Positions 1-64,000 of a stretch of 64,000 bases of DNA are shown piece by piece. The stretch is from Fidelibacterota bacterium (GTDB taxonomy: Bacteria; Fidelibacterota; Marinisomatia; SCGC-AAA003-L08; TS1B11). Below the pieces are notes generated by a model. That model was given only the letters and a program-made list of their open reading frames with translations, did not search any database and was not told where the DNA came from. The position numbers were made by a program, and so were the translations under genes. The stretch is from assembly GCA_020354025.1 (NCBI GenBank), contig CP070638.1, forward strand, positions 1,687,243 through 1,751,242. Reading direction: 5' to 3'. Positions within the stretch are counted from its first letter, which is position 1; the number at the start of each line of letters is the position of its first letter.

Positions 1-2107
<2,107 letters not shown>

Positions 2108-2393
2108 GATGTGATCAACCAAGGGATGGCTCACGGCCCAAAGGTACGCAATCAGAGAGATTGGGGAAAGGGGGAGTTGGGGGGATGATGCATGATGCAT
2201 TACGGTTGAAGATTTAAGAATTAATCCCTGAGAACTCGGGGAGTGTAGGAATTTATTGCCCCGGTTCTTGGTATTCTTCACGCTCTTGGCGGTTTGGCTT
2301 GAACAGACATATTATGGGGCCTAACATTCAGCTGTGATTAAACTCCATCCCGTTATCCTGTTGAAAAATACATATCAGTTAAAGGATGAAAAA

Positions 2394-4952
2394 ATGAACA
2401 ACAAGGGGTGCAAATTCAATATAAGAACTTCTTCATGGTTCACGAGCCCTTTTTCTTATAAACCATCACGAATAATAATCGGCCTGCTCATGCTTATTGC
2501 CATGAGTGCGAATGCCTCTGAGATCACACATCCCCACATTATTGTTAAGGAATCAGAATATGCCGAGCTGCAAGCCCGCGCCGAGAATTGGCCCTGGTCA
2601 GTGATGAAGTCGAAGGCCATCAGTGACGCCACCAGCCTGACTTTTAATCCAAGCGACGGTTATAGCACAAAGTGCTACCGGATTCAGGACATCGCCAGTT
2701 CGTGTGCGCTGGCGTATATCCTCGATCCGGCCAATCGATCCACCTATGTAAGCAAGGTTGAAACGGTACTGGCCCCCGCAATAGACAATATTCGAAATGT
2801 GAAGGAGAACAGCAGCGTCGATGATCATCTGTATAGCGTGACCCCTTCCAGTCCTACTTTCATGGTATACCTGGCATTGGATATCATGTACGATAGCTTG
2901 TCCACCGACATCCGGCAAGCGATCGAAGAAGATTGTGACTATATTGCCAGCAACCATTGGGATGCCTGGCGGGAAAGTAAATACGCCATCGAAGGGATTA
3001 TGGAGCTGTATCACAACGGCAATACGGCTCTTTTCGAGGAAAAAAAGGAATCATATCGCAGCTATATCTTGGAGGAAACTACATCAGATGGCGTGTTTAC
3101 GACCGGCCCCGGCTATACTAAAAGCAGGCTGTTCATGGACAAACGCATACAGAAAAAACTGTTCATGGACGTCTGCGAATACCAGGGATATCATGAGTTC
3201 TACAGTGATCCTAAGTTCCAGAATCTGCATGAATGGATTATGGGCTATATCGTTACGTATTTTAATCGAGCCTACACGTTCGGCGACACACCGCCAACGA
3301 AAGACCTTGATCACTGGGCGGTGTCGGTCTTTCGAGCCCCTCGCTTTTCCCGGCGGGCACAGCAATATGCCGCCTGGCATATCGGTACCTTGACGGACAA
3401 CCTGATTAAAGGCCGTCTGCTGCACTATGTTTTATGTGATTCGATCCCCCTGCCACCAGTCAGACCGCCAAGCAGGATTTTTCAAAACGGCGGGGCCTGG
3501 CTGCTGGAAGATTCCGACTCCGACCGGGGCCTTTCCGGGGCGCTTTGGAATATACAGGTCGATCGGGAAAGCCACACCCACAAAGACGTCAATGCCATTC
3601 ACATCGCCGCTTATGGCGAACATGTAATTCGTAATTCCGGCTACGATGGGTATGGGGAACCGGAAAATGAATGGTCCTGGATCCGTAGTACATCGGAGTC
3701 TTCGAATACTGTGATGATAAATAATCAGGATCACTTGATAAAACAGGGTGGCGGTATTACTGAAGGCTTGGTCGGTGGTGACCTGGAATATGCCAGCGGG
3801 AGCTCCGGTTATGCGCTGGCAAGCGGCCGTCATCAGCGCAACTTCATCTTCGTGAAGCCTCAGGACGGCAAGAACGGTTATTTTATACTGATTGACGAGG
3901 TGAGTTCCGCCTTTTTCTCGACGGTTAAGGCGAACGTGGCCTTGCATCCTAATTCCTCATCCAATCCAACGGTTGTCGCCGATGGGAAGGAATATAAATG
4001 GGATATTGGAGGCTGCAATTACAGCGGCCATCCGGTTGCGGTAACGATATTCCTTGGGACCAATCCCTCCGCTGCAAGTGTCAAGACCGGCTACAAAGGC
4101 TCTTATGATAGTTGCAGCCGTTATTATGGCAAATACCTGTACTCAACCTACGATGCGGATAGCGACGGTAAAGCCTCCATCGTATCGGTGGTCTTCCCCC
4201 ATGATGCCTCGCATGTAGTTGCAGATATGAGCCGAATAGTACTGACGGATGCCAGCGGGGCTATTATCAATCATGGAGACTCGATTATAGACTACGCCCT
4301 GGGCTCTCAGAGTGACACTGTCGTTACCTATGAAGCTGTTTCCTTCGACGGAATGGCTGCTGTATATCGAAATAAAGGTGCGACCAATCAATTCTACTTT
4401 GTGCGAAAGGGCACCCTGTTTGATGACCACTCAATCTCCCGAATCGGGTTTGATTCGAATGCCGAAATAAGCCTGTTTATCGATGATAAGCACGGAAAAA
4501 TTATCTCACCGGGAACGGAGGTAACCTTCTACTATCCTGAAATAACCGGTGTTAAGCAGAACGACAGTCTGGCTTCCATATTGGAATCGGGCCCTGGATG
4601 GATTACGATAAATGTAGAATCGGGGACGCATGATATACAGCTCATCAGCGACGTTATCATCAACTCCGAGGAACCACTTCAGATTGTCCGTTCCTTTGAG
4701 CTGCAGCAGAATTATCCGAATCCATTCAATCCCATGACAACAATCCGCTATGATCTGTCAAAATCAGGGCATGTCTCCTTGAAGATCTACAATCTTCTTG
4801 GACAGGAAATTGAGACGCTCGTCAACGGATGGTGCTATGCCGGTAGACATGAAATCAAGTGGGCAGCAGAGGGACTGACCAGCGGAATATACTTCTATAA
4901 TTTGCGGGCAGGTGAGTTCTCGGAAACAAGGAAATTTGTCCTGCAGAAATAA
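2394..4952 (+). CDS. Secreted heparinase II/III-like polysaccharide lyase with C-terminal sorting domain
   Basis: This is a likely exported lyase acting on uronic-acid polysaccharides (alginate, heparin-like or ulvan-like); the substrate cannot be read from sequence. The ATG at 2394 follows AAAGGA at 2381-2386. A hydrophobic segment (GLLMLIAMSANAS) about 30 residues in acts as signal peptide. The N-terminal half is helical, as in the toroid domain of this family. Near residues 390-430 is the family motif ESHTHKDVNAIH, then NSGYDGYG and SSNTVMINNQ, which carry the histidine and tyrosine typical of Hepar_II_III domains. The last ~85 residues start at NYPNPFNP and end GEFSETRKFVLQK, a FlgD-like/type IX sorting domain. 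At 852 residues it is isolated from other carbohydrate genes, and its base composition looks AT-richer than its neighbours, consistent with transfer. Confidence 0.85.
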   Translation: MNNKGCKFNIRTSSWFTSPFSYKPSRIIIGLLMLIAMSANASEITHPHIIVKESEYAELQARAENWPWSVMKSKAISDATSLTFNPSDGYSTKCYRIQDIASSCALAYILDPANRSTYVSKVETVLAPAIDNIRNVKENSSVDDHLYSVTPSSPTFMVYLALDIMYDSLSTDIRQAIEEDCDYIASNHWDAWRESKYAIEGIMELYHNGNTALFEEKKESYRSYILEETTSDGVFTTGPGYTKSRLFMDKRIQKKLFMDVCEYQGYHEFYSDPKFQNLHEWIMGYIVTYFNRAYTFGDTPPTKDLDHWAVSVFRAPRFSRRAQQYAAWHIGTLTDNLIKGRLLHYVLCDSIPLPPVRPPSRIFQNGGAWLLEDSDSDRGLSGALWNIQVDRESHTHKDVNAIHIAAYGEHVIRNSGYDGYGEPENEWSWIRSTSESSNTVMINNQDHLIKQGGGITEGLVGGDLEYASGSSGYALASGRHQRNFIFVKPQDGKNGYFILIDEVSSAFFSTVKANVALHPNSSSNPTVVADGKEYKWDIGGCNYSGHPVAVTIFLGTNPSAASVKTGYKGSYDSCSRYYGKYLYSTYDADSDGKASIVSVVFPHDASHVVADMSRIVLTDASGAIINHGDSIIDYALGSQSDTVVTYEAVSFDGMAAVYRNKGATNQFYFVRKGTLFDDHSISRIGFDSNAEISLFIDDKHGKIISPGTEVTFYYPEITGVKQNDSLASILESGPGWITINVESGTHDIQLISDVIINSEEPLQIVRSFELQQNYPNPFNPMTTIRYDLSKSGHVSLKIYNLLGQEIETLVNGWCYAGRHEIKWAAEGLTSGIYFYNLRAGEFSETRKFVLQK

Positions 4953-5121
4953 AGCGCGACAGCTCACAGCCGCCTACAATCATCTGAGGTCAACCTGCTG
5001 GACTGGCAGACAAATTGAACTTGCCCTCCTGGCTCCCCTCACTTCGAAATACAGGGGATACTTTGTATCGGGGATGAGTTAAGTCCCTTGACGGGCTTTA
5101 CGGTTCATAACTTATCGCTCA

Positions 5122-6624
5122 ATGATGGAATCTAACAAAAGCCAACCCGGGCGATACCCCTTCACCAGTGGCATCTACCCCGAGATGTATCGGAAGCGCC
5201 TGTGGACCATGCGCCAGTACGCAGGATTCGGCTCGGCGGAGGAGTCCAACAAGCGCTATCGTTATCTGCTGAAGCAGGGAGTGACAGGCCTGTCATTGGC
5301 CTTTGACCTCCCCACCCAGATCGGCTACGATTCGGACCATCCTATGGCCGAGGGCGAGGTAGGCCGAGTGGGGGTGGCCGTATCCTCCCTGGCCGATATG
5401 GAGGTGTTGCTGAAAGACATACCACTGGAGCGGGTCTCCACCTCCATGACCATCAACGCTACGGCGGCTGTCCTGCTGGCTTTGTACGTTGCGGCGGCGG
5501 AAAAGCAGGGAGTGCAGCCGGGACAGCTGCGGGGCACGGTACAGAACGATATCCTGAAGGAGTTCATCGCCAGGGGCACCTACATCTATCCCCCCGGCCC
5601 CTCTATGCGCCTGGTAACTGACCTCTTCGCCTGGTGCGGTCGGGAGATGCCAGGCTGGAACACTATCTCCATCAGCGGCTACCACATGCGGGAGGCAGGC
5701 GCCACAGCCGCCCAGGAGCTGGCCTTCACCTTCGCCAACGGTATTGCCTACGTGCAGGCTGCGGTGGAAGCTGGGTTGGACGTAAACACCTTCGGCCAGC
5801 GGCTCAGCTTCTTCTTCAACGTCCACATGAACTTGTTGGAGGAAGTGGCTAAATTTCGCGCTGCGCGGCGTATCTGGGCCGGGATCATGAAGGAGCGCTT
5901 CAAGGCCACCGAACCTAGAGCTCAAATGTGCCGCTTCCACACCCAGACCGCCGGGTCATCTCTTACCGCCCAGCAGATTGACAACAATGTGGTGCGCACT
6001 ACCCTCGAGGCCTTGGCAGCCGTCCTGGGAGGGACCCAGTCGCTGCACACCAATAGTCGGGATGAAGCCCTGGCCTTGCCTACCGAAGATTCAGTGCGTC
6101 TGGCACTGCGCACCCAGCAGATCATCGCCCACGAGACCCGCATAACCGAGGCAGTGGATCCCTTGGCCGGCAGCTACTTCGTGGAAGAACTCACCGATCG
6201 GCTGGAGCGCGAAACCCTGGAGCTAATTGCGGCCATCGACAAACTGGGCGGGGCAGTCACGGCCATTGAGACGAACTATCAGGAGAGGGAAATCGCCCGC
6301 TCGGCCTATGAGTTCCAGCAGGCCGTAGAGCAGGGAGAACAGATCATCGTGGGTGTAAACCGCTTCGTGGCGGACGAATCTGATACAGCCTCGCTTCAAG
6401 CCATCGATCAGCGGGTGGTAAAGATCCAGCTGGCCCGGCTTAAAAAAGTGAAAAAGGAGCGGAGTACGGAGGAAGTCCAACAGGCTCTCGAACACCTCAA
6501 GAGCGCCGCCCGTAATGACGACAACCTGCTACCCCCCATTCTCAATGCCGTGCGGATTTATGCCACCCTGGGAGAAATCTCTGATGCTCTGCGGGAGGTC
6601 TTCGGGGAGCATAAAGCACAGTGA
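5122..6624 (+). CDS. Methylmalonyl-CoA mutase, large (catalytic) subunit without B12 domain
   Basis: This protein interconverts succinyl-CoA and methylmalonyl-CoA, together with a separate cobalamin-binding subunit. It has 500 residues, forms the whole TIM-barrel mutase domain, and ends before any cobalamin-binding DxHxxG module, so it is the large chain of a split enzyme. Visible family segments are [25 protein letters not shown] and [13 protein letters not shown]. The residues that separate methylmalonyl-CoA mutase from isobutyryl-CoA mutase are Y69 (in GYDSD), R151 (in ARGTYIYPP) and H188 (in SGYHM). The first two match methylmalonyl-CoA mutase (Tyr/Arg) rather than isobutyryl-CoA mutase (Phe/Gln). 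ATG codons at 5122 and 5125 are both possible starts. No small subunit or epimerase gene is adjacent. Confidence 0.9.
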
Positions 6625-6758
6625 TAAATGTAGAGAGCAAGGTTGCCATTTATGCGAAATACCCAGGAGCAAGCCGGGACCTCTTCCCGTGATACATAGT
6701 ACTCACCACTTATTTCACGCTCTTCAATCTGTGATCTGCATAGAGCGGTAATGAAGTC

Positions 6759-7529
6759 ATGCTGACTATAAGTCTCGTCCAGCCCCGACTGACTACCAGC
6801 TTCATCGGCCGGGAGATCACCTACTATCCCTCCACCGGCTCAACGAACACTGATCTGTGGGCACTGGTAGATAGCGGGGAAGCTATGCCAGGCCAGGTAG
6901 TAATCACCGATGACCAGCAGTCCGGCAGAGGGCGTCAAGGCCGACGCTGGTTCTCCGCGGCTGGGCTTGGACTGACTTTTTCGATATTCCTGAGCCCGAA
7001 GCTCCCCCAGGAACGACTTGGCTTGTTATCCCTGGGTATGGGCGTGGCGGTCGCGGACGCCCTCGAGCTTGAGAATGTGAAAGCCCGGCTTAAGTGGCCT
7101 AACGATATCGTCTGGGAAGGACACAAGCTGGGGGGTATTCTGGCTGAAAGCCGCATGACCGATGAGGGGCCAGCAGTGGTCATAGGTACGGGGATCAACG
7201 TGAATGAGCAGATCACGGATTTCCCCGAAGAGCTGCATTCTGCTGCTGTTTCAGTGTATATGGTTCTGGGGAGGCCGATCCAGCGGGAACTGCTCCTGGC
7301 CTCGACTCTAAACCGGTTCGAAGAATTGTTGAAGGACTGCCTTGATGATGTAACTTCCTTCTGGCAGGAACGGTGCGACCATCTGGGGTATCCGGTACGC
7401 TTCGACGGTCCCGATGGCCGTCTGGAAGGGCGTTTCACCGGCGTGAACCCGGCGGGGCAGGGATTGATCGAAATTGGATCAGAAATCCACGAGTTATCCG
7501 CTGGTGATCTTGATTTGAAACCCGAATGA
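6759..7529 (+). CDS. birA: Biotin-[acetyl-CoA-carboxylase] ligase (biotin protein ligase)
   Basis: The enzyme attaches biotin, through biotinyl-AMP, to the lysine of biotin carboxyl carrier proteins. It has 256 residues with the catalytic biotin/ATP loop GRGRQGR at 56-62, KWPNDI at 112-117 and GGILAE just after, and a small C-terminal SH3-like domain. There is no N-terminal helix-turn-helix, so it is the monofunctional type and should not repress biotin synthesis genes. The gene is followed after 45 bases by pantothenate kinase, a common pairing in bacteria. A natural substrate in this window is the BCCP encoded at 20049-20567 (K133). Confidence 0.93.
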   Translation: MLTISLVQPRLTTSFIGREITYYPSTGSTNTDLWALVDSGEAMPGQVVITDDQQSGRGRQGRRWFSAAGLGLTFSIFLSPKLPQERLGLLSLGMGVAVADALELENVKARLKWPNDIVWEGHKLGGILAESRMTDEGPAVVIGTGINVNEQITDFPEELHSAAVSVYMVLGRPIQRELLLASTLNRFEELLKDCLDDVTSFWQERCDHLGYPVRFDGPDGRLEGRFTGVNPAGQGLIEIGSEIHELSAGDLDLKPE

Positions 7530-7574
7530 TCGTCATAAATCCGGCTCTGTATCCAATGCTGAAAGGAGAAGCTC

Positions 7575-8342
7575 ATGCTGCTGGCAATTGATGTAGGGAA
7601 TTCCAACGTCGTTCTGGCCCTGTTTGATGGCGAGACACTGGTGGAGAGTTGGCGCCTGCACACCAACGCCACTCACACCGCCGATGACTGGTGGATTGCT
7701 GTCAAGCACCTGGCGGAAGATGCCGCGGTGGATATTGCCACAATTGATGGCGTTGCCATTTCCAGCGTTGTGCCGGTAGTAGGACAAGCCCTGCTGCAGA
7801 TGTGCCAGCGCTACCTGCGCATTGAGCCCCTACGGATTAACGCTCATTTGCCCCTGGAGCTGGGATTGAATGTGAAGGACCCGGACTCAGTTGGAGCCGA
7901 CCGCATCTGCAATGTGGTGGCCGCCCGGGAGGTTTATGGCACTCCCTGCATAATCGTCGACCTGGGTACTGCCACTACCTTCGATGTGGTCGATGAAGCC
8001 GGGCATTTTATAGGCGGTTCCATCGCCCCGGGGGTGGAGACCAGCGCCAGTCGTCTCTTCTCCGGGGCGGCTCTACTGTCTGCCGTTGATCTGAAGTCGC
8101 CTGAGACCGTCATCGGTAAAGACACGGAAACCAACCTGCAGGCTGGCATTATATACGGTGTTGTGGATCAGATTGACGGTATGCTGACCCGAATCCGGGA
8201 GGAAACCGGCTGGAAGGAAATGAAGGTGGTACTCACCGGCGGACTGGGGGAATTAATCGCTGGCGAGCTGCGCAACACAGTCACCTATGACTCGGACCTC
8301 ACTGTCAAGGGTCTGCGGCTGATTCATGAGCAGTGCAGGTAA
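7575..8342 (+). CDS. coaX: Type III pantothenate kinase
   Basis: CoaX phosphorylates pantothenate in the first step of coenzyme A synthesis, and is the ATP-dependent ASKHA-fold type that CoA does not inhibit. The protein has 255 residues, a normal length. It starts MLLAIDVGNSN (the phosphate-binding loop), then has DSVGADRICN around residue 100, DLGTATTFDVV around 130, and a GG(L)GE segment near the end. A strong AAAGGAG ribosome binding site lies at 7562-7568, 7 bases before the ATG. It sits behind the biotin ligase and is probably in the same transcript. The next gene is separated by about 200 bases and a likely promoter. Confidence 0.95.
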   Translation: MLLAIDVGNSNVVLALFDGETLVESWRLHTNATHTADDWWIAVKHLAEDAAVDIATIDGVAISSVVPVVGQALLQMCQRYLRIEPLRINAHLPLELGLNVKDPDSVGADRICNVVAAREVYGTPCIIVDLGTATTFDVVDEAGHFIGGSIAPGVETSASRLFSGAALLSAVDLKSPETVIGKDTETNLQAGIIYGVVDQIDGMLTRIREETGWKEMKVVLTGGLGELIAGELRNTVTYDSDLTVKGLRLIHEQCR

Positions 8343-8538
8343 TTGGAACCGCTCCCGCGCAGTTGTTACTCCGCATTTTATAACGGAAAATCAGACACCC
8401 ATAAAGTATCAAACGAATCCGATTACCCTCGGTGATTATTGTATAATAGAGGAGAAGCTTTTTTTCGTTGTCGTGTAATTTATGATTTGCGTCTTATGTG
8501 TTCGGCATCTTATTTTTGGATAAGAATATCTCATTATC
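8343..8538 (+). promoter_or_regulatory. Upstream region of the Rrf2-uspA pair with possible promoter and operator
   Basis: This AT-rich gap holds a TATAAT hexamer at 8442-8447 with no good -35 box at the usual distance. Nearer the gene is an inverted repeat, CTTAT-N6-ATAAG (8509-8524), 14 bases before the Rrf2 start. Rrf2 regulators commonly control their own promoter, so the repeat is a reasonable operator candidate, but it is short and could be chance. No Shine-Dalgarno sequence is visible before the ATG at 8539. Confidence 0.3.
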
Positions 8539-9015
8539 ATGCTTTATTCCAAATCAGCTGAATATACTATTCAGGCCATGCTCTACCTTGCCGAGAATGA
8601 GGGCAAAGGTCTGGTGATGGTCAGTTCCATTGCAGAGGCTTATAATATCCCCAAGCATTTTCTGGCCAAGCTGGTTCAAACGCTCACCAGGAACCATTTA
8701 ATTAGAAGCTACCGGGGTCGCAACGGAGGTATCGAACTGGCTCGGCCCGCCGAGAAAATCACGATACTACAGATTGTCAATGCTATCGAGGGACCACCGC
8801 CTGAGAAGGAAATGTGCGTGATTGGGCTGGATGTCTGCTCGGACGATGTGGTCTGCCCGCTACATAACCAATGGCAGCACATCAAGGACCTGATGCATGA
8901 CACCCTTAACAACCAGACGCTGTTGGACCTGGTGGTAGGAATTCGTCAGAAACGACAGGAACTGGCAAAAGTTCTCCGGGAGTCGGAGTTACAGGAAACG
9001 CTCACCCTATCATAA
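8539..9015 (+). CDS. Rrf2-family transcriptional regulator with three-cysteine cluster motif
   Basis: This 158-residue winged-helix regulator belongs to the Rrf2 family (IscR, NsrR, CymR, RirA). The N-terminal DNA-binding part runs through SAEYTIQAMLYLAEN, the recognition helix region IPKHFLAKLVQTL and the wing RGRNGGIEL. Three cysteines at C93, C100 and C106 (C-x6-C-x5-C) occupy the place where family members bind a [2Fe-2S] or [4Fe-4S] cluster. It therefore probably senses iron-sulphur status, nitric oxide or redox change. It lies 15 bases before a uspA-type gene and is probably co-transcribed with it. Which Rrf2 subgroup it belongs to cannot be told from the sequence alone. Confidence 0.9.
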   Translation: MLYSKSAEYTIQAMLYLAENEGKGLVMVSSIAEAYNIPKHFLAKLVQTLTRNHLIRSYRGRNGGIELARPAEKITILQIVNAIEGPPPEKEMCVIGLDVCSDDVVCPLHNQWQHIKDLMHDTLNNQTLLDLVVGIRQKRQELAKVLRESELQETLTLS

Positions 9016-9030
9016 GCAAGGCATCTGGAA

Positions 9031-9495
9031 ATGGCGCTCTATCGAAAGATCCTGCTTACCACAGATTTTTCCGACTATTCCAAGGTAGCTATACCTCACG
9101 CTGTTACGATAGCCAAGCAGTTCGATTCTGAACTGCTGGTGCTTCATGTCCTGGAACCCCTGCTCACACCGGTGGATTTCGCGTGGGGACCGATGGCCTT
9201 ATCTGAAGACTGGGAAGAACAACGGGCTGAACACTCTGAGAAATACTTAAATGATTGGATCGTCAGTGAATTGCCCACCGACATCAGCGTGAAGCCCATA
9301 CTGGCCCATGGTACTCCTATCAGGGAAATACTCCAGACCATTAATAGCCATAATATAGACCTTGTGATAATGGCAACCCACGGCCAGACCGGCATTGCCC
9401 ATGCTCTCTTTGGAAGCACCAGCGAAAAAGTAGTCCGTCGCAGCCCTGTGCCTGTCCTAACAGTAAGAAAATCAAAAGACCACGACGCAAAATAA
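9031..9495 (+). CDS. Universal stress protein, UspA family
   Basis: This single-domain cytoplasmic universal stress protein has 154 residues. It begins YRKILLTTDFSDYSKVAIPHA, the usual beta1-alpha1 segment. Near the C-terminus is ATHGQTG followed by FGSTSEKVV, matching the ATP-binding pattern G-x2-G-x9-G-S/T. It ends with the conserved PVPVLTV strand. It is likely to bind ATP and act in stress tolerance, but its partners are unknown. It sits directly behind an Rrf2 regulator, so expression may respond to redox or iron-sulphur stress. Confidence 0.92.
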   Translation: MALYRKILLTTDFSDYSKVAIPHAVTIAKQFDSELLVLHVLEPLLTPVDFAWGPMALSEDWEEQRAEHSEKYLNDWIVSELPTDISVKPILAHGTPIREILQTINSHNIDLVIMATHGQTGIAHALFGSTSEKVVRRSPVPVLTVRKSKDHDAK

Positions 9496-10111
9496 ATCCG
9501 ACCGGGACTTACGCTTTTATCGGGAGTTCTGGTATACTCTTTAGAAATGCGGTCAGGGATAGCCAGCAGGTTTAATCTGGATAAATAGGTACCTTTATCC
9601 TATTTTTATTTTTAAATTCACGTCGAGCCTCAGATATTTTTTTATATGATAAGCCTGACGAAGGCTGATCTGTCTGTAGCAGTTATTTGAAACAAAGGCC
9701 GGTATCTTTATTAAGCACCAGGTACTGACTGTCCTCCCTCCCTCTCTCCAAGTCAGGGTATTCAAACCCTGTTCCTTCGTGGTGGTGAATTCGTCTGGAC
9801 GGCATCCCCAGGCCGTCGCGTAACGGTTATATCGGGTGTGAGCGAGGTATCGGCCCTCCTTTTTGCCAGACACGGTCTCGGACATCTCCTCTAATCTAAG
9901 CAGCCCTATTACTATAACGAGATCGTGTCTGGCTTTACTTTAAATGATTACCCCGTACTATCGGCTAATCCTTTTATGGCGGGCTCGGCCTGCGAATTGA
10001 TAGGCAACTTTTTGCCCTTAAATATAGTCTAATAGGTAGACAGCAAATAGCCGGGCTGACCTGATTTCAGTCGGCATTGTCTTTAGTCACTGTTTATTTG
10101 AGGATAAGGTC
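9496..10111. other. 616-bp intergenic region rich in inverted repeats, possible structured RNA
   Basis: No convincing gene is present. The stretch carries four separate hairpin-forming repeats. They are 9754-9771 (CAGGGT/ACCCTG), 9798-9817 (GACGGC/GCCGTC), a long one with 16-base arms at 9865-9880 and 9918-9933, and 10050-10075 (GCCG..CTGA/TCAG..CGGC). The long one has a single non-Watson-Crick position, which would be a G-U pair in RNA from the plus strand, and a 37-base loop. Such density could mean a non-coding RNA, a miniature element or a tonB leader. A 96-codon minus-strand frame at 9595-9885 crosses several of these repeats and looks non-coding. Confidence 0.45.
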
Positions 10112-10768
10112 ATGAGACAATCATCTTTGGAAAATAGCTACCCTTACCGTATTCGAGTGATTATCCTCGGCATCGTACTCATTATAGCGATAGTGCTCTT
10201 CGCCTTCCCGAGATTCCGCTCAAACCAACCGATAGCTGCGGTTTCCATGTTTGACGAGGTCCTGGAGGAGATAAATATTCCTGAGACACGCCAATTCGAC
10301 CCACCACCTCCCCCTCCGCGTCCTTCTATTCCGATTGAATCCGAGCGGGAGGACTTTGCGGAGGATATAACCATCGAGGAAACCGCTCTCGATGAGTATG
10401 ATCTCTGGGAAGTTCCCCCTCTGCCCGATGATGACGCGGACAGCAGGATCAAGTTCATTCCCTACGATGAGCCACCCGTTCCAATCGGCGGATTCGCGGC
10501 CATCAGCGAAAAACTGGTCTACCCCCCAATGGCCAAGAAAGCCGAAATCGAAGGAACCGTTGTTCTTCAGGTTTTTGTGAGTGATAAGGGTCTTGTGGAG
10601 GACATGGTGGTGCAGAAGGGCCTGCCCGGGACCGGGCTTGACGAAGCGGCTGTCCGGGCTATTAAGCAGGTTCGTTTCAAGCCGGCCATGCAGCGCGATA
10701 CTGCCGTAGGCGTGTGGATCGCCATCCCCATCCGATTCCGTTTAACTATGCCCGAAACTCACAGCTGA
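10112..10768 (+). CDS. tonB: TonB-family energy transducer
   Basis: TonB couples the inner-membrane proton gradient to outer-membrane receptors. The 218-residue protein has one N-terminal membrane segment (IILGIVLIIAIVLFAF, about residues 18-33). A proline run of six follows near residue 65, and the linker is acidic. The C-terminal TonB domain starts around residue 130 with LVYPPMAKKAEIEGTVVLQV and contains GLDEAAVRAIKQVRFKPA. ATG at 10112 is preceded by GAGGATAAGGTC. No exbB, exbD or receptor gene is next to it. Its last 10 bases overlap the 3' end of the convergent glcF gene. Confidence 0.92.
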   Translation: MRQSSLENSYPYRIRVIILGIVLIIAIVLFAFPRFRSNQPIAAVSMFDEVLEEINIPETRQFDPPPPPPRPSIPIESEREDFAEDITIEETALDEYDLWEVPPLPDDDADSRIKFIPYDEPPVPIGGFAAISEKLVYPPMAKKAEIEGTVVLQVFVSDKGLVEDMVVQKGLPGTGLDEAAVRAIKQVRFKPAMQRDTAVGVWIAIPIRFRLTMPETHS

Positions 10769-12051
10769 CCGGAATCTTCCGCCAGCTCGAAGGCGTAGCG
10801 ATAATCCTCGTCCCGGCGATAAGCATTGTCCAGTACCTGGATGGCGTGTCGGACTGAGGCTTTGATCCCCGCCTCACGTAAACCCGCCTGCAACTGCAAC
10901 TGACAGCCGGGATTGCCGGTAACCAGTACGGCAGGATTCACAAATCGGATATAGTCTATTTTACGGGCCAATACCTGGCGGGATATGTTGCCGTGCACCA
11001 GGCTGTAAAGGCCGGCGCTACCGCAGCACATCTCGGCCTCTGGCAGGGGTGTCAGCTGCTCGCAGGCAAGTTCCAGCAGCCGGTAGGGCTCTTCAGTGAT
11101 ACTCTGGGCATGGTGTAGATGGCAGGGTGCATCGTAGCTTATTTTCTCGGTCAGTTTATAACGTGGTGGGCGGGTAATATGAGTAGCCAACCACTCAAAT
11201 ACGTCTACCACTGGGAGACCATCCCCATCAGGCCAGAGTGACGTCCGCAGCTGGGCGCCGCAACCGGCAGCGTCAACTACCAAAGCCTGGGCATCAACAT
11301 TCATGAAAACGTCCCTGTTCCGGGCCAGCAGATGTTCCGCTTCCTTTTCCAGACCGGCGTGAACATGGAGAGCTCCGCAACAGGTCTGACCCTCGGGTAG
11401 AGCCACATCGAAGCCATTCCATCGTAGAATCCTTGCGGTGGCGGCGTGGACTTCGCCGTACCAATGATCCATTACACAGCCAGTAAACAGCGCCACTGCA
11501 CCTTGGTGCTGATCATCTGGAGCAACGGCGGGTAGTTGCGGTTCCCGTGCTCGGCTGAAAGCATGATTCGGCACTTTCGGCAGCCCGGCCAGCTGAAATC
11601 TGAGAGTTGGAGGTAGTAGACGCAGAGATCGGACCAGGCGATCCAGACCGGTTCTCTGGACCAGACGCACCAGGGCAGTGATAAGACCTAGCCGTCGCCG
11701 CTCAGTAAACCATCGTAGGAGCAGACGCTGAGACCAGCCCAACGGCTGGACTTCCCGCCTCTGGTAGCTGCGGGTCTTCTCCAGCAGCTGGCTGTAGCGT
11801 ACACCGGAAGGACAGGCCGTCTGGCAAGCCAGGCAGCCCAGGCAAAGGTCAATATGATGATAGGCTCCGCCGGTGTCCGCGGCGGAGTCCTCGTCCAGGT
11901 ATTTCATCAGCGACAATCGTCCGCGGGGGGAATCGGCCTCCCTGCCGTTCACCATATACGTGGGGCAGGACCCCAGACAGAGCCCGCAATGAACGCATTC
12001 CTGAAGGAGGCGATACTCTTCGGGAGAAAAAAACTGGTAACCGCTCACCAT
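10759..12051 (-). CDS. glcF: Glycolate oxidase iron-sulphur subunit
   Basis: GlcF is the electron-transfer subunit of the glycolate dehydrogenase GlcDEF. Its 430 residues begin with two 4Fe-4S clusters, C19-C22-C25-C29 (followed by P30) and C70-C73-C76-C80 (followed by P81). Two cysteine-rich CCG modules follow, one ending QTCCGALHVHAG and the other containing DAPCHLHHAQ and MCCGSAGLYS. The start overlaps the stop of the preceding glcE by 7 bases, so the three subunits are translated from one message. The 3' end overlaps tonB on the other strand by 10 bases. Confidence 0.95.
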   Translation of the reverse strand: MVSGYQFFSPEEYRLLQECVHCGLCLGSCPTYMVNGREADSPRGRLSLMKYLDEDSAADTGGAYHHIDLCLGCLACQTACPSGVRYSQLLEKTRSYQRREVQPLGWSQRLLLRWFTERRRLGLITALVRLVQRTGLDRLVRSLRLLPPTLRFQLAGLPKVPNHAFSRAREPQLPAVAPDDQHQGAVALFTGCVMDHWYGEVHAATARILRWNGFDVALPEGQTCCGALHVHAGLEKEAEHLLARNRDVFMNVDAQALVVDAAGCGAQLRTSLWPDGDGLPVVDVFEWLATHITRPPRYKLTEKISYDAPCHLHHAQSITEEPYRLLELACEQLTPLPEAEMCCGSAGLYSLVHGNISRQVLARKIDYIRFVNPAVLVTGNPGCQLQLQAGLREAGIKASVRHAIQVLDNAYRRDEDYRYAFELAEDSGQL

Positions 12052-13181
12052 TGCTCCACCGGCAGGGGGCCGAATATTCCGTCCGGGTCCAGAATCTGCT
12101 TCACCCGCTTACTGAGAACTATGTCTGCAGATAGGCTCTCCGGTGCCGGAAGCTTAACCGGTAGATCTTCGGTCATCGGTCGGATCCGGCCGCCCTTCTC
12201 CGCTACGGCGGCCAGGAGGGATTCCAGCGGAGACCGTTCCTGGATCTCGTTGAGCCGGCCTATCCGAATAATACCCGCAGCAGGATAGCAGGTCAGCTCA
12301 ACATCTAGTGAGTGTAAGGAAGTGAGCAATTCCGGGATTTGCGTCGGTAAAACCTGGATCTGGATATCACTCTTCAGCGCCTTCTCCTGCCCTTCCCTAG
12401 CTGGGATCTTGGCTACGACAATAGTTTCATTTGAATCAACATCGGCTGTGCCTTTCCACGTGGCGACGTCTTCCGGCGGGAACCGGGTCATGCCGTCAAG
12501 CCGCCACCGGCCATTCACGAACTCCAGGCGGAGTGCCTCCCAGGGCTCGCCCCTCCCCGATGGATGGCTGATTCTGCAGGACTGCTGCCAGATGACCACC
12601 AATTGATCGGGATTGTCGGCCTTTAACGATACTATCGTTGCCGGGACCGGGAGTGGCAGCAGCCGGAACGAAACCTCCACCATTGGCCCCAGGCCATCTC
12701 GAGCACCTATATATAAAGGAGCCAGCTGGTAGCCGGATGCGTTTCTCACCACCCGCGCTCCAGAGGTGACCTCTCTCCCCTGGTCGTCCAGCGCGGTCAG
12801 TCCTACGATCCAGTCCCTGGCGCTGCCGTAGCGGTGGCTGAGCCAACTGAGAGAGTCGTCTCCCGCCAGATATTCCGCCAGGGATAGGTCGCCGCCGCCG
12901 GGCGTGTCCAGAGGTAGCCACAGCTTCTCCGCCTCGACAATGTCTTTGACGGCGTTCAGGGTCAGGCCGGTTTCCACGGTCAGGATCATGTCCGGGGCAT
13001 GGAAGGAGACCACTCTATCCAGACGGGACAGGTCCCAGCGATAAGTAGCCTGGGATGAGCCGATGGTCACCTGCCGGGAACGGGCCTTGACGATCAGCTC
13101 ACCCACCCGGCTCCGCTCCCGCGGCTGGAGCAGGCCTCCGGGATCAGGCCAGACCGAGGTAGTAGAGGATTCTGTTGTCAT
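12045..13181 (-). CDS. glcE: Glycolate oxidase FAD-binding subunit
   Basis: This is the second flavin subunit of the glycolate dehydrogenase. It has 378 residues, with a FAD_binding_4-type domain: the segment DMILTVETGLTLNAVKDI around residues 60-80, then PLDTPGGGDLSLAEYLAGD, DWIVGLTALDDQGREV and SGYQLAPLYIGARDGLG. It is shorter than GlcD and lacks the complete C-terminal FAD-linked oxidase domain, as is usual for GlcE. The ATG at 13181 overlaps the glcD stop in an ATGA arrangement (4 bases). The N-terminal PP-loop is less conserved than in GlcD, typical of this subunit. Confidence 0.9.
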   Translation of the reverse strand: MTTESSTTSVWPDPGGLLQPRERSRVGELIVKARSRQVTIGSSQATYRWDLSRLDRVVSFHAPDMILTVETGLTLNAVKDIVEAEKLWLPLDTPGGGDLSLAEYLAGDDSLSWLSHRYGSARDWIVGLTALDDQGREVTSGARVVRNASGYQLAPLYIGARDGLGPMVEVSFRLLPLPVPATIVSLKADNPDQLVVIWQQSCRISHPSGRGEPWEALRLEFVNGRWRLDGMTRFPPEDVATWKGTADVDSNETIVVAKIPAREGQEKALKSDIQIQVLPTQIPELLTSLHSLDVELTCYPAAGIIRIGRLNEIQERSPLESLLAAVAEKGGRIRPMTEDLPVKLPAPESLSADIVLSKRVKQILDPDGIFGPLPVEQW

Positions 13182-14614
13182 TCCCCAGCTCCCGGTGGGA
13201 TGGATGCTGCCGATCCGGTCTCGCCATCCTTAGCATTGTTGGGGAATATCTTGCCGGGATTCAAGCAGCCGCCAGGATTGAAACCATCCCTCAGCCGGAT
13301 CATGTGGGCCAGGTCCACCGCAGAATACATCTGGTCGATGTAACCGCGTTTTTCGACTCCGACGCCGTGTTCGCCGGTGATGGACCCACCCATCTCCAGG
13401 CAGGCTAGCAAAATATCCCTGGAACAATCCATCGCACGCCCGGGCCCCTGGGGATCGTCGGAGTCGAAGAGGATCTGGGGGTGGATGACGCCATCACCGG
13501 CGTGACACATGTTGCCGATCCGTAGGCCGTATTTATCACCGATCCGGTAGATAGCTTGAAAGATGTCGGTAAGCCGGCTGCGTGGCACGACGCCGTCGTT
13601 GGTATAGAAAGCTTGCGTAATCTTGCCCAGGGCACCGGCGGCGTGCTTTCGGCCTTGCCACAAGCGCAGGCGCTCTTCATCGGTTTCGGCGGTATAGAAG
13701 GCCGCGGTACCCTGCCCCCGGCAGACCCGGGCTACAATCTCAGCCTCTCGTTTCATAAGCGTTTCCTCGCCGTCCAGCTCGATGATCAGCACCGCCGCCG
13801 CATCAGTGGGAAAGCCGGCTTTGAGGTGGGCCTCCACCGCCTGGATGCACAGGTGATCAATCATTTCCAAGGCGGCAGGCAGTACACCGGCGGTCAGAAT
13901 CCCCGAAACCGCGTCAGTGGCGTCAGCTACCTTCGAGTAAATCGCCAGCATAGTGACCACAGCCGGGGCCACGGGCACCAGCCGAACGATGATCTCCGTG
14001 GTGATAGCGATGGTGCCCTCGGTGCCTATCAGAAAGGTGGAAAAACTCGGGCCGGTAGATACGGGAAAGGGGCCGCCGAGGGTGGCCGTCTCGCCATCCG
14101 GGAATACCACCGTCTGGCCCAGGACGTGATTGTGAGTAACACCGTATTTCAAGGTATGGGGACCTCCGGCGTCTTCCGCCACGTTGCCTCCGATTGTGCA
14201 TGACACCCCGCTGGACGGATCCGGGGCGAACTCCAGGCCATGGCCCCGGGTCTGGAGGTTTAAATACTCGTTTGTTACCCCTGGCTGGACGACGGCATAA
14301 CGGTCATCGGGATGGACAGCCAGTACCCGGTTCATGCGGCTCAGCTGGATAATCACGCCCCCGTCACAGATGGCACCCCCGCTGAGGCCGGTCCCCGCCC
14401 CCCGGGCCACGAATGGAACACCGGCCTGACAGCACACCTTGACCAACTGGGAGACCTCATCGGTGGAGGCGGGATATACCACGCAGCCGGGGCGGGCGGT
14501 GTGGAGCCTCAGGCCGTCGGATTCGTAGACCAGCAGCTCGGCCGGACCAGTCTCAACCTGCTTCCTCCCAACGATGCGGCGCAGCTTCTTGATCAACGAA
14601 GGGGGTATAGGCAT
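13178..14614 (-). CDS. glcD: Glycolate oxidase subunit GlcD (FAD-linked 2-hydroxy-acid dehydrogenase)
   Basis: GlcD is the catalytic flavoprotein that oxidises glycolate (or D-lactate) to the 2-oxo acid. It has 478 residues. The N-terminal FAD domain includes FVARGAGTGLSGGA, DPSSGVSCTIGGNVAEDAGG and KYGVTHNHVLG. The C-terminal domain includes HAGDGVIHPQILFD and the family-specific GEHGVGVEKRGYI. It is the first gene of a glcDEF operon. No glycolate permease, malate synthase or regulator is adjacent. No Shine-Dalgarno sequence is obvious ahead of the ATG. D-lactate dehydrogenase is the main alternative for substrate, but the DEF arrangement favours glycolate. Confidence 0.95.
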   Translation of the reverse strand: MPIPPSLIKKLRRIVGRKQVETGPAELLVYESDGLRLHTARPGCVVYPASTDEVSQLVKVCCQAGVPFVARGAGTGLSGGAICDGGVIIQLSRMNRVLAVHPDDRYAVVQPGVTNEYLNLQTRGHGLEFAPDPSSGVSCTIGGNVAEDAGGPHTLKYGVTHNHVLGQTVVFPDGETATLGGPFPVSTGPSFSTFLIGTEGTIAITTEIIVRLVPVAPAVVTMLAIYSKVADATDAVSGILTAGVLPAALEMIDHLCIQAVEAHLKAGFPTDAAAVLIIELDGEETLMKREAEIVARVCRGQGTAAFYTAETDEERLRLWQGRKHAAGALGKITQAFYTNDGVVPRSRLTDIFQAIYRIGDKYGLRIGNMCHAGDGVIHPQILFDSDDPQGPGRAMDCSRDILLACLEMGGSITGEHGVGVEKRGYIDQMYSAVDLAHMIRLRDGFNPGGCLNPGKIFPNNAKDGETGSAASIPPGAGE

Positions 14615-14775
14615 AGAGAAAGTTTCAGTCGGGAATGATGGAACTCAAAGGAAAAAGGGTGGGGGATGGGCCATTATTACCTCAGAATCCATTGCTTTTT
14701 GCCTGGCATAGTAGTAGCATTAGCATCGCTCACCCGTTGGATGAAACCGGGGCAGCGGAATAAATGGCTGCAGAG

Positions 14776-14805
14776 TGTAAACCTTTCCAGTCTGGTGTAC
14801 GTCTA
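14776..14805 (+). promoter_or_regulatory. ECF-type promoter in front of the first sigma factor
   Basis: TGTAAAC at 14776-14782 and CGTCTA at 14800-14805 are separated by 17 bases. This matches the general ECF promoter form, with an AAC-ending -35 box and a CGTC-type -10 box. It lies just upstream of the sigma factor gene at 14826, as expected for autoregulation. The predicted transcript would begin about 14 bases before the ATG, leaving a very short leader with no ribosome binding site. Confidence 0.55.
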
Positions 14806-14825
14806 GAAAACGGTATGACTTGAAT

Positions 14826-15425
14826 ATGGATAGCCATGAGCAACGTCTTGTCCATAGGTTTCGTGAAGGAGATGCGGCGGCCTTCCGGGAACTGGTTGAA
14901 CGCTGTCAGGAACCTGTTTTTCAACTGGCCATCGAGCTGACCGGTGATTGGGACGATGCAGACGATTTATCGCAACAGGTGTTTATCAAGGCCTATCGCG
15001 CCCTACCCAACTTCAGGGGAGAGACTAAGATAATGTCCTGGCTATATCGAATAATGGTGAATACACACATAGACAACGCCCGTAAAAATCGCGCTCTAGG
15101 TTGGCGGATTAATCCTTCCTCCCCGGACGAGGACCAGTCTCAAGCGGAGCCGTATATCACCCACACGGCCGATGACAATCCCGAAACCCGAACTGCCTCC
15201 CATTACATGCAGGATCATATCAACCGGGCCCTTGAGACCCTGGCCCCCCGGCAGCGCTCGGTCTTTGTCCTGCGCCATTACCACGATCTGTCGCTGAAAG
15301 AAATTGCGCGTATCCTGGGTCTGTCAGTGGGTACGGTGAAAAGCCAGCTGTTTCGGGCTATCCAACGCATGCAGAAGGAACTGGCCTTTTACAAGGCGGA
15401 ACTCGGCTTGGAGGAATCCTCATGA
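14826..15425 (+). CDS. ECF-subfamily RNA polymerase sigma factor
   Basis: This is an alternative sigma factor of about 199 residues with only regions 2 and 4. Region 2 spans AFRELVERCQEPVFQLA to WLYRIMVNTHIDNARK and includes DDLSQQVFIKAYRALPNF. Region 4 near the C-terminus reads PRQRSVFVLRHYHDLSLKE and ILGLSVGTVKSQLFRA. I chose the ATG at 14826 over a TTG at 14820. The stop overlaps the next gene, a zinc-finger anti-sigma factor, in an ATGA arrangement, and an ECF-type promoter lies just upstream. The stimulus is unknown. Confidence 0.93.
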   Translation: MDSHEQRLVHRFREGDAAAFRELVERCQEPVFQLAIELTGDWDDADDLSQQVFIKAYRALPNFRGETKIMSWLYRIMVNTHIDNARKNRALGWRINPSSPDEDQSQAEPYITHTADDNPETRTASHYMQDHINRALETLAPRQRSVFVLRHYHDLSLKEIARILGLSVGTVKSQLFRAIQRMQKELAFYKAELGLEESS

Positions 15426-16261
15426 GTAGTTGCAGCAGATGTCAGAAAATGATGGCGGGAGCGCTTTATCAGGAACTTGCTCCCCACCACCAGCAGGCTT
15501 TTGATGCGCACCTGGCGACTTGCCCCAATTGTGCCGAGGAGTACCAACAGCTTTTATGGACCCTGAACATCATGGACCAGCGGCAGCCACCTGCAATAGA
15601 TCCCGCCTACTGGGAAGGTTTCTGGAACCGCCTGTCAGACCGCCTGAAACCAGACAGAAGGAAGGTATTCCGGCCCGACTGGCGCAGGTGGTTCCCGCCG
15701 GTGACACTTCCTGTCCGCCCGGCATGGGTATCGGTGGCGGCCGCGGTACTACTGATCGCTACCGGGGTATATATCGGGCGATCTATCTATCTGGGCCAGC
15801 CGAATGGCCCGGCCGCTGTCACCCGGGCCGAGGTACTCGACCCAGCTGTCATTGCCGAATTCAACGGCATGCTGTCACATTACCTGGGGCAGTCCAGAAG
15901 CCTGCTGCTCGGGCTGGAGAATTTCGATACCGGGTATGACGATCCGGCCCTCCTGGATTTCCCCCGGCAGCAGATGATGTCCTGGGAGCTGCTGGTGCAG
16001 GGCCAGGAGATCAAACGCCATGCGGTTGCCTCAAGCGATCCCCGGCTCCAGCATCTGGTGAACGAAATCGAGCGCGTTCTGCTTCAGCTGGCCAATAGCG
16101 AAGGTGAAGACCTGGAATGGACTATCCGGCTGGTACAGGAAGGTGTGGAACAGAATGCCATCCTGGTGAAGATCAATCTGACCGAACAGGAACAGGGCGA
16201 GGAGGTTATCGAGGAAAGCAAGTCCTTGCAGGGTGTGAAAAAATCAGCCCTGTGGATATAA
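15422..16261 (+). CDS. Zinc-finger anti-sigma factor, single membrane span
   Basis: This 279-residue protein probably holds the ECF sigma factor inactive at the inner membrane. The N-terminal zf-HC2/ZAS motif is H30-x3-C34-x2-C37, with further cysteines C4 and C7. One membrane helix follows at about residues 101-118 (AWVSVAAAVLLIATGVYI). The C-terminal ~160 residues are predicted to be outside the cytoplasm and rich in charged helices, with no domain I recognise. It overlaps the sigma gene by 4 bases, so the two are made together. The sensing step, probably proteolysis or a conformational change, cannot be read from sequence. Confidence 0.88.
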   Translation: MSSCSRCQKMMAGALYQELAPHHQQAFDAHLATCPNCAEEYQQLLWTLNIMDQRQPPAIDPAYWEGFWNRLSDRLKPDRRKVFRPDWRRWFPPVTLPVRPAWVSVAAAVLLIATGVYIGRSIYLGQPNGPAAVTRAEVLDPAVIAEFNGMLSHYLGQSRSLLLGLENFDTGYDDPALLDFPRQQMMSWELLVQGQEIKRHAVASSDPRLQHLVNEIERVLLQLANSEGEDLEWTIRLVQEGVEQNAILVKINLTEQEQGEEVIEESKSLQGVKKSALWI

Positions 16262-16279
16262 TTTAGGAGGATATTGGAA

Positions 16280-17494
16280 ATGAGCGATCAAAACCATTGT
16301 GTAATACCTGGTACAGGTCCGAAGAACAGGTACCTGTCGTTGCTTGTGGTCACTTTAGTTATAGTGCTGCCGCTGCAAGCCCAGGTCCCAGGAGCACCCC
16401 GGCCTCCCCGAGAGGCTAGAGTAGATACGGCAATCCAGCTATCCCCGGCTCCGGAGATTTATGTTTTTCCGGATCTTGAAGATGAAATTATGTTGCCGGA
16501 GCTCGAGTATATTGAGGAATTACTCGAACAACAGGAGCTCCAGCGTGAGTTTCTTGAGGAACGAAGATTTGAGGATGCGGTAAAGCTCCAGGAGGAAGCC
16601 GCCCGGGCTCAGCGGGAAGCCGTCCGGGCTTATCGTATGAGTACAAGACTGGCCGAGACGCCGGAAACCCTGGAGGCCTATCAGGATGCCTATGGACTTA
16701 TCCTTGACCAGAGATGGAAAGAGGCCCGCAATGCCTACGAGGAGTTCCTCGAGAAATATTCGGAAAGCCGGTACGTCGATGACGCCCGCTTCTGGATCTG
16801 CTACTCAATGGAGCAGGCCGGTCTGTCTCCCGAGGAGGTATTCAGGGCCTATCACAAATTCATCCAGGAATTTGCCAACAGCAAGTGGCTGGATGACGCC
16901 CGGGCCAATCTCATCCGGATCGGCCGGGACCTGGCGGCAAAAAGCAGGAAGGCCAAAGCCGAATACGGTCCTATCATCGAACAGCTCGAAGAGGAATACA
17001 ATATCGAGGTGACTATCGCCACTCTCGACCGGCTGAGTTACCATAGCAGCAAAAATACACTTAAAGCTGTTTTCGGGCTTTATGATCGCACTAAAAACGA
17101 TGAGCTGCGCAAGAAGATCGTATATGCCCTGAGGCGCTTTGATGATAAAGCGGTGTTGGACAAGCTGGGAAACATAGCTCGTAATGATCCGAATCCGGAC
17201 ATCCGTCAGGCGGCCGTTGAAGCCATCGGCAGGCGCGGAGGCAAAGAGGCCTTCGAGATACTGAAGTCCATCATCGAAGGTGAGGGCACTACGGAGGTTA
17301 GACAACAAGCGATCCGCTCCTTAGTGCGCCGTCACTTGCGGCGGAGTGAGAGTAAGGAGGCAGTTTCCCTCCTTCTGGAATTAGCCCGGAATGACCCCCA
17401 TGTTAAGGTACGCACCGAAGCAGTCTCGGCCCTGTCCCGGATTACTACTTCCGATGCCCAGGAGGCATTGATCATGCTTCTGGAAGGTAAATAA
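16280..17494 (+). CDS. Exported TPR/HEAT-repeat protein in the sigma operon
   Basis: The ATG at 16280 has an AGGAGG ribosome binding site at 16265-16270. Residues about 17-37 form a signal peptide (LSLLVVTLVIVLPLQAQ). A coiled, glutamate- and glutamine-rich stretch (residues 60-110) comes next, then TPR-like tool-type repeats (RWKEARNAYEEFLEKYSES, EEVFRAYHKFIQEFANSKW). The C-terminal half has HEAT-like repeats such as DPNPDIRQAAVEAIGRRGG and DPHVKVRTEAVSALSRI. The 404-residue protein is the third gene behind the sigma/anti-sigma pair, 18 bases after its stop, so it is probably a target of that sigma factor. It is likely a periplasmic scaffold; no catalytic motif is visible. Confidence 0.8.
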   Translation: MSDQNHCVIPGTGPKNRYLSLLVVTLVIVLPLQAQVPGAPRPPREARVDTAIQLSPAPEIYVFPDLEDEIMLPELEYIEELLEQQELQREFLEERRFEDAVKLQEEAARAQREAVRAYRMSTRLAETPETLEAYQDAYGLILDQRWKEARNAYEEFLEKYSESRYVDDARFWICYSMEQAGLSPEEVFRAYHKFIQEFANSKWLDDARANLIRIGRDLAAKSRKAKAEYGPIIEQLEEEYNIEVTIATLDRLSYHSSKNTLKAVFGLYDRTKNDELRKKIVYALRRFDDKAVLDKLGNIARNDPNPDIRQAAVEAIGRRGGKEAFEILKSIIEGEGTTEVRQQAIRSLVRRHLRRSESKEAVSLLLELARNDPHVKVRTEAVSALSRITTSDAQEALIMLLEGK

Positions 17495-17571
17495 TCCTGA
17501 TGATGTCATCTATATGGCTAATAAACGGACCGCCATAGTCTGTCAATAACGCAACTCCCCGCCGGACTAGC

Positions 17572-18042
17572 TCACCTGCTGCGGTTCAGCAGTTGCATAT
17601 ACTGCACATCCATCTGCGATTCCCGCCGTAGGTAAAATCCTACCGCCAGTCCCGCGACCACCGTTACGGTTGCCGTATATATTAACACCATGATCGGTGT
17701 GATGGTGGACAGGGCAGGCAGGATCAGCTCGCTCAAGACCGGGATTTGCGATATATCCGGGAGCGTGAAGTCCCGCAGGGCTGTGATGCGGGGCAGCTCG
17801 GGCAGGCTGAGGCTTCGCGTCGCATTCGTTAAAATGTTATATAGACCAGATCCATAGCGGATAGCCACCCACAGGAAGCCAGGAATCAGGGCGAGCACGG
17901 GCGCCAGCCAGCGCAGGTCCAGAAAGGAAGGGCGCTCCTGCAGCGCGGGAATTGCCCGCAGCCGGGCTTCGAGGCCGGGCGGCAGGTCCACCTGGGCCTC
18001 CCGGAAAACCTGCTGGAGTTCATCAAACGGTTGCTCCTTCAT
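17572..18042 (-). CDS. Small two-span membrane protein partnered with the second ECF sigma factor
   Basis: This 156-residue protein follows the second sigma factor with an ATGA overlap, the position of an anti-sigma factor. Unlike the first locus it has no HxxxCxxC zinc motif. Two hydrophobic segments are visible, LAPVLALIPGFLWVAI (about residues 46-61) and a second one around residues 113-140 (PIMVLIYTATVTVVAGLAV). A short acidic N-terminal region (EQPFDELQQVFREAQVDLPPGLEARLRAI) could contact the sigma factor. I infer an atypical anti-sigma factor from context only. The 3' end converges on the HEAT protein gene. Confidence 0.65.
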   Translation of the reverse strand: MKEQPFDELQQVFREAQVDLPPGLEARLRAIPALQERPSFLDLRWLAPVLALIPGFLWVAIRYGSGLYNILTNATRSLSLPELPRITALRDFTLPDISQIPVLSELILPALSTITPIMVLIYTATVTVVAGLAVGFYLRRESQMDVQYMQLLNRSR

Positions 18043-18605
18043 GTGGAACTCCTTTCCTCCGGCCCCAGGGTCTGCGCCAATGCCGCCTTGGCCCGGTGGA
18101 GGTATGATTTAATGGTCCCTAGTGGCATGTTCATGACAGCTGCCACTTCTTCGTACGTCAGCTCCTGGAAATAGTGCAGGGTGACGGCCAGCCGCTGCTT
18201 GGGGGGCAGCTGCCCTACCGCCCGGCGCAGCTGCGCGTGCTGCCAGCCGGACTGGTAAGTCGCCCCGGGATCGACCCCGGCGGTGTCGACCAGCGCTTCC
18301 GCATCGAACTCCTCGTCCAGGCCCGCCGGGCGTTGTTTACGATGGTAATCGTAGCAGACATTTTTCACAATGCGGTACATCCAGGTACTCAGCTTAGCCG
18401 TCCCCTTGAACTTGCCCAAGCCCCGGTAGATTCTGATAAAGGCGTCCTGGGTGGCGTCCTGGGCCAGAATTTCGTCGTCCAATGTAAATAATGCGATGTT
18501 ATACATGGCTTTCCCGTGGATCTCCACCAGTTGTTGAAAAGCACCGTTCCGATCACCCGACCGGAATTTATCAAGGATTTCCTGGTCGGCGACCACTGTC
18601 ATCAC
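18039..18605 (-). CDS. Second ECF-subfamily RNA polymerase sigma factor
   Basis: This sigma factor has 188 residues with region 2 (AQDATQDAFIRIYRGLGKF, TWMYRIVKNVCYDYHRK) and region 4 (LPPKQRLAVTLHYFQELTYEEVAAV and MPLGTIKSYLHRAKAAL). A GTG at 18605 sits 9 bases from AGGAGG (18615-18620 on the opposite strand); the ATG at 18602 is the alternative. Its own putative promoter is one half of a symmetric pair shared with the divergent gene at 18720. The -10 box lies between the AGGAGG and the start codon, so use of that promoter would remove the ribosome binding site. The following gene is probably its regulator. Confidence 0.92.
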   Translation of the reverse strand: MMTVVADQEILDKFRSGDRNGAFQQLVEIHGKAMYNIALFTLDDEILAQDATQDAFIRIYRGLGKFKGTAKLSTWMYRIVKNVCYDYHRKQRPAGLDEEFDAEALVDTAGVDPGATYQSGWQHAQLRRAVGQLPPKQRLAVTLHYFQELTYEEVAAVMNMPLGTIKSYLHRAKAALAQTLGPEERSST

Positions 18606-18608
18606 CTA

Positions 18609-18697
18609 TAAGACCTCCTTACAATACAAATTGTTGCACTTCCAACCTACGGGCCAGGAAAAAAATGTGCAACAATTTATTCGGCTGCCCCGTCTTA
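18609..18697. promoter_or_regulatory. Mirror-image pair of ECF-type promoters between sigma gene and DUF6249-like gene
   Basis: GTGCAACAATTT occurs on the plus strand at 18667-18678 and, perfectly inverted, on the minus strand at 18639-18628. On each strand exactly 13 bases separate it from GTCTTA (18692-18697 plus, 18614-18609 minus). The form matches an ECF -35 box containing CAAC followed by a GTC-type -10 box. The two copies face away from each other, one toward the sigma gene at 18605 and one toward the gene at 18720. The simplest reading is autoregulation with a divergent target. Confidence 0.6.
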
Positions 18698-18719
18698 CGG
18701 GCAGAAAGGAGTAAATATT

Positions 18720-19076
18720 ATGCTTGATCTTGTTCCAATCGTAGCTTTGCTGTCAACGTTTGGCGCTGCCGGTGTCATTCTCGTATTCCTTATCGTTTAT
18801 AATTACAGGAAGCGGCAGCTGCAGGGGCAGGAGATCCTGGCGGCCATCGAGAAGGGCATAGACATACCTTTCCCGCCCCCGAAGAAGCGGAACTACCTGA
18901 ATCTGGGGCTGGTCTGGACTTTCGTGGGTGTGGCTTTTACTCTGGCCCTGTGGTTCTCTGCCAGGATTATGGAAGCAGCCGCCTGGGGGTTCCTGCCAAT
19001 AGCCCTTGGATTAGCTTTCCTGCTGATCGCTCTTATCGAGGGAAAAAAGAAAGCCAACGAAGGCGAAGAAGCCTAG
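18720..19076 (+). CDS. Small membrane protein, DUF6249-like
   Basis: The protein has 118 residues with three hydrophobic segments: LVPIVALLSTFGAAGVILVF at the start, LGLVWTFVGVAFTLALWF around residue 60, and WGFLPIALGLAFLLIALI near residue 90. The cytoplasmic loop between the first and second carries KRQLQGQEILAAIEKG. This arrangement resembles DUF6249 membrane proteins that often sit beside ECF sigma factors. AAAGGAG lies 8 bases before the ATG. An ECF-type promoter mirrors the one in front of the neighbouring sigma factor, so it is a candidate regulon member. Function is unknown. Confidence 0.75.
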   Translation: MLDLVPIVALLSTFGAAGVILVFLIVYNYRKRQLQGQEILAAIEKGIDIPFPPPKKRNYLNLGLVWTFVGVAFTLALWFSARIMEAAAWGFLPIALGLAFLLIALIEGKKKANEGEEA

Positions 19077-19099
19077 ATCACCTGCTGAATTTTGACAGG

Positions 19100-19150
19100 G
19101 GCTTCGCTCGACCGGTTGACTGCCGGTCACGGGCGGAGCCTTGCCTTTTT
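19100..19150 (+). terminator. Intrinsic terminator after the DUF6249-like gene
   Basis: A two-part hairpin lies 23 bases after the stop codon. The outer stem is GGCTTC/GGAGCC (19100-19105 with 19135-19140) and the inner stem is GACCGG/CCGGTC around a TTGACTG loop. A T-rich run, TTGCCTTTTT, follows at 19141-19150. One T-G wobble occurs in the outer stem. The layout fits rho-independent termination on the plus strand. Confidence 0.65.
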
Positions 19151-19233
19151 CCCTCGTAATCGCTGCGGAAGGCCATAATTTCCGATGATAAGTTTCTGTC
19201 TAAACAAGCGCCAATCTGACCGGAGTAATACCC

Positions 19234-19992
19234 ATGTCTCGTCGCTCTCAACAGAAATTCATTCGTACCTGGCACCGCCGTCTGGGACCCATTATCGGCA
19301 TCCAGCTGCTGCTGTGGTCCCTGGGAGGCATCTACTTCTCCTGGATAAACACCACCGCTTCCCGGGGTGATGCCGACATCACCTTGGCGCAGCCGGTGAA
19401 CCTGAAGTATGAGAACTACCTGGCCTCCATTGCGCCGCTGATACGCAACAGCCAGCTGGCGTGGGTGCAGGATATCCAGCTGGGCAAGCTGCTCAACATC
19501 CCCGTCTATCGTATCATCCAGGACGACCGCCACACCGAGACCTACAACGCCATTACCGGCGAGCAGCTTTCCCCCCTCGACCGCGCTACCGCCGCGGCGG
19601 TGGCCAGCGCCGACCTCGCTTCCGAAGTGCAGGTTCACAAGGTAGAGAAGATTGCGGAGCAGGGTGGCGGGTACCGGGGACCGGTCCCCGCCTGGAAAGT
19701 TACCTTCGATGACTGGAAAGCCACCACCGTTTACATCAGCGCGGGCACCGGCCGAGTGACCGCCCGCGGAAATTTCCTCTGGCAGATCTACGGCTTCCTG
19801 TGGTGGCTGCCCTTCGGGAACGACCCTGCCGGTGAGCAAACCCGTGTCTGGATCATCCGGGCTACTTCCGTCCTGGGTCTGGTGACCATCGCTTCGGGCT
19901 TTTTCCTGTGGTACCTCACAACTCCCCTCAGCCGGCAAACCGGAAAGAAAAAGAAAAGCCCCCGGAAAAAATCGAGAGCGAAAACCCGATGA
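19234..19992 (+). CDS. PepSY-associated membrane protein
   Basis: The protein has 252 residues. The N-terminus RTWHRRLGPIIGIQLLLWSLGGIYFSW carries the short membrane helix of PepSY_TM-type proteins. About 150 residues of extracytoplasmic PepSY-like sequence follow, including VYRIIQDDRHTETYNAITGE and TAAAVASADL. The second membrane helix (ATSVLGLVTIASGFFLWYL) is near residue 220, and the C-terminus is strongly basic. Such proteins act in iron uptake or as redox and peptidase-inhibitory membrane proteins; which role applies here is not clear. It stands alone, 157 bases after a terminator-bearing gene. Confidence 0.8.
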   Translation: MSRRSQQKFIRTWHRRLGPIIGIQLLLWSLGGIYFSWINTTASRGDADITLAQPVNLKYENYLASIAPLIRNSQLAWVQDIQLGKLLNIPVYRIIQDDRHTETYNAITGEQLSPLDRATAAAVASADLASEVQVHKVEKIAEQGGGYRGPVPAWKVTFDDWKATTVYISAGTGRVTARGNFLWQIYGFLWWLPFGNDPAGEQTRVWIIRATSVLGLVTIASGFFLWYLTTPLSRQTGKKKKSPRKKSRAKTR

Positions 19993-20048
19993 TCACTTCT
20001 TTACTCAGGTGAAGCTAGTCTATAGGCTATAAATCTTCAATTAACAAG

Positions 20049-20567
20049 CTACAATCCCTGGCACCCTTCCAGCTCCACCAGGGGAGCTCCTTTCTCCACT
20101 GCGTCGCCCGGTGAGACGTGCACAACCGCAACCCTGCCGCTCTTAGGCGCGGCGATCTCGTTCTCCATTTTCATGGCCTCAAGGATCAGCAACTGTTCTC
20201 CCGCGTCAACTTCAGCTCCCACTGCTACGGCCACAGACGTGATCAGGCCGGGAATCGGCGCCGTTACCTCGCCGCTGTGATCGCTCGTAGCGTCTTTCAA
20301 GCCCAGATTCTCAATGATCAGGTCCAGCTCATCGCGCAGGCGCACATGGTAGGTGCGCCGGCGAAGGTCCACCAGGTAGCCGTCCCGGCTGGGCCGTACG
20401 GACAGGTGGTGGGACCGGCCGTCCACCAGGAGAGAATAGGAGGATTGAGAGAGCTGCACCAGATCCAGTTGGGGTGCATGATCGGCAATCTCCACCACTG
20501 GCTGCCCGTTCTCGCGCCTCATTTTTAGACGTATGTCGCGGTCACCGACGGTGGCCAGGAAGATCAT
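20049..20567 (-). CDS. Biotin carboxyl carrier protein
   Basis: This carrier swings carboxybiotin between biotin carboxylase and a carboxyltransferase. The 172-residue chain ends in a biotinyl domain with EAMKMENEI, where K133 is the biotinylation site. The first ~95 residues form a beta-rich part that is longer than in AccB (RDIRLKMRRENG, DGYLVDLRRRTYHVRLRDEL). The start overlaps the stop of the biotin carboxylase gene in an ATGA arrangement. That arrangement and the extended N-terminus resemble the detached alpha chain of propionyl- or acetyl-CoA carboxylases. No carboxyltransferase gene is next to it. Confidence 0.9.
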   Translation of the reverse strand: MIFLATVGDRDIRLKMRRENGQPVVEIADHAPQLDLVQLSQSSYSLLVDGRSHHLSVRPSRDGYLVDLRRRTYHVRLRDELDLIIENLGLKDATSDHSGEVTAPIPGLITSVAVAVGAEVDAGEQLLILEAMKMENEIAAPKSGRVAVVHVSPGDAVEKGAPLVELEGCQGL

Positions 20568-22072
20568 TGCGACACCTGTCTCTCCCGGCCTAGGCGCACC
20601 CAGTCCGATTTAGCGGATCGGGAGTCGGTGCGGTCCGAAGTTGTCGGCCTGCGGGCAGCGGCGAACAGAGCGGCTCCCAGGACCGCCGCTTCACCCAGAT
20701 GATTTGTCTCCTCTTCCGACCAGGATACCAGTTCGGGCAGATAATCGCTGATGAAACTGGTGCAGTAATTGCCTTCCATGAAAGCCGGGTGGTTCATGAC
20801 AGCCATGCAGAAGGGGACCGTGGTCCGTACTCCGATTATCCGTAGCTCCTCTAGAGCGCGGACCATACGGCGCACCGCCTCCGGGCGAGTCCTTCCCCAA
20901 GCGCACAGCTTGCCCAGGATCGGATCATAGTAGGGGGTAATCTCCAGCCCTTGGCGGATACCGTGATCAAGGCGTACGCCCATGCCGCTGGGAGCGGATA
21001 GCTCCAGCACATTGCCGGTTGAGGGGGCGAAGCTCTCAAATCCGTCCTCGGCGTAGATGCGGCATTCGAGGGCATAGCCCCGGGGCTGGATGTCATCCTG
21101 ATCAAACGATAGGGACTCTCCCGAGGCTACTCGGAGCTGCTCGGCCACCAGGTCTAGGCCGGTTACCAGCTCCGTTATGGGGTGCTCCACCTGCAGGCGG
21201 GTATTCATTTCCAGGAAATAGTAATTCTGGTCCCCGTCGACTAGGAACTCCACGGTGCCGGCACTCAAATAGTGGCAGGCTGCGGCGATCTTGACGGATA
21301 GGGCACTCAGCTGCTCCCGGACTTCGGGTGCTATGAAAGGTGATGGTGTCTCCTCGATGATTTTCTGGTAGCGGCGCTGGATGGAGCATTCCCGCTCGCC
21401 CAGGCTAACAACCCTCCCATGGCTATCAGCGAATATTTGGATTTCCACGTGATGGGGCTGGCCCAGCACTTTCTCCACGTAGACCCGGTCATCGGCGAAG
21501 GCGCTGGCAGCCTCTGACCGGGCTCGCTCAAAAGCCGTGGGGAGTTCGTCGGCTACGGTCACCACCCGCATGCCCTTGCCGCCACCGCCACCGGCCGCCT
21601 TGATGAGGACTGGGTAGCCCACCTCCGTAGCGGTCTTTTCTGCGGCAGCCAGGTCAGTCACAGGCTCTATACTGCCGGGTACGACGGGCGCACCCACCTC
21701 CAGGGCCAGTCGCCGGGCTGCCACCTTATCACCCATCTGCTCCAGAGTCTCCGGGCCGGGGCCGATCCAGGTCAGACCGGTATTCAGTACCGACCGGGCA
21801 AAACCGGCGTTTTCTGACAGAAAACCATAACCGGGATGGATGGCGTCTGCGCCGGTGCTGCGGGCCGCTTCCAGAATATTGGTCACATTCAGGTAGGATT
21901 CGACAGAAGGCGGCGGCCCGATGCAGATCGCCTCGTCAGCCATCAGCACGTGGGGAGCGCTGCGATCAGCCTCGGAGTAGACCGCCACCGCCGGAATATC
22001 CAGCTCACGGCAGCTGCGTATCACCCGCACGGCAATCTCCCCCCGGTTGGCGATGAGGAGCTTTTTAATCAC
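20564..22072 (-). CDS. accC: Biotin carboxylase (acyl-CoA carboxylase alpha chain, AccC-like)
   Basis: The enzyme carboxylates biotin on the carrier protein with ATP and bicarbonate. It has 502 residues, a normal size for a separate biotin carboxylase. The N-terminal domain starts IKKLLIANRGEIAVRVIRSC. The ATP-grasp part contains the glycine loop KAAGGGGGKGMRVV around residue 160, then ECSIQRRYQKIIEETPSP and FLEMNTRLQVEHPITE (the catalytic region). The C-terminal domain includes GYALECRIYAEDG. A ~35-residue tail beyond the usual end is rich in alanine and arginine. It is followed by BCCP with a 4-base overlap. Acetyl-CoA versus propionyl-CoA use depends on the unlinked carboxyltransferase. 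Confidence 0.95.
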   Translation of the reverse strand: MIKKLLIANRGEIAVRVIRSCRELDIPAVAVYSEADRSAPHVLMADEAICIGPPPSVESYLNVTNILEAARSTGADAIHPGYGFLSENAGFARSVLNTGLTWIGPGPETLEQMGDKVAARRLALEVGAPVVPGSIEPVTDLAAAEKTATEVGYPVLIKAAGGGGGKGMRVVTVADELPTAFERARSEAASAFADDRVYVEKVLGQPHHVEIQIFADSHGRVVSLGERECSIQRRYQKIIEETPSPFIAPEVREQLSALSVKIAAACHYLSAGTVEFLVDGDQNYYFLEMNTRLQVEHPITELVTGLDLVAEQLRVASGESLSFDQDDIQPRGYALECRIYAEDGFESFAPSTGNVLELSAPSGMGVRLDHGIRQGLEITPYYDPILGKLCAWGRTRPEAVRRMVRALEELRIIGVRTTVPFCMAVMNHPAFMEGNYCTSFISDYLPELVSWSEEETNHLGEAAVLGAALFAAARRPTTSDRTDSRSAKSDWVRLGRERQVSQ

Positions 22073-22139
22073 TTCACGTTGAGTTTAGGGACAAGGACTG
22101 GGGAATGCAAATCTAAGGGGAAGTATGCTTTTCTGGCGC

Positions 22140-23012
22140 TTATGATCCCCCTGTCTCCCGCTGCACCAGGGTCTCCACCGCCTCCCTGAGCCGGTAGGTG
22201 ATAGCATAATCCGAGTCGTGGAAGCCGTCCCAGGTGCAGGGACAAACCCCGATACCGGTGCTGGAAATGAAGGCCTCGTCCATGCGGTTGACCTCATCGG
22301 CCCGGACAGGGGATATATCCACCTCCAGTCCCAGGTCGTTGGCCAGCTCAAGGATCAGATCCCGGGTAACTCCCGGCAGGATACCCAGGGACACGTCCGC
22401 TGTGCGCAACGTGCTGCCCTGGACGAAAAAGATGTTGCGGATGGCGCACTCGGTGACCAGCCCGTCCCGATTCACAAACACCGGCTCATACGCGCCCTGG
22501 GCTACCGCATCCCCGATAGCCAGCATATTCCCCAGATAGGTCATGGACTTGAGGGCTGGGACCATACGGCCGATGGGATAGTTGTCCTCCTTGATATAGA
22601 CGACCTTTACCGGCAAAGTAAGCTCAGCGTCGGCGAATCGGAATCCGATATATAGGTTGGAGGGTCCCTGGTGCTTCCAGGGCACATTCTCCAGGGTTCC
22701 CCGGGTGCACATAAGACGCAGGAGGGTATCCCGCAGGTTGTTCAGCTCTACCGCCTCCTCCATGAGGGCCACCACCTGGTTATCCGGCAAGGGGAAATCG
22801 ATCTTGAGGACCTTCATCCCCTCCCGCATTCGTGCCAGGTGCTTGTAGGGGCGGAAGATGGTGCCGTTTGCTGCCCGCAGGGTCTCGAACAATCCGTCGC
22901 CATACCAGAAACCGCTGTCCATAAAGGGGACGGTGGCTTCATTCAGACGCACCCATTCCCCATTGATGTATACGATCGGGTCTTGGAGCGCAGTTGGTCG
23001 TCGTGGTGACAT
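22140..23012 (-). CDS. Class IV aminotransferase (branched-chain or D-amino acid type)
   Basis: This is a PLP-dependent fold-type IV enzyme of 290 residues. Conserved parts are DSGFWYGDGLFETLRAANG near the N-terminus, the lysine region around ALKSMTYLGNMLA (lysine near residue 165), and TECAIRNIFFVQGSTL followed by ILPGVTRDLILELA. It could be a branched-chain amino acid aminotransferase, a D-alanine aminotransferase or 4-amino-4-deoxychorismate lyase, and I cannot separate these with confidence. The ATG at 23012 is preferred to an upstream TTG at 23033 inside the neighbouring gene. It sits just after the DHH-like gene, with no clear functional link. Confidence 0.85.
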   Translation of the reverse strand: MSPRRPTALQDPIVYINGEWVRLNEATVPFMDSGFWYGDGLFETLRAANGTIFRPYKHLARMREGMKVLKIDFPLPDNQVVALMEEAVELNNLRDTLLRLMCTRGTLENVPWKHQGPSNLYIGFRFADAELTLPVKVVYIKEDNYPIGRMVPALKSMTYLGNMLAIGDAVAQGAYEPVFVNRDGLVTECAIRNIFFVQGSTLRTADVSLGILPGVTRDLILELANDLGLEVDISPVRADEVNRMDEAFISSTGIGVCPCTWDGFHDSDYAITYRLREAVETLVQRETGGS

Positions 23013-23016
23013 ATCT

Positions 23017-23943
23017 TTATGCCTGCCAGTCAAGGCGGGTAAAGTTAATGGTATTGCGGTTGGTGATGGCGTAGGAAAAAATCCCTCTCCTGATGAGATT
23101 CTCAGGAAAATCCTTTGATGCTAGCGATTTCAGCGAAGCTGTGGTACGGCGCCCTTCAATACGGTCAGTGATGACCGACGCTTCGGGCGGAGACCATTTG
23201 AGATAGGTTCCCGCCAGACTATACACATTGAGGATGACATCCTCGTCCCAGTCGGGATTGAACCGCAGCTGCCCGCCCTTCAGCCCGAAGTGATGACTGC
23301 TGGTACAATCCTGGGAGTTGTATACTCCCAGGTGCTCCAGCTGCGCGTGGAGCTGGTCTCGCATGCGTTCCTCGAATCGCTCCGAGTCTACCTGATAGAA
23401 CAACCAACGCCAGTCGTAGCCGGGAAGGCGTTGCCGCCAGCTGCGGCAGTTATCGCCGTAATGCTGGTAGTTGATCCAGCTGGAATCGGCATGGAGCACC
23501 AGCAGCCGGGCTAACAGGTCCCGGCGAAGGGGAACATTGTGCAGCCACAGGAGAAAGACGATGGTAGAGAAGGGATATTTACTGGTAAAGGCATCAGCGC
23601 CTATACCCGCCAGGAGGTTCGGATTACAGAGGCAGCTGAGCGAGGTCGGCGTGCCCCCGGTAAGTGTTAGAATGTGGTGCCCCAGGGCCGGGCAATCCGG
23701 CCAACAGATATCAAGGTCAACCCAGACCAGCCGATTCCTTTGTTGATCGGTCATGGTTGAGAGCCAGAGGGTAGCGTTGTCGTAGTAGCCGGTTACCTGC
23801 CAGCCCAGGTGGTGATGCAGGAAAGCCGCCGACAGCAACCCGTCCACATCGGCAGAGATCACCATCGGCCGGTCCCGGTCCTGCAGCCAGGGAGAGCGCT
23901 GGAAAACCTCCTCGCGGCTCAACGGCGCGACGGACATAGTCAC
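23017..23943 (-). CDS. DHH-like phosphoesterase-fold protein overlapping a DNA methyltransferase
   Basis: I do not recognise a named family. The 308-residue protein has three features in the order expected of DHH-superfamily phosphoesterases (RecJ, exopolyphosphatase-like). First is an N-terminal ISADVDGLLSAAFL (aspartates at 32 and 34), then VWVDLDICW (75-80), then PALGHHIL (histidines 89 and 90). The middle is rich in tryptophan and tyrosine, and the C-terminus has NPDWDEDVILNVYSL. No DHHA1 glycine-rich segment is obvious. Its ATG overlaps the stop of the methyltransferase gene (ATGA), so the two are co-translated. A nuclease or phosphodiesterase working with the methyltransferase is an inference. 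Confidence 0.6.
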   Translation of the reverse strand: MTMSVAPLSREEVFQRSPWLQDRDRPMVISADVDGLLSAAFLHHHLGWQVTGYYDNATLWLSTMTDQQRNRLVWVDLDICWPDCPALGHHILTLTGGTPTSLSCLCNPNLLAGIGADAFTSKYPFSTIVFLLWLHNVPLRRDLLARLLVLHADSSWINYQHYGDNCRSWRQRLPGYDWRWLFYQVDSERFEERMRDQLHAQLEHLGVYNSQDCTSSHHFGLKGGQLRFNPDWDEDVILNVYSLAGTYLKWSPPEASVITDRIEGRRTTASLKSLASKDFPENLIRRGIFSYAITNRNTINFTRLDWQA

Positions 23944-25184
23944 CAGTCAACAGTAGGATGGTTGGTAGCGGGACCATCACCCTTGCACAACACCAGGATC
24001 CGGTCCACGGCGGTGGCCTGCCCCCGGGTCTCGTTCCAGATTTTGGTAACCTTGGCGCTGTCGGCGATGGCGTCAGGTACGATGTCCACCAGGCGCAAAC
24101 CGGTTTGCTTGGCCACCGCTTCCCAGACCGCTGCCGCCAGGTTAATTGGGGGTTCTCCCTTTTTTGCCACATCGCCGATGACCAGGGCTGCTACCCCGCC
24201 GGACTGCATGAGACGCTCCAGCTGCCGGATGGTGTCCCCCATGAACTCCAGGTAGGCCGGCAGGGCGTGTCCGTCGTCCAGGTTATGGTCAACCTCCGTA
24301 ACAGGCACGTCCAGGAACCACAGCCGGATCCAGTTGTACAGCCCGTACTTGATGACCTTCAGGTACGGTGGTGATGACATTACCAGTTGGATAGATCCGG
24401 ACGGGATCACCTCATGCAGGTGGCGTACGTCTTGTTGATAAGCCAGGCCCCTGACTGGCGGGCGGCCCCGGCGGTAAAGCCGCTCTAGACGGCGACGCGT
24501 GTTGGTGAATACATCCAGGGGCAGGTATTGTAGCCCTTTATCCTGCACGTATTTGCGGATGTAGTCGGGGCTCATACTGAAAGTGTTGGGCATGTCGATG
24601 CTGAGGTAGATGGAATCGGTTCCGCTCCGTCTGTACTTGCCGTGGAGTATGCCCAGAATAGTTGCCCGGATAAATATATCCTCCCGGCTTTCGGTAAGGG
24701 CTGTTCGGAGATAGGCCAGCTGCTGCAGGGTATCGGGATGAAAAACAACGGTGATGGGATCGCTCCGCCCGGGAATCGCCGTAGCACCTCTCCGGCAGCC
24801 CTTTTCCAGTTCCCTGAGACGTGCCAGGACCGTCTGCTTTGCCGGGGGATCCACTTTGGCATGTGAGAGGACATAGGCTAGCGGATTCAGGTCATTGGCG
24901 ATACCGATCCGTCCCTCCACGCAGGCCTGGGTAGGGGTCGTGCCCCGCCCGCTGAAAGGGTCCAGCACCCGGTCCCCGGGGCGGGTGAAACGCTGGATGA
25001 AGTAGTGGGGTATGCGCGGCGGGAACATCGCCATGTAGCTGCACATGGGGTGGAAGGGGTGCCCCCAAGACTTGGAGATGCGTTTCCAGTCCGGCTTGAT
25101 GGGGGGCCTGATGCTTATAGAAGCTGTCTGGATCACGGGCAAAATGTAACTCCTGGCAGGGCGGTGGTTGAAGTCGAAAAGCAT
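23940..25184 (-). CDS. DNA amino-methyltransferase (N4-cytosine/N6-adenine type)
   Basis: The protein methylates an exocyclic amino group of DNA with S-adenosylmethionine. It has the AdoMet motif DPFSGRGTT at 75-83 and the catalytic SSPPY at 270-274, numbered from the ATG at 25184. The FxGxG-before-PPY order with a ~190-residue insert resembles alpha-class enzymes, while S-P-P-Y is common in N4-cytosine methylases. The N-terminal GHPFHPMCSYMAMFPP precedes motif I. The frame runs up to a GTG at 25214, but that codon lies inside the upstream gene's terminator, so 25184 is more likely. The next gene, overlapping by 4 bases, is DHH-like. No obvious restriction endonuclease or specificity subunit is nearby. 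Confidence 0.85.
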   Translation of the reverse strand: MLFDFNHRPARSYILPVIQTASISIRPPIKPDWKRISKSWGHPFHPMCSYMAMFPPRIPHYFIQRFTRPGDRVLDPFSGRGTTPTQACVEGRIGIANDLNPLAYVLSHAKVDPPAKQTVLARLRELEKGCRRGATAIPGRSDPITVVFHPDTLQQLAYLRTALTESREDIFIRATILGILHGKYRRSGTDSIYLSIDMPNTFSMSPDYIRKYVQDKGLQYLPLDVFTNTRRRLERLYRRGRPPVRGLAYQQDVRHLHEVIPSGSIQLVMSSPPYLKVIKYGLYNWIRLWFLDVPVTEVDHNLDDGHALPAYLEFMGDTIRQLERLMQSGGVAALVIGDVAKKGEPPINLAAAVWEAVAKQTGLRLVDIVPDAIADSAKVTKIWNETRGQATAVDRILVLCKGDGPATNHPTVDW

Positions 25185-25198
25185 GAGCTGCAGGATAT

Positions 25199-25227
25199 AA
25201 AAAAACAGGGGCACCAGTTGGCACCCC
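25199..25227 (-). terminator. Strand-specific intrinsic terminator after the DUF6588-like gene
   Basis: On the minus strand GGGGTGCC-AACT-GGTGCCCC (25227-25208) folds into an 8-pair stem with two G-U wobbles, followed by TG and seven T (25205-25199). On the plus strand the same positions would be C-A mismatches, so termination is directional. It ends transcription of the gene at 25257-26342 just before the methyltransferase. Confidence 0.75.
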
Positions 25228-25256
25228 TTTATTCTGTCAAGCCCTGGAGTTGTTCG

Positions 25257-26342
25257 CTATCGGAGAGTCAACCCGACGCCGGCGTTGATGGCTGAATACT
25301 CACCCATATTGTAATCGACATTGATACTGAGTAGCAGCAGCTTTATGCGCAGGCCCACTGTGGTGCGGAAACTGTTATCTCCATCAAGCGAAAAATCCAG
25401 TATGTTTTCACCGGTGTCAGGATTATCGACCTTTACGTCGATAGACGAGCTCTCAAGCCCGAAGCCACCGTAAAGCGTTAATACGGGGACACTCTTGCTG
25501 ACCTGCAGGTTAATAATGGAGTTCTGAGCGGTGATAAAACCGGCCAGGTCCATATTGGTGGCATAGTACCCAACGGACACGGCTGGAAATACGAGCGGGA
25601 TGGTCGGTATGAACTGGTTCAGCCCTATTTTCAGGCCATACCCACTGAAAGACAGATCTTCACCAGAATCTCCTAATGGCAATGTAAATCCCCGCAGGGT
25701 CAGTTCAGTATTTAAAGGCAATCCAAGGGAAAATTGAGGCATGGGAATGGGAAGGAATGAGAAATCGATACCCTTCGGGGTATACAGGGTAAGCTGGCTA
25801 ACGGAGCTGCCAATCTCGGAAGATAGCTGACTTACAACAGCGGATTCGAAACCGAGGTCTAAAAGCTTGGTTTCAACAGCTGAGGAAGCATAGGTTTCAC
25901 TTGGCTCGATCACATAACTCTCATTAGCCCCGAAAATGGTTGCCGATACTCGATCTTCAGCTGGATAGAGGCTGGCACCACTCAACGGGATATTGATAAG
26001 CCTGTCGGTCATTCCAGCAGGTAATGGTATTTCCTCGGGAATTTCCAGAGGCATATTAACCTCGTCCGGTATGTAGAAATCGTAAGTCAACGCTGCCTCG
26101 GGGACCGTTGTCATTGCTAGATTTATAGTGACGTCAAATCCGAGGATTTTATGTGGCCTTGCCGTATGATAGGTTCCCGAATTCATACTGGTGCCGAAGG
26201 CCGTGGAAAAGGGCCCCAAATAGCCTTTAGCATTCGTAGAGACTAAATCCTCGAGCGTTTCCTCTATGCTCTGGCCTCCTGCGGGAGTCGCCAGCGACAC
26301 AGCCATAATCGGTATCATGAGCCAGGTGATGTAGTTTTTCAT
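25257..26342 (-). CDS. Outer-membrane beta-barrel protein, DUF6588-like
   Basis: This 361-residue exported protein begins with a signal peptide (MIPIMAVSLATPAGGQ within the first 24 residues). A short helical IEETLEDLVSTNAKGYLGP follows, with FSTAFGTSMNSGTYHTARPH, a segment typical of DUF6588 proteins of FCB bacteria. The remainder alternates polar and hydrophobic residues in amphipathic strands (LPVLTLYGGFGLESS, SFRTTVGLRIKLLLLSI) and ends INAGVGLTLR, an aromatic-poor barrel terminus. It should lie in the outer membrane. Its transcript ends at a strong terminator at 25199-25227. Function is unknown. Confidence 0.75.
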   Translation of the reverse strand: MKNYITWLMIPIMAVSLATPAGGQSIEETLEDLVSTNAKGYLGPFSTAFGTSMNSGTYHTARPHKILGFDVTINLAMTTVPEAALTYDFYIPDEVNMPLEIPEEIPLPAGMTDRLINIPLSGASLYPAEDRVSATIFGANESYVIEPSETYASSAVETKLLDLGFESAVVSQLSSEIGSSVSQLTLYTPKGIDFSFLPIPMPQFSLGLPLNTELTLRGFTLPLGDSGEDLSFSGYGLKIGLNQFIPTIPLVFPAVSVGYYATNMDLAGFITAQNSIINLQVSKSVPVLTLYGGFGLESSSIDVKVDNPDTGENILDFSLDGDNSFRTTVGLRIKLLLLSINVDYNMGEYSAINAGVGLTLR

Positions 26343-26551
26343 GGTGTAAAGCTCCTTCTCATTTCGGTGTTCGACAGGTTATTTAAAAATCTCTTGCTAG
26401 CATAATTGGCGTAGTGAATCTCCTCTCCAGCTGTATGCAGCCTGCCTCAGTCTCCTAGATGGGTTAATTCTATGATCTTCACAATTGAAAAACAAGTTAA
26501 TTCCTCAGCTATCGGTTTTGATGTGCGCTACGTCAAATATTGCTTTTTCGT

Positions 26552-28171
26552 TCAATTCACCAGGATCAACCGCTCCACGCGTTCCCAGCGCTGGTCGGAT
26601 CCGGCGTCTCTGGCCCGAAACAGCAGCACGTATTGGCCAGTCCGGTAACGCACCTGGTCCACGCTGCGGGCGTCCCAGGTAACTACCCCCGCCCCCGGTA
26701 TCGGCCCCTCGTTGAAGATCGTGCCCAATCGGCGACCTGCCAGGTCGTAGATCTCCACCAGCAGGTTGATAGCGGGAAAGTGCGTAACGTAATTGATGGC
26801 CAGGATGGACTCCGGCGTATTCAGTCGTAGTGGGTTGGGTTCCAGCGTGAGCTCTGTTTTATGGAGATCCAGCAGCACGGAGTTTCTCCCGCCGGCGGTA
26901 TGACCTTGTGGCGCGGGGGATATTACCCAGGAGGTTGCCTCCTGTGATGGGGCCGTGGGACTTACTTTTTCCAGCGACCTGCCCGCGCTAGTCAGCGCGA
27001 ACAGACCGTAATCCACCTGGTCGATAACCACGGCGTTGGGATCAAGCAGGACTATTTGGTCGCCGGTATTGTTAAGGGCCGGAAAGTCCGGTACGAAGAT
27101 GACGAAGATATCTGGCAGCCATCCACCAATCCCACCGGTCGAATCACTCGTGATTACCACATAGCCACCCGACAGGAGGGTTTGTTCCGGTAGACCCGTC
27201 GAATTGCTTTGGTCACAGATATGCCAGTCCTTCAGATTGACCTCACTGGTGGTGGTGTTCACCAGCTCCACCCATTCCGGTTCGCCGGTCAGGGGAGTAT
27301 ACATGATCTCATTCACTGCAACGGATAGATCGGATGCGGCAATGGGCACCTCGATCTGGAGGCTGTTGTTGGAAGTGTCGTAGTCATCTGCCACCGTCAG
27401 ACGGATTGTTAAGGGATATAGTCCTAGAATCCCGCCCGGGACTTCCCAATCGAATGGGATTACACGGCTCTCACCCACTGATAGGGACGGAACATCCGCT
27501 GCCGCTGTATCCCCGGCCAGAAGCTGGCCTCCCGCCTTAGCCAGACCATAATTGGTAACGGTTGCCGTCATAGCAAAGCCCCTTGGAGCCGGCACTGCCT
27601 GCCAGTCTAGGGCGTCAAGACCGAGGTCTGTTACCTGGCCAGCCACTGAATTAAGGCCGCCGGGCGTGCCATGTAGCGATATGCTGGAGCGCCAGTTTCC
27701 GGGCAGCGTACAGTCATCCGGGACGACCTTCTCTAGGGAATAACCCGGCACGATGTCCTGTTCCCAGCCCATCATATCAACTGTATCTCCAAGGGCGTTG
27801 ATTAGAAACAGGGTGTCACCAGCGTTACCCAGGCCGTTGCCGATCTGGTTGTCATCAACAAATAGAATTAGGGCGTTGCCGGGGATCAGCTCATGATAGG
27901 ATCCATCGGTTGTGTCATAGTCAGTCTCGAAGATAACGCCATAAGCCCCGGGTTCCAGTAAAAGCCGGTCTCCCCGAATTGGGTCCGGCTTATGGTACGC
28001 ATAGAGATCTGCGAGGGACCAACCGGTAAGGTCGATCACGGTATCGCCCAGATTAACCAGTTCGACAAACTCGGCATCCTCGGAATCTTCGTGGGGATGA
28101 AACATCACCTCTGAAATCACCATCGGCCCGCAGAGACTCGACGCCGCCAACAGCAATCCCATAGTTGTCAA
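26552..28171 (-). CDS. Secreted lamin-tail-domain protein with C-terminal FlgD-like domain
   Basis: The 539-residue exported protein carries two lamin tail domains. The first is SEVMFHPHEDSEDAEFVELVN onward (residues ~19-125) and the second starts VNEIMYTPLTGEPEWVELVN (residues ~290-390). A CARDB-like Ig stretch lies between them (GLYPLTIRLTVADDYDTSNN). The last ~85 residues resemble a FlgD/sorting domain (LVEIYDLAGRRLGTIFNEG, VTWDARS, TGQYVLLFRA). I kept a TTG start at 28171 because AGGA lies 10 bases before it; the ATG at 28162 is possible. The short hydrophobic N-terminus acts as signal peptide. It is probably cell-surface bound. Confidence 0.8.
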   Translation of the reverse strand: MTTMGLLLAASSLCGPMVISEVMFHPHEDSEDAEFVELVNLGDTVIDLTGWSLADLYAYHKPDPIRGDRLLLEPGAYGVIFETDYDTTDGSYHELIPGNALILFVDDNQIGNGLGNAGDTLFLINALGDTVDMMGWEQDIVPGYSLEKVVPDDCTLPGNWRSSISLHGTPGGLNSVAGQVTDLGLDALDWQAVPAPRGFAMTATVTNYGLAKAGGQLLAGDTAAADVPSLSVGESRVIPFDWEVPGGILGLYPLTIRLTVADDYDTSNNSLQIEVPIAASDLSVAVNEIMYTPLTGEPEWVELVNTTTSEVNLKDWHICDQSNSTGLPEQTLLSGGYVVITSDSTGGIGGWLPDIFVIFVPDFPALNNTGDQIVLLDPNAVVIDQVDYGLFALTSAGRSLEKVSPTAPSQEATSWVISPAPQGHTAGGRNSVLLDLHKTELTLEPNPLRLNTPESILAINYVTHFPAINLLVEIYDLAGRRLGTIFNEGPIPGAGVVTWDARSVDQVRYRTGQYVLLFRARDAGSDQRWERVERLILVN

Positions 28172-28388
28172 AAGGGTATAATCCTCACATATGTAATAGA
28201 TGACACGCCAATCAATGTACGATACTGGAATCAGATTGACAAGAAATCATTGCCCGGCGGTTTTGCCAGCAAGGCCAGGCGGATAATTTAAAAATATGGA
28301 TCAGCCCCGACTTGGTGTTGGCAATAGCCTTGGGTTTTCGTATCTTTGGAAGTAATCGGATTAATCTGAAAAGGCCGAAAAGAAGTAA

Positions 28389-30335
28389 ATGGCTGTCAAA
28401 AAGTATCTCCCTGATACAGTGGAGATAAAATTACTCTCCGGACTGATGGTCGGGACTAGGGCGGGGTGTTCTATCCGATTCTGGATTCTGGCCGTCTGGT
28501 GTTTAATCCTCGGCCCGGGTGCAGCTCTGTTCGCCCAGGATGCTGAAGACACCACCGCCGTATCCTCGGAATCCTCCTTGCTTGAGCAGGTTTATGAGCA
28601 TCGCATTTCCCTGTTTCAGGACAGCCTTTTCCTCACCCATGAGCAGCTGGATGCCGCCAACTTCATGGTTCGGCAGTTGGAGCAGCGAGCTGATACTCTG
28701 GCCGATTCACTGGTCACCGCTCAGGACCAGGTCCAGCAGCTGGCGGATAGCCTATTCCGCCTGTTCGTCCTTCATGACCGGGTTGTTATCGAAAACCGGC
28801 AGAACTTGGAACGCTTGAGCATTCTGAGTGATTCAATTGCCCAAAGCTATCGACGGGAAAACGAGCTGCGGGCCTTGAACGATTCTCTACTGATAATCCT
28901 CGCTAGAACCCAGAATCACCTTGCCAATGTAAGCAGCAACCAGAAGGCTTACTCTGACACAGCGGCTGCTTTGAGGAATACCCTGGAAGCCCTGCGACGT
29001 GAACTGACTGTCAGTGAAGAACAGGTCATGGGCATGTATGAGCAGCTTGAAGGTGCTATGTATTTTCCCGAAGAGACTGCCATCGATTCCGCAGTGGATG
29101 AGAGGTTGGTCAAATATCTGCGGGAGCTGGTGGATTATCGGCTGGAGACTGCCGGACTGGTCCGGATGCTCCGGGCAAGGACGGATGAAAGCGAGATCTA
29201 TGTCTTTAAGCTGGATGAATTCCGTCAGTATCTGGCGCGGGCCGCTTTACTGGGACACACACCTGAAGCCCTCAATCTTCTGGCCAGAACTTATGTCGAG
29301 CAGGATGATGCTGTCCGGGGAATCCTGGCCTACCTGAAGACCGTCTTTATTTATCCCGAAACAGAGGCGGGGCTCCAGGCCATGGGGCAATTAGAAGATC
29401 TGGTTGAAAATGACGGCGCGCTGGGAAAGCTATACTACGAGGTCGCCCTTAATCCCGATTCCATTGATGTCGGCGAGGAAGAATACTATCGTTTCCTGAA
29501 TTACCTGGACCACGTTCGAAAACTGCCGAATGTCACTGCGAGGGAATGGTTTATTAATGAAGCCCGACAGTTTCTGGACCTGTACCCCGGCATATTCCAG
29601 GCGGATGAGGTACTTCTATGGATTGCCCAGGCTTATCATGCGCAAGGACAGTATCACAACGAAATCCTCACTTATGCCAAAATACGTCTGTTGCATCCCT
29701 TCAGCCGTATCGTCCCTCGCATTACCTATGCCATGGCGGAAGTAACAACCGATAATCTTAAGGAATATACAACAGGTGCAACACGGTACGAGCTTTTCCG
29801 GGAGGAATTCCCCAACCACGAAAAAGCTCCCCAGGCTCTTTTCGCTCAGGCTGATATCTATGAAAATGAATTGAGGGATTACCAGCGCGCAAGCGATCTA
29901 TTTCGTGAACTGACGGATACCTACCCTGAAGACGCACTGGCTCCCGTCAGTCTGTTCAGGCTTGCGGAAATACTACACCTTAGACTAGCCTCACCTACCG
30001 GAGCACTCGCGGTATACGAAGAAATTCTCAAGAGTTATTATCAGGAACCTGAAACGGGTATCCCAGCCCTTGAGAGGCTGGCATCAATATCCAGGGATAT
30101 CAGGCAGTATGAAGCAGCGGTGGTCTACTATCTGGACATCCACCAACGATATCCCGAAGCTCAGGAACGGGCCGTCGCAGGTATTCTGCAGGCAGCGGAG
30201 ATATATGAATCACAGCTGAAGAACCTCGATGCCACCATCCACACCCTTCACCTGATACTGGACAACTACCCCGACTACCCCCGTATCAGGTCCGTCCAGC
30301 GAAGGATTCAGAAGCTGCAAGATAGACGGGGCTGA
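28389..30335 (+). CDS. Exported coiled-coil/TPR protein
   Basis: The 648-residue protein has a late hydrophobic signal segment (FWILAVWCLILGPGAALFAQ, about residues 31-50); a second ATG at 28446 would shorten the N-terminal tail. Residues 75-220 form a long coiled coil rich in Leu, Gln and Glu. From about residue 280 there are TPR-like repeats (DDAVRGILAYLKTVFIYPET, TGATRYELFREEFPNHEKA, DYQRASDLFRELTDTYPED, PTGALAVYEEILKSYY). The pattern resembles YbgF/CpoB and BamD-like periplasmic scaffolds. No enzyme motif is present. It converges on the LysM lipoprotein gene with a shared hairpin between them. Confidence 0.75.
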   Translation: MAVKKYLPDTVEIKLLSGLMVGTRAGCSIRFWILAVWCLILGPGAALFAQDAEDTTAVSSESSLLEQVYEHRISLFQDSLFLTHEQLDAANFMVRQLEQRADTLADSLVTAQDQVQQLADSLFRLFVLHDRVVIENRQNLERLSILSDSIAQSYRRENELRALNDSLLIILARTQNHLANVSSNQKAYSDTAAALRNTLEALRRELTVSEEQVMGMYEQLEGAMYFPEETAIDSAVDERLVKYLRELVDYRLETAGLVRMLRARTDESEIYVFKLDEFRQYLARAALLGHTPEALNLLARTYVEQDDAVRGILAYLKTVFIYPETEAGLQAMGQLEDLVENDGALGKLYYEVALNPDSIDVGEEEYYRFLNYLDHVRKLPNVTAREWFINEARQFLDLYPGIFQADEVLLWIAQAYHAQGQYHNEILTYAKIRLLHPFSRIVPRITYAMAEVTTDNLKEYTTGATRYELFREEFPNHEKAPQALFAQADIYENELRDYQRASDLFRELTDTYPEDALAPVSLFRLAEILHLRLASPTGALAVYEEILKSYYQEPETGIPALERLASISRDIRQYEAAVVYYLDIHQRYPEAQERAVAGILQAAEIYESQLKNLDATIHTLHLILDNYPDYPRIRSVQRRIQKLQDRRG

Positions 30336-30361
30336 GCAGACCACCATAAGTAGTCGAACGC

Positions 30362-30392
30362 AGACAGCCCCGGGTTTTCCCCGAGGCTGTCT
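30362..30392. terminator. Hairpin between convergent TPR and LysM genes
   Basis: AGACAGCC (30362-30369) pairs with GGCTGTCT (30385-30392), and an inner CGGG/CCCG extends the stem around TTTT. No clean T-tract follows on either strand. The position between two convergent genes suggests a bidirectional terminator. Confidence 0.5.
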
Positions 30393-30430
30393 ACCTTCAT
30401 TGTTCTTGCGACGTCTGGAAGATTGCCTGG

Positions 30431-31108
30431 CTAGCGGCCGGACCAGAGCTCTGTTCGAATCCGCAGCTCCATACCAGGCTTGAGCCGGCCTCCGTTGGAG
30501 CCGAGCATTTCCTCGTTGTCCCAGAAAATCACAATCCAGGCAATCTCATCACCGTATTCCTCACCGGCTATAGTCCACAAGGTCTCACCCTGCTCCGCTA
30601 CATGAATAGTATAATCGTAATCCCAACTGATTATCTCATCTACGGGTTTGTACAACTCCAGCTCATGGTAGGGATAGATTAGGTTGGGATCGTCACCAAT
30701 GCGCTCGCGGTTCCAGTTGTAGATGCGGCGCCATTCGTTGGGATTACCATATTCGTTGTTGGCAATCTTCACGAGGTAGTCGTTATGCCTGATCACATAT
30801 ATGTATGAACCACTGTCAGCGGGGAATCCACTCGGCAGCTCCTGCTCGACATCCACCGGCTCTTCACGGGGAACGACAAGCGGTTCAGCGGGCTCTTCCT
30901 CTTGCATGACAACTTCTTCCACCACCTCTTCCGCTTCTACCGCAATTTCCTCTTCGGCAACCTGCATTTCTACGACCTCTTCAGGAGCAGGCGCGGGTTC
31001 CTCACTCTCTGGAACGGGTGCTTCCTCCGTCGTCTCTGAAGCGCAGCCCACCAGGGCTAAGGCGCAGCCGAGTAAGAAAACGATGAATTGCGTCTTTTTG
31101 ATATTCAT
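30431..31108 (-). CDS. LysM-domain lipoprotein
   Basis: The ATG at 31108 has AAAGGGG 8 bases upstream; a further in-frame ATG at 31132 has weaker support. The 225-residue protein opens with a signal peptide ending in the lipobox LVGC, so it is lipid-anchored. Residues 25-90 are an extremely acidic glutamate/valine/proline linker. The C-terminal part contains LysM-like sequence, YVIRHNDYLVKIANNEYGN around residue 105 and IHVAEQGETLWTIAGEEYGD around 165. The domain probably binds peptidoglycan, tethering the outer membrane to the wall. The linker has low complexity, as seen in similar FCB proteins. Confidence 0.82.
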   Translation of the reverse strand: MNIKKTQFIVFLLGCALALVGCASETTEEAPVPESEEPAPAPEEVVEMQVAEEEIAVEAEEVVEEVVMQEEEPAEPLVVPREEPVDVEQELPSGFPADSGSYIYVIRHNDYLVKIANNEYGNPNEWRRIYNWNRERIGDDPNLIYPYHELELYKPVDEIISWDYDYTIHVAEQGETLWTIAGEEYGDEIAWIVIFWDNEEMLGSNGGRLKPGMELRIRTELWSGR

Positions 31109-31424
31109 ACGCTGGACCCCTTTCTTTTTCATCTCTTGTATTAATGAAAAAAAACTAAGACCAAATCCAAGTCAGGGCTCTATACGAATCCGCTAATGTT
31201 CCCTGGCACCAGATATTATTCTCTAATCCCTTTATCGGTACTCTCATCAACTTCTAAATATAAGAACCCCCAAGGTTCCTAAAAAGTATTAGATTTACAT
31301 TCTTATTAGATAGCAAATTATACAGCCGTGCTGTCTTCTCATATCAGTAATGGGTATGACATACCTGGCAGGCGACACTAATAACATAACTTTTTTTCTT
31401 AAATACTAAACACTCAACAGGGCA
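31109..31424. other. Divergent intergenic region between LysM lipoprotein and M16 peptidase
   Basis: This 316-bp AT-rich gap separates two divergent genes and must hold both promoters. I found no convincing -35/-10 pair. A short hairpin GAACC-N5-GGTTC lies at 31264-31278. The M16 start at 31425 has only a weak AGGG upstream. Confidence 0.4.
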
Positions 31425-34142
31425 ATGGAAGGATTTCAGCGGGTTCAGACTTCAGGTGGTATTACTGAATATCGGATGACAAGTAATGATCTGGCGGTTC
31501 TCCTTATGGAAGATCACTCGGCACCGGTTGCAGCTTTTATGGTAACCTATCGGGTGGGCTCCCGTAACGAAGCCATCGGGTATACCGGCTCTACCCACCT
31601 TCTGGAGCATCTGATGTTCAAGGGTTCCCATAATTTTAGCAGGGAGCACGATAATTCCATCTGGACCCTGCTACAAAATGTAGGCGCCCGAATCAACGCC
31701 ACTACCTGGCTGGACCGGACCAATTACTACGAGATGCTGCCTAGTGAACACCTGGAAACAGCCATTAATATTGAAGCTGACCGTATGCGGCAGGCCCTGC
31801 TCCGAGACAGTGATCGCCAGCCCGAAATGACAGTAGTACGCAATGAATTTGAGCGGGGCGAAAACGAACCCTGGGAAGCATTGGATAAGAACATCTGGGC
31901 CACCGCCTACCAGGCTCACCCCTATCACCATTCCACCATCGGCTGGAAATCTGATATTGAGGGTGTTTCCACCGAGCGCTTGCGGCAGTTCTACGATACT
32001 TACTACTGGCCCAATAACGCTACTGTAACGATCATCGGCGACTTCGATACCAGGCAGGTCCTGTCCTGGATCAAGTCCCACTTCGGTCAGTACCCGGCCG
32101 CTCCCCACCCCATTCCCGAAGTGTATACAACCGAACCGAAGCAGGAAGGCCCGCGTCGGTTTATTATCAGACGCTCCGGGGAGACCGGCATTCTCGGAAT
32201 CGCGCATAAAACCCCGGAGGGGCGGCACCCCGATAAATACCCGCTCGCAGTATTGAAAAACATCCTGGGTGCCGGGAAAACGAGCCGCCTTTACCGCTCC
32301 CTGGTGGATAAGGGGCTGGCTACTTCCACCTTCATAGCGGACCATCCCTTGCATGATAACGGCCTCTTGATCACCTACGCTTTCCTCACCCCCGGGATTG
32401 ATCACAAGAAAATCGAGCGGATTATCCTGAGGGAGTATGAGAAGGTGAAGGCGAAGAAAATAACCAAAAAGGAGCTGGACCGGACAAAGACCATGATTAG
32501 AGCGGAAGTAGCCTACAGCCGGGACGGATTCTTTTCTATTGCGGCATCTCTGAATGAAGCTATTGCAATCGGCGACTGGACCTTCTATACTACCTATCTG
32601 GACCGTCTCAGCTCCGTTACAATTGAGGACGTGCAGCGCGTAGCTGAAACCTACCTGTTAGAAGATCAGAGCACAACCGGCTGGTTTGTACCTGTTCCCG
32701 CAGTAGACGAGACCGGTGATTCCGCCGGCTCGGCCAAACCCGCCGCTGTCACTGCCGGTCCCCGGGATTACCGGCTCGAATGGAACAGTCGGCTTTCCAC
32801 ATCCGCAAGTAATACACTATCACCGATGGCAGGAACCTCCAGAATCAGCCTTGCTCCCCGGATAAGTGATGGGGAGGTTACCGGAGGCCTGCGCCTGGTA
32901 ACCATGCCTACAAGAGTGGCTGACGTGATAACTATCGTCGGCAGTCAGTATGGCGGAGATATTTTCAGTCCAACGGCTAATGACCCTACTGCCGTTATCA
33001 CTTCCAGCATGCTCGATCAGGGGACGAAAATACGGAACAAGTTTGCCATCAGCGGCCTGCTCGAGGCAGTAGGAGCCCGGATCAATTTCACATCTGACGA
33101 CTACCGGGTGAGCTTTTCAGCCTGCTGTCTGAAAGATACCGTGCCCCTGGTGGTGAAACTACTGGCCGAACAGCTCCGGGAGCCGGCCTTTAATGAAGCC
33201 GATCTGGTCTCCCTGAAAAAGCGGCTGGTAGGCCATCTGATACGTCAGGGTGAAAATACTGATTACCGGGCTCGCCTGAGGTTCAGCCAGCTCCTCTACC
33301 CCCCCGACCATCCCAACTATGTGCCCCCTCTGGAAAAACAGGCCGCCGATGTGGAAAATATCACAGCTCCCCGCCTGCGGGAATTCCACGACCGGCACTA
33401 TGGTCTGGGGAGCATGGCCGTTGTGGCTGCCGGAGACGTGGACCGCGCAATCCTGGAAGACAGCCTTGCCCGGCATTTTGGAGATTGGCAGAAAATTAAA
33501 CTCACGCCACCATCGTTGGACGAATGCCGCGGATATCGGAATACTCCTCCCAGCCAAGAAGTAGTCACAATGGAAGACAAGACCAGCGTGGACCTGGTTC
33601 TGGGCCTCGTGGTGGGCATCGACCGGGAACACCCCGATTACCTGCCTCTCAGTATGGGCAGCTACATCCTTGGCGGCAACTTCTCCGCCCGACTCATGAC
33701 CACCGTCCGTGACGAGGAAGGACTCACGTATAGCGTAGGCTCCTCTATCAGCGGTGCTAGTAATGGCAAGGATGGCTACTGGTCGATCCACGGGACCTTC
33801 GCACCCGAATTGCTGGATAGAGGCCAGGCTTCAATCCTGGCTCAACTCGACAGGTGGGCGGAGGAAGGGGTAACATCCGATGAGCTCTCGGTGAAAAAAA
33901 CCACGCTGACCGGCAGCTACAAAGTTGGCCTGGCCACGACTTCCGGCTTAGCCACTACCATCCTTGATATGCTGGAGCGGGGGAAGGACATTGATTACAT
34001 CGATGAATATGTGGAGGAGATCAATGCCCTGGCTCTGGATGAAGTGAATGCAGCTATTCGCAGCTACATTAAGCCTGAGAATATTAATACAGTGGCCGCC
34101 GGGAGTATTGACCGGTGTTGGAAGCCCCTGACCGGCAAATGA
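31425..34142 (+). CDS. M16-family zinc metallopeptidase (two-lobed)
   Basis: This 905-residue peptidase consists of two M16 lobes. In the first, the inverted zinc motif is H58-L-L-E61-H62, with a third ligand at about E141 in VVRNEFERGENEPW, and DRTNYYEMLPSEHL and AYQAHPYHHSTIGW are present. The second lobe, from about residue 480, has no HxxEH: the equivalent place reads SSMLDQGTKIRNKF, so it is the non-catalytic half expected in two-domain enzymes. There is no clear signal peptide, which is unusual for FCB homologues, many of which are exported. It probably degrades peptides. It is transcribed divergently from the LysM lipoprotein. Confidence 0.9.
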   Translation: MEGFQRVQTSGGITEYRMTSNDLAVLLMEDHSAPVAAFMVTYRVGSRNEAIGYTGSTHLLEHLMFKGSHNFSREHDNSIWTLLQNVGARINATTWLDRTNYYEMLPSEHLETAINIEADRMRQALLRDSDRQPEMTVVRNEFERGENEPWEALDKNIWATAYQAHPYHHSTIGWKSDIEGVSTERLRQFYDTYYWPNNATVTIIGDFDTRQVLSWIKSHFGQYPAAPHPIPEVYTTEPKQEGPRRFIIRRSGETGILGIAHKTPEGRHPDKYPLAVLKNILGAGKTSRLYRSLVDKGLATSTFIADHPLHDNGLLITYAFLTPGIDHKKIERIILREYEKVKAKKITKKELDRTKTMIRAEVAYSRDGFFSIAASLNEAIAIGDWTFYTTYLDRLSSVTIEDVQRVAETYLLEDQSTTGWFVPVPAVDETGDSAGSAKPAAVTAGPRDYRLEWNSRLSTSASNTLSPMAGTSRISLAPRISDGEVTGGLRLVTMPTRVADVITIVGSQYGGDIFSPTANDPTAVITSSMLDQGTKIRNKFAISGLLEAVGARINFTSDDYRVSFSACCLKDTVPLVVKLLAEQLREPAFNEADLVSLKKRLVGHLIRQGENTDYRARLRFSQLLYPPDHPNYVPPLEKQAADVENITAPRLREFHDRHYGLGSMAVVAAGDVDRAILEDSLARHFGDWQKIKLTPPSLDECRGYRNTPPSQEVVTMEDKTSVDLVLGLVVGIDREHPDYLPLSMGSYILGGNFSARLMTTVRDEEGLTYSVGSSISGASNGKDGYWSIHGTFAPELLDRGQASILAQLDRWAEEGVTSDELSVKKTTLTGSYKVGLATTSGLATTILDMLERGKDIDYIDEYVEEINALALDEVNAAIRSYIKPENINTVAAGSIDRCWKPLTGK

Positions 34143-34176
34143 ATAGGCCAGCAGGTCGCAGCGGGTAATAGAAGAT

Positions 34177-34785
34177 TCAGGATAAGCGTAGGCCTAGACC
34201 CAGGAAAAAAAACAGGATACCCGCCATCTGCATCAGGTGGTAAACGGCGTTCCGGTCAAAGGTCCAGATGAGGGTGAACTTTACGTTTACCAGCATCATA
34301 GCGGCACCAATCAGTAGCGTGGCTACGCCGGCTGCCAGGAATCCGGCTCCCGGCAGGGCTCGGGTAGCCGCCAGGTGAAGGTACAGGACAAGAGCGAATA
34401 CCAGGAGCACTGCCAGTAGAGCTGTAAAGGCCAGGATTCGGGTAGGGTACATCCGGGTAACCAGGAAGAAAACCAGCGCCAGCCCCGCTACCGGCCAGCG
34501 GAATCCGCGAGCAATCTCCCCACCGAAACCATCAGTTATCACTGCCAGGCATAAAGCGGCCATCAGGACTGATATGCAAAAATAGACTCCCGTATAAGAG
34601 GCAGGGCGATTAAAACCATGATGAAGCCCCCCCAAAATGGCTGCGATACCGAGACACGCCAGGGATGCAATCCAGTAGGGCAGGCTGGGATAAGTCTGGG
34701 GATTTATGAATAGGACGACTGCCAGGACCAGAGCCTCCAGGCCCAGGATAAAGTCGGTGATAGTGGTCGTCGGCTCGTTGATCAT
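34177..34785 (-). CDS. Integral membrane protein of unknown function
   Basis: The 202-residue protein is almost wholly hydrophobic, with about six or seven predicted membrane helices: TDFILGLEALVLAVVLFI, YWIASLACLGIAAILGG, TGVYFCISVLMAALCLAVI, GLALVFFLVTR, LLAVLLVFALVLYLHLAA, AAGVATLLIGAAMMLV and GILFFFLGLGL. A GGLHHGFN stretch follows the second helix, and a lone histidine lies in VYHLMQMAG near the C-terminus. These could bind a cofactor or metal, but I cannot name the family. A minus-strand GTGCAACAG box lies at 34862-34854 without a matching -10 box. The gene is alone on its strand. Confidence 0.7.
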   Translation of the reverse strand: MINEPTTTITDFILGLEALVLAVVLFINPQTYPSLPYWIASLACLGIAAILGGLHHGFNRPASYTGVYFCISVLMAALCLAVITDGFGGEIARGFRWPVAGLALVFFLVTRMYPTRILAFTALLAVLLVFALVLYLHLAATRALPGAGFLAAGVATLLIGAAMMLVNVKFTLIWTFDRNAVYHLMQMAGILFFFLGLGLRLS

Positions 34786-34908
34786 TGATAGTATTTACTG
34801 CCGGGCGGGGTAATCCTCATCTACGAAAGAAGAAAATTACAACCGGGGAAGAACTGTTGCACGTCTCGACGCAATTTTTTTTAGATTACGCCCGGATTAT
34901 GCGCGCAT

Positions 34909-35073
34909 TTGAAAGGAGATCGTGTCCTGCTATCGACATTCGCTAATTCTTCCCAGGGCAATTGGATCACCCGGAGCATCATCGCGGCCTACCTCGCCCT
35001 CCTCATCGGGATCTGGGTGAGAATAAAATTACTTTGCGTCAGGGTGGCACAGCCCATAATTCATGGCATATAG
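34909..35073 (+). pseudogene. Possible remnant of a sodium:solute symporter N-terminus
   Basis: A 54-codon frame from a TTG at 34909 ends in TAG at 35071-35073, touching the carA ATG. Its middle reads TRSIIAAYLALLIGIWV, the same pattern as the first helix of SSS-family transporters, and the frame then loses similarity. AAAGGAG lies at 34912-34918. It may be a decayed gene fragment, or a leader peptide before carA. The resemblance rests on about 15 residues. Confidence 0.25.
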
Positions 35074-36168
35074 ATGAGCCGGGTAGAACAACCCCCCACT
35101 ACCCTCCTGCTGGCCAACGGTACCGTTTTCCGCGGGATGTCCTTCGGTGCGCTCGGTGAAACCACCGGGGAAGTATGCTTCAACACCGGCATGACCGGCT
35201 ACCAGGAGGTGCTTACCGATCCCTCCTACGCCGGCCAGCTCGTAACCATGACCTACCCCCACATCGGCAATACGGGCATCAATCCCGAGGACGTGGAGTC
35301 GAGTCGTATCCAGGTGGCGGGCTTCATCGTCCGCGACGGTGTCACTACTCCCTCCAATTGGCGCATGACTCAGCCGCTCCAGGAGTACCTGGTTGAAAAC
35401 GGCATCGTGGGTATCCAGGGCATTGACACCCGGATGCTGGTGCGCATGATACGCTCTGAGGGGGCTATGAACGGCATCATCTCCAGCGAAGACACCGGCC
35501 TCGACAGCCTCAAGGATAAACTAGCGCAGGTACCCGCCATGACCGGGCTGGACCTGGCCTCAAAGATCACCACGGAGAAACCCTACCCCTGGGGCAAAGG
35601 TGCGGGCCGGTTCAAGGTGGTGGCCTACGACTTCGGCATCAAGTGGAACATCCTCCGCATCTTGGAGGACCACGACTGCGCCGTAACCGTAGTTCCGGCC
35701 CATACGCCCGCAGGTGAGACTCTGGCCTTGAGTCCTGATGGGGTATTCCTCTCCAACGGCCCCGGCGACCCGGCTCCGGTAAAGCCCGCAGTTAAAGCCG
35801 TACGGGAGCTGCTGGGGCAAGTCCCTGTCTTCGGCATCTGCCTGGGACACCAGATCCTGGCACTGGCCCTGGGAGCACAGACCTACAAGCTCAAGTTCGG
35901 CCACCGGGGTATCAACCATCCGGTGAAGAACCTGGAGACCGGCCAGGTGGAGGTCACCAGCCAGAACCACGGCTTTGCCGTAGACGCCGATTCCCTGGAC
36001 GAATCAGTAGCCCGCTTGACCCACCTTAACCTGAACGACGATACGGTAGAGGGACTGAGGTGCCTTAAGTACCCGGCCTACTCGGTGCAGTATCACCCCG
36101 AGGCCTCCCCCGGTACCCACGATTCCCGTTACCTATTTGAAGAGTTCATCCGCATGTTAGGAGATTAG
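35074..36168 (+). CDS. carA: Carbamoyl-phosphate synthase small subunit
   Basis: CarA hydrolyses glutamine and passes ammonia to CarB for arginine and pyrimidine synthesis. The 364-residue chain has the N-terminal CPSase_sm domain ([40 protein letters not shown]) and a C-terminal class I glutamine amidotransferase domain. The catalytic cysteine lies in [15 protein letters not shown]. The other triad residues are in the terminal [20 protein letters not shown]. The gene starts immediately after the stop of a short upstream frame and is followed by a small membrane protein gene 3 bases after its stop. carB is not adjacent, which is common in FCB bacteria. Confidence 0.96.
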
Positions 36169-36171
36169 ACG

Positions 36172-36546
36172 ATGCGATTCGCTGCTGTTTATGTCATTAT
36201 AGTGGGTATGTTCATGACCGGATGGTGGACCTTCATCCTGGCGATTGGGCAGGTACCCGAGCTGGAGACGGAACCGATCCGGCTCGCCTTTCACCTGGCA
36301 GCCGAATTCCTGACGGCGATACTGCTCATTGTAGGGGGCATCCTACTGCTGCGGAACTCGCGCCGGGGAACCCAACTGACCCTGCTGGCACTGGGAATGC
36401 TGCTGTATACCGTAATCGCTAGCCCGGGCTACTTCGGCCAGCAGGGGCAGTGGCCCATGGTAATCCTGTTTATTGTGCTGCTGGCGCTGGCGGTTGGAAG
36501 CGTGGCGGCTGTCCTGTGTCCGAGGCCGGGGAAAGGGAACAGCTAG
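36172..36546 (+). CDS. Small membrane protein behind carA
   Basis: This 124-residue protein has four hydrophobic helices: FAAVYVIIVGMFMTGWWTFIL, FLTAILLIVGGILLL, LTLLALGMLLYTVIA and WPMVILFIVLLALAVGSVAAVL. Its start lies 3 bases after the carA stop, and an AGGAG sits inside the end of carA, so it is co-transcribed and probably co-translated. No residues suggest enzymatic function. I do not recognise the family. A link to carbamoyl phosphate metabolism is not supported by sequence. Confidence 0.65.
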   Translation: MRFAAVYVIIVGMFMTGWWTFILAIGQVPELETEPIRLAFHLAAEFLTAILLIVGGILLLRNSRRGTQLTLLALGMLLYTVIASPGYFGQQGQWPMVILFIVLLALAVGSVAAVLCPRPGKGNS

Positions 36547-36903
36547 CCGCTAGCATAAACTCGGCCACCATGCAGCCCTTGAGGCGTGTCCTGAGAAATA
36601 TTGAAAGAGTAGTTGAAAGGGCTTGTTCTCAGCTCTGAATCCGCCGCCGGGCGGATGACGGATCTTTCTGTTCGACCGTGTGATAGATTCTCTTCCCCTC
36701 TCTATTCGTGAGTTAGAGCGCTCCGCCTTCCTTACCTGACAGACTGCGGGCACGGTGACGGTGATCCTCGACTGAAGTAGTGGAAGGTATTACTTCTACT
36801 ACTTTGGTATTCTGTTGGTCAGGCTGATTTATTACTTGACATGGTAGTGGTCATGTGATTAATATGGGTGGGCGGTCACCCACTTTAATTAAGGAGACTT
36901 GTT
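36547..36903. other. Intergenic region upstream of the TetR gene
   Basis: This 357-bp stretch has no gene. The distal 290 bases show no clear structure beyond AT-rich patches. The proximal end holds the promoter and operator annotated separately at 36836-36882 and an AAGGAG ribosome binding site at 36892-36897. Confidence 0.6.
36836..36882 (+). promoter_or_regulatory. Sigma-70 promoter with palindromic operator for the TetR cluster
   Basis: TTGACA (36836-36841) and TTAATA (36859-36864) are 17 bases apart, close to the consensus. Directly after the -10 box is the inverted repeat TGGGTG-GGCGGT-CACCCA (36865-36882), covering the expected start of transcription. A repressor bound there would block transcription, the usual autoregulation of TetR-family genes. 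A weaker ACATG/CATGT pair lies inside the promoter spacer. Confidence 0.65.
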
Positions 36904-37536
36904 GTGGTTCGCTACAAAGATAATGAGCACGAGAAGATCAAGAGTGAGACCCGGCGGTCGCTGCTCGATGCGGCGATAGTGGAGTTCGCTCGTGAAGGCT
37001 ACGAAGGCGCGAACATCAACCGAATTTCGCAGGCGGCGGGCTTCGCCAAGGGCACGATATACAACTACTTCGATAGCAAGCGGGCGCTCATGATCACATT
37101 GATCGAGGAGACGGCCGGTCTGCATCTTGAATTCATTACCGAGCAGGTCCATCGGCATGACGATGCCAGCCGGAGGGTGGAACTTTTCTTTAACGCGGGC
37201 TTTGCCTTCGCGTCAAACTTTCTCGCCCATGGATTGGTGATGGTCAACAACCTGTACGGCCCAGACACGGAGTTCAAACAGGTGATGTACCAGGCATACC
37301 TGCCCATGTTCGAGCTAGTTGGCAAAGACATAATTGCGCTGGGTATTTCACAGGGGACCTTCCGTCAGGTGGATCCGACCCACATGGCGAGCATGCTGAT
37401 GATGATCTACCTGGGAATCGCGTCGCAGGTTAACGAAGAGGGTAAGCCTTGGGTGGAAGCGGATCAGGTAGCCGGATTGGTGTTGAATGGCCTGCTGAAT
37501 CAGCCCCGCGCTCAGAAAAATAAATCGCATGTATAA
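36904..37536 (+). CDS. TetR-family transcriptional repressor
   Basis: The start is a GTG with AAGGAG 6 bases upstream. The 210-residue protein has the TetR DNA-binding domain: SLLDAAIVEFAREGYEGANI, then helix-turn-helix INRISQAAGFAKGTIYNYF followed by DSKRALMITLI. The C-terminal ligand-binding domain is helical and not conserved enough to suggest an inducer. It heads a cluster with flavodoxin, Rieske protein, microprotein and hydrolase. A palindrome overlapping its promoter is a likely operator. Its stop overlaps the upstream part of the flavodoxin gene. Confidence 0.92.
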   Translation: MVRYKDNEHEKIKSETRRSLLDAAIVEFAREGYEGANINRISQAAGFAKGTIYNYFDSKRALMITLIEETAGLHLEFITEQVHRHDDASRRVELFFNAGFAFASNFLAHGLVMVNNLYGPDTEFKQVMYQAYLPMFELVGKDIIALGISQGTFRQVDPTHMASMLMMIYLGIASQVNEEGKPWVEADQVAGLVLNGLLNQPRAQKNKSHV

Positions 37537-37552
37537 AAAAGGATCAATAACC

Positions 37553-38050
37553 GTGAATACCTTGATCGTGCACTTCTCAAAATTTGGCAACACGCAGCTG
37601 GTCGCCGGGGCCATCGCTGAGGCACTGGAGACCACAGGATCTGTCCGTGTCACCAGTCTGGAGCAGCTTACGCCCTCTGACCTGGCTGCTGTCGATCTGG
37701 TCGTGGCTGGAACACCGACCCACCGCATGAATATGCCGGAGGCCATCCGCCCTGTGTTCGAAGCCTTGCCCAAACACGTTCTGCGCGCCACGCCGGTAGC
37801 TGCCTTCGACACGTCCTACCGGATGTCCGCCCTTCTGTCGCGCTTCACAGCGGCAAAAAAACTTGCTCGAAAATTCCGCAGACTGGGAGGGAAAATAGTC
37901 GTTCCGCCCGAGACTTTCCATGTGGAAGGGCGCGAAGGCCCGCTCTTTGAAGGAGAGCTCGAACGGGCCCGGGAATGGGCCGGGGCAATCCTTGAGCGCA
38001 TGCCCGTCCCCCGGACTGATGGAACTGAGATGGTCCGGTCTTCAAAATGA
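37553..38050 (+). CDS. Flavodoxin-family protein
   Basis: The GTG at 37553 follows AAAGGA at a usable distance; an ATG at 37529 inside the end of the TetR gene would add eight non-conserved residues. The 165-residue protein starts NTLIVHFSKFGNTQLVAGAI, where SKFGNT matches the FMN phosphate-binding loop (T/S-x-x-G-N-T). Further flavodoxin-like segments are LAAVDLVVAGTPTHRMN, which follows the third strand, and PVAAFDTSYRM. It probably carries FMN and passes electrons, possibly to or from the Rieske protein encoded 27 bases downstream. Pairing is inferred from the operon. Confidence 0.82.
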   Translation: MNTLIVHFSKFGNTQLVAGAIAEALETTGSVRVTSLEQLTPSDLAAVDLVVAGTPTHRMNMPEAIRPVFEALPKHVLRATPVAAFDTSYRMSALLSRFTAAKKLARKFRRLGGKIVVPPETFHVEGREGPLFEGELERAREWAGAILERMPVPRTDGTEMVRSSK

Positions 38051-38077
38051 AAATCAACGCTAATCATGGAGGTTAAG

Positions 38078-38545
38078 ATGACGACCACAATCAACCGCAG
38101 GGAGTTCATGAAGCTGACGGGAGCCACGGTGCTCTGCGCCTGTACCGGTGCTGTGGGGTTCGGTGGGTGTACTGCTATCTCCAGTGCACCACTGGCACCG
38201 GAAGGTAGTTATCACCGGGAGGAGGATTGGGGCATACTCTCGTTGGCCGAAGTGGAGGAACTCGAGGCAGTCGGGGGAGTTGTCAGGGTCCCCTTCGCTG
38301 ACGGTCCCGCGGCGGGCGTTCTCGTCGTACACTCCGGTGAGGATGCCTATCACGCATTTGCCAATCGTTGCACCCATAACGGGAAGGAACTGGACTACCG
38401 GCATGAGAAAGGGAGGGTGCAATGTGTCTCTGGTAAGTCGCATTTCGACCTCCAGGGCGATGTGATCAAAGGACCGGCCGAGGGTGCCCTGCGCAGCTAT
38501 CCTGTGCAGCTGGAAGGTGACCGACTGGTCATCCAGCTGGCATGA
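38078..38545 (+). CDS. Tat-exported Rieske-type [2Fe-2S] protein with altered ligand motif
   Basis: GGAGG precedes the ATG at 38078. The 155-residue protein begins with a twin-arginine signal (NRREFMKLTGA, residues 6-16) and may be lipidated or cut after a cysteine-rich hydrophobic region. The Rieske part has the first ligand pair C98-T-H100. The second box, normally C-x2-H, reads C116-V-S-G-K-S-H122, so the expected histidine at 119 is glycine and a histidine sits three residues later. The FDLQGDVIKGPAEGALRSYPV continuation is otherwise typical. The stop overlaps the next small gene (ATGA). Either the cluster is bound differently or the site is degenerate. Confidence 0.85.
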   Translation: MTTTINRREFMKLTGATVLCACTGAVGFGGCTAISSAPLAPEGSYHREEDWGILSLAEVEELEAVGGVVRVPFADGPAAGVLVVHSGEDAYHAFANRCTHNGKELDYRHEKGRVQCVSGKSHFDLQGDVIKGPAEGALRSYPVQLEGDRLVIQLA

Positions 38546-38655
38546 GATCAGTGGATTTCACTGTTGGCAGCCCGGTTCACTCGCTCCGGGAAGATCCGGC
38601 CCCGGTACCTGAAGTTGATTATGTCCATCCTGAAATTCAGATTGGTGACCTGTAA
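38542..38655 (+). CDS. 37-residue microprotein between Rieske and hydrolase genes
   Basis: This short frame starts in the ATGA overlap with the Rieske stop and ends in TAA overlapping the ATG of the next gene by one base. It therefore exactly bridges two real genes. The product is acidic and proline-rich, starting MRSVDFTVGSPVH and ending HPEIQIGDL, with no membrane segment and no cysteine. I do not recognise it. The two flawless overlaps are the main reason to believe it is translated. It may be a small partner of the Rieske protein or hydrolase, or merely a coupling device. Confidence 0.5.
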   Translation: MRSVDFTVGSPVHSLREDPAPVPEVDYVHPEIQIGDL

Positions 38656-39578
38656 TGAGTAGGCATTTCTTGTATTTACTATTCGTAATATTCTTCACTT
38701 CCACTCCGGCTTTGATGATGGAACCGACCGCAATCATTGATGGGCTCGCTGTGTATCGGGTAGGCGATGGGGAACCCATCTTCCTCATGCCCTATCCCCA
38801 TGCCTCGGTGTCAGCCTCGGCGGCGGAGGGCCCGCTGGCCGATATTCTCATTGAGACCGGCCGGTCAGTGATCACTTTCGACCCGCCGGGGGCCTTCCGT
38901 TCTACCCGGACACCGACAGTCAACCTTGACGAAATGCTGGCCTGCACCTCAGAGACGCTTGATCACTTCGGGATCGACGAACGGATAGATTTTATTGGCC
39001 ATAGCATGAGCAGCTTCTGTGCCTTGGCTTTCAATATTGAGCATCAGGAAAGGGTTAAACGACTGGTCCTGGTTGGCAGTACCTCCGGGTGGCCGGCGGT
39101 TAGAAAGTGGGGATTGCCCCGAAACTGGAAATGGTGGAAAGACTGGGAGTACTGGCAATGCATGTACCTGGGAACCAGGATCGTCCTGGGGTTGGGGAAT
39201 CTGGCAATTCATAAGAAACTGGACCATCTGGTCGCTAGCGCCTCCTATGTGGATCAGAAGTACGTTCATGAAATGAAGATCAGCAGGGAAGATCGACGCG
39301 AATCCCTGCCTGCCAGGAGCGTCTGGTTTGATCATCTCCGCAAGGGGAAAGTAGACTATAAGGGGAAACTTCACCTGCTGGACCTGCCGGTCCTGATCTG
39401 TGTCGGGAAATATGATCCGCAGACCCCCGTGGTGATGAACCGGGAACTCCACGATGGTATTAGAAACTCGGAGATCATCATCTTTGAACATAGCGGCCAT
39501 AATCCCTTCGTCGAGGAAAAAGAGCTCTTTACGGACGTCCTGAGGACCTTCCTGGAACGGGAACCTGCTGCTCGGTGA
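38655..39578 (+). CDS. Alpha/beta hydrolase
   Basis: The 307-residue protein has a hydrophobic N-terminus (FLYLLFVIFFTSTPAL) that acts as a signal or anchor. The nucleophile is S117 in GHSMSS, the acid residue is probably the aspartate in VGKYDPQTP, and the histidine is in HSGHNPF. The oxyanion segment near residue 75 reads TFDPPGAFRSTRTP. It belongs to the general fold family that includes esterases, lipases and epoxide or haloalkane hydrolases. It is the last gene in the TetR cluster. Substrate is unknown. Confidence 0.85.
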   Translation: MSRHFLYLLFVIFFTSTPALMMEPTAIIDGLAVYRVGDGEPIFLMPYPHASVSASAAEGPLADILIETGRSVITFDPPGAFRSTRTPTVNLDEMLACTSETLDHFGIDERIDFIGHSMSSFCALAFNIEHQERVKRLVLVGSTSGWPAVRKWGLPRNWKWWKDWEYWQCMYLGTRIVLGLGNLAIHKKLDHLVASASYVDQKYVHEMKISREDRRESLPARSVWFDHLRKGKVDYKGKLHLLDLPVLICVGKYDPQTPVVMNRELHDGIRNSEIIIFEHSGHNPFVEEKELFTDVLRTFLEREPAAR

Positions 39579-39627
39579 TGTCCTCGTCGTTGTACGAACG
39601 ATCCGATGGCGGGATAAGGATTTTCTG

Positions 39628-39663
39628 CACCTTTGTGATCCGGACATCCTAACTTCAAAGGTG
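39628..39663. repeat. Inverted repeat between hydrolase and lipoprotein genes
   Basis: CACCTTTG (39628-39635) and CAAAGGTG (39656-39663) form a perfect 8-base inverted repeat with a 20-base loop. GTGATCC also occurs twice, at the edge of each arm. No T-run follows, so it is more likely a regulatory or terminator-like hairpin of unknown use. Confidence 0.4.
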
Positions 39664-39817
39664 ATCCAAAGGATAGGGGCTGCTCACTCGCCATTGGGAT
39701 CGTGGAGGAATTCTGCGTGATCATGAGGGCTGAAGATTCGATAGATATCAAAGTATCATCAGCCTGACTACCCCCGATCAATCACCTGAATTATCAGATC
39801 ACAGAAAGGAATAATCA

Positions 39818-40567
39818 ATGAAGTCATTGCACTGGAAGTCTGTCTATCTGGTTCTTATGTTGAGCTTGTTCGTTCTTGCGGGCTGTGATACCAAGGATCC
39901 GACGGCGCCAGAGAGCCCACTCGATACGCCCTACTCCGTCGTCATCGATACGGCTGATTTCCTGGATTCCAATATCACTGGTAACGCCTGGTTTCCGATA
40001 TCGCCTGGCAGCACCTATGTCTTTGAGGGTGAGGATGAAGAGGGGCTTACGATTCGGGTTGAAGAGGAGCATCTCACGGACAGCAAGGTCATCATGGGAA
40101 TCACCTGCGTGATCGTGAATGCCAGAGAGTATGAGGATGGGAATCTGATCGAAGATACCTACGACTGGTATGCACAGGACAAAAGTGGCAACATGTGGTA
40201 TTTCGGTGAGGACTCCCGCGAAATGGAGAACGGACAGGTCGTGAGCACGGGCGGATCGTGGGAAGCGGGTGTCGATGGCGCCCTGCCGGGCGTCATTATG
40301 CTTGCCGATCCTATCGAGGGCCTGTGGTATCGCCAGGAGTACTACGAAGGGGAAGCCGAGGATGTAGCTCAGGTTCTGAGCTTGAGCGAAACGGTCACGG
40401 TGCCCTATGGAACTTTCACCAATTGCCTGCAGACGGCCGAGTGGAATCCATTAGAGCCGGGAATCGTAGAGCATAAGTTCTACGCCTCCGGTGTGGGACT
40501 GCTTAGAGCGGTAGCCGTCAAGGGTGAGTCCGGTTTCGAGAACCTGGTTGAGATCACCGCTGACTAA
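39818..40567 (+). CDS. Lipoprotein of unknown function
   Basis: The 249-residue protein has a signal peptide ending in the lipobox LAGC (LMLSLFVLAGC, cysteine near residue 23). The mature protein is acidic with beta-rich repeats such as YVFEGEDEEGLTIRVEEEHL, DWYAQDKSGNMWYFGED and GTFTNCLQTAEWNP. The order AWFPISPGSTYVFEG ... DWYAQDKSGNMWYFGE ... HKFYASGVGLLR is one I associate with unnamed exported proteins of FCB-group genomes. A nearby AAAGGA precedes the ATG. It stands alone and its function is not predicted. Confidence 0.7.
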   Translation: MKSLHWKSVYLVLMLSLFVLAGCDTKDPTAPESPLDTPYSVVIDTADFLDSNITGNAWFPISPGSTYVFEGEDEEGLTIRVEEEHLTDSKVIMGITCVIVNAREYEDGNLIEDTYDWYAQDKSGNMWYFGEDSREMENGQVVSTGGSWEAGVDGALPGVIMLADPIEGLWYRQEYYEGEAEDVAQVLSLSETVTVPYGTFTNCLQTAEWNPLEPGIVEHKFYASGVGLLRAVAVKGESGFENLVEITAD

Positions 40568-40919
40568 GCTTGATCTATGTGATGTTATTCGAGGCGCGGT
40601 ATTGGGTATCATGGTGGTCCGAGGACCTAATCAGTCACTGTGCTTGGATGACCTTACCTTGGAAACTGAACCAAGTTTAAACTAGGATTTTCAGCACCGC
40701 TTAATTTCATCAAAGTACCTCCCAGAAGCCTGCCCTATCGGTATCGCTGCGAGGACCCCCGGCCCCGTGCCGGGGGCTTTTCTTTCCCTGGACTGAGGAT
40801 TATTACGTTGAGGATCATGTGGGGATGCACAATCAAAGATTAGCCCTAATGCTCTTCCGGGATCAGCCGATAAGGAGTCAAAGTCACCGACTGTTTTATT
40901 ACTAAAATAAGGAGAAGCC
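40568..40919. other. Intergenic region with terminator
   Basis: This 352-bp gap holds the terminator annotated at 40756-40785. The remainder shows no clear promoter or repeat. The next gene has AAGGAGAAGCC before its ATG. Confidence 0.5.
40756..40785 (+). terminator. Intrinsic terminator
   Basis: CCCCCGGC (40756-40763) pairs perfectly with GCCGGGGG (40769-40776) around CCCGT, then CTTTTCTTT follows. This is a strong plus-strand rho-independent terminator, 190 bases after the lipoprotein stop. The long gap could hold a 3' untranslated region or small RNA. Confidence 0.85.
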
Positions 40920-41486
40920 ATGGCGATTCAGTTTCGCCCCGACGTGGTATCTGCTATGCCTCAGCAGGATGCCTTGACCAAGAAAACAAAATCACCTCAG
41001 AACAACAGCCCTGACGAAAAAGTCGACACTACCGTAACCGTCCAGTATACCAGGACGGAAGTCTATAACCTCCACGGCAAATTGCAGATGTCAGAAGACG
41101 ACTCGGGTTCCCTTCTGGATTCATATCTGGAGACTAAGAAGGTAATTAGGGAGCAGTTGGCATTACTCTCCGGTTCGGACGCTTCCGGCGCGCCTGAGGT
41201 GGACGAGGGAGAAGCCGCAGCCGTTGACGGGATACCCGAATATTGGAACAAGGAAAATACTGCCCGCAGGATATTCTCTATCGCCATGATGGGGTACACC
41301 GAGGGCATGGACCGGGAGGAATTCGCGAATAAGGCCATTGAGATGGTCAAGCAGGCCTACAGCGACGTAGGCGCCACGTTGGGCTTTGAGTTTCCACAAC
41401 TTGTAACGGACACGAGGCAGGCGGTCCTGGGCGCACTGGAGCAGTTCAAGGGCGGCGCCGCCCTGAGCGAGATATCCTTTCAGTAG
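40920..41486 (+). CDS. Hypothetical protein, DUF5610-like
   Basis: The 188-residue protein is hydrophilic, with a low-complexity N-terminus rich in Lys, Ser and Pro and no signal peptide. The central segment PEYWNKENTARRIFSIAMMGY resembles the DUF5610 pattern (W-N-x-E-x-T-A-x-R-I). DREEFANKAIEMVKQAYSDVG and QLVTDTRQAVLGALEQFKGG follow, giving helical repeats. The N-terminal half (DTTVTVQYTRTEVYNLHGKL) also fits proteins found near flagellar or surface genes, but no such genes are here. AAGGAG is 7 bases before the ATG. Function unknown. Confidence 0.65.
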   Translation: MAIQFRPDVVSAMPQQDALTKKTKSPQNNSPDEKVDTTVTVQYTRTEVYNLHGKLQMSEDDSGSLLDSYLETKKVIREQLALLSGSDASGAPEVDEGEAAAVDGIPEYWNKENTARRIFSIAMMGYTEGMDREEFANKAIEMVKQAYSDVGATLGFEFPQLVTDTRQAVLGALEQFKGGAALSEISFQ

Positions 41487-41551
41487 GTATCAGCTGCTCT
41501 TATAGCTCCAGGCCGCGTGCGGTTTGGCTTACCGCCCCTCTCCGCCTTGTC

Positions 41552-42871
41552 TCAAACGAAGGACTTTAGCGCGTCGGCCAGCGTGGGTGCGCCCACCTCC
41601 TCCAGCTGGTAGGTCACCCGGGTGGAGGGCTTGGCCATATTGATCACCCGCCGCAGGTCAATGGGTGTGGCGATGATAACGGCCTCGGCGTCTGAGCCGT
41701 TGATGGTTGCCTCCAGGTCTTTCACCTGGGCCTCGCCGTAGCCCATGGCCGGCAACAGCAGGCCTGTTTCCGGGTAGGCCTGGAAGGTCTCTGCGATACT
41801 ACCCCTCGCGAAAGGCCGGGGATCAATCATCTCCTTGGCACCGTACTTCTCGGCGGCCAGCACTCCGGCCCCGAATTTCATCCCGCCGTGAGTCAGCGTA
41901 GGACCGTCCTCCACCACCAGCACCCGGCGGCCGGCGATAACGGATGCGTCTTCCACCGTAATCGGCGAAGCTGCCTCCACCACCATTGCTGTGGGATTGG
42001 CCTCTCTTATGTTGGCCCGGACCCGCTCGATGCCCTCCTGAGGAGCGGTGTCCACCTTGTTGATCACCACTACGTCGGCCATCCGCAGGTTGACCTCCCC
42101 CGGATAGTAGGCCAGCTCGTGGCCGGGCCGGTGAGGGTCCACCACGGTGATCGTGAAATCGGGCTTGAAAAACGACGTGTCGTTATTCCCCCCATCCCAT
42201 AGGATGACCCCGGCTTCCTGCTCAGCCTGCTCCAGGATAGCCTGGTAGTCCACACCGGCGTAGACGACTGTGCCTGCGTTGATGTGGGGTTCGTACTCCT
42301 CCATCTCCTCGATGGTACACTCGTGCCGGGCCAGGTCCTCCAGGACCGCGAACCGCTGGACCCGCTGCCTGGCGAGGTTGCCATACGGCATGGGATGCCG
42401 GACAACCACCAATTCTTTGTCCAAATCCTTCAGTACCTGAGCTACACACCGGGTGGTCTGGCTCTTCCCGCAGCCGGTGCGCACGGCTCCCACGGCAATC
42501 ACCGGCCTGGAGGAGCTGAGCATGGTATCCCTGGCCCCCGGGAGAAGGAAAGCGGCCCCGGCCGCAATCACCCTGGCGCCCCAGCCCATCACGTACTCAT
42601 AGGAAACGTCCGAATAGGAAAAGATAACTTCGTCTACCTGCTGGTCGGCTATGAGGCTTTCCAGCTCACTTTCGGGCAGGATGGGAATGCCCTGAGGATA
42701 CAGCTTACCGGCCAATTCCGCCGGGTAACTGCGGTCATCTATGTTTGGTATCTGGGCGGCCGTGAAGGCGACAACTTCAACCTGTTCGTCATTCCTATAC
42801 AGGGTATTGAAGTTATGGAAGTCGCGGCCGGCGGCTCCCATGATCACGATGCGGGTCTTGTCTTTATCCAT
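41552..42871 (-). CDS. Cyclic 2,3-diphosphoglycerate synthetase-like GTPase
   Basis: This 439-residue protein matches the COG2403 family of predicted GTPases, which includes cyclic 2,3-diphosphoglycerate synthetase of thermophilic archaea. Landmarks are IVIMGAAGRDFHNFN at the N-terminus, the P-loop-like segment GAVRTGCGKSQTTR at 128-141, VVRHPMPYGNL, ILWDGGNNDTSF, VVDPHRPGHELAYYPGE, and DVVVINKVDTAP (G4-like NKxD). The family's product is a thermoprotective solute in hot archaea; in bacteria the role is unsettled. It is followed on the same strand by none and preceded by pruA, with 74 bases between. Confidence 0.85.
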   Translation of the reverse strand: MDKDKTRIVIMGAAGRDFHNFNTLYRNDEQVEVVAFTAAQIPNIDDRSYPAELAGKLYPQGIPILPESELESLIADQQVDEVIFSYSDVSYEYVMGWGARVIAAGAAFLLPGARDTMLSSSRPVIAVGAVRTGCGKSQTTRCVAQVLKDLDKELVVVRHPMPYGNLARQRVQRFAVLEDLARHECTIEEMEEYEPHINAGTVVYAGVDYQAILEQAEQEAGVILWDGGNNDTSFFKPDFTITVVDPHRPGHELAYYPGEVNLRMADVVVINKVDTAPQEGIERVRANIREANPTAMVVEAASPITVEDASVIAGRRVLVVEDGPTLTHGGMKFGAGVLAAEKYGAKEMIDPRPFARGSIAETFQAYPETGLLLPAMGYGEAQVKDLEATINGSDAEAVIIATPIDLRRVINMAKPSTRVTYQLEEVGAPTLADALKSFV

Positions 42872-42945
42872 AAAAACCTTAACTACTCAATTATTACGTA
42901 GGTGATATGAGCGATGAGGACCGGTAGCTGCGCGACGGATTGGTC

Positions 42946-44490
42946 CTACACCTTCCGCGAGACCGACTTCGCTTGGAGGAACAGCCCCAGGTAGTCCGGT
43001 CCACCGGCCTTGGAGTCGGTGCCCGACATGTTGAAACCGCCGAAGGGATGCACACCCACCATCGCGCCGGTGCACTTGTGGTTGAAATACAGGTTACCCA
43101 CGTGGAAGACCTCACGGGCTCGGGCCAGGTGACCCTCGTTCCGGCTGTAAACCGCCCCGGTAAGACCATAGATGGTATTGTTGGCAACGGCCAGGGCCTC
43201 GTCAAAGTCCCGGACTTTCATAACCGTCAGCAGGGGACCGAAGATCTCCTCCTGGGCCAGCCGGCCGTCGGGGCTGGCTTCGGCGAAAATGGTGGGCTCG
43301 ATGAAATAGCCTGGTATGTCGATCCGGGTGCCGCCGGTTAAGAGACGTCCCTCGCCGTGCCCCAGTTCCACGTAAGACATGATCTTGTCCAGGGCGGCCT
43401 GGTTGATAACCGGACCCATGTAGTTGGTACGGTCTTCCGGTGGCCCCACTTTGAGTGCTTCCGTCCCGGATACCACCCTCTCCATCAACGGCTCGTAGAT
43501 CCGCTCGTGGACGATGAGGCGGGAGCAGGCCGAGCACTTCTGCCCCTGGTAGCCGAACGCCGAAATGATGATTCCCTCCGTCGCCGCGTCCAGATCGGCG
43601 TCCTCGTCGATGATGATGGCATCCTTCCCACCCATCTCGGCCACCACCCGCTTGATCCAGACCTGCCCCGGTGCCAATCGGGCGGCCCGTTCGTTGATCC
43701 CCAGGCCCACCTCCATGCTGCCGGTAAAGGCGATAAATCGTACTTGGGGATGCTCCACAATGAAGTCCCCGATTTCCCCGCCGCTGCCGGTGAGGTAGGT
43801 AAGAACACCCTCGGGTAAGCCAGCTTCAATCATAACCTCGAATAGTAGCTGTCCCGTAAGCGGTGTATCGCTGGCCGGCTTCAGGATTACGGTATTGCCT
43901 GTCACTATGGCGGCGGAGGTCATACCCGTGAGGATGGCAAGCGGAAAGTTCCAGGGCGGAATAACGGCACCCACACCCAGCGGTATATAGAACAGCTCCG
44001 GCTCTTCACCTTCAAACGGGACCACCGGCTGCTTTTCAGCATAGCGCAAGGCCTCGCGGGCATAGAACTCCAGAAAGTCCACCGCCTCGGCCAGCTCGGC
44101 GTCGGCTTCGATCCAGTTCTTGCCGGCTTCCAGCACTGTTGTCGCCACAGCCTCATCCCGCCGCCGCCGCAGGACCTCGGCCGCCCGCAAAAGGATAGCC
44201 GACCGCTCCTCGGCAGAAGTAACCTTCCAGGACTCGAACGTCTCCCTCGCCAGGTTTATGGCCTCCTCAGCCTGTTCCTGCGTCGCTTTCTGGAACACAG
44301 CCAGGGTCCGGGAAGGGGCCGATGGGTCGAAGGTCTTGAGTTTGCGAGTGTTGGTATACGTCTGTCTACCGATAACCAGGGGATATTCACGACCGGCTTC
44401 GCGCTTTATACCGCCAATGGCAGTCTCTACTCCCCGGACATCTTTGTCCCCGTCAAATTGTCGTATTGGAAGATTCTTGAACGGGATCAA
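42946..44490 (-). CDS. pruA: L-glutamate gamma-semialdehyde dehydrogenase (1-pyrroline-5-carboxylate dehydrogenase)
   Basis: The enzyme oxidises glutamate semialdehyde to glutamate with NAD+, in proline degradation. It has 514 residues, the length of the stand-alone RocA/PruA type. The N-terminus RQTYTNTRKLKTFDPSAPS is typical. Other landmarks are the NAD-binding WNFPLAILTGMT, FTGSMEVGLGINERAA, the catalytic Glu region EMGGKDAIIIDEDAD, and the nucleophile in GYQGQKCSACSRLIV, ending in CTGAMVGVHPFGGFNMSGTDSKAGG. No proline dehydrogenase gene is adjacent. It lies upstream of the GTPase on the same strand. Confidence 0.95.
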   Translation of the reverse strand: MIPFKNLPIRQFDGDKDVRGVETAIGGIKREAGREYPLVIGRQTYTNTRKLKTFDPSAPSRTLAVFQKATQEQAEEAINLARETFESWKVTSAEERSAILLRAAEVLRRRRDEAVATTVLEAGKNWIEADAELAEAVDFLEFYAREALRYAEKQPVVPFEGEEPELFYIPLGVGAVIPPWNFPLAILTGMTSAAIVTGNTVILKPASDTPLTGQLLFEVMIEAGLPEGVLTYLTGSGGEIGDFIVEHPQVRFIAFTGSMEVGLGINERAARLAPGQVWIKRVVAEMGGKDAIIIDEDADLDAATEGIIISAFGYQGQKCSACSRLIVHERIYEPLMERVVSGTEALKVGPPEDRTNYMGPVINQAALDKIMSYVELGHGEGRLLTGGTRIDIPGYFIEPTIFAEASPDGRLAQEEIFGPLLTVMKVRDFDEALAVANNTIYGLTGAVYSRNEGHLARAREVFHVGNLYFNHKCTGAMVGVHPFGGFNMSGTDSKAGGPDYLGLFLQAKSVSRKV

Positions 44491-44708
44491 AAGGACATCT
44501 CTTGTGATGTTCTATGGCATCGTAGAGTATATAAGGTGTAAGAAGCGTTAAAATTTAGAGACCGCTGTCGGTTTCTGACAAGGTAAATAGGGCGGCCGAA
44601 GCGCGATCACTTCCCGTTACGCTCTATTGCTCCCGGGAAATATCAGCGGACCCGATTTTATTCCAATAGCAAAACCTCCTACTTTTGGAGAAATTCGGGA
44701 TAATAATA

Positions 44709-45947
44709 GTGCGGTCTATTTTTCTACAGCGTAACCTCTTGTTCCTCTGGGTGGGACACGTCATTTCCCACGCCGGGGATTCCATCTATCAGCTGGCCTT
44801 GCCCTGGCTGGTCCTGGAGCTTACCGGCTCCAAGACCACCACCTCCCTGGTAGCTCTCAGTGCCTATTTGCCCGCAGTAATTTTTAGTCTGATGGCGGGC
44901 GTGGTGGCGGATCGGTTCAACCGCCGGGGTGTTATGATGTTCTCCGACGCGGCCCGGATGGTGGTGATGCTGGCTCTGGTGGGATTTCTGCTGGTCGGGG
45001 GGACATCACCCGTTGTCGTCGGTCTGATCGCTTTCGTGGTGGCCAGTTTTGCCACCCTGTTCTACCCCGCCCGCGACGCCTTGGTACCCGACTTGGTGCC
45101 CCCGGAAGCCCTCACGTCTGCCAATGCATTCATCTCTACCTCCGGCCAGTTCGCCCATCTGGCGGGACCCCTGCTGGCCGGCCTGCTGGTAGCCGTGGTG
45201 GGTCTGACCCATCTCTTCACCATCGACGCCCTGTCGTTCGCCGCCAGTCTTGTCTGTCTGGCTCTGATAAGTATCCGGAGAACCTTAGGGCACCAGCCGG
45301 AAAGTCACGCCCACGGCCACCTGTCCGACTTGATCGAAGGACTGCGATATGTCTGGCGCAAGCGCTCCCTCGGGCTGCTTATCCTGTTGACGGCCCTCAA
45401 CAACCTCTTTATCATGGGCCCGGCCATCATCGGCACTCCCATTTTCGTGCGGGAGGTGCTCGTACTCGACTTCAGAGCCTTCGCTATCATCGAGGCCTTT
45501 ATGGCTGGCGGGATGCTCATCGGATCGTTCCTGGTGTGGCGCTTCGGCTCACCCCTTAATCCGGCCTTGGTGTTATTCGCCGGCATGATCATGGACGGCC
45601 TGACATACAGCCTACTGTTCATCACCGGGACCTATGCCCAGACCAAGGTCCTGCTGCTCATTCACGGCCTCGGCATTCCCATGATCACCATCTCCCGGAC
45701 CACTCTGATACAGACCGTGGTCCCTTACCGTTTCCGCGGCCGTGTATTCTCCATGGTGAATCTGTCGGTTATCGGCCTTACCGCCGTGTCGGCGGCGCTG
45801 ATAGGCCCCCTGGCGGAGGTCATACCGATAGCGACCGTCTTCCTGGGCATCGGGCTGGCAGCCGCCGTGTGCGGCATCGTCGGCCTCAGCCACCGGGGCA
45901 TGATGCGGCTGGTACCCGATAAGCAAGGCCGGGCGAATGGCGAATGA
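44709..45947 (+). CDS. MFS transporter (EntS/multidrug-like)
   Basis: The protein has about 412 residues with twelve predicted membrane helices. It starts RSIFLQRNLLFLWVGHVISHAGDSIYQLALPW, typical of the MFS_3 (enterobactin exporter) group. The loop between helices 2 and 3 contains GVVADRFNRRGVMM, the standard MFS motif A. PARDALVPDLVPPEALTSANA is also typical. The GTG at 44709 is preferred; a TTG at 44685 adds eight residues. Substrate is unknown. It is divergent from pruA and not obviously in an operon. Confidence 0.85.
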   Translation: MRSIFLQRNLLFLWVGHVISHAGDSIYQLALPWLVLELTGSKTTTSLVALSAYLPAVIFSLMAGVVADRFNRRGVMMFSDAARMVVMLALVGFLLVGGTSPVVVGLIAFVVASFATLFYPARDALVPDLVPPEALTSANAFISTSGQFAHLAGPLLAGLLVAVVGLTHLFTIDALSFAASLVCLALISIRRTLGHQPESHAHGHLSDLIEGLRYVWRKRSLGLLILLTALNNLFIMGPAIIGTPIFVREVLVLDFRAFAIIEAFMAGGMLIGSFLVWRFGSPLNPALVLFAGMIMDGLTYSLLFITGTYAQTKVLLLIHGLGIPMITISRTTLIQTVVPYRFRGRVFSMVNLSVIGLTAVSAALIGPLAEVIPIATVFLGIGLAAAVCGIVGLSHRGMMRLVPDKQGRANGE

Positions 45948-46067
45948 TCCGCGGTTACCGTTACTCTTCGTCATCGGAAGGAAATGCTTGGATAATATCA
46001 ACATATTTTTTAATGTTTAACACCGCCGTTGTCAATGGTCCCGGACACTCAAGAAAGGATCCGAGCC

Positions 46068-47729
46068 ATGGTTCATCATAGCACAATCAGGACCTATCGA
46101 CACTCGCCGCTAGCCGTTCTTGTGCTCCTTATTATCGTTAGTTGTGTTGGCCGGGTCGCGCAGGAGCCGGCCCGGTGGACAACCTGTGAACTGGACTTTA
46201 CAAGTTCACAGGATTACGATAATCCGTTCTGGGATGTGGCTGTGCAGGCAGAGTTTACTGCGCCGTCCGGCAGTAGGCACCTGGTGGATGCCTTCTGGGA
46301 TGATGGGCGTGCCTGGCGCGTGCGGTTTGCTCCGGACGAGGTCGGCCAATGGACCTGGGAAAGCAGCTGTTCCGACACCCTCAACGAGGGACTCCATGGC
46401 CACGCTGGCTCCTTCCGCTGTATACCCTATACTGGCGAAAATCCTCTATACCGACACGGCCCGATTAAGCTTTCCAAAAATCGCAGGCATCTGGTGCACG
46501 CCGACGGCACGCCCTTTTTCTGGCTTTCCTGTACTGCCTGGAATGGCGTCCTGCGGGCAAACCCGGAAGACTGGGAACACTATCTTCGAACACGACAGGA
46601 GCAGAATTTTACCGCTATCCAATTTGTCTCAACTCATTGGCGCGGTCTGACAACGGACCACTATGGAGAGACCGCCTTCACTGGCACCGAAACCATCAGG
46701 CTGAATCCCGTATTCTTCCAGCGTATGGATCACAAGGTCGCCGCCATCAACGAACACGGGATAGTGGCTACACCGGTCATCCTCTGGACACTGACCGAGA
46801 CCGACCCGGGACAGATTCTATCGGAAGCGGATGCCATCCGCCTGGCCCGCTATATCGTTGCCCGATGGGGGGCCTATTCCGTGGTCTGGTTCCTGGGGGG
46901 TGATGGACGCTACCCGCCCGAGAGGGTGGATCGCTGGAAAAGGATCGGACGGGCGGTTTTCGGTGACCGCCACGACCGCCTGGTTACCCTGCACCCCTCC
47001 GGTGAAAACTGGGTAGGCGATGATTTTGCCGACGAACCATGGTTCGATTTCATCGGGTATCAAAGTGGGCACGGCGACTCCAGAGAGAGCTTGCGCTGGC
47101 TGACAGCCGGTCCGCCTGCGACCGAATGGCAAACAGGCCCGCCCCGCCCGGTCATCAACCTGGAACCCAACTACGAGAACCATCCCGGTTACACCCACAA
47201 AACGTGGTTCCAGGGCGCGCATGTCCGCCGGGCCACCTACTGGAGCCTCTTGGTATCACCCCCGGCCGGCGTTTCGTTTGGCCATAATTCCATATGGGTG
47301 TGGCCCGAAAAGCCGCAGGTCCCGGACGGCCATGCCGGTCTGGGGACGGTAGGCCCCTGGCGGGAAGGCCTTCATACCGAAGGCGTCCGCAGCATGACGT
47401 TATTGCGGCAGCTGTTCGAATCCCTCCCCTGGCCGGACCTGAGCCCGGCGCCGAACCTGTTGGCCGAGCAACCCGGCAATGATAATCCCTCGCATTTTAT
47501 CGCGGCCGCCCAAACCCAGGACCGTACCACTACTGTCGTCTATGCACCTGAAGGCGCGACCATCACCCTGCGCGTCGGCAGGATTGCCCGGCCTGCCTCC
47601 ACCCGCTGGTTCAACCCGCGTGATGGAAAGTTCAGGGAACCAATGGAACTGGCCTCAAGCGGATCCCAAACGTTCGAATCTCCAAATTTCAGGGACTGGG
47701 TACTCGTGATCACTAGAGAGCGACCCTAG
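46068..47729 (+). CDS. DUF5060/DUF4038 glycoside hydrolase-like lipoprotein
   Basis: The ATG at 46068 has AAAGGA 8 bases upstream. The 553-residue product has a signal peptide with a lipobox (LIIVSC). The first domain (residues ~40-130) is DUF5060-like, including FWDVAVQAEFTAPSGSRH and RVRFAPDEVGQWTWE. The second is a DUF4038/apiosidase-type TIM barrel with FFWLSCTAWNGVL, HYLRTRQEQNFTAIQF, WFLGGDGRY and PWFDFIGYQSGHGD. The C-terminal ~90 residues are a collagen-binding-like domain (TTVVYAPEGATITLRVG). It probably cleaves plant-type side-chain sugars at the cell surface. Catalytic residues were not assigned. Confidence 0.85.
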   Translation: MVHHSTIRTYRHSPLAVLVLLIIVSCVGRVAQEPARWTTCELDFTSSQDYDNPFWDVAVQAEFTAPSGSRHLVDAFWDDGRAWRVRFAPDEVGQWTWESSCSDTLNEGLHGHAGSFRCIPYTGENPLYRHGPIKLSKNRRHLVHADGTPFFWLSCTAWNGVLRANPEDWEHYLRTRQEQNFTAIQFVSTHWRGLTTDHYGETAFTGTETIRLNPVFFQRMDHKVAAINEHGIVATPVILWTLTETDPGQILSEADAIRLARYIVARWGAYSVVWFLGGDGRYPPERVDRWKRIGRAVFGDRHDRLVTLHPSGENWVGDDFADEPWFDFIGYQSGHGDSRESLRWLTAGPPATEWQTGPPRPVINLEPNYENHPGYTHKTWFQGAHVRRATYWSLLVSPPAGVSFGHNSIWVWPEKPQVPDGHAGLGTVGPWREGLHTEGVRSMTLLRQLFESLPWPDLSPAPNLLAEQPGNDNPSHFIAAAQTQDRTTTVVYAPEGATITLRVGRIARPASTRWFNPRDGKFREPMELASSGSQTFESPNFRDWVLVITRERP

Positions 47730-47822
47730 CCGGGACCTGCTGCAGCCCCTGGAAGGACGGACCTAATGATTTTTTCGAATTCACTAGTGCAAACTAGGCT
47801 CTGAACAAGGCCAGAGTAAGAG

Positions 47823-48632
47823 ATGCACATTGCAGTCTTGCAAAACCAGCCGCATATCGGTGCGGTGGATGCCAACCTGGCAGCGGTCCAATCGGCCGTT
47901 GAGGATGTCGCCTTCGACCTCCTGGTGCTGCCGGAACTCTTCGCCACCGGTTATTTCTTTCACGACCAGTCGCAGGTGCGGCGGCTGGGTGAGCAGGTCC
48001 CCGATGGACTCACCACCCGGTTCCTGATGGAGCTGGCTGCGACTAAAAAGGCCCTCGTCTGCGGCGGCCTCGTGGAACGTGAAGGCGATCGTTTCTATAA
48101 CTCAGCCGTGTTGGTAGGTCCTGAAGGATTCATCGGATGCTACCGCAAGCTGCACCTGTTCTATGAAGAAAAACTCTGGTTCGCACCCGGGGACAGGCCT
48201 CTGGAAGTCTACGATTGGGGCACAGCCCGGATCGGGATGATGGTCTGCTATGACTGGCGTTTCCCGGAAGTAGCCCGCGTTCTGGCCCTAAAGGGGGCAC
48301 AGGTACTCCTGCATCCGACCAACCTGGTGCAGCCCTACTGCCAGGACGCAATGATCACCCGCTGCCTGGAAAATCGAGTGTTCGCCGTTACCGCCAACCG
48401 CGTCGGCAGCGACACCAAGCCCGATGGCAGCAGCCTGACTTTCACGGGCCGCAGCCAGGTGGTAAGCCCCCGGGGAGAAGTCCTGTGCCGGACGAACGTA
48501 GATGATGAAACTGTGCTGACGGTAGATATAGACCCCGGCGAGGCCGATGACAAGCTTGTCACTGAGCATAACCACCTTTTAAGCGACCGGCGGCCGGAAT
48601 ATTATGACCCGGTAACCGGCAAACAACTTTAA
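47823..48632 (+). CDS. Carbon-nitrogen hydrolase (nitrilase/omega-amidase family)
   Basis: The 269-residue enzyme has the full Glu-Lys-Cys triad of the family: E38 in VLPELFATGYF, K109 in CYRKLHLFYE, and C142 in MMVCYDWRFPEVAR. The segment DAMITRCLENRVFAVTANRVG is also conserved. It hydrolyses a C-N bond in a cytoplasmic amide; omega-amidase or N-carbamoyl-type activity is most likely, but nitrilase cannot be excluded. It follows the glycosidase gene by 93 bases and precedes a MauE-thioredoxin gene by 26 bases. Confidence 0.92.
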   Translation: MHIAVLQNQPHIGAVDANLAAVQSAVEDVAFDLLVLPELFATGYFFHDQSQVRRLGEQVPDGLTTRFLMELAATKKALVCGGLVEREGDRFYNSAVLVGPEGFIGCYRKLHLFYEEKLWFAPGDRPLEVYDWGTARIGMMVCYDWRFPEVARVLALKGAQVLLHPTNLVQPYCQDAMITRCLENRVFAVTANRVGSDTKPDGSSLTFTGRSQVVSPRGEVLCRTNVDDETVLTVDIDPGEADDKLVTEHNHLLSDRRPEYYDPVTGKQL

Positions 48633-48658
48633 GTGTTACCTTTGAGGGAGAAAATACT

Positions 48659-49603
48659 ATGAGCCAGTCTATCGGAATCCTAAATCGTATTCGCAGCCTG
48701 CCGCCTTTTCCGGCGTGGATGAGGCGCCCGGTCATCATCTTGAGAGTGGTCCTGGGGACCGTATTCATCATATCAGGTATGATGAAGGTCCTGGATGCCC
48801 GGAGCTTCGTGGAAACCCTGCCCCTGTACAACCTGCCCTCCTGGTTCACACCCCTGGGGGTTTTGGCGCCACCGGTTGAGGTAGCCATAGGGGCGGCTCT
48901 GATCGCTGGTACGGCGCTCAAGGCAACCGCCCTGGCCACTCTTGGATTGTTGGCTGGCTTCAGTGTGCTCCTTATCGTGGGTATTGCGGGGGGCCAGCTG
49001 AGTGAATGTGGCTGTTTCGGGCCGGCATTGGAACAGAGTCCTCAATCGGCGCTGCTGCGTAACGTTCTGCTCATGCTCATCGCCGGAGTTATCTGGTACT
49101 ACTACCGCGGCTCACGAGCCATCTGGCGGTCCTGGCATGTGGGGCTGGGAACGGCCCTCTTGCTGGTCCTGGGCATTATCACCGGCTATACCATCCACAC
49201 CCCTACACTCGATCCCAGCTCTGCCAGGGTCGGAGAGCTCTTTCCCGATGAAGGGTTCGGGAAACTGGCCCCGGAACTTACCGGGCGGCAACTGGTCTAT
49301 GTCTTTGTCGTGGACTGCCCCCACTGCTGGAATGCGGTGGCTAATGTGAAAGCCCTGGCCGCAGATAGCACCTATGGCGTCTTCGGCCTCACTGAAAGCG
49401 ACCCCCACGAGATCGGATGGTATGCAAATGAATTCGACATCAACTTCAAGGTCTATTCATACAATCCCGAGCTCTTCAATACCGCCTTCCGCTCCTGGCC
49501 GTCCCTGTATTATCTGGAGGACGGCATCGTCATCGGCAAAGTCGAAGGAGAAGTCCCCGCACCCAGGACCCTTGAAGAGGAGCACATGGCACAATGGCGC
49601 TAG
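48659..49603 (+). CDS. MauE/DoxX-like membrane protein fused to a thioredoxin-like domain
   Basis: The 314-residue protein has two parts. Residues 20-135 form a four-helix MauE/DoxX-type membrane domain (RVVLGTVFIISGMMKVLD, EVAIGAALIAGTALK, LTSECGCFGPAL-like GQLSECGCFGPALEQSP). An extra helix (GLGTALLLVLGIITGYTI) anchors an outside domain from about residue 185 on. That domain has a Cys pair in VFVVDCPHCWNAV, resembling a thioredoxin active site (C-P-H-C), and SWPSLYYLEDG, which may contain the cis-proline. It probably handles thiol oxidation or reduction in the periplasm. It is followed by a PhzF gene. Confidence 0.83.
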   Translation: MSQSIGILNRIRSLPPFPAWMRRPVIILRVVLGTVFIISGMMKVLDARSFVETLPLYNLPSWFTPLGVLAPPVEVAIGAALIAGTALKATALATLGLLAGFSVLLIVGIAGGQLSECGCFGPALEQSPQSALLRNVLLMLIAGVIWYYYRGSRAIWRSWHVGLGTALLLVLGIITGYTIHTPTLDPSSARVGELFPDEGFGKLAPELTGRQLVYVFVVDCPHCWNAVANVKALAADSTYGVFGLTESDPHEIGWYANEFDINFKVYSYNPELFNTAFRSWPSLYYLEDGIVIGKVEGEVPAPRTLEEEHMAQWR

Positions 49604-49613
49604 GTAGGACGTT

Positions 49614-50402
49614 ATGGCCATTACGATCTATCAGATAGACGCCTTCACCGCCGAGCCCTTCTCCGGCAATCCCGCCGGGGTCTGCATCATGCCGGTTCAC
49701 GGCGATGAGGCCTGGATGCAGCAGGTCGCCCGGGAGATGAACCTATCGGAGACCGCCTTCCTTAATCCCGATATCGGCGGCTTCCACCTGCGCTGGTTCA
49801 CACCTGTCGTAGAGGTCGACCTGTGCGGCCATGCCACCCTGGCCAGCGCTCACGCACTGTGGGAGACAGGCGCCCTGCCACCCGACCAGGAGGCCAACTT
49901 TCATACCGCCAGCGGCCCCTTGACCGCCCGGAAGGCAGGGGATTGGATCTGGATGGACTTCCCCGCCCTGCCACCGCAGGATATGACCCCACCCGAGGGA
50001 TTGTCTGAAGCGCTGGGTATCAGTCCGGTATATGTCGGGCAGAACCGGCTCGATCTGCTGGTGGTCGTGGATTCAGCGGACGACCTGAGGGCACTGCAGC
50101 CCGATTTCGCCCGCCTGCGCTCCGTGGACTCCCGGGGAGTCGTCGCCACGGCCTCCTCGGACCAACCCGAATACGACTTCATATCACGCGCCTTCTTCCC
50201 CAACTACGGCATCGATGAGGACCCCGTAACCGGCTCGGCGCACTCCTGCCTGGGCCCCTATTGGGCAGAGCGCCTGAACAAGACTAAGCTGGTAGGCTAT
50301 CAGGCCTCGGCGCGGGGCGGTGTGGTAAAGGTGGAAGTGAAGGGTGACCGGGTCCTTCTGGGAGGCCAGGCCGTGACGGTAATGAAGGTCGAACTACTCT
50401 AA
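49614..50402 (+). CDS. PhzF-family isomerase-like protein
   Basis: The 262-residue protein shows the PhzF fold signatures: IYQIDAFTAEPFSGNPAGVC at the start, MNLSETAFL (with the catalytic Glu) around residue 46, LRWFTPVVEVDLCGHATLASAH, and a second half with FFPNYGIDEDPVTGSAHSCLGPYW. The G-H-A-T and D-E-D-P-V-T-G-S-A-H blocks are strongly conserved. The substrate is unknown; most PhzF homologues outside phenazine clusters are uncharacterised. It lies 10 bases after the MauE-thioredoxin gene and is probably co-transcribed. Confidence 0.92.
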   Translation: MAITIYQIDAFTAEPFSGNPAGVCIMPVHGDEAWMQQVAREMNLSETAFLNPDIGGFHLRWFTPVVEVDLCGHATLASAHALWETGALPPDQEANFHTASGPLTARKAGDWIWMDFPALPPQDMTPPEGLSEALGISPVYVGQNRLDLLVVVDSADDLRALQPDFARLRSVDSRGVVATASSDQPEYDFISRAFFPNYGIDEDPVTGSAHSCLGPYWAERLNKTKLVGYQASARGGVVKVEVKGDRVLLGGQAVTVMKVELL

Positions 50403-50445
50403 GGCGGACTCTCCTCCCCTGCATCCCACTGCCACTCCATCCGCA

Positions 50446-51123
50446 TCACACCTTCTCCCCCAGAACTATCTCCAACGGCATACACCACATCGATAGCCGT
50501 GCTACCTCCCGGAGTTGAAATCCCGCCTCCTCCACTGATCGGGACGCATAGATGGGCCGGCAGTCTGCGTACTTGGGCCATCTCCGGTGCGCCCATTCGT
50601 ACAGCCGCTCCATCACTCCGGGCGGCTCACCTTTGGTCATGGCCACCACGCCCAGCCGCCCGCCATTGCGCAAAACCCGCCGGCACTCGCCCAGGACCAC
50701 CGGGATCTCCGGAGTATCGAAAAGTTCCAGGGTAAAGCTTATGAAGACGGCGTCGAAGAAGTCGGCATCGTAAGGGAGCTCATTGGCATCACCGCATGTC
50801 AGGTCCACCCGCTGGGATAATCCCGCCTCCTCCAGCCTTGACTTCGCCCGGTCGCGCATCCCTTCGGATATATCTATTCCATAGACCCGGCCGGACTCCC
50901 CCACCGCCCGCGTCAGCGCTAATAGGGCGTGACCGGTACCGAAACCGATCTCCAGGACGTTCTCGCCCGGCCTGACGCCGAGCTTCTCCAGGCCCGCTTC
51001 CCGGTGTTTCCTCTCTGAGTGATCCGGCAACAGGTCATACCACCGGCTCAGCTTATCGTAACTGGCTTTGGCCTCCGCCTTGGACCGGGTAACCCGGCTG
51101 ACGAAGCCATTATCCTGCGACAT
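50446..51123 (-). CDS. SAM-dependent methyltransferase (UbiE/MenG-like)
   Basis: The ATG at 51123 has GGAGG 5 bases upstream; the frame stays open for 23 further codons, which lie inside the M48 gene's reading region and are rejected. The 225-residue protein has the class I motif I ENVLEIGFGTGHALLALT, then VYGIDISEGM, GDANELPYDADFFDAVFISF and RRVLRNGGRLGVVAM. The N-terminus SYDKLSRWYDLL fits the UbiE/MenG group. The substrate may be a quinone or lipid. It overlaps the end of the M48 gene by 14 bases. Confidence 0.85.
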   Translation of the reverse strand: MSQDNGFVSRVTRSKAEAKASYDKLSRWYDLLPDHSERKHREAGLEKLGVRPGENVLEIGFGTGHALLALTRAVGESGRVYGIDISEGMRDRAKSRLEEAGLSQRVDLTCGDANELPYDADFFDAVFISFTLELFDTPEIPVVLGECRRVLRNGGRLGVVAMTKGEPPGVMERLYEWAHRRWPKYADCRPIYASRSVEEAGFQLREVARLSMWCMPLEIVLGEKV

Positions 51124-52303
51124 GCTTGCCTCCTTCCAGCGCCGCCAGCCGCCGCTTGATCGACGGGTGCCCGTGGAACAGGAACTCCACAACCGGGTGC
51201 GGGTCCCGGTCCGCCAGGTTCAGCTCCGCCAGGCGCTCCAGGCCTGCCCTGAGCGCTGCCGAAGGGCCATCGGCTAGAGCGCTACCATCACCTGATAACT
51301 CAGCAGAATACCGGTCGGCAGCGAACTCCTGGCGTCGGGAAAAGGCGTTGGAAAGGGGACCGGTCACGAAACCGTAAACGCTGAGCAGCAAGGCCAGCCA
51401 TGGGAGGGTCGCCAGGGCTGCCACCTCCGTCCTCGCCAGACTGAAGTGGATACGGGCTACCACGTACAGCCCGATGAAAGTGAGCACCATTCCCAGGGCC
51501 ATTCCCTTCCAGATGTGCCGCAGCCGGAAGTGTCCCAGCTCGTGGGCCACCACCGCCGCGATCTCCTCCTCCGGGAACTCGTCCAGCAGCGTATCGGCCA
51601 GCAGCACCCGCTTGGCACGACCCAGACCGGTGAAAGCGGCGTTGGCCTTCTTTGTCGTCTTGCTCAGGTTGAAACGGTATACTCCCGCCACGTTCAGACC
51701 CACCGACCCGCAGAGATCCTCAATCCGTGTCTTCAGGGGATGGTCGTCCGCCAGGGGCTCAAACTTGTAGAACAGCGGGAAGATGAGGATAGGAGCCAGC
51801 CGCCCCAGCACCACGGCGAACAGGAACACCACTACTCCTACCGGCAGCCACCAGCCCGCACCGAAGCTGCGCAGGCAGGCATAAAAGACCAGGGCCAGGG
51901 GCAGACCCAGAGCACCGCCTACCAGCAGGCCCTTCAGCTGCTCCCAGGCCCAGGCCGCTGGCGTCTGGTTGGACAGCTCGTAGTGCTGTTCCACTATATA
52001 GCCGCTGGTAAAGGATATGGGTAGCAGAAAGACCATAGCGATCAGGCCTGCCGCCAGGCTGAACAGGAGAAAATGAAGGTAGGGATTGCCGCTTATGCCG
52101 GTGAGTTCCACCAGCCAGGCCGCCAGGGGCGTAAGGACCAGTAGCAGCAGGTAGATCCACTCCAACCCGGTGGATAGCAGGGACAGAATTAATTTGGTGC
52201 GGTGATACTGTTTCGACGGCTCGGCCGTGAGTAAACCTCTCATGACTGAACTTTGAAACTCACCATATGCACCGCCCGTCCCATCATTCCGCTTCTCCTT
52301 CAT
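51110..52303 (-). CDS. M48-family membrane metalloprotease (Ste24-like)
   Basis: This 397-residue membrane zinc protease is of the CAAX prenyl protease 1 type. Several membrane helices precede the active site, for example LEWIYLLLLVLTPLAAWLV and LHFLLFSLAAGLIAMVFLL. The zinc motif is H-E-L-G-H in VVAHELGHFRLRHI, with a downstream Glu in RRQEFAADRY. The prenyl-protease marks FNLSKTTKKANAAFTGLGRAK and GHPSIKRRLAAL are present. The start at 52303 overlaps tgt by 20 bases; an ATG at 52243 is a possible alternative. It is part of a tgt-M48-methyltransferase overlap chain. In bacteria it may act in membrane protein quality control. Confidence 0.88.
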   Translation of the reverse strand: MKEKRNDGTGGAYGEFQSSVMRGLLTAEPSKQYHRTKLILSLLSTGLEWIYLLLLVLTPLAAWLVELTGISGNPYLHFLLFSLAAGLIAMVFLLPISFTSGYIVEQHYELSNQTPAAWAWEQLKGLLVGGALGLPLALVFYACLRSFGAGWWLPVGVVVFLFAVVLGRLAPILIFPLFYKFEPLADDHPLKTRIEDLCGSVGLNVAGVYRFNLSKTTKKANAAFTGLGRAKRVLLADTLLDEFPEEEIAAVVAHELGHFRLRHIWKGMALGMVLTFIGLYVVARIHFSLARTEVAALATLPWLALLLSVYGFVTGPLSNAFSRRQEFAADRYSAELSGDGSALADGPSAALRAGLERLAELNLADRDPHPVVEFLFHGHPSIKRRLAALEGGKHVAG

Positions 52304-53426
52304 ACTGCTGGAGAAATTCCCCCGACCAGGATCGAAAGCACCCTTCCCGGATGGCTTGCCGCATCCTGGCCATCAGGCGCAGGTAAAAACGCAGGTTGTG
52401 GATGGTGGCCAGCCGTAGGCCCAGGACTTCACCGGTATGGAACAGGTGGCCCAGGTAAGCCCGCCCGAAGTTGGCGCATAGTGGACAACCACAGTCGGCC
52501 TGCACCGGTTCAAGGTCCGATCGGTATCGGGCGTTGCGGATATTGAGGGTGCCGTTCGGTGTGAACAGCTGACCGTTGCGGGCGTTGCGGGTGGGCAGCA
52601 CACAGTCAAACATGTCCATCCCCAGTGCCGCGGCGCGTACCAGGTCCGCCGGGGTGCCTACTCCCATCAGGTATCTGGGCTTGTCTACGGGCAGCAGTTC
52701 ATTCAGCAGCTCCAGGGTGGCGAAAAGGGCCTCCCTGGGCTCTCCTACAGCCAATCCTCCGATAGCGTAGGCCGGCGCACCTAGGGCCAGCAGCTCCTCA
52801 ACGCTCTGGCGGCGCAGGTGGGGATCGGTGCCACCCTGGACGACTAGGCATAGGGTCTGAGGATGGTCTCCCCCGGACTCCGTTGTACCAAAGCGGTCTA
52901 GGCAGCGGCGAGCCCAGCTCGTAGTGCGCGCCACGGCCTCCTTGATCGCTCTCAGCGGCGCGTCGCCGGGGGGACACTCATCCAAAGCCATAACGAAATC
53001 CGAACCGAGCTGCCGCTGTAGATCAATAACCAGCTCAGGCGTGAAATGGTGGGTGGTGCCGTCCAGGTGGCTCTGGAACGTTACTCCATCGTCATTAACC
53101 TTCCGCATGGAGGCCAGGCTGAAGACCTGGTAGCCCCCGGAGTCGGTCAGGAGTGGTTGTTCCCACCCCATGAAGCGGTGCACACCGCCATAGCGGTTGA
53201 TGAGCTCCATGCCGGGCCGCAGATAAAGGTGATAGGTATTGCTGAGGATTATCTGGGCTCCCAGTTCGCGCACCTCCCAGGGCGCCAATGTCTTGACGGC
53301 GCCGTGGGTTGCGATGGGCATGAAACAGGGCGTTTCGATCACGCCTCGGGGGAGCTCTATCAGGCCTCCACGTGCAGCCGTATCAGGATCATGGGCGGCG
53401 ATGGAAAATAAAAGGTGATTATTCAT
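52284..53426 (-). CDS. tgt: Queuine tRNA-ribosyltransferase
   Basis: Tgt exchanges guanine-34 of certain tRNAs for the queuosine precursor. The 380-residue protein has D95 in TDSGGYQVFS, ECPPGDAPLRAIKEAVART, YAIGGLAVGEP, and the second aspartate in MDMFDCVLPTRNARNGQLFT. The zinc site near the end reads DCGCPLCANFGRAYLGHLFH. Length matches bacterial Tgt. It overlaps the next gene by 20 bases and is well separated from the protease/barrel protein upstream. No queA or queC is adjacent. Confidence 0.97.
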   Translation of the reverse strand: MNNHLLFSIAAHDPDTAARGGLIELPRGVIETPCFMPIATHGAVKTLAPWEVRELGAQIILSNTYHLYLRPGMELINRYGGVHRFMGWEQPLLTDSGGYQVFSLASMRKVNDDGVTFQSHLDGTTHHFTPELVIDLQRQLGSDFVMALDECPPGDAPLRAIKEAVARTTSWARRCLDRFGTTESGGDHPQTLCLVVQGGTDPHLRRQSVEELLALGAPAYAIGGLAVGEPREALFATLELLNELLPVDKPRYLMGVGTPADLVRAAALGMDMFDCVLPTRNARNGQLFTPNGTLNIRNARYRSDLEPVQADCGCPLCANFGRAYLGHLFHTGEVLGLRLATIHNLRFYLRLMARMRQAIREGCFRSWSGEFLQQYEGEAE

Positions 53427-53502
53427 GGATAATCGCGGAGAGATGCTTCATAAAGGTTGAAGCTTCCAACGCCTGGCCGCATTTTACAAGTATATATGTC
53501 GC

Positions 53503-56500
53503 TTAGAAATCGAGGCCGATGGTCAGGTACCAGTTTCGGCTGGTGTCGCCATCGGGAGGTTTATAAGGCCAGGCGAAATCGAGCTGGAAAGGCAGGCCGA
53601 ATAGCACAAAGCGAGGCCCCCACCCGTACGTGATGGCATGATTCATATTATTACCGTACCACGCCATACCCGCGTCAATGAACAACACCCCGCCTAGCTG
53701 CCCCAGCACGCGGAGAGCTGGGAAGTAATATATCAGGAATGGAAAGCGGTATTCCAGGTTCATCAGCATTGCCCGGTCGCCTACCAACTCCATCATCTGG
53801 GTGCCGCGGAGGGGGGTAAGGTACTCCGAGAAGTAGATGGTCTTTAACCGATGTTCGCCCAGGCTCAGCGGATCCCGCTTGTAGCGACCGCCATAGTAAC
53901 CTTCCCTCTCGGAGCTGAAAAGCCATGGCAGCCCACCGACCAGGAAATTTTGCGCATCGCTGCCGAAGCTGGCTCCACCCGACAGACGGAATGCCGCACT
54001 GGTCCCGGCGAACAGGCTGAAATACCGCCGCAGATCGAAGGTGAGCGTCTGGAATGAAACACCATTATCCTTCCACTTGGGACTTGCGCTGACTCCCACA
54101 CTGGTCCGCCAGCCGTTAACCGGATGGAGATAGGTCCATTCGGCGTTATCCCAGACATATCCCAACCTTGGCATGATTGTCGCCAGTGCATCCGTTGTGT
54201 CTTCGCTGTAAATAACTTCGTATGGGTCCAGGTAAAACAAGGTGTGCTCCACCGTATTGGACGTGAGGCCAATATCAATACGGCGGAACCGGTTAAAGGG
54301 TAGAGAAGCCGTCACGTCAAAACCGTAGTGGCGCAGCCGACCTCCTCCACTCCAGGTAGGATAGAAATATGCCGTATGGAAGAGGGTAAAGTAATAGTTC
54401 GTCCGAAAAGGCAACAGGTGGTAGGTAAGAAAGTAATCCGAATTTTCCAGGGAAATCTGCATCTCTGTGGCGACGGAAATGCGGTGATTACCCAGCATAT
54501 CACTGAACATGAACTGGGTCATCCCCTGGAAACTGTAGAGGGTGCTGTAGCCCGCGTAGCTCTGCACCAGGTCCAGGGTGAACCGGGTCTTATAAGGGTG
54601 AACTTGGTATTCGCCCTTCTCATCCTTGTAAGCGCTCTCTTCCAGCTCAACCTGATGCGATGAATCTTCACGCTGCGAAGTGAAGGCAGAGGGATGGTCC
54701 AACCCGAAAATGTAGTTCTTATAACCCCCTTCGACTGTAGGGTAGCTGCGGCCTCTGTCAGCGTTTACCAGAACGTCTTCTTTAGCAACGGTATCTGCTA
54801 AAAGGAAATTGGATAGAGCGACCTCCTTGGACTGGTCCCATAGCTCATTGGGATTATGGATCCGGAAGATATCATACCCTGACTGCTCAAAGCCGGTGAA
54901 GTAGAGCCGGCTGTCATCGGCAGCCATGTTGAGGTCGCTGATGCCGGTCAACACATTGGTAACCGCCCGCTCTTCACCCGTCTCCAGGTGAAACATGTAA
55001 ATGTTCTCGATTCCTGACCGGTCACTGGTATAGAACAGGTAAGGTGCGGTATTTGCAAAAACCGGGTAGTTCTCCCTGGCCGGATCATCGGTGACACGCT
55101 GGAGATTGGAACCATCTTGGTTGATTGTAAAAATGTCCAACTGGTCAGACTCGTACTGGTGCATTTTAAAACCGGGGCTCACTGATAACAGGGGTGTACC
55201 GTCAACGGGATCAAACCGCTCCTTGAAATCGTGGATGTCGTTTTCCTGATCGAACCGGTAAGGTGGATAATCTCCTCGGTCAGAGCTGAAGGCCAGGAAC
55301 GTCCCGTCCGGTGACCACACTGGATTGAATTCGCCGAAGATATCATCTGTAAGATTGATTATTTCTTTTGAGTCCAGATCGAGCAGATAGATATCACTGC
55401 TGACACCGTTGTTGCCGTTAAAAGCAATAGTTTCCCCATTGGGATTCCAGGTAGCCATGAAGACGCCTTCCAGCCCGGTGGGGTATTTCTTCACGTCCTT
55501 GGTTTTAATATCAACCACGTACAGCAAATCCTGGTTGGCGGCTTTGGCGGTGAAGGCCACTTTTTTCCCATCGGGAGACCAGGTTATACCGGGTTTGAGA
55601 ATATGGAGTTCCTCAAACTCGGCGGTGGTGCCACCCCGGATAAGACGCTTGAGAAACCGGCCGTCGGTTGCGGAGATCAAAACTATCTCCATCACGCCGC
55701 GGTTATTCCGCATGAGGGCCAGCTTGCTGCCATCAGGAGAAATGGAGGGAGCGATATTGTATACGTTATCAAGCTCTTCGTGATCAGTGACCGGGTGGGC
55801 AAAATCCTTGATCCGATCACGTCCGGTCACATCGGGCCAGTATTGTTTCTTGAGATACTCCTTCCACTCTTCTCCGAGATGCTCATAATCGGCACCAATG
55901 GCGGCTTTTATTCCCCGTTCAACGTTGCTGTTCATCTTGATCCGGCTGAAAATCTCAGCTATGGACTCTTCGCCGTACTTGGTGGTGATATAGCGCCATA
56001 GCGATTGCCCGCCGCGATAAGCATAAAGACCGCTAAGCTGCTGAATCGGTGGAATATCACCGTGAAGGGCCAGGTCACGCATGTACATGTCTGAATTCGT
56101 ATCCCATCCGCCCGCTAGGTAATCGGCCAGCCCTTCGCTCATCCAACCGGGAATGTTGTACCGCACTCGACCGCTGATAATGGACTGGACGTTGCCGCCG
56201 TAGATCATGTCATTGACCAGCGCATGCACCAGCTCATGATGGATGACGTGCCGGAAATCGCTGTAGCTGCCTTCAAAGGGTACTACTACTCGGTTTTTGA
56301 ACAGCTCCGTCACACCGCCGATGCCTTCATACATGTAGCTGAAGGTAACGTTCGTCTGCTGGAAATCGGCGTGGGACCGGTAGACCATGATGGAGACCCG
56401 CTTCTGAATCTGCCAGTTCAATCGGTCGGAAATCTGGCGGTATGCATCGTTGGCGATTTCGGAAACGAACTCGGCTAGGCTCAGGTCATCTCCGTAGAAG

Positions 56501-56637
56501 TAGATGTCAAAGTACTGCGATTGGATGTAGTTCCAATCATACTTGTCATACTGGACGATATTCTGGCCGAATTGCGCAGAGAGAGGGTAGGCCATAAAGA
56601 CCAGCGCTGAAATTGTTAATATCCGTACAGTGCCCAT
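53503..56637 (-). CDS. Peptidase MA, TolB-propeller and BamA-like barrel protein
   Basis: This is a 1044-residue protein with three parts. After a signal peptide (ILTISALVFMAYPLSAQ) comes a gluzincin-like protease domain, with HELVH at 134-138 and a later Glu in GWMSEGLADYLAG. Residues ~335-650 are PD40/TolB-like propeller blades, for example GITWSPDGKKVAFTA, TWNPNGETIAFNG and VWSPDGTFLAFSSDRGD. The C-terminal ~350 residues are a Bac_surface_Ag/BamA-type barrel with GGASFGSDAQNFLVGG and ending in a phenylalanine (YLTIGLDF). The start at 56637 is chosen for the signal peptide; no ribosome binding site is visible. It should reside in the outer membrane. Confidence 0.85.
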   Translation of the reverse strand: MGTVRILTISALVFMAYPLSAQFGQNIVQYDKYDWNYIQSQYFDIYFYGDDLSLAEFVSEIANDAYRQISDRLNWQIQKRVSIMVYRSHADFQQTNVTFSYMYEGIGGVTELFKNRVVVPFEGSYSDFRHVIHHELVHALVNDMIYGGNVQSIISGRVRYNIPGWMSEGLADYLAGGWDTNSDMYMRDLALHGDIPPIQQLSGLYAYRGGQSLWRYITTKYGEESIAEIFSRIKMNSNVERGIKAAIGADYEHLGEEWKEYLKKQYWPDVTGRDRIKDFAHPVTDHEELDNVYNIAPSISPDGSKLALMRNNRGVMEIVLISATDGRFLKRLIRGGTTAEFEELHILKPGITWSPDGKKVAFTAKAANQDLLYVVDIKTKDVKKYPTGLEGVFMATWNPNGETIAFNGNNGVSSDIYLLDLDSKEIINLTDDIFGEFNPVWSPDGTFLAFSSDRGDYPPYRFDQENDIHDFKERFDPVDGTPLLSVSPGFKMHQYESDQLDIFTINQDGSNLQRVTDDPARENYPVFANTAPYLFYTSDRSGIENIYMFHLETGEERAVTNVLTGISDLNMAADDSRLYFTGFEQSGYDIFRIHNPNELWDQSKEVALSNFLLADTVAKEDVLVNADRGRSYPTVEGGYKNYIFGLDHPSAFTSQREDSSHQVELEESAYKDEKGEYQVHPYKTRFTLDLVQSYAGYSTLYSFQGMTQFMFSDMLGNHRISVATEMQISLENSDYFLTYHLLPFRTNYYFTLFHTAYFYPTWSGGGRLRHYGFDVTASLPFNRFRRIDIGLTSNTVEHTLFYLDPYEVIYSEDTTDALATIMPRLGYVWDNAEWTYLHPVNGWRTSVGVSASPKWKDNGVSFQTLTFDLRRYFSLFAGTSAAFRLSGGASFGSDAQNFLVGGLPWLFSSEREGYYGGRYKRDPLSLGEHRLKTIYFSEYLTPLRGTQMMELVGDRAMLMNLEYRFPFLIYYFPALRVLGQLGGVLFIDAGMAWYGNNMNHAITYGWGPRFVLFGLPFQLDFAWPYKPPDGDTSRNWYLTIGLDF

Positions 56638-57012
56638 TTTGTCTGTCAATAACGCCCTTGCTGGCCAAAAGTTCAACAACTCAGTCATCAAACATTTGAC
56701 ACCACCGGGACCTCGAAGGTTAAGAAACATGCGGTGCATATCTTCTAGTAGAACCCTGCTCCACGACGCGTGGCTGAACAAATTGACGCGGCATCGGGAG
56801 CTGTGCTCAAAGGTAATGGAAAAGGGAGCTTTATGCAAGCGGAGGCAAAGGATCAATTTCAATTTTATCCATTTCAGAGCCGGTGAACTCTGGCGATATC
56901 TATCGTAGCCCGTTAGCCTGCAAGCGAATTATGCCTGCCTCTCGCCGATGTCAACTCGTTTATCCTAATATTGCGTTGCCTCTCCGAGGGGAAGCGCCTA
57001 ATTTCACCCCCG
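56638..57012. other. Divergent intergenic region upstream of lpxH and the barrel protein
   Basis: This 375-bp gap must contain the promoters of two divergent genes. I see no confident -35/-10 pair or long repeat. The minus-strand frame of the barrel protein remains open through part of it (to 56862), but the added residues are not signal-like. An in-frame upstream ATG for lpxH at 56971 also exists. Confidence 0.45.
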
Positions 57013-57750
57013 ATGACTACTCCGGCTTATTTCATCTCCGATGTGCACCTTACACTGAATGGTGATGAAGGCGAACAGGAAAAACGACGGCACCTGTTTC
57101 GCTTCTTTGATATGATCAAGCAGTCGGGTGGAACTCTCTTTATCGTGGGTGACTTTTTCGATTTCTGGTTCGAATACCAGCACGTCATCCCCAAACGCTA
57201 CTTTGACGTAATCAACCGCCTGCAACAGCTCAAATCAGCTGGTGTGGATATCCATTTTATCTTGGGCAATCATGATTATTGGACTAACGACTTTCTCGAC
57301 GGTCCCCTGGGCATTCACCTCCACCAGTCCGAAGCTGAGGTAAGGATCGACGGCCAGCGAATCCTTCTGACTCATGGTGATGGGCTTCTGGCGAAGGATA
57401 CCGGATATCGGCTGATGCGCAAGGTTCTCCGCAGCCGGGCCTGCGTATTCCTCTACCGATGGATCCATCCGGACTTGGGCATTTCTCTGGCACAGTCCGC
57501 TTCGCGCTTAAGCCGAAAAAATAACCAGCCGGGCGACCAGCAGCAGGCCATGTTTGATGAACTTTCGCAATATGCCCGTGACCGCTGGGCCGAGGGCTGC
57601 GATGTGGTAGTGATGGGACATTACCATCTTAATCGCCTGCATACCAACAGCGATGGTAAAAGCTTCCTCTGCCTTGGGGATTGGATTACCCATTACACTT
57701 ACGGCAAATTGTCTCAAGGCCGTCTTACTCTGGAGTCTCTGTCTGTCTGA
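57013..57750 (+). CDS. lpxH: UDP-2,3-diacylglucosamine diphosphatase
   Basis: LpxH cleaves UDP-2,3-diacylglucosamine to lipid X in lipid A synthesis. The 245-residue protein has the metallophosphoesterase motifs in order: SDVHLT at the N-terminus, GDFFDFWFEYQH around residues 40-55, GNHDYW around residue 83, LTHGDGLL near 120 and MGHYHLNRLH near 205. The FDFWFEY segment after GDxxD is characteristic of LpxH. The ATG at 57013 is preferred to one at 56971 because family homology starts there. This confirms an outer membrane with LPS. LpxI-type enzymes would lack this fold. Confidence 0.93.
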   Translation: MTTPAYFISDVHLTLNGDEGEQEKRRHLFRFFDMIKQSGGTLFIVGDFFDFWFEYQHVIPKRYFDVINRLQQLKSAGVDIHFILGNHDYWTNDFLDGPLGIHLHQSEAEVRIDGQRILLTHGDGLLAKDTGYRLMRKVLRSRACVFLYRWIHPDLGISLAQSASRLSRKNNQPGDQQQAMFDELSQYARDRWAEGCDVVVMGHYHLNRLHTNSDGKSFLCLGDWITHYTYGKLSQGRLTLESLSV

Positions 57751-57757
57751 GGTGACT

Positions 57758-58909
57758 ATGACTGCACTGTCTTATACAAGAAAACCTGCCATCAAACTCA
57801 GGTCCTGGCCTGGTGGTATTTTACGCCTTCTCATGTTAGCTGCATTTGCGCTGAGCCTGGCCGGATGCGCTCTCTTTCGCGGGGAACGGGACGAGATTGA
57901 CGTGGAGAAGCTCCGCCTTGAATACCAGGAAGGCAAGATGGGAGCCCTGCTGGAGATCATCGAGATCTACGAAGATCCCGAACAGGCACGTAGCGTGCGG
58001 ATAGCTGCGGCCCAGGCCCTTGGAGAAAGCCGCCACCCCAAGGCCGTGGATGCCCTGGCACGCACCGTCAGCGAAGCCGAAGCTCTGGATATCGACCTGA
58101 TACTCACCGCCATAGACGTACTGGCCCGGGTCCCCAGCAACGCCAGCGCTAGTGCCTTGACACAGGCCCTGTCTACCACTGACGCCAAACTGGACTCGCT
58201 GCGCAGTGCCCTGATAAGGGGGCTGGAATCCATCGGCTCAGAGGATTATATCCATACCCTGATAGATCTTTATCAGGTCAGCCGCGAGGGCCATCTCCGC
58301 ATGGAACGGATGCTCACCAGAGCATTAGGCAGTATTGGCGACGAGAAAGCCATTCCGGTGTTGATGAATATCGCCGCCGACCCGCAGGTTGAACTGGCTA
58401 CCCGCAACGCGGCCATAGAGTTCCTGGCCCAGAAACGGACACCTGAGGTAATCAAGATGTTCGCCGATATGATGGGTGATCCCGCTAAGAACATGCAGAT
58501 GCGGGATTTCGCCCTGCGGGCTATGGGTGATATCAAGGAAGAGCGGCTGGTTCTTGCCCTCCTGGAGACCTATCAACTGGGCCAGCAGGAGTATTATTCT
58601 CTCCTGAATACTCTCCTGGCCGCCCTGGGGGAATTCGATGATCCGGCGGTCAAGCCAACCATGCTGGAAATCGCTCTATCGAAAGATTTCCCCCTGGCTT
58701 TCCGCAAGCAGGCTATCGAGAACCTGGCCAACTTTAACGATCCAACCGTTCTCGATCGGATAATCCCGCTGCTGGAAGACCCCGAGAATTATTACCTGAA
58801 GGCAGAGATTTCGACCCTGACCGAAGCCCTGCTGCCTGGAGCGGAAGGCAAGGAACGCATCCGCCGGGCAGCCCTCAAGGCGGCGAAAACATGGGAGGGC
58901 GAGCAATGA
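57758..58909 (+). CDS. HEAT-repeat lipoprotein
   Basis: The ATG at 57758 is preceded by GAGGTGACT. The 383-residue protein has a basic N-terminus, then a hydrophobic segment ending in the lipobox LAGC at about residue 37. From residue ~70 on it consists of HEAT-like helical repeats, including RIAAAQALGESRHPKAVDALA, SEDYIHTLIDLYQVSREG, GSIGDEKAIPVLMNIAAD and NLANFNDPTVLDRIIPLL. It should be anchored in the outer or inner membrane and act as a protein scaffold. It lies 7 bases after the lpxH stop and overlaps the next gene by 4 bases. Confidence 0.8.
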   Translation: MTALSYTRKPAIKLRSWPGGILRLLMLAAFALSLAGCALFRGERDEIDVEKLRLEYQEGKMGALLEIIEIYEDPEQARSVRIAAAQALGESRHPKAVDALARTVSEAEALDIDLILTAIDVLARVPSNASASALTQALSTTDAKLDSLRSALIRGLESIGSEDYIHTLIDLYQVSREGHLRMERMLTRALGSIGDEKAIPVLMNIAADPQVELATRNAAIEFLAQKRTPEVIKMFADMMGDPAKNMQMRDFALRAMGDIKEERLVLALLETYQLGQQEYYSLLNTLLAALGEFDDPAVKPTMLEIALSKDFPLAFRKQAIENLANFNDPTVLDRIIPLLEDPENYYLKAEISTLTEALLPGAEGKERIRRAALKAAKTWEGEQ

Positions 58910-59667
58910 GAACTTACCCTTACAGGTCCTTCATCGGTTTTCTACTCACGCTGGGTTTGATACTGCCGGTCCCGGCATGGGGGCAGGACGAACAGGCCGG
59001 AGAAACTGTTGAGCCGTTGCCCCGGCAAACAGGCCGTCGAATTACCTACAAGGATTTCTACGATCTCCAGACCAGCGTGGAGGAGCTGCGGCGGCAGATG
59101 AACCAGCTGCGCGTGGATGTAGAGGCGTATAAAAGCCGGGAAATGACACCGGAGGTCTATCGATCTATCCTCAGGCGCGTGCAGCCGCCCAAATTGACCC
59201 ACGAGATTGTCATGACTAACGGCACGGTGGTGCGGGGCAACATCATCACCGAAAATATCGATGAGCTGACCATCGAAACCAGCGTAGGCAACCTCACTCT
59301 GGATAAATCTAACATCCGCAGTATCCAGGACATCGCCGGGCTCAAGCCGAAGATCGAGTTTCAGGGCGACGCCCGGGAAGAGATATACGACGACCACCGG
59401 GTCTTCACTGGGGTGGTGCGCAATGATGGGATCAGCCGGGGCGACTTCGTGCGGGTCATCTTTAAACTCTGGAATGCTAAAACAGAGCTGGTAGCCCAGG
59501 ATTCGGCCTTCGTGGATGGGGCTACCATACCCTACCTGTCCGGCGTCGTGACAGATACCGCCCTGGAACCGGGTCAGACCGCCGAATATTATGTGACCGT
59601 CAATGTGGACAAAAGCAATCCCGTAAGCTATATCACCCGCGAAATCCACTGGGACCGGATGGACTGA
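58906..59667 (+). CDS. Exported FxLYD-like domain protein
   Basis: The ATG at 58906 overlaps the preceding TGA in an ATGA arrangement, with GGAGGGCGAGCA before it. The 253-residue protein starts with a signal peptide (FIGFLLTLGLILPVPAWGQ). A coiled segment follows (YDLQTSVEELRRQMNQLRVD). Then TNGTVVRGNIITENIDELTIET is an SHS2/repeat-like strand pair found next to FxLYD domains, and GVVRNDGISRGDFVRVIFKLWNAK plus SAFVDGATIPYL are FxLYD-like. Function is unknown. It ends the lpxH transcript cluster. Confidence 0.78.
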   Translation: MRTYPYRSFIGFLLTLGLILPVPAWGQDEQAGETVEPLPRQTGRRITYKDFYDLQTSVEELRRQMNQLRVDVEAYKSREMTPEVYRSILRRVQPPKLTHEIVMTNGTVVRGNIITENIDELTIETSVGNLTLDKSNIRSIQDIAGLKPKIEFQGDAREEIYDDHRVFTGVVRNDGISRGDFVRVIFKLWNAKTELVAQDSAFVDGATIPYLSGVVTDTALEPGQTAEYYVTVNVDKSNPVSYITREIHWDRMD

Positions 59668-59895
59668 GAGCAGCAGGCTGCTTACCCGGTGGAGCGGAGC
59701 GAGGCCTGCTGACAGTTATAGTCCGTCGTCTTTCTTTATCAAATATCCAGCATTCAATATCTAGTACGTAGTCCCCTAGGGCGCATCTGATCACGGTGTA
59801 GAGCCTCAAGTAAGTCCCACATTAGATCCGGCGAGCCCGGTCGGGAATCATCTGCCTGAGGAAAAGAGTTGCCGGATTTATAGGAACATTTTTAC

Positions 59896-59915
59896 ATTTC
59901 GCCACGTAACGAATT
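59896..59915 (+). promoter_or_regulatory. Candidate ArsR operator
   Basis: ATTTCG at 59896-59901 and CGAATT at 59910-59915 form an imperfect inverted repeat with an 8-base centre (TTCG/CGAA core). It lies 17 bases before the arsR start. ArsR-family operators are AT-rich inverted repeats of this general form, so arsenite-responsive autoregulation is likely. Confidence 0.4.
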
Positions 59916-59932
59916 GACAAATTGAGGCCGAA

Positions 59933-60283
59933 GTGACTATCAGAGACCTGGTGAGAGCACACAAGGCTCTGGCGGAGCCGAACCGGATCCGTATTCTGAA
60001 AATGTTGGAGATCCGCCCACTATGCGTCTGTGAGATCACTGAGGTCCTGCAACTGGCTGCCTCGACCGTATCAAAGCACCTCTCAATCCTTCGTGATGCA
60101 GGCTTCATAGTCGATCGGAAAGAGGGCAAGTGGGTCAACTACTCTCCCAACGACTCCGCCGACCAGCCGGGAGTGGAGCTGCTATTGAATCAGCTCTCCC
60201 GGTGGCTGGCGGATGACGGGACCATCCGGGAAGACGCCGAAAAGGTCAATGTGGTTGACCGCTACAAGCTCTGTGGGGACTAA
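59933..60283 (+). CDS. arsR: ArsR-family metalloregulator
   Basis: This 116-residue repressor starts at GTG 59933, with GAGG a few bases upstream. It has the typical RVAHKALAEPNRIRILKMLE-like opening (RAHKALAEPNRIRILKML), a C-V-C motif in RPLCVCEITEVL on the DNA-recognition helix where ArsR binds arsenite, and helix LAASTVSKHLSILRDAGFI. It heads an operon with an arsenical permease and arsenate reductase, so it is almost certainly the arsenite sensor. The ligand-binding third cysteine cannot be placed with certainty. Confidence 0.92.
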   Translation: MTIRDLVRAHKALAEPNRIRILKMLEIRPLCVCEITEVLQLAASTVSKHLSILRDAGFIVDRKEGKWVNYSPNDSADQPGVELLLNQLSRWLADDGTIREDAEKVNVVDRYKLCGD

Positions 60284-60338
60284 GAATTTGCCGATAACAA
60301 TCCACCGTATGACGAGATGATATTGGATAAATGATCGG

Positions 60339-61649
60339 ATGAATTGGAGAACCGGGTATAAGAGTTTCCTTTGGATCCTTGGGGTCTTCCTCGTCGCTTA
60401 TTTCATGCCCCTCAAAGATGGCCGGTTTACCCAGGCGGTCTACGAGGCGTTGGCGCTGGTGAAATGGTACGCCCGGGAACATGTGCTGCTGTGCCTGATA
60501 CCGGCGTTCTTCATTGCGGGGGTGATTGCCGTATTCGTAAGCCAGGCTGCTGTCGTGAAATACTTCGGCGCTACCGCAAAGAAGTGGGTCTCCTACTCTA
60601 TTGCTGCCGTGTCAGGGACCATCCTGGCCGTGTGTTCGTGCACGGTCCTGCCCCTGTTCTCGGGTATATACAAACGTGGCGCAGGCCTGGGTCCCGCCAT
60701 CGCCTTCCTATACTCCGGGCCGGCGATTAACATTCTGGCCATTATTCTTACGGCCCGCATTCTGGGATTCGAACTGGGTATCGCCAGGATCGTCGGAGCC
60801 GTCATCTTCAGTGTGGTGATCGGTCTGCTCATGCATCTGATTTATCGCCGTGAAGATCAGGAACGGACGGCCATGGAACTTGCCCTCCCTGATCAGGCGG
60901 GCAGTCGGCCGCTGTGGCAGACCGCCTTCCACTTCCTGGTCCTGGTCGGCATTCTGGTCTTTGCCACCTGGGGCCGGCCGGCAGCCGCATCAGGCACATG
61001 GGCCTGGGTGTTCACCCACAAATGGGATCTGGTCATTCTGTTCGGCCTGCTGCTGGGAGCTTCACTGATATATGTGGTGAGGCTCAAGTGGTGGTCGGTA
61101 GGTCTTGGAATCCTGGCTGTTTTGGCTTCAGCACTGGTCTTCCCCGATTCCCCTCTGCTTGTCTTCACGGTAGCCATTGTGGTGCTCAGCATTTTGCTGT
61201 CGGTCAGTCCTGGAGAGTCGCAGCAGTGGATGAACGAGTCCTGGGGCTTTGCCAGGCAGATCATGCCCCTGCTCGGTGCCGGCGTTCTGGTAGCCGGCTT
61301 TCTGCTTGGCTCTCCGGAAGGAGGTGGCGGCATCATCCCCGCTCGGTGGATCACCAGCCTTGTAGGCGGTAATTCGCTCGCCGCCAATCTGTTCGCATCA
61401 GTCGTGGGTGCCTTCATGTATTTTGCCACTCTCACAGAAATTCCCATCCTGGAGGGGCTTGTCGCCAACGGGATGGGTAAGGGACCGGCCCTGGCGTTGC
61501 TGCTCGCCGGGCCGGCCCTCTCTTTGCCCAATATGCTGGTGATTCGCGGCGTCATCGGGACTCGCAAGACCTTGACGTTCGTGGCCCTGGTGGTCGTGAT
61601 GGCTACCGCTTCCGGTCTGATATACGGAGCATTGTTCAGCGCGGGATGA
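60339..61649 (+). CDS. arsP: Permease of the ArsP/DUF318 family
   Basis: This 436-residue integral membrane protein belongs to the COG0701 permease family, whose ArsP members export trivalent organoarsenicals. It has about ten helices. Landmarks are the half-repeat start LIPAFFIAGVIAVFVSQAAVV, then CSCTVLPLFSGIYKRGAGLG with a cysteine pair, FLYSGPAINILAIILTARIL, and in the second half PLLGAGVLVAGFLLG and TLTEIPILEGLVANGMGKG. The S-C-T-V-L-P-L and T-L-T-E-I-P-I elements are the two repeats' equivalents. It sits between arsR and arsC. Inorganic arsenite export is possible too. Confidence 0.88.
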   Translation: MNWRTGYKSFLWILGVFLVAYFMPLKDGRFTQAVYEALALVKWYAREHVLLCLIPAFFIAGVIAVFVSQAAVVKYFGATAKKWVSYSIAAVSGTILAVCSCTVLPLFSGIYKRGAGLGPAIAFLYSGPAINILAIILTARILGFELGIARIVGAVIFSVVIGLLMHLIYRREDQERTAMELALPDQAGSRPLWQTAFHFLVLVGILVFATWGRPAAASGTWAWVFTHKWDLVILFGLLLGASLIYVVRLKWWSVGLGILAVLASALVFPDSPLLVFTVAIVVLSILLSVSPGESQQWMNESWGFARQIMPLLGAGVLVAGFLLGSPEGGGGIIPARWITSLVGGNSLAANLFASVVGAFMYFATLTEIPILEGLVANGMGKGPALALLLAGPALSLPNMLVIRGVIGTRKTLTFVALVVVMATASGLIYGALFSAG

Positions 61650-61650
61650 T

Positions 61651-62082
61651 ATGCCGAAAGTCCTGATCTTATGCACCGGGAACTCCTGCCGCAGCCAGAT
61701 GGCTGAAGGCTTGCTGAGATCCATCGATCCATCCATTACCGTCTGCTCCGCGGGTACGAATCCCGCCCCTCGTGTTCATCCGAAAGCCATCCAGGTAATG
61801 GCGGAGCTGGGCCTCGATATCGGTGCACAAACACCCAAGTCGGTCGATCAGTTCCTCAGCACCGATTTCGATTTCGTAATAACCGTCTGCAACCACGCCC
61901 GTGAGACCTGCCCGGCTTTCACGGGAAGCGTAAAGCAAAGACTCCACGCCGGATTCGAGGATCCCTTTCGGGCTACTGGAACCGAGGAGGAAATTCTGGC
62001 GGCATTCCGTAGAGTGCGGGATGAGATCAAATATTATTTCGAGCAGTTTAATACCGAATATCTGCAAACCAGGGGGGAGTGA
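61651..62082 (+). CDS. arsC: Arsenate reductase (thioredoxin-coupled, low-molecular-weight phosphatase type)
   Basis: ArsC reduces arsenate to arsenite, using thioredoxin as the final electron donor. The 143-residue enzyme has the P-loop C8-T-G-N-S-C13-R, and the resolving pair C80 and C87 in TVCNHARETCP. These match the nucleophilic cysteine and disulphide cascade of the S. aureus pI258 type. It follows arsP by 1 base and precedes a mini-thioredoxin gene, which could be its reductant. Confidence 0.94.
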   Translation: MPKVLILCTGNSCRSQMAEGLLRSIDPSITVCSAGTNPAPRVHPKAIQVMAELGLDIGAQTPKSVDQFLSTDFDFVITVCNHARETCPAFTGSVKQRLHAGFEDPFRATGTEEEILAAFRRVRDEIKYYFEQFNTEYLQTRGE

Positions 62083-62084
62083 TT

Positions 62085-62330
62085 ATGCTTAGCATCCTTG
62101 TCTTGGGTCCGGGTTGTTTCAATTGCCACAAGCTGGAAGCCATGTGCCGGGAAGTCGTTGAGGAAAAAAACGTTGAGGCGGCGATAGCACCCGTAACCGA
62201 CCTGGAACAGATTCACGCCCTGGGCGTGATGATGACACCTGGGTTGGTGATCAACGGAAAGGTCGTGAGCAGCGGTCGGGTGCCGCCAAAGAGTTCCATC
62301 GAACAGTGGATTCGTGAAGCTACTCAGTAG
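62085..62330 (+). CDS. Mini-thioredoxin/glutaredoxin-like protein 1 (TM0996-type)
   Basis: This 81-residue protein has GGGGAG upstream of the ATG at 62085. It resembles small thioredoxin-fold proteins of the redox-active disulphide protein 2 type. The active site is C-F-N-C in GPGCFNCHKLE and the cis-proline loop is MMTPGLVING. It is the first of two tandem paralogues, sharing MMTPGLV and SSG with the second. It probably reduces ArsC or feeds electrons to CcdA. Confidence 0.88.
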   Translation: MLSILVLGPGCFNCHKLEAMCREVVEEKNVEAAIAPVTDLEQIHALGVMMTPGLVINGKVVSSGRVPPKSSIEQWIREATQ

Positions 62331-62364
62331 CATAATCACATCAGCGTAATCAGACGAGATAACG

Positions 62365-62496
62365 ATGCAAGGCTCGAAGAGATCATCGAGAGAAGAAATG
62401 GTAGACGCCATGATGGTTGCCAGGTATATGAAACAAGCGACCGTAAATGACACTATCATCAACTCACTAGCCTTGCTTTCGGCGAGTGGGGAATAA
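62365..62496 (+). CDS. 43-residue small ORF between the two mini-thioredoxins
   Basis: A short frame from ATG 62365 ends in TAA at 62494-62496, directly abutting the ATG of the second mini-thioredoxin. The product is polar and starts MQGSKRSSREEMVDAMMVAR, then has a helical tail ending NSLALLSASGE. It has no cysteine or membrane segment. Its ribosome binding site is weak (GAGAT). The exact abutment is the main support. It may be a remnant or a small regulator. Confidence 0.4.
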   Translation: MQGSKRSSREEMVDAMMVARYMKQATVNDTIINSLALLSASGE

Positions 62497-62742
62497 ATGA
62501 CAACGGCTAAAATACTCGGTATAGGTTGCCCCAGATGTGACGCTTTGGAAGCCAGAGTCAGGAGCATAGCACAAAAGCACAATCTTGACGTAGAGGTAAT
62601 AAAGGTAACAGATATTGATGAGATGATTCGGTACGGTATTATGATGACTCCCGGCTTGGTGGTTGAGGAAGAAGTAAAGAGCTCGGGTATCATTCCTAAG
62701 GAAGATGAACTTCTGGAATGGCTGGGGGAGAGAAGGTCATGA
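62497..62742 (+). CDS. Mini-thioredoxin/glutaredoxin-like protein 2
   Basis: The 81-residue protein is a paralogue of the one at 62085. Its active site is C-P-R-C in GIGCPRCDALE, with MMTPGLVVEE and SSGIIPKEDELLEWL. The proline-arginine pair differs from the C-F-N-C of paralogue 1, so the two may have different redox potentials or partners. Its stop overlaps the start of the exported thioredoxin lipoprotein (ATGA). Confidence 0.87.
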   Translation: MTTAKILGIGCPRCDALEARVRSIAQKHNLDVEVIKVTDIDEMIRYGIMMTPGLVVEEEVKSSGIIPKEDELLEWLGERRS

Positions 62743-63152
62743 GGAAAAAAAGTACGGCATTCTATCTTTTCTTGGCCTTGGTACTGGCAAATAGTTGTGA
62801 GACCAATGCCCAGGAAAAAATTGTCCGGGAGAAGCAGGAAACCGGTAAATCGACGACAAAGATCACGTTTATTGAGCTAGGTTCTGTGAGATGTATTCCC
62901 TGCCGGGCCATGCAGCCTGTCATGAGGGCCATAGAAGAAAGATATGGGGACCAGATAGACATCATCTTCTATGACGTCTGGACGCCTGATCAGCGGCGCT
63001 ATGCGCAGGAATACAAGATCCGACTGATCCCCACCCAGGTGTTCCAGGACAGTACCGGAACCGAGATTCTGCGCCACGAGGGGTTTTTTCCAGAGAAGGA
63101 GATTACAGTATTTTTGGATTCAAAAGGATTAAAGCCGATTACTGATGACTGA
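62739..63152 (+). CDS. Exported thioredoxin-like lipoprotein
   Basis: The ATG at 62739 overlaps the preceding stop and has GAGAAGG upstream. The 137-residue protein carries a signal peptide with a lipobox-like LANSC. The thioredoxin fold shows the active site C-I-P-C in VRCIPCRAMQPVM, followed by FYDVWTPDQRRYAQEYKIRLIPTQVF with the cis-proline. It should stand outside the inner membrane, receiving electrons from the CcdA-like protein encoded 9 bases downstream. The target thiols are unknown. Confidence 0.88.
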   Translation: MRKKSTAFYLFLALVLANSCETNAQEKIVREKQETGKSTTKITFIELGSVRCIPCRAMQPVMRAIEERYGDQIDIIFYDVWTPDQRRYAQEYKIRLIPTQVFQDSTGTEILRHEGFFPEKEITVFLDSKGLKPITDD

Positions 63153-63161
63153 AACATTAAC

Positions 63162-63890
63162 ATGATTGTAGACCTGTTTTCCGCCCTCAGCGAGGCCTTG
63201 GAAGGAAGTCTAGACCTGGCACTGGTTGCCGCCTTTACTTGGGGCCTGTTGAGCATTCTTCTAAGCCCCTGTCATCTCTCCAGCATACCTCTCGTTATAG
63301 GCTTTCTGAATACCCAGGGACAAATCTCAGTCGGGAGAAGCTTTAAGTTATCGCTAACGTTTGCCATCGGGATCCTGGTTACGGTCGCGCTCATCGGAAT
63401 TATCACTGCCGCAATTGGACGCCTACTTGGAGATGTGGGTACTATTGGCAATTATATTGTGGCAATAATATTCATCGTCGTTGGCCTTTATCTCCTGGAC
63501 ATTCTTCGTCTTCCTTGGAGTGGTTACAGTTTACGGTCCACAAAGCATGAGGGAATGATCGCAGCGCTGATACTGGGGCTTCTATTTGGCATAGGCTTGG
63601 GACCATGTACTTTCGCCTACCTGGCTCCGTTACTGGTCGTGATATTTCAATTTGCCTCGACAAGTATATCCAAAGCTGTCTTCCTGCTGGCTGCCTTCGG
63701 AGTCGGTCACTGTGCCGTGATTGTTGGAGCGGGGACGTTCACTACCAGAGTGCAGCAATATTTAAACTGGACAGAGTCATCCAGGATGGCAACCTATCTC
63801 AAGAGAATATGCGGCGCTTTGGTAATACTGGCAGGTCTATACATGATATTCGGGTTACTTATCCCGCGTAACGTTAGTTTAGCGGGATGA
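63162..63890 (+). CDS. CcdA/DsbD-like thiol-disulphide transmembrane protein
   Basis: The 242-residue membrane protein has six predicted helices and the two cysteine-proline elements of CcdA/DsbD proteins: LLSPCHLSSIPLVIG in the first half and GLGPCTFAYLAPLLV in the second. It moves electrons from cytoplasmic thioredoxin to periplasmic partners. As the last gene of the arsenic operon, it probably links the mini-thioredoxins with the exported thioredoxin just upstream. Apart from 110 bases with no gene, the window ends here. Confidence 0.9.
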   Translation: MIVDLFSALSEALEGSLDLALVAAFTWGLLSILLSPCHLSSIPLVIGFLNTQGQISVGRSFKLSLTFAIGILVTVALIGIITAAIGRLLGDVGTIGNYIVAIIFIVVGLYLLDILRLPWSGYSLRSTKHEGMIAALILGLLFGIGLGPCTFAYLAPLLVVIFQFASTSISKAVFLLAAFGVGHCAVIVGAGTFTTRVQQYLNWTESSRMATYLKRICGALVILAGLYMIFGLLIPRNVSLAG

Positions 63891-64000
63891 GCCCGTGGTA
63901 AGCTTAAAATAGCCGACTGGCCCCTCGCTTTAGTATTCAACCGCCCGGCGACAGCACTTTATGAGGGCTGCAGCAAGCCGGTACATCTAGCCTATGACGA

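Follow-up and report, generated by a model that had tools for sequence, protein, structure and literature searches.

Back-to-back ECF promoters predicted to serve a self-controlled sigma factor operon and a divergent DUF6249 gene, with a probably leaderless sigma message

Between an ECF sigma factor gene and a divergently oriented gene for a small membrane protein, the Fidelibacterota genome G000 carries a perfect 12-base inverted repeat. What the repeat is for, and how the sigma factor beside it would be translated when the Shine-Dalgarno-like AGGAGG before its gene overlaps a predicted -10 element, are the questions addressed here. The window, that is, the whole stretch of DNA that was analysed, covers 64,000 nucleotides, and the features of the module are collected in Table 1. 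The repeat spans 18628-18678, and its arms, GTGCAACAATTT, are free of mismatches, lie at 18667-18678 on the forward strand and at 18639-18628 on the reverse strand, and point away from each other. After each arm come 13 bases and then GTCTTA, and the equal spacing on both strands that was described in the sequence-only reading was found to be exact. That reading also held the arrangement to be unlikely by chance. It is unlikely within one 64 kb window, but the single window alone is only suggestive, since a set of 60 simulated windows matched to its first-order composition also produced one case, counted as a perfect 12-base inverted repeat whose arms are both followed by the same hexamer at a shared offset of 8-20 bases; the real window has one such repeat. 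Comparison with relatives gives far stronger evidence.

Table 1. Module features, in positions of the window
Feature	Position	Strand	Basis or remark
ECF sigma factor, 188 aa	18039..18605	-	Pfam Sigma70_r2 8.2e-17, Sigma70_r4_2 1.3e-19; aligns with solved ECF sigmas starting at residue 1
Putative membrane anti-sigma factor, 156 aa, overlapping the sigma gene by 4 bases (ATGA)	17572..18042	-	position, hydrophobic segments
Small membrane protein of DUF6249, 118 aa, with three long helices predicted	18720..19076	+	PF19762 E 6.9e-14; model mean pLDDT 88.9
Predicted sigma promoter -35, TGCAAC, within arm 18628-18639	18633..18638	-	sequence; equal spacing before sigma genes of relatives
Predicted sigma promoter -10, GTCTTA, 18 bases past TGCAAC	18609..18614	-	sequence; retained in L003, where AGGAGG is not
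AGGAGG, Shine-Dalgarno-like, overlapping the -10; probably outside the autoregulated message	18614..18619	-	sequence
Predicted transcription start and sigma ATG (leaderless)	18600..18602	-	6 bases past the -10; in-frame alternative GTG 18603-18605
Predicted DUF6249 promoter -35, TGCAAC, within arm 18667-18678	18668..18673	+	sequence and relatives
Predicted DUF6249 promoter -10, GTCTTA	18692..18697	+	sequence and relatives
DUF6249 Shine-Dalgarno AAAGGAG, 3' of its promoter	18705..18711	+	sequence; pairing of -5 or below in 28/30 loci

The sigma protein was identified as an ECF factor by Sigma70_r2 at residues 26-92, Sigma70_r4_2 at residues 124-176 beyond a short linker, and a TIGR02937 score above the cut-off, and no sigma3 family was reported in it by Pfam at an E value of 0.01. 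Its closest named relative, 84% identical, is encoded in a Candidatus Neomarinimicrobiota MAG. The sequence before the module sigma genes, TGCAAC-N18-GTC, combined the AAC-type -35 and the CGT/GTC-type -10 that characterize promoters of ECF group IV, with the -35 or the -10 of some module promoters deviating by at least one base. The product of the divergent gene was assigned to DUF6249 with 52.1 bits (gathering cut-off 33). No relative of it was found among solved structures by sequence, the fold search of its model gave no match at an E value of 0.001 or better, and the literature search returned nothing describing DUF6249, only unrelated plant work.

The protein encoded downstream of the sigma factor is a putative anti-sigma factor on account of its position and topology. 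In 23 aligned sequences from this slot, a short conserved N-terminus with the motif PP...L..IP was followed by hydrophobic segments, and the model of the window protein, at moderate confidence (mean pLDDT 74), consisted of two short helices and then two long ones. The window protein matched no Pfam family; the sequence search of solved structures found no relative, and the fold search of the model found nothing. DUF5056 (PF16479), considered as an anti-sigma family, had no match in the window protein and reached 18.7 bits against a cut-off of 28 in the protein of locus L115, and the literature search on DUF5056 found nothing. In the same slot, the L092 protein scored 21.6 bits for zf-HC2, just under the cut-off of 22.2, and an H-x3-C-x2-C motif was seen by eye, with no Pfam match, in L073, L074 and L079. 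The window also contains, at 14820-17494 on the forward strand and convergent with the studied operon, a second ECF sigma gene, a zf-HC2 anti-sigma gene (15422-16261, E 2.1e-6) and a HEAT-repeat gene.

For comparison, 32 loci with an ECF sigma factor and DUF6249 were collected; they come from 31 genomes in seven families of the phylum. Of 149 genomes searched in this phylum, 30 contained DUF6249, and an ECF ORF stood alongside it in 27 of the 30 loci retrieved, on the opposite strand in 26 (24 directly, 2 with an intervening gene) and on the same strand in one. To these 27 loci, five reached via the sigma factor were added; DUF6249 was confirmed in four of them and recognized by eye in the fifth, L101, which is partly N. 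Outside the 32 were five DUF6249 matches that had no locus and the loci L087, L089 and L094, whose DUF6249 proteins make up a subfamily distinguished by its middle segment and which showed no ECF ORF in the sequence retrieved around them. A sigma ortholog was found at an E value of 1.4e-57 or better in each of the 11 searched genomes of the window's own family (f1). In the sigma tree, 30 of the 32 module sigmas fell on one branch, with an SH-aLRT of 92 that was obtained by a quick method and is under the 95 mark; the outliers, L076 and L092, were both long branches. In L076 the sigma reading frame was split into two ORFs, either by a frameshift or because the gene is broken. One genome, G127, had the sigma/DUF6249 module in triplicate (contigs C21, C29 and C95), and every copy has a mirrored pair of its own. 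Start codons of the DUF6249 and anti-sigma genes were set by rule rather than taken from annotation, and those of the anti-sigma genes in L071, L082 and L097 are doubtful.

Comparison of these loci showed that the promoter elements are conserved on both sides. On the sigma side, at least 10 of the 12 scored promoter positions matched in 32 of 32 loci, at least 11 in 29 and all 12 in 20, compared with a score of 10 in 40 of 1600 resampled stretches of the same composition and a score of 12 in none of the 1600. In a harder control, made up of 18 ECF genes of the phylum that came from the sigma search and not via DUF6249, a score of 10 was reached by five and a score of 12 by none. The lowest-scoring loci (score 10: L073, L074 and L092) do not surpass those five control genes and are not convincing alone. 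On the divergent side, a mirrored element scoring at least 10 was present at 30 of the 32 loci, the exceptions, without a good one, being L082 and L086. The spacers of the sigma and divergent promoters agreed within the locus, being 18/18 in 26, 17/17 in three and 18/17 in one of these 30 loci. A structural study describes strict promoter elements and a rigid spacer as requirements of ECF polymerases (PMC6411747), and the agreement within loci fits the requirement given there. Judged by comparison, the predicted mirrored promoters are a real and old arrangement, and the proposal of mirror-image ECF promoters, an autoregulated sigma factor and a shared divergent DUF6249 target is supported by their conservation. 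In the window, CTGCCC and GGGCAG are predicted to pair into a small hairpin (18684-18704) whose loop holds the DUF-side -10; by eye, this hairpin was absent from L072.

The position of the sigma -10 bears on how the sigma message begins. Transcription by ECF polymerases starts about 5-7 bases past the -10. It had been predicted that the -10 lies downstream of AGGAGG and that the message would lack it; in the window AGGAGG and GTCTTA indeed overlap by one base, the final G of the former opening the latter, which would leave AGGAGG outside any RNA that begins about 7 bases beyond the -10. Over the set of loci, 26 of 31 sigma genes had the first in-frame ATG 4-10 bases beyond the -10, and in the other five it came 17-38 bases beyond. 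L080 was omitted from these 31 values for having no in-frame ATG by the rule used, and it and the five late-ATG loci may use other start codons. The divergent genes started 20-81 bases past their -10 in 29 of 30 loci. Shine-Dalgarno pairing of -5 kcal/mol or below was found before 5 of 31 sigma genes (window included), compared with 28 of 30 genes on the divergent side and 26 of 31 in the anti-sigma slot. In the close relative L003, GTCTTA was retained and TCCGGGG stood in place of the AAGGAGG of the window, which has the strongest sigma-side pairing of the set (-12.8) and could serve a read-through message. Of the two ways around the missing ribosome site that had been offered, leaderless translation is favoured, as the distance from -10 to ATG is kept and AGGAGG is mostly absent, and the sigma message is probably leaderless. 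For the second, another promoter, no sigma-70 consensus directed toward the sigma gene was found in 18500-19130 when one simple consensus was scanned.

A longer message from a basal promoter could still carry AGGAGG to the ribosome, in which case the mirror promoters would be right and the leaderless start incidental. The AAGGAGG of the window stands at the right distance for this, L072 has a related strong purine run (-9.3) and L095 a GGAGG (-9.8), and the coexistence of basal and autoregulated promoters is known for ECF genes, as in the account of M. tuberculosis sigE P1 in PMC10027907. With sigma-side pairing confined to the five loci, a mostly fixed distance from -10 to ATG and the empty consensus scan against it, we regard this explanation as unlikely, and a leaderless sigma message is preferred. 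In family f22 (L091, L093, L095-L100), an ATG was also observed about 7 bases past the DUF-side -10 (CGATGAA). It opens short frames of varied length before the Shine-Dalgarno sequence, representing either a leaderless upstream ORF or a conserved initial sequence.

The search of the genome for further copies, which the sequence-only reading had put forward, was carried out. In G000 (3.4 Mb), the pattern TGCAACAATTT-N13-GTCWTA with up to two mismatches was found only at the two places in the module, and the reversed control pattern gave 2 matches. That reading counted a lack of other copies, together with no effect of the sigma factor, among its refutations, and as to the copies it has to be corrected: since related genomes show the same confinement of the strict sites, their absence elsewhere in G000 suggests a highly local regulon and is no refutation of the promoters. 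In 19 other genomes, 23 of the 24 exact matches to TGCAACA-N17-GTCTAA, a clade-specific pattern with zero matches in 8 of the 19, were at the module, and the control pattern had none. Within family f1 (11 genomes), all 8 matches to TGCAACNNTN15GTCWTA were at the module (control, 1), and the full pattern with up to two mismatches gave 14 matches, of which 11 were at the module and the remaining 3 off it (control, 8). A loose pattern gave 38 matches in the same genomes, 21 at the module and 17 off it, compared with 9 for the control, and this slight excess allows for a small number of additional weak targets. Four off-module places were seen in G000, three of them inside ORFs and the fourth pointing into an ORF-less stretch; none precedes and points at an ORF of at least 90 aa. 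A wider regulon was rejected as unsupported, as the strict matches are confined to the module and the off-module places of G000 do not stand before ORFs.

The promoters might be real and yet be read by another ECF sigma factor of the same genome, as G000 has two further matches to this sigma, including one that lies within the window (14820-15425). In the loci found, however, the sites travel with and adjoin this sigma gene, the paralogous module copies in G127 and G001 have their own pairs, and changes of the spacer coincide on both sides, all of which make another sigma quite improbable as the reader of these sites.

The perfect 12-base symmetry of the window could also be that of an operator for a dimeric repressor or activator. 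In the relatives, the distance from -35 to -35 varied between 14 and 104 bases, a gap so variable that it argues for two promoters and not one operator; moreover, the symmetry was lost beyond TGCAACA, and GTC-type hexamers followed 17-18 bases on at both sides. The operator is thus very improbable, and it was rejected on the varying spacing of the arms and the retention of the -35 and -10 parts alone. An RNA hairpin, acting as an attenuator or bidirectional terminator, is hardly credible and was rejected on the same two grounds. The intergenic strand does fold better than shuffles (-35.5 kcal/mol, z -4.87), but good folding is expected of any perfect repeat, and the arms, being upstream of both predicted starts, would be untranscribed.

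Taken as a whole, the following explanation is quite likely. The repeat would represent two separate ECF promoters of the form TGCAAC-N18-GTCTTA, placed back to back and both read by the adjoining ECF sigma factor. A signal causing loss of the putative membrane anti-sigma factor would free the sigma factor, which would then transcribe its own operon and the divergent DUF6249 gene, with few if any other strong targets. The sigma message would begin at the ATG or within about 2 bases of it and be translated as a leaderless message, and DUF6249 and the anti-sigma factor would be translated from Shine-Dalgarno sites. Each burst would thereby yield proportionally more inhibitor and target than sigma factor, making the module a self-limiting switch with a local regulon.

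Beyond the phylum, DUF6249 was found in 13 of 249 Pseudomonadota genomes, one of which (G177) was reached via an ECF search, and an ECF gene was adjacent in 13 of 13, downstream on the same strand in 12 and divergent in one. In 8 other genomes tried, DUF6249 was found once, in G177 itself. A divergent Pseudomonadota locus, L127, read by eye, had TGCAAC-N16 on both sides. Upstream of the DUF6249-ECF operons of L118, L121, L123, L125 and L126, a TGCATC-N17-type element with ATCT/GTCT was seen by eye, which is perhaps the promoter variant of the Pseudomonadota branch. A bolder picture is possible but doubtful: a three-part switch of ECF sigma factor, minimal zinc-less anti-sigma factor and dedicated DUF6249 protein might exist in at least two phyla, with essentially a single outside target of the sigma factor in Neomarinimicrobiota, a leaderless start kept as a control that holds the sigma factor below the anti-sigma factor and DUF6249, and feedback of DUF6249 on the membrane anti-sigma factor.

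The adjoining ECF genes (27 of 30 loci in the phylum, 13 of 13 in Pseudomonadota) tie DUF6249 to ECF signalling. The module also appears to be a case of leaderless translation of a regulator that was kept beside neighbours using Shine-Dalgarno sites, and the purpose of a leaderless start can therefore be tested in a very small circuit. There is precedent for autoregulation, for divergent targets and for a leaderless, self-driven sigma message, each taken singly; the literature search did not find the three combined.

Group IV ECF factors were originally defined by AAC/CGT promoters, a co-transcribed anti-sigma factor and positive autoregulation, as set out in PMC8103513. Like autoregulated ECF factors with AAC and CGT/GTC elements, the module has a sigma factor of sigma2 and sigma4, AAC in the -35, a membrane protein gene downstream and a promoter before its own operon. 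Unlike them, it has a spacer of 18 from TGCAAC to GTC, strict sites confined to the module and a probably leaderless sigma message. For RpoE7 (ECF16) of Sinorhizobium meliloti, the top-expressed targets reported in PMC6180224 are four genes divergent from rpoE7-ecfR7; RpoE7 belongs to another sigma group and has other targets, and the account drawn on mentions no leaderless start. At the EcfG/PhyR-NepR locus of Alphaproteobacteria, according to PMC8103513, the sigma factor encoded there drives two divergent units, an arrangement resembling the two divergent units that the local sigma factor is predicted to drive in the module; EcfG/PhyR-NepR has a global stress regulon and partner-switching regulators, whereas the strict sites of the module are local. 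A published counterpart of the predicted leaderless, self-transcribed sigma message is that of M. tuberculosis sigE, whose P2 coincides with the start codon and whose leaderless mRNA is made by the SigE polymerase itself (PMC10027907). A leaderless sigE mRNA also appears in PMC4921905, where, in the part of that source available, the promoters are numbered otherwise and this one is not assigned to SigE. As these sources present it, sigE P2 is one of three promoters and is linked to MprAB, whereas the start in the module is probably self-driven, is kept across many genomes and has a mirrored twin.
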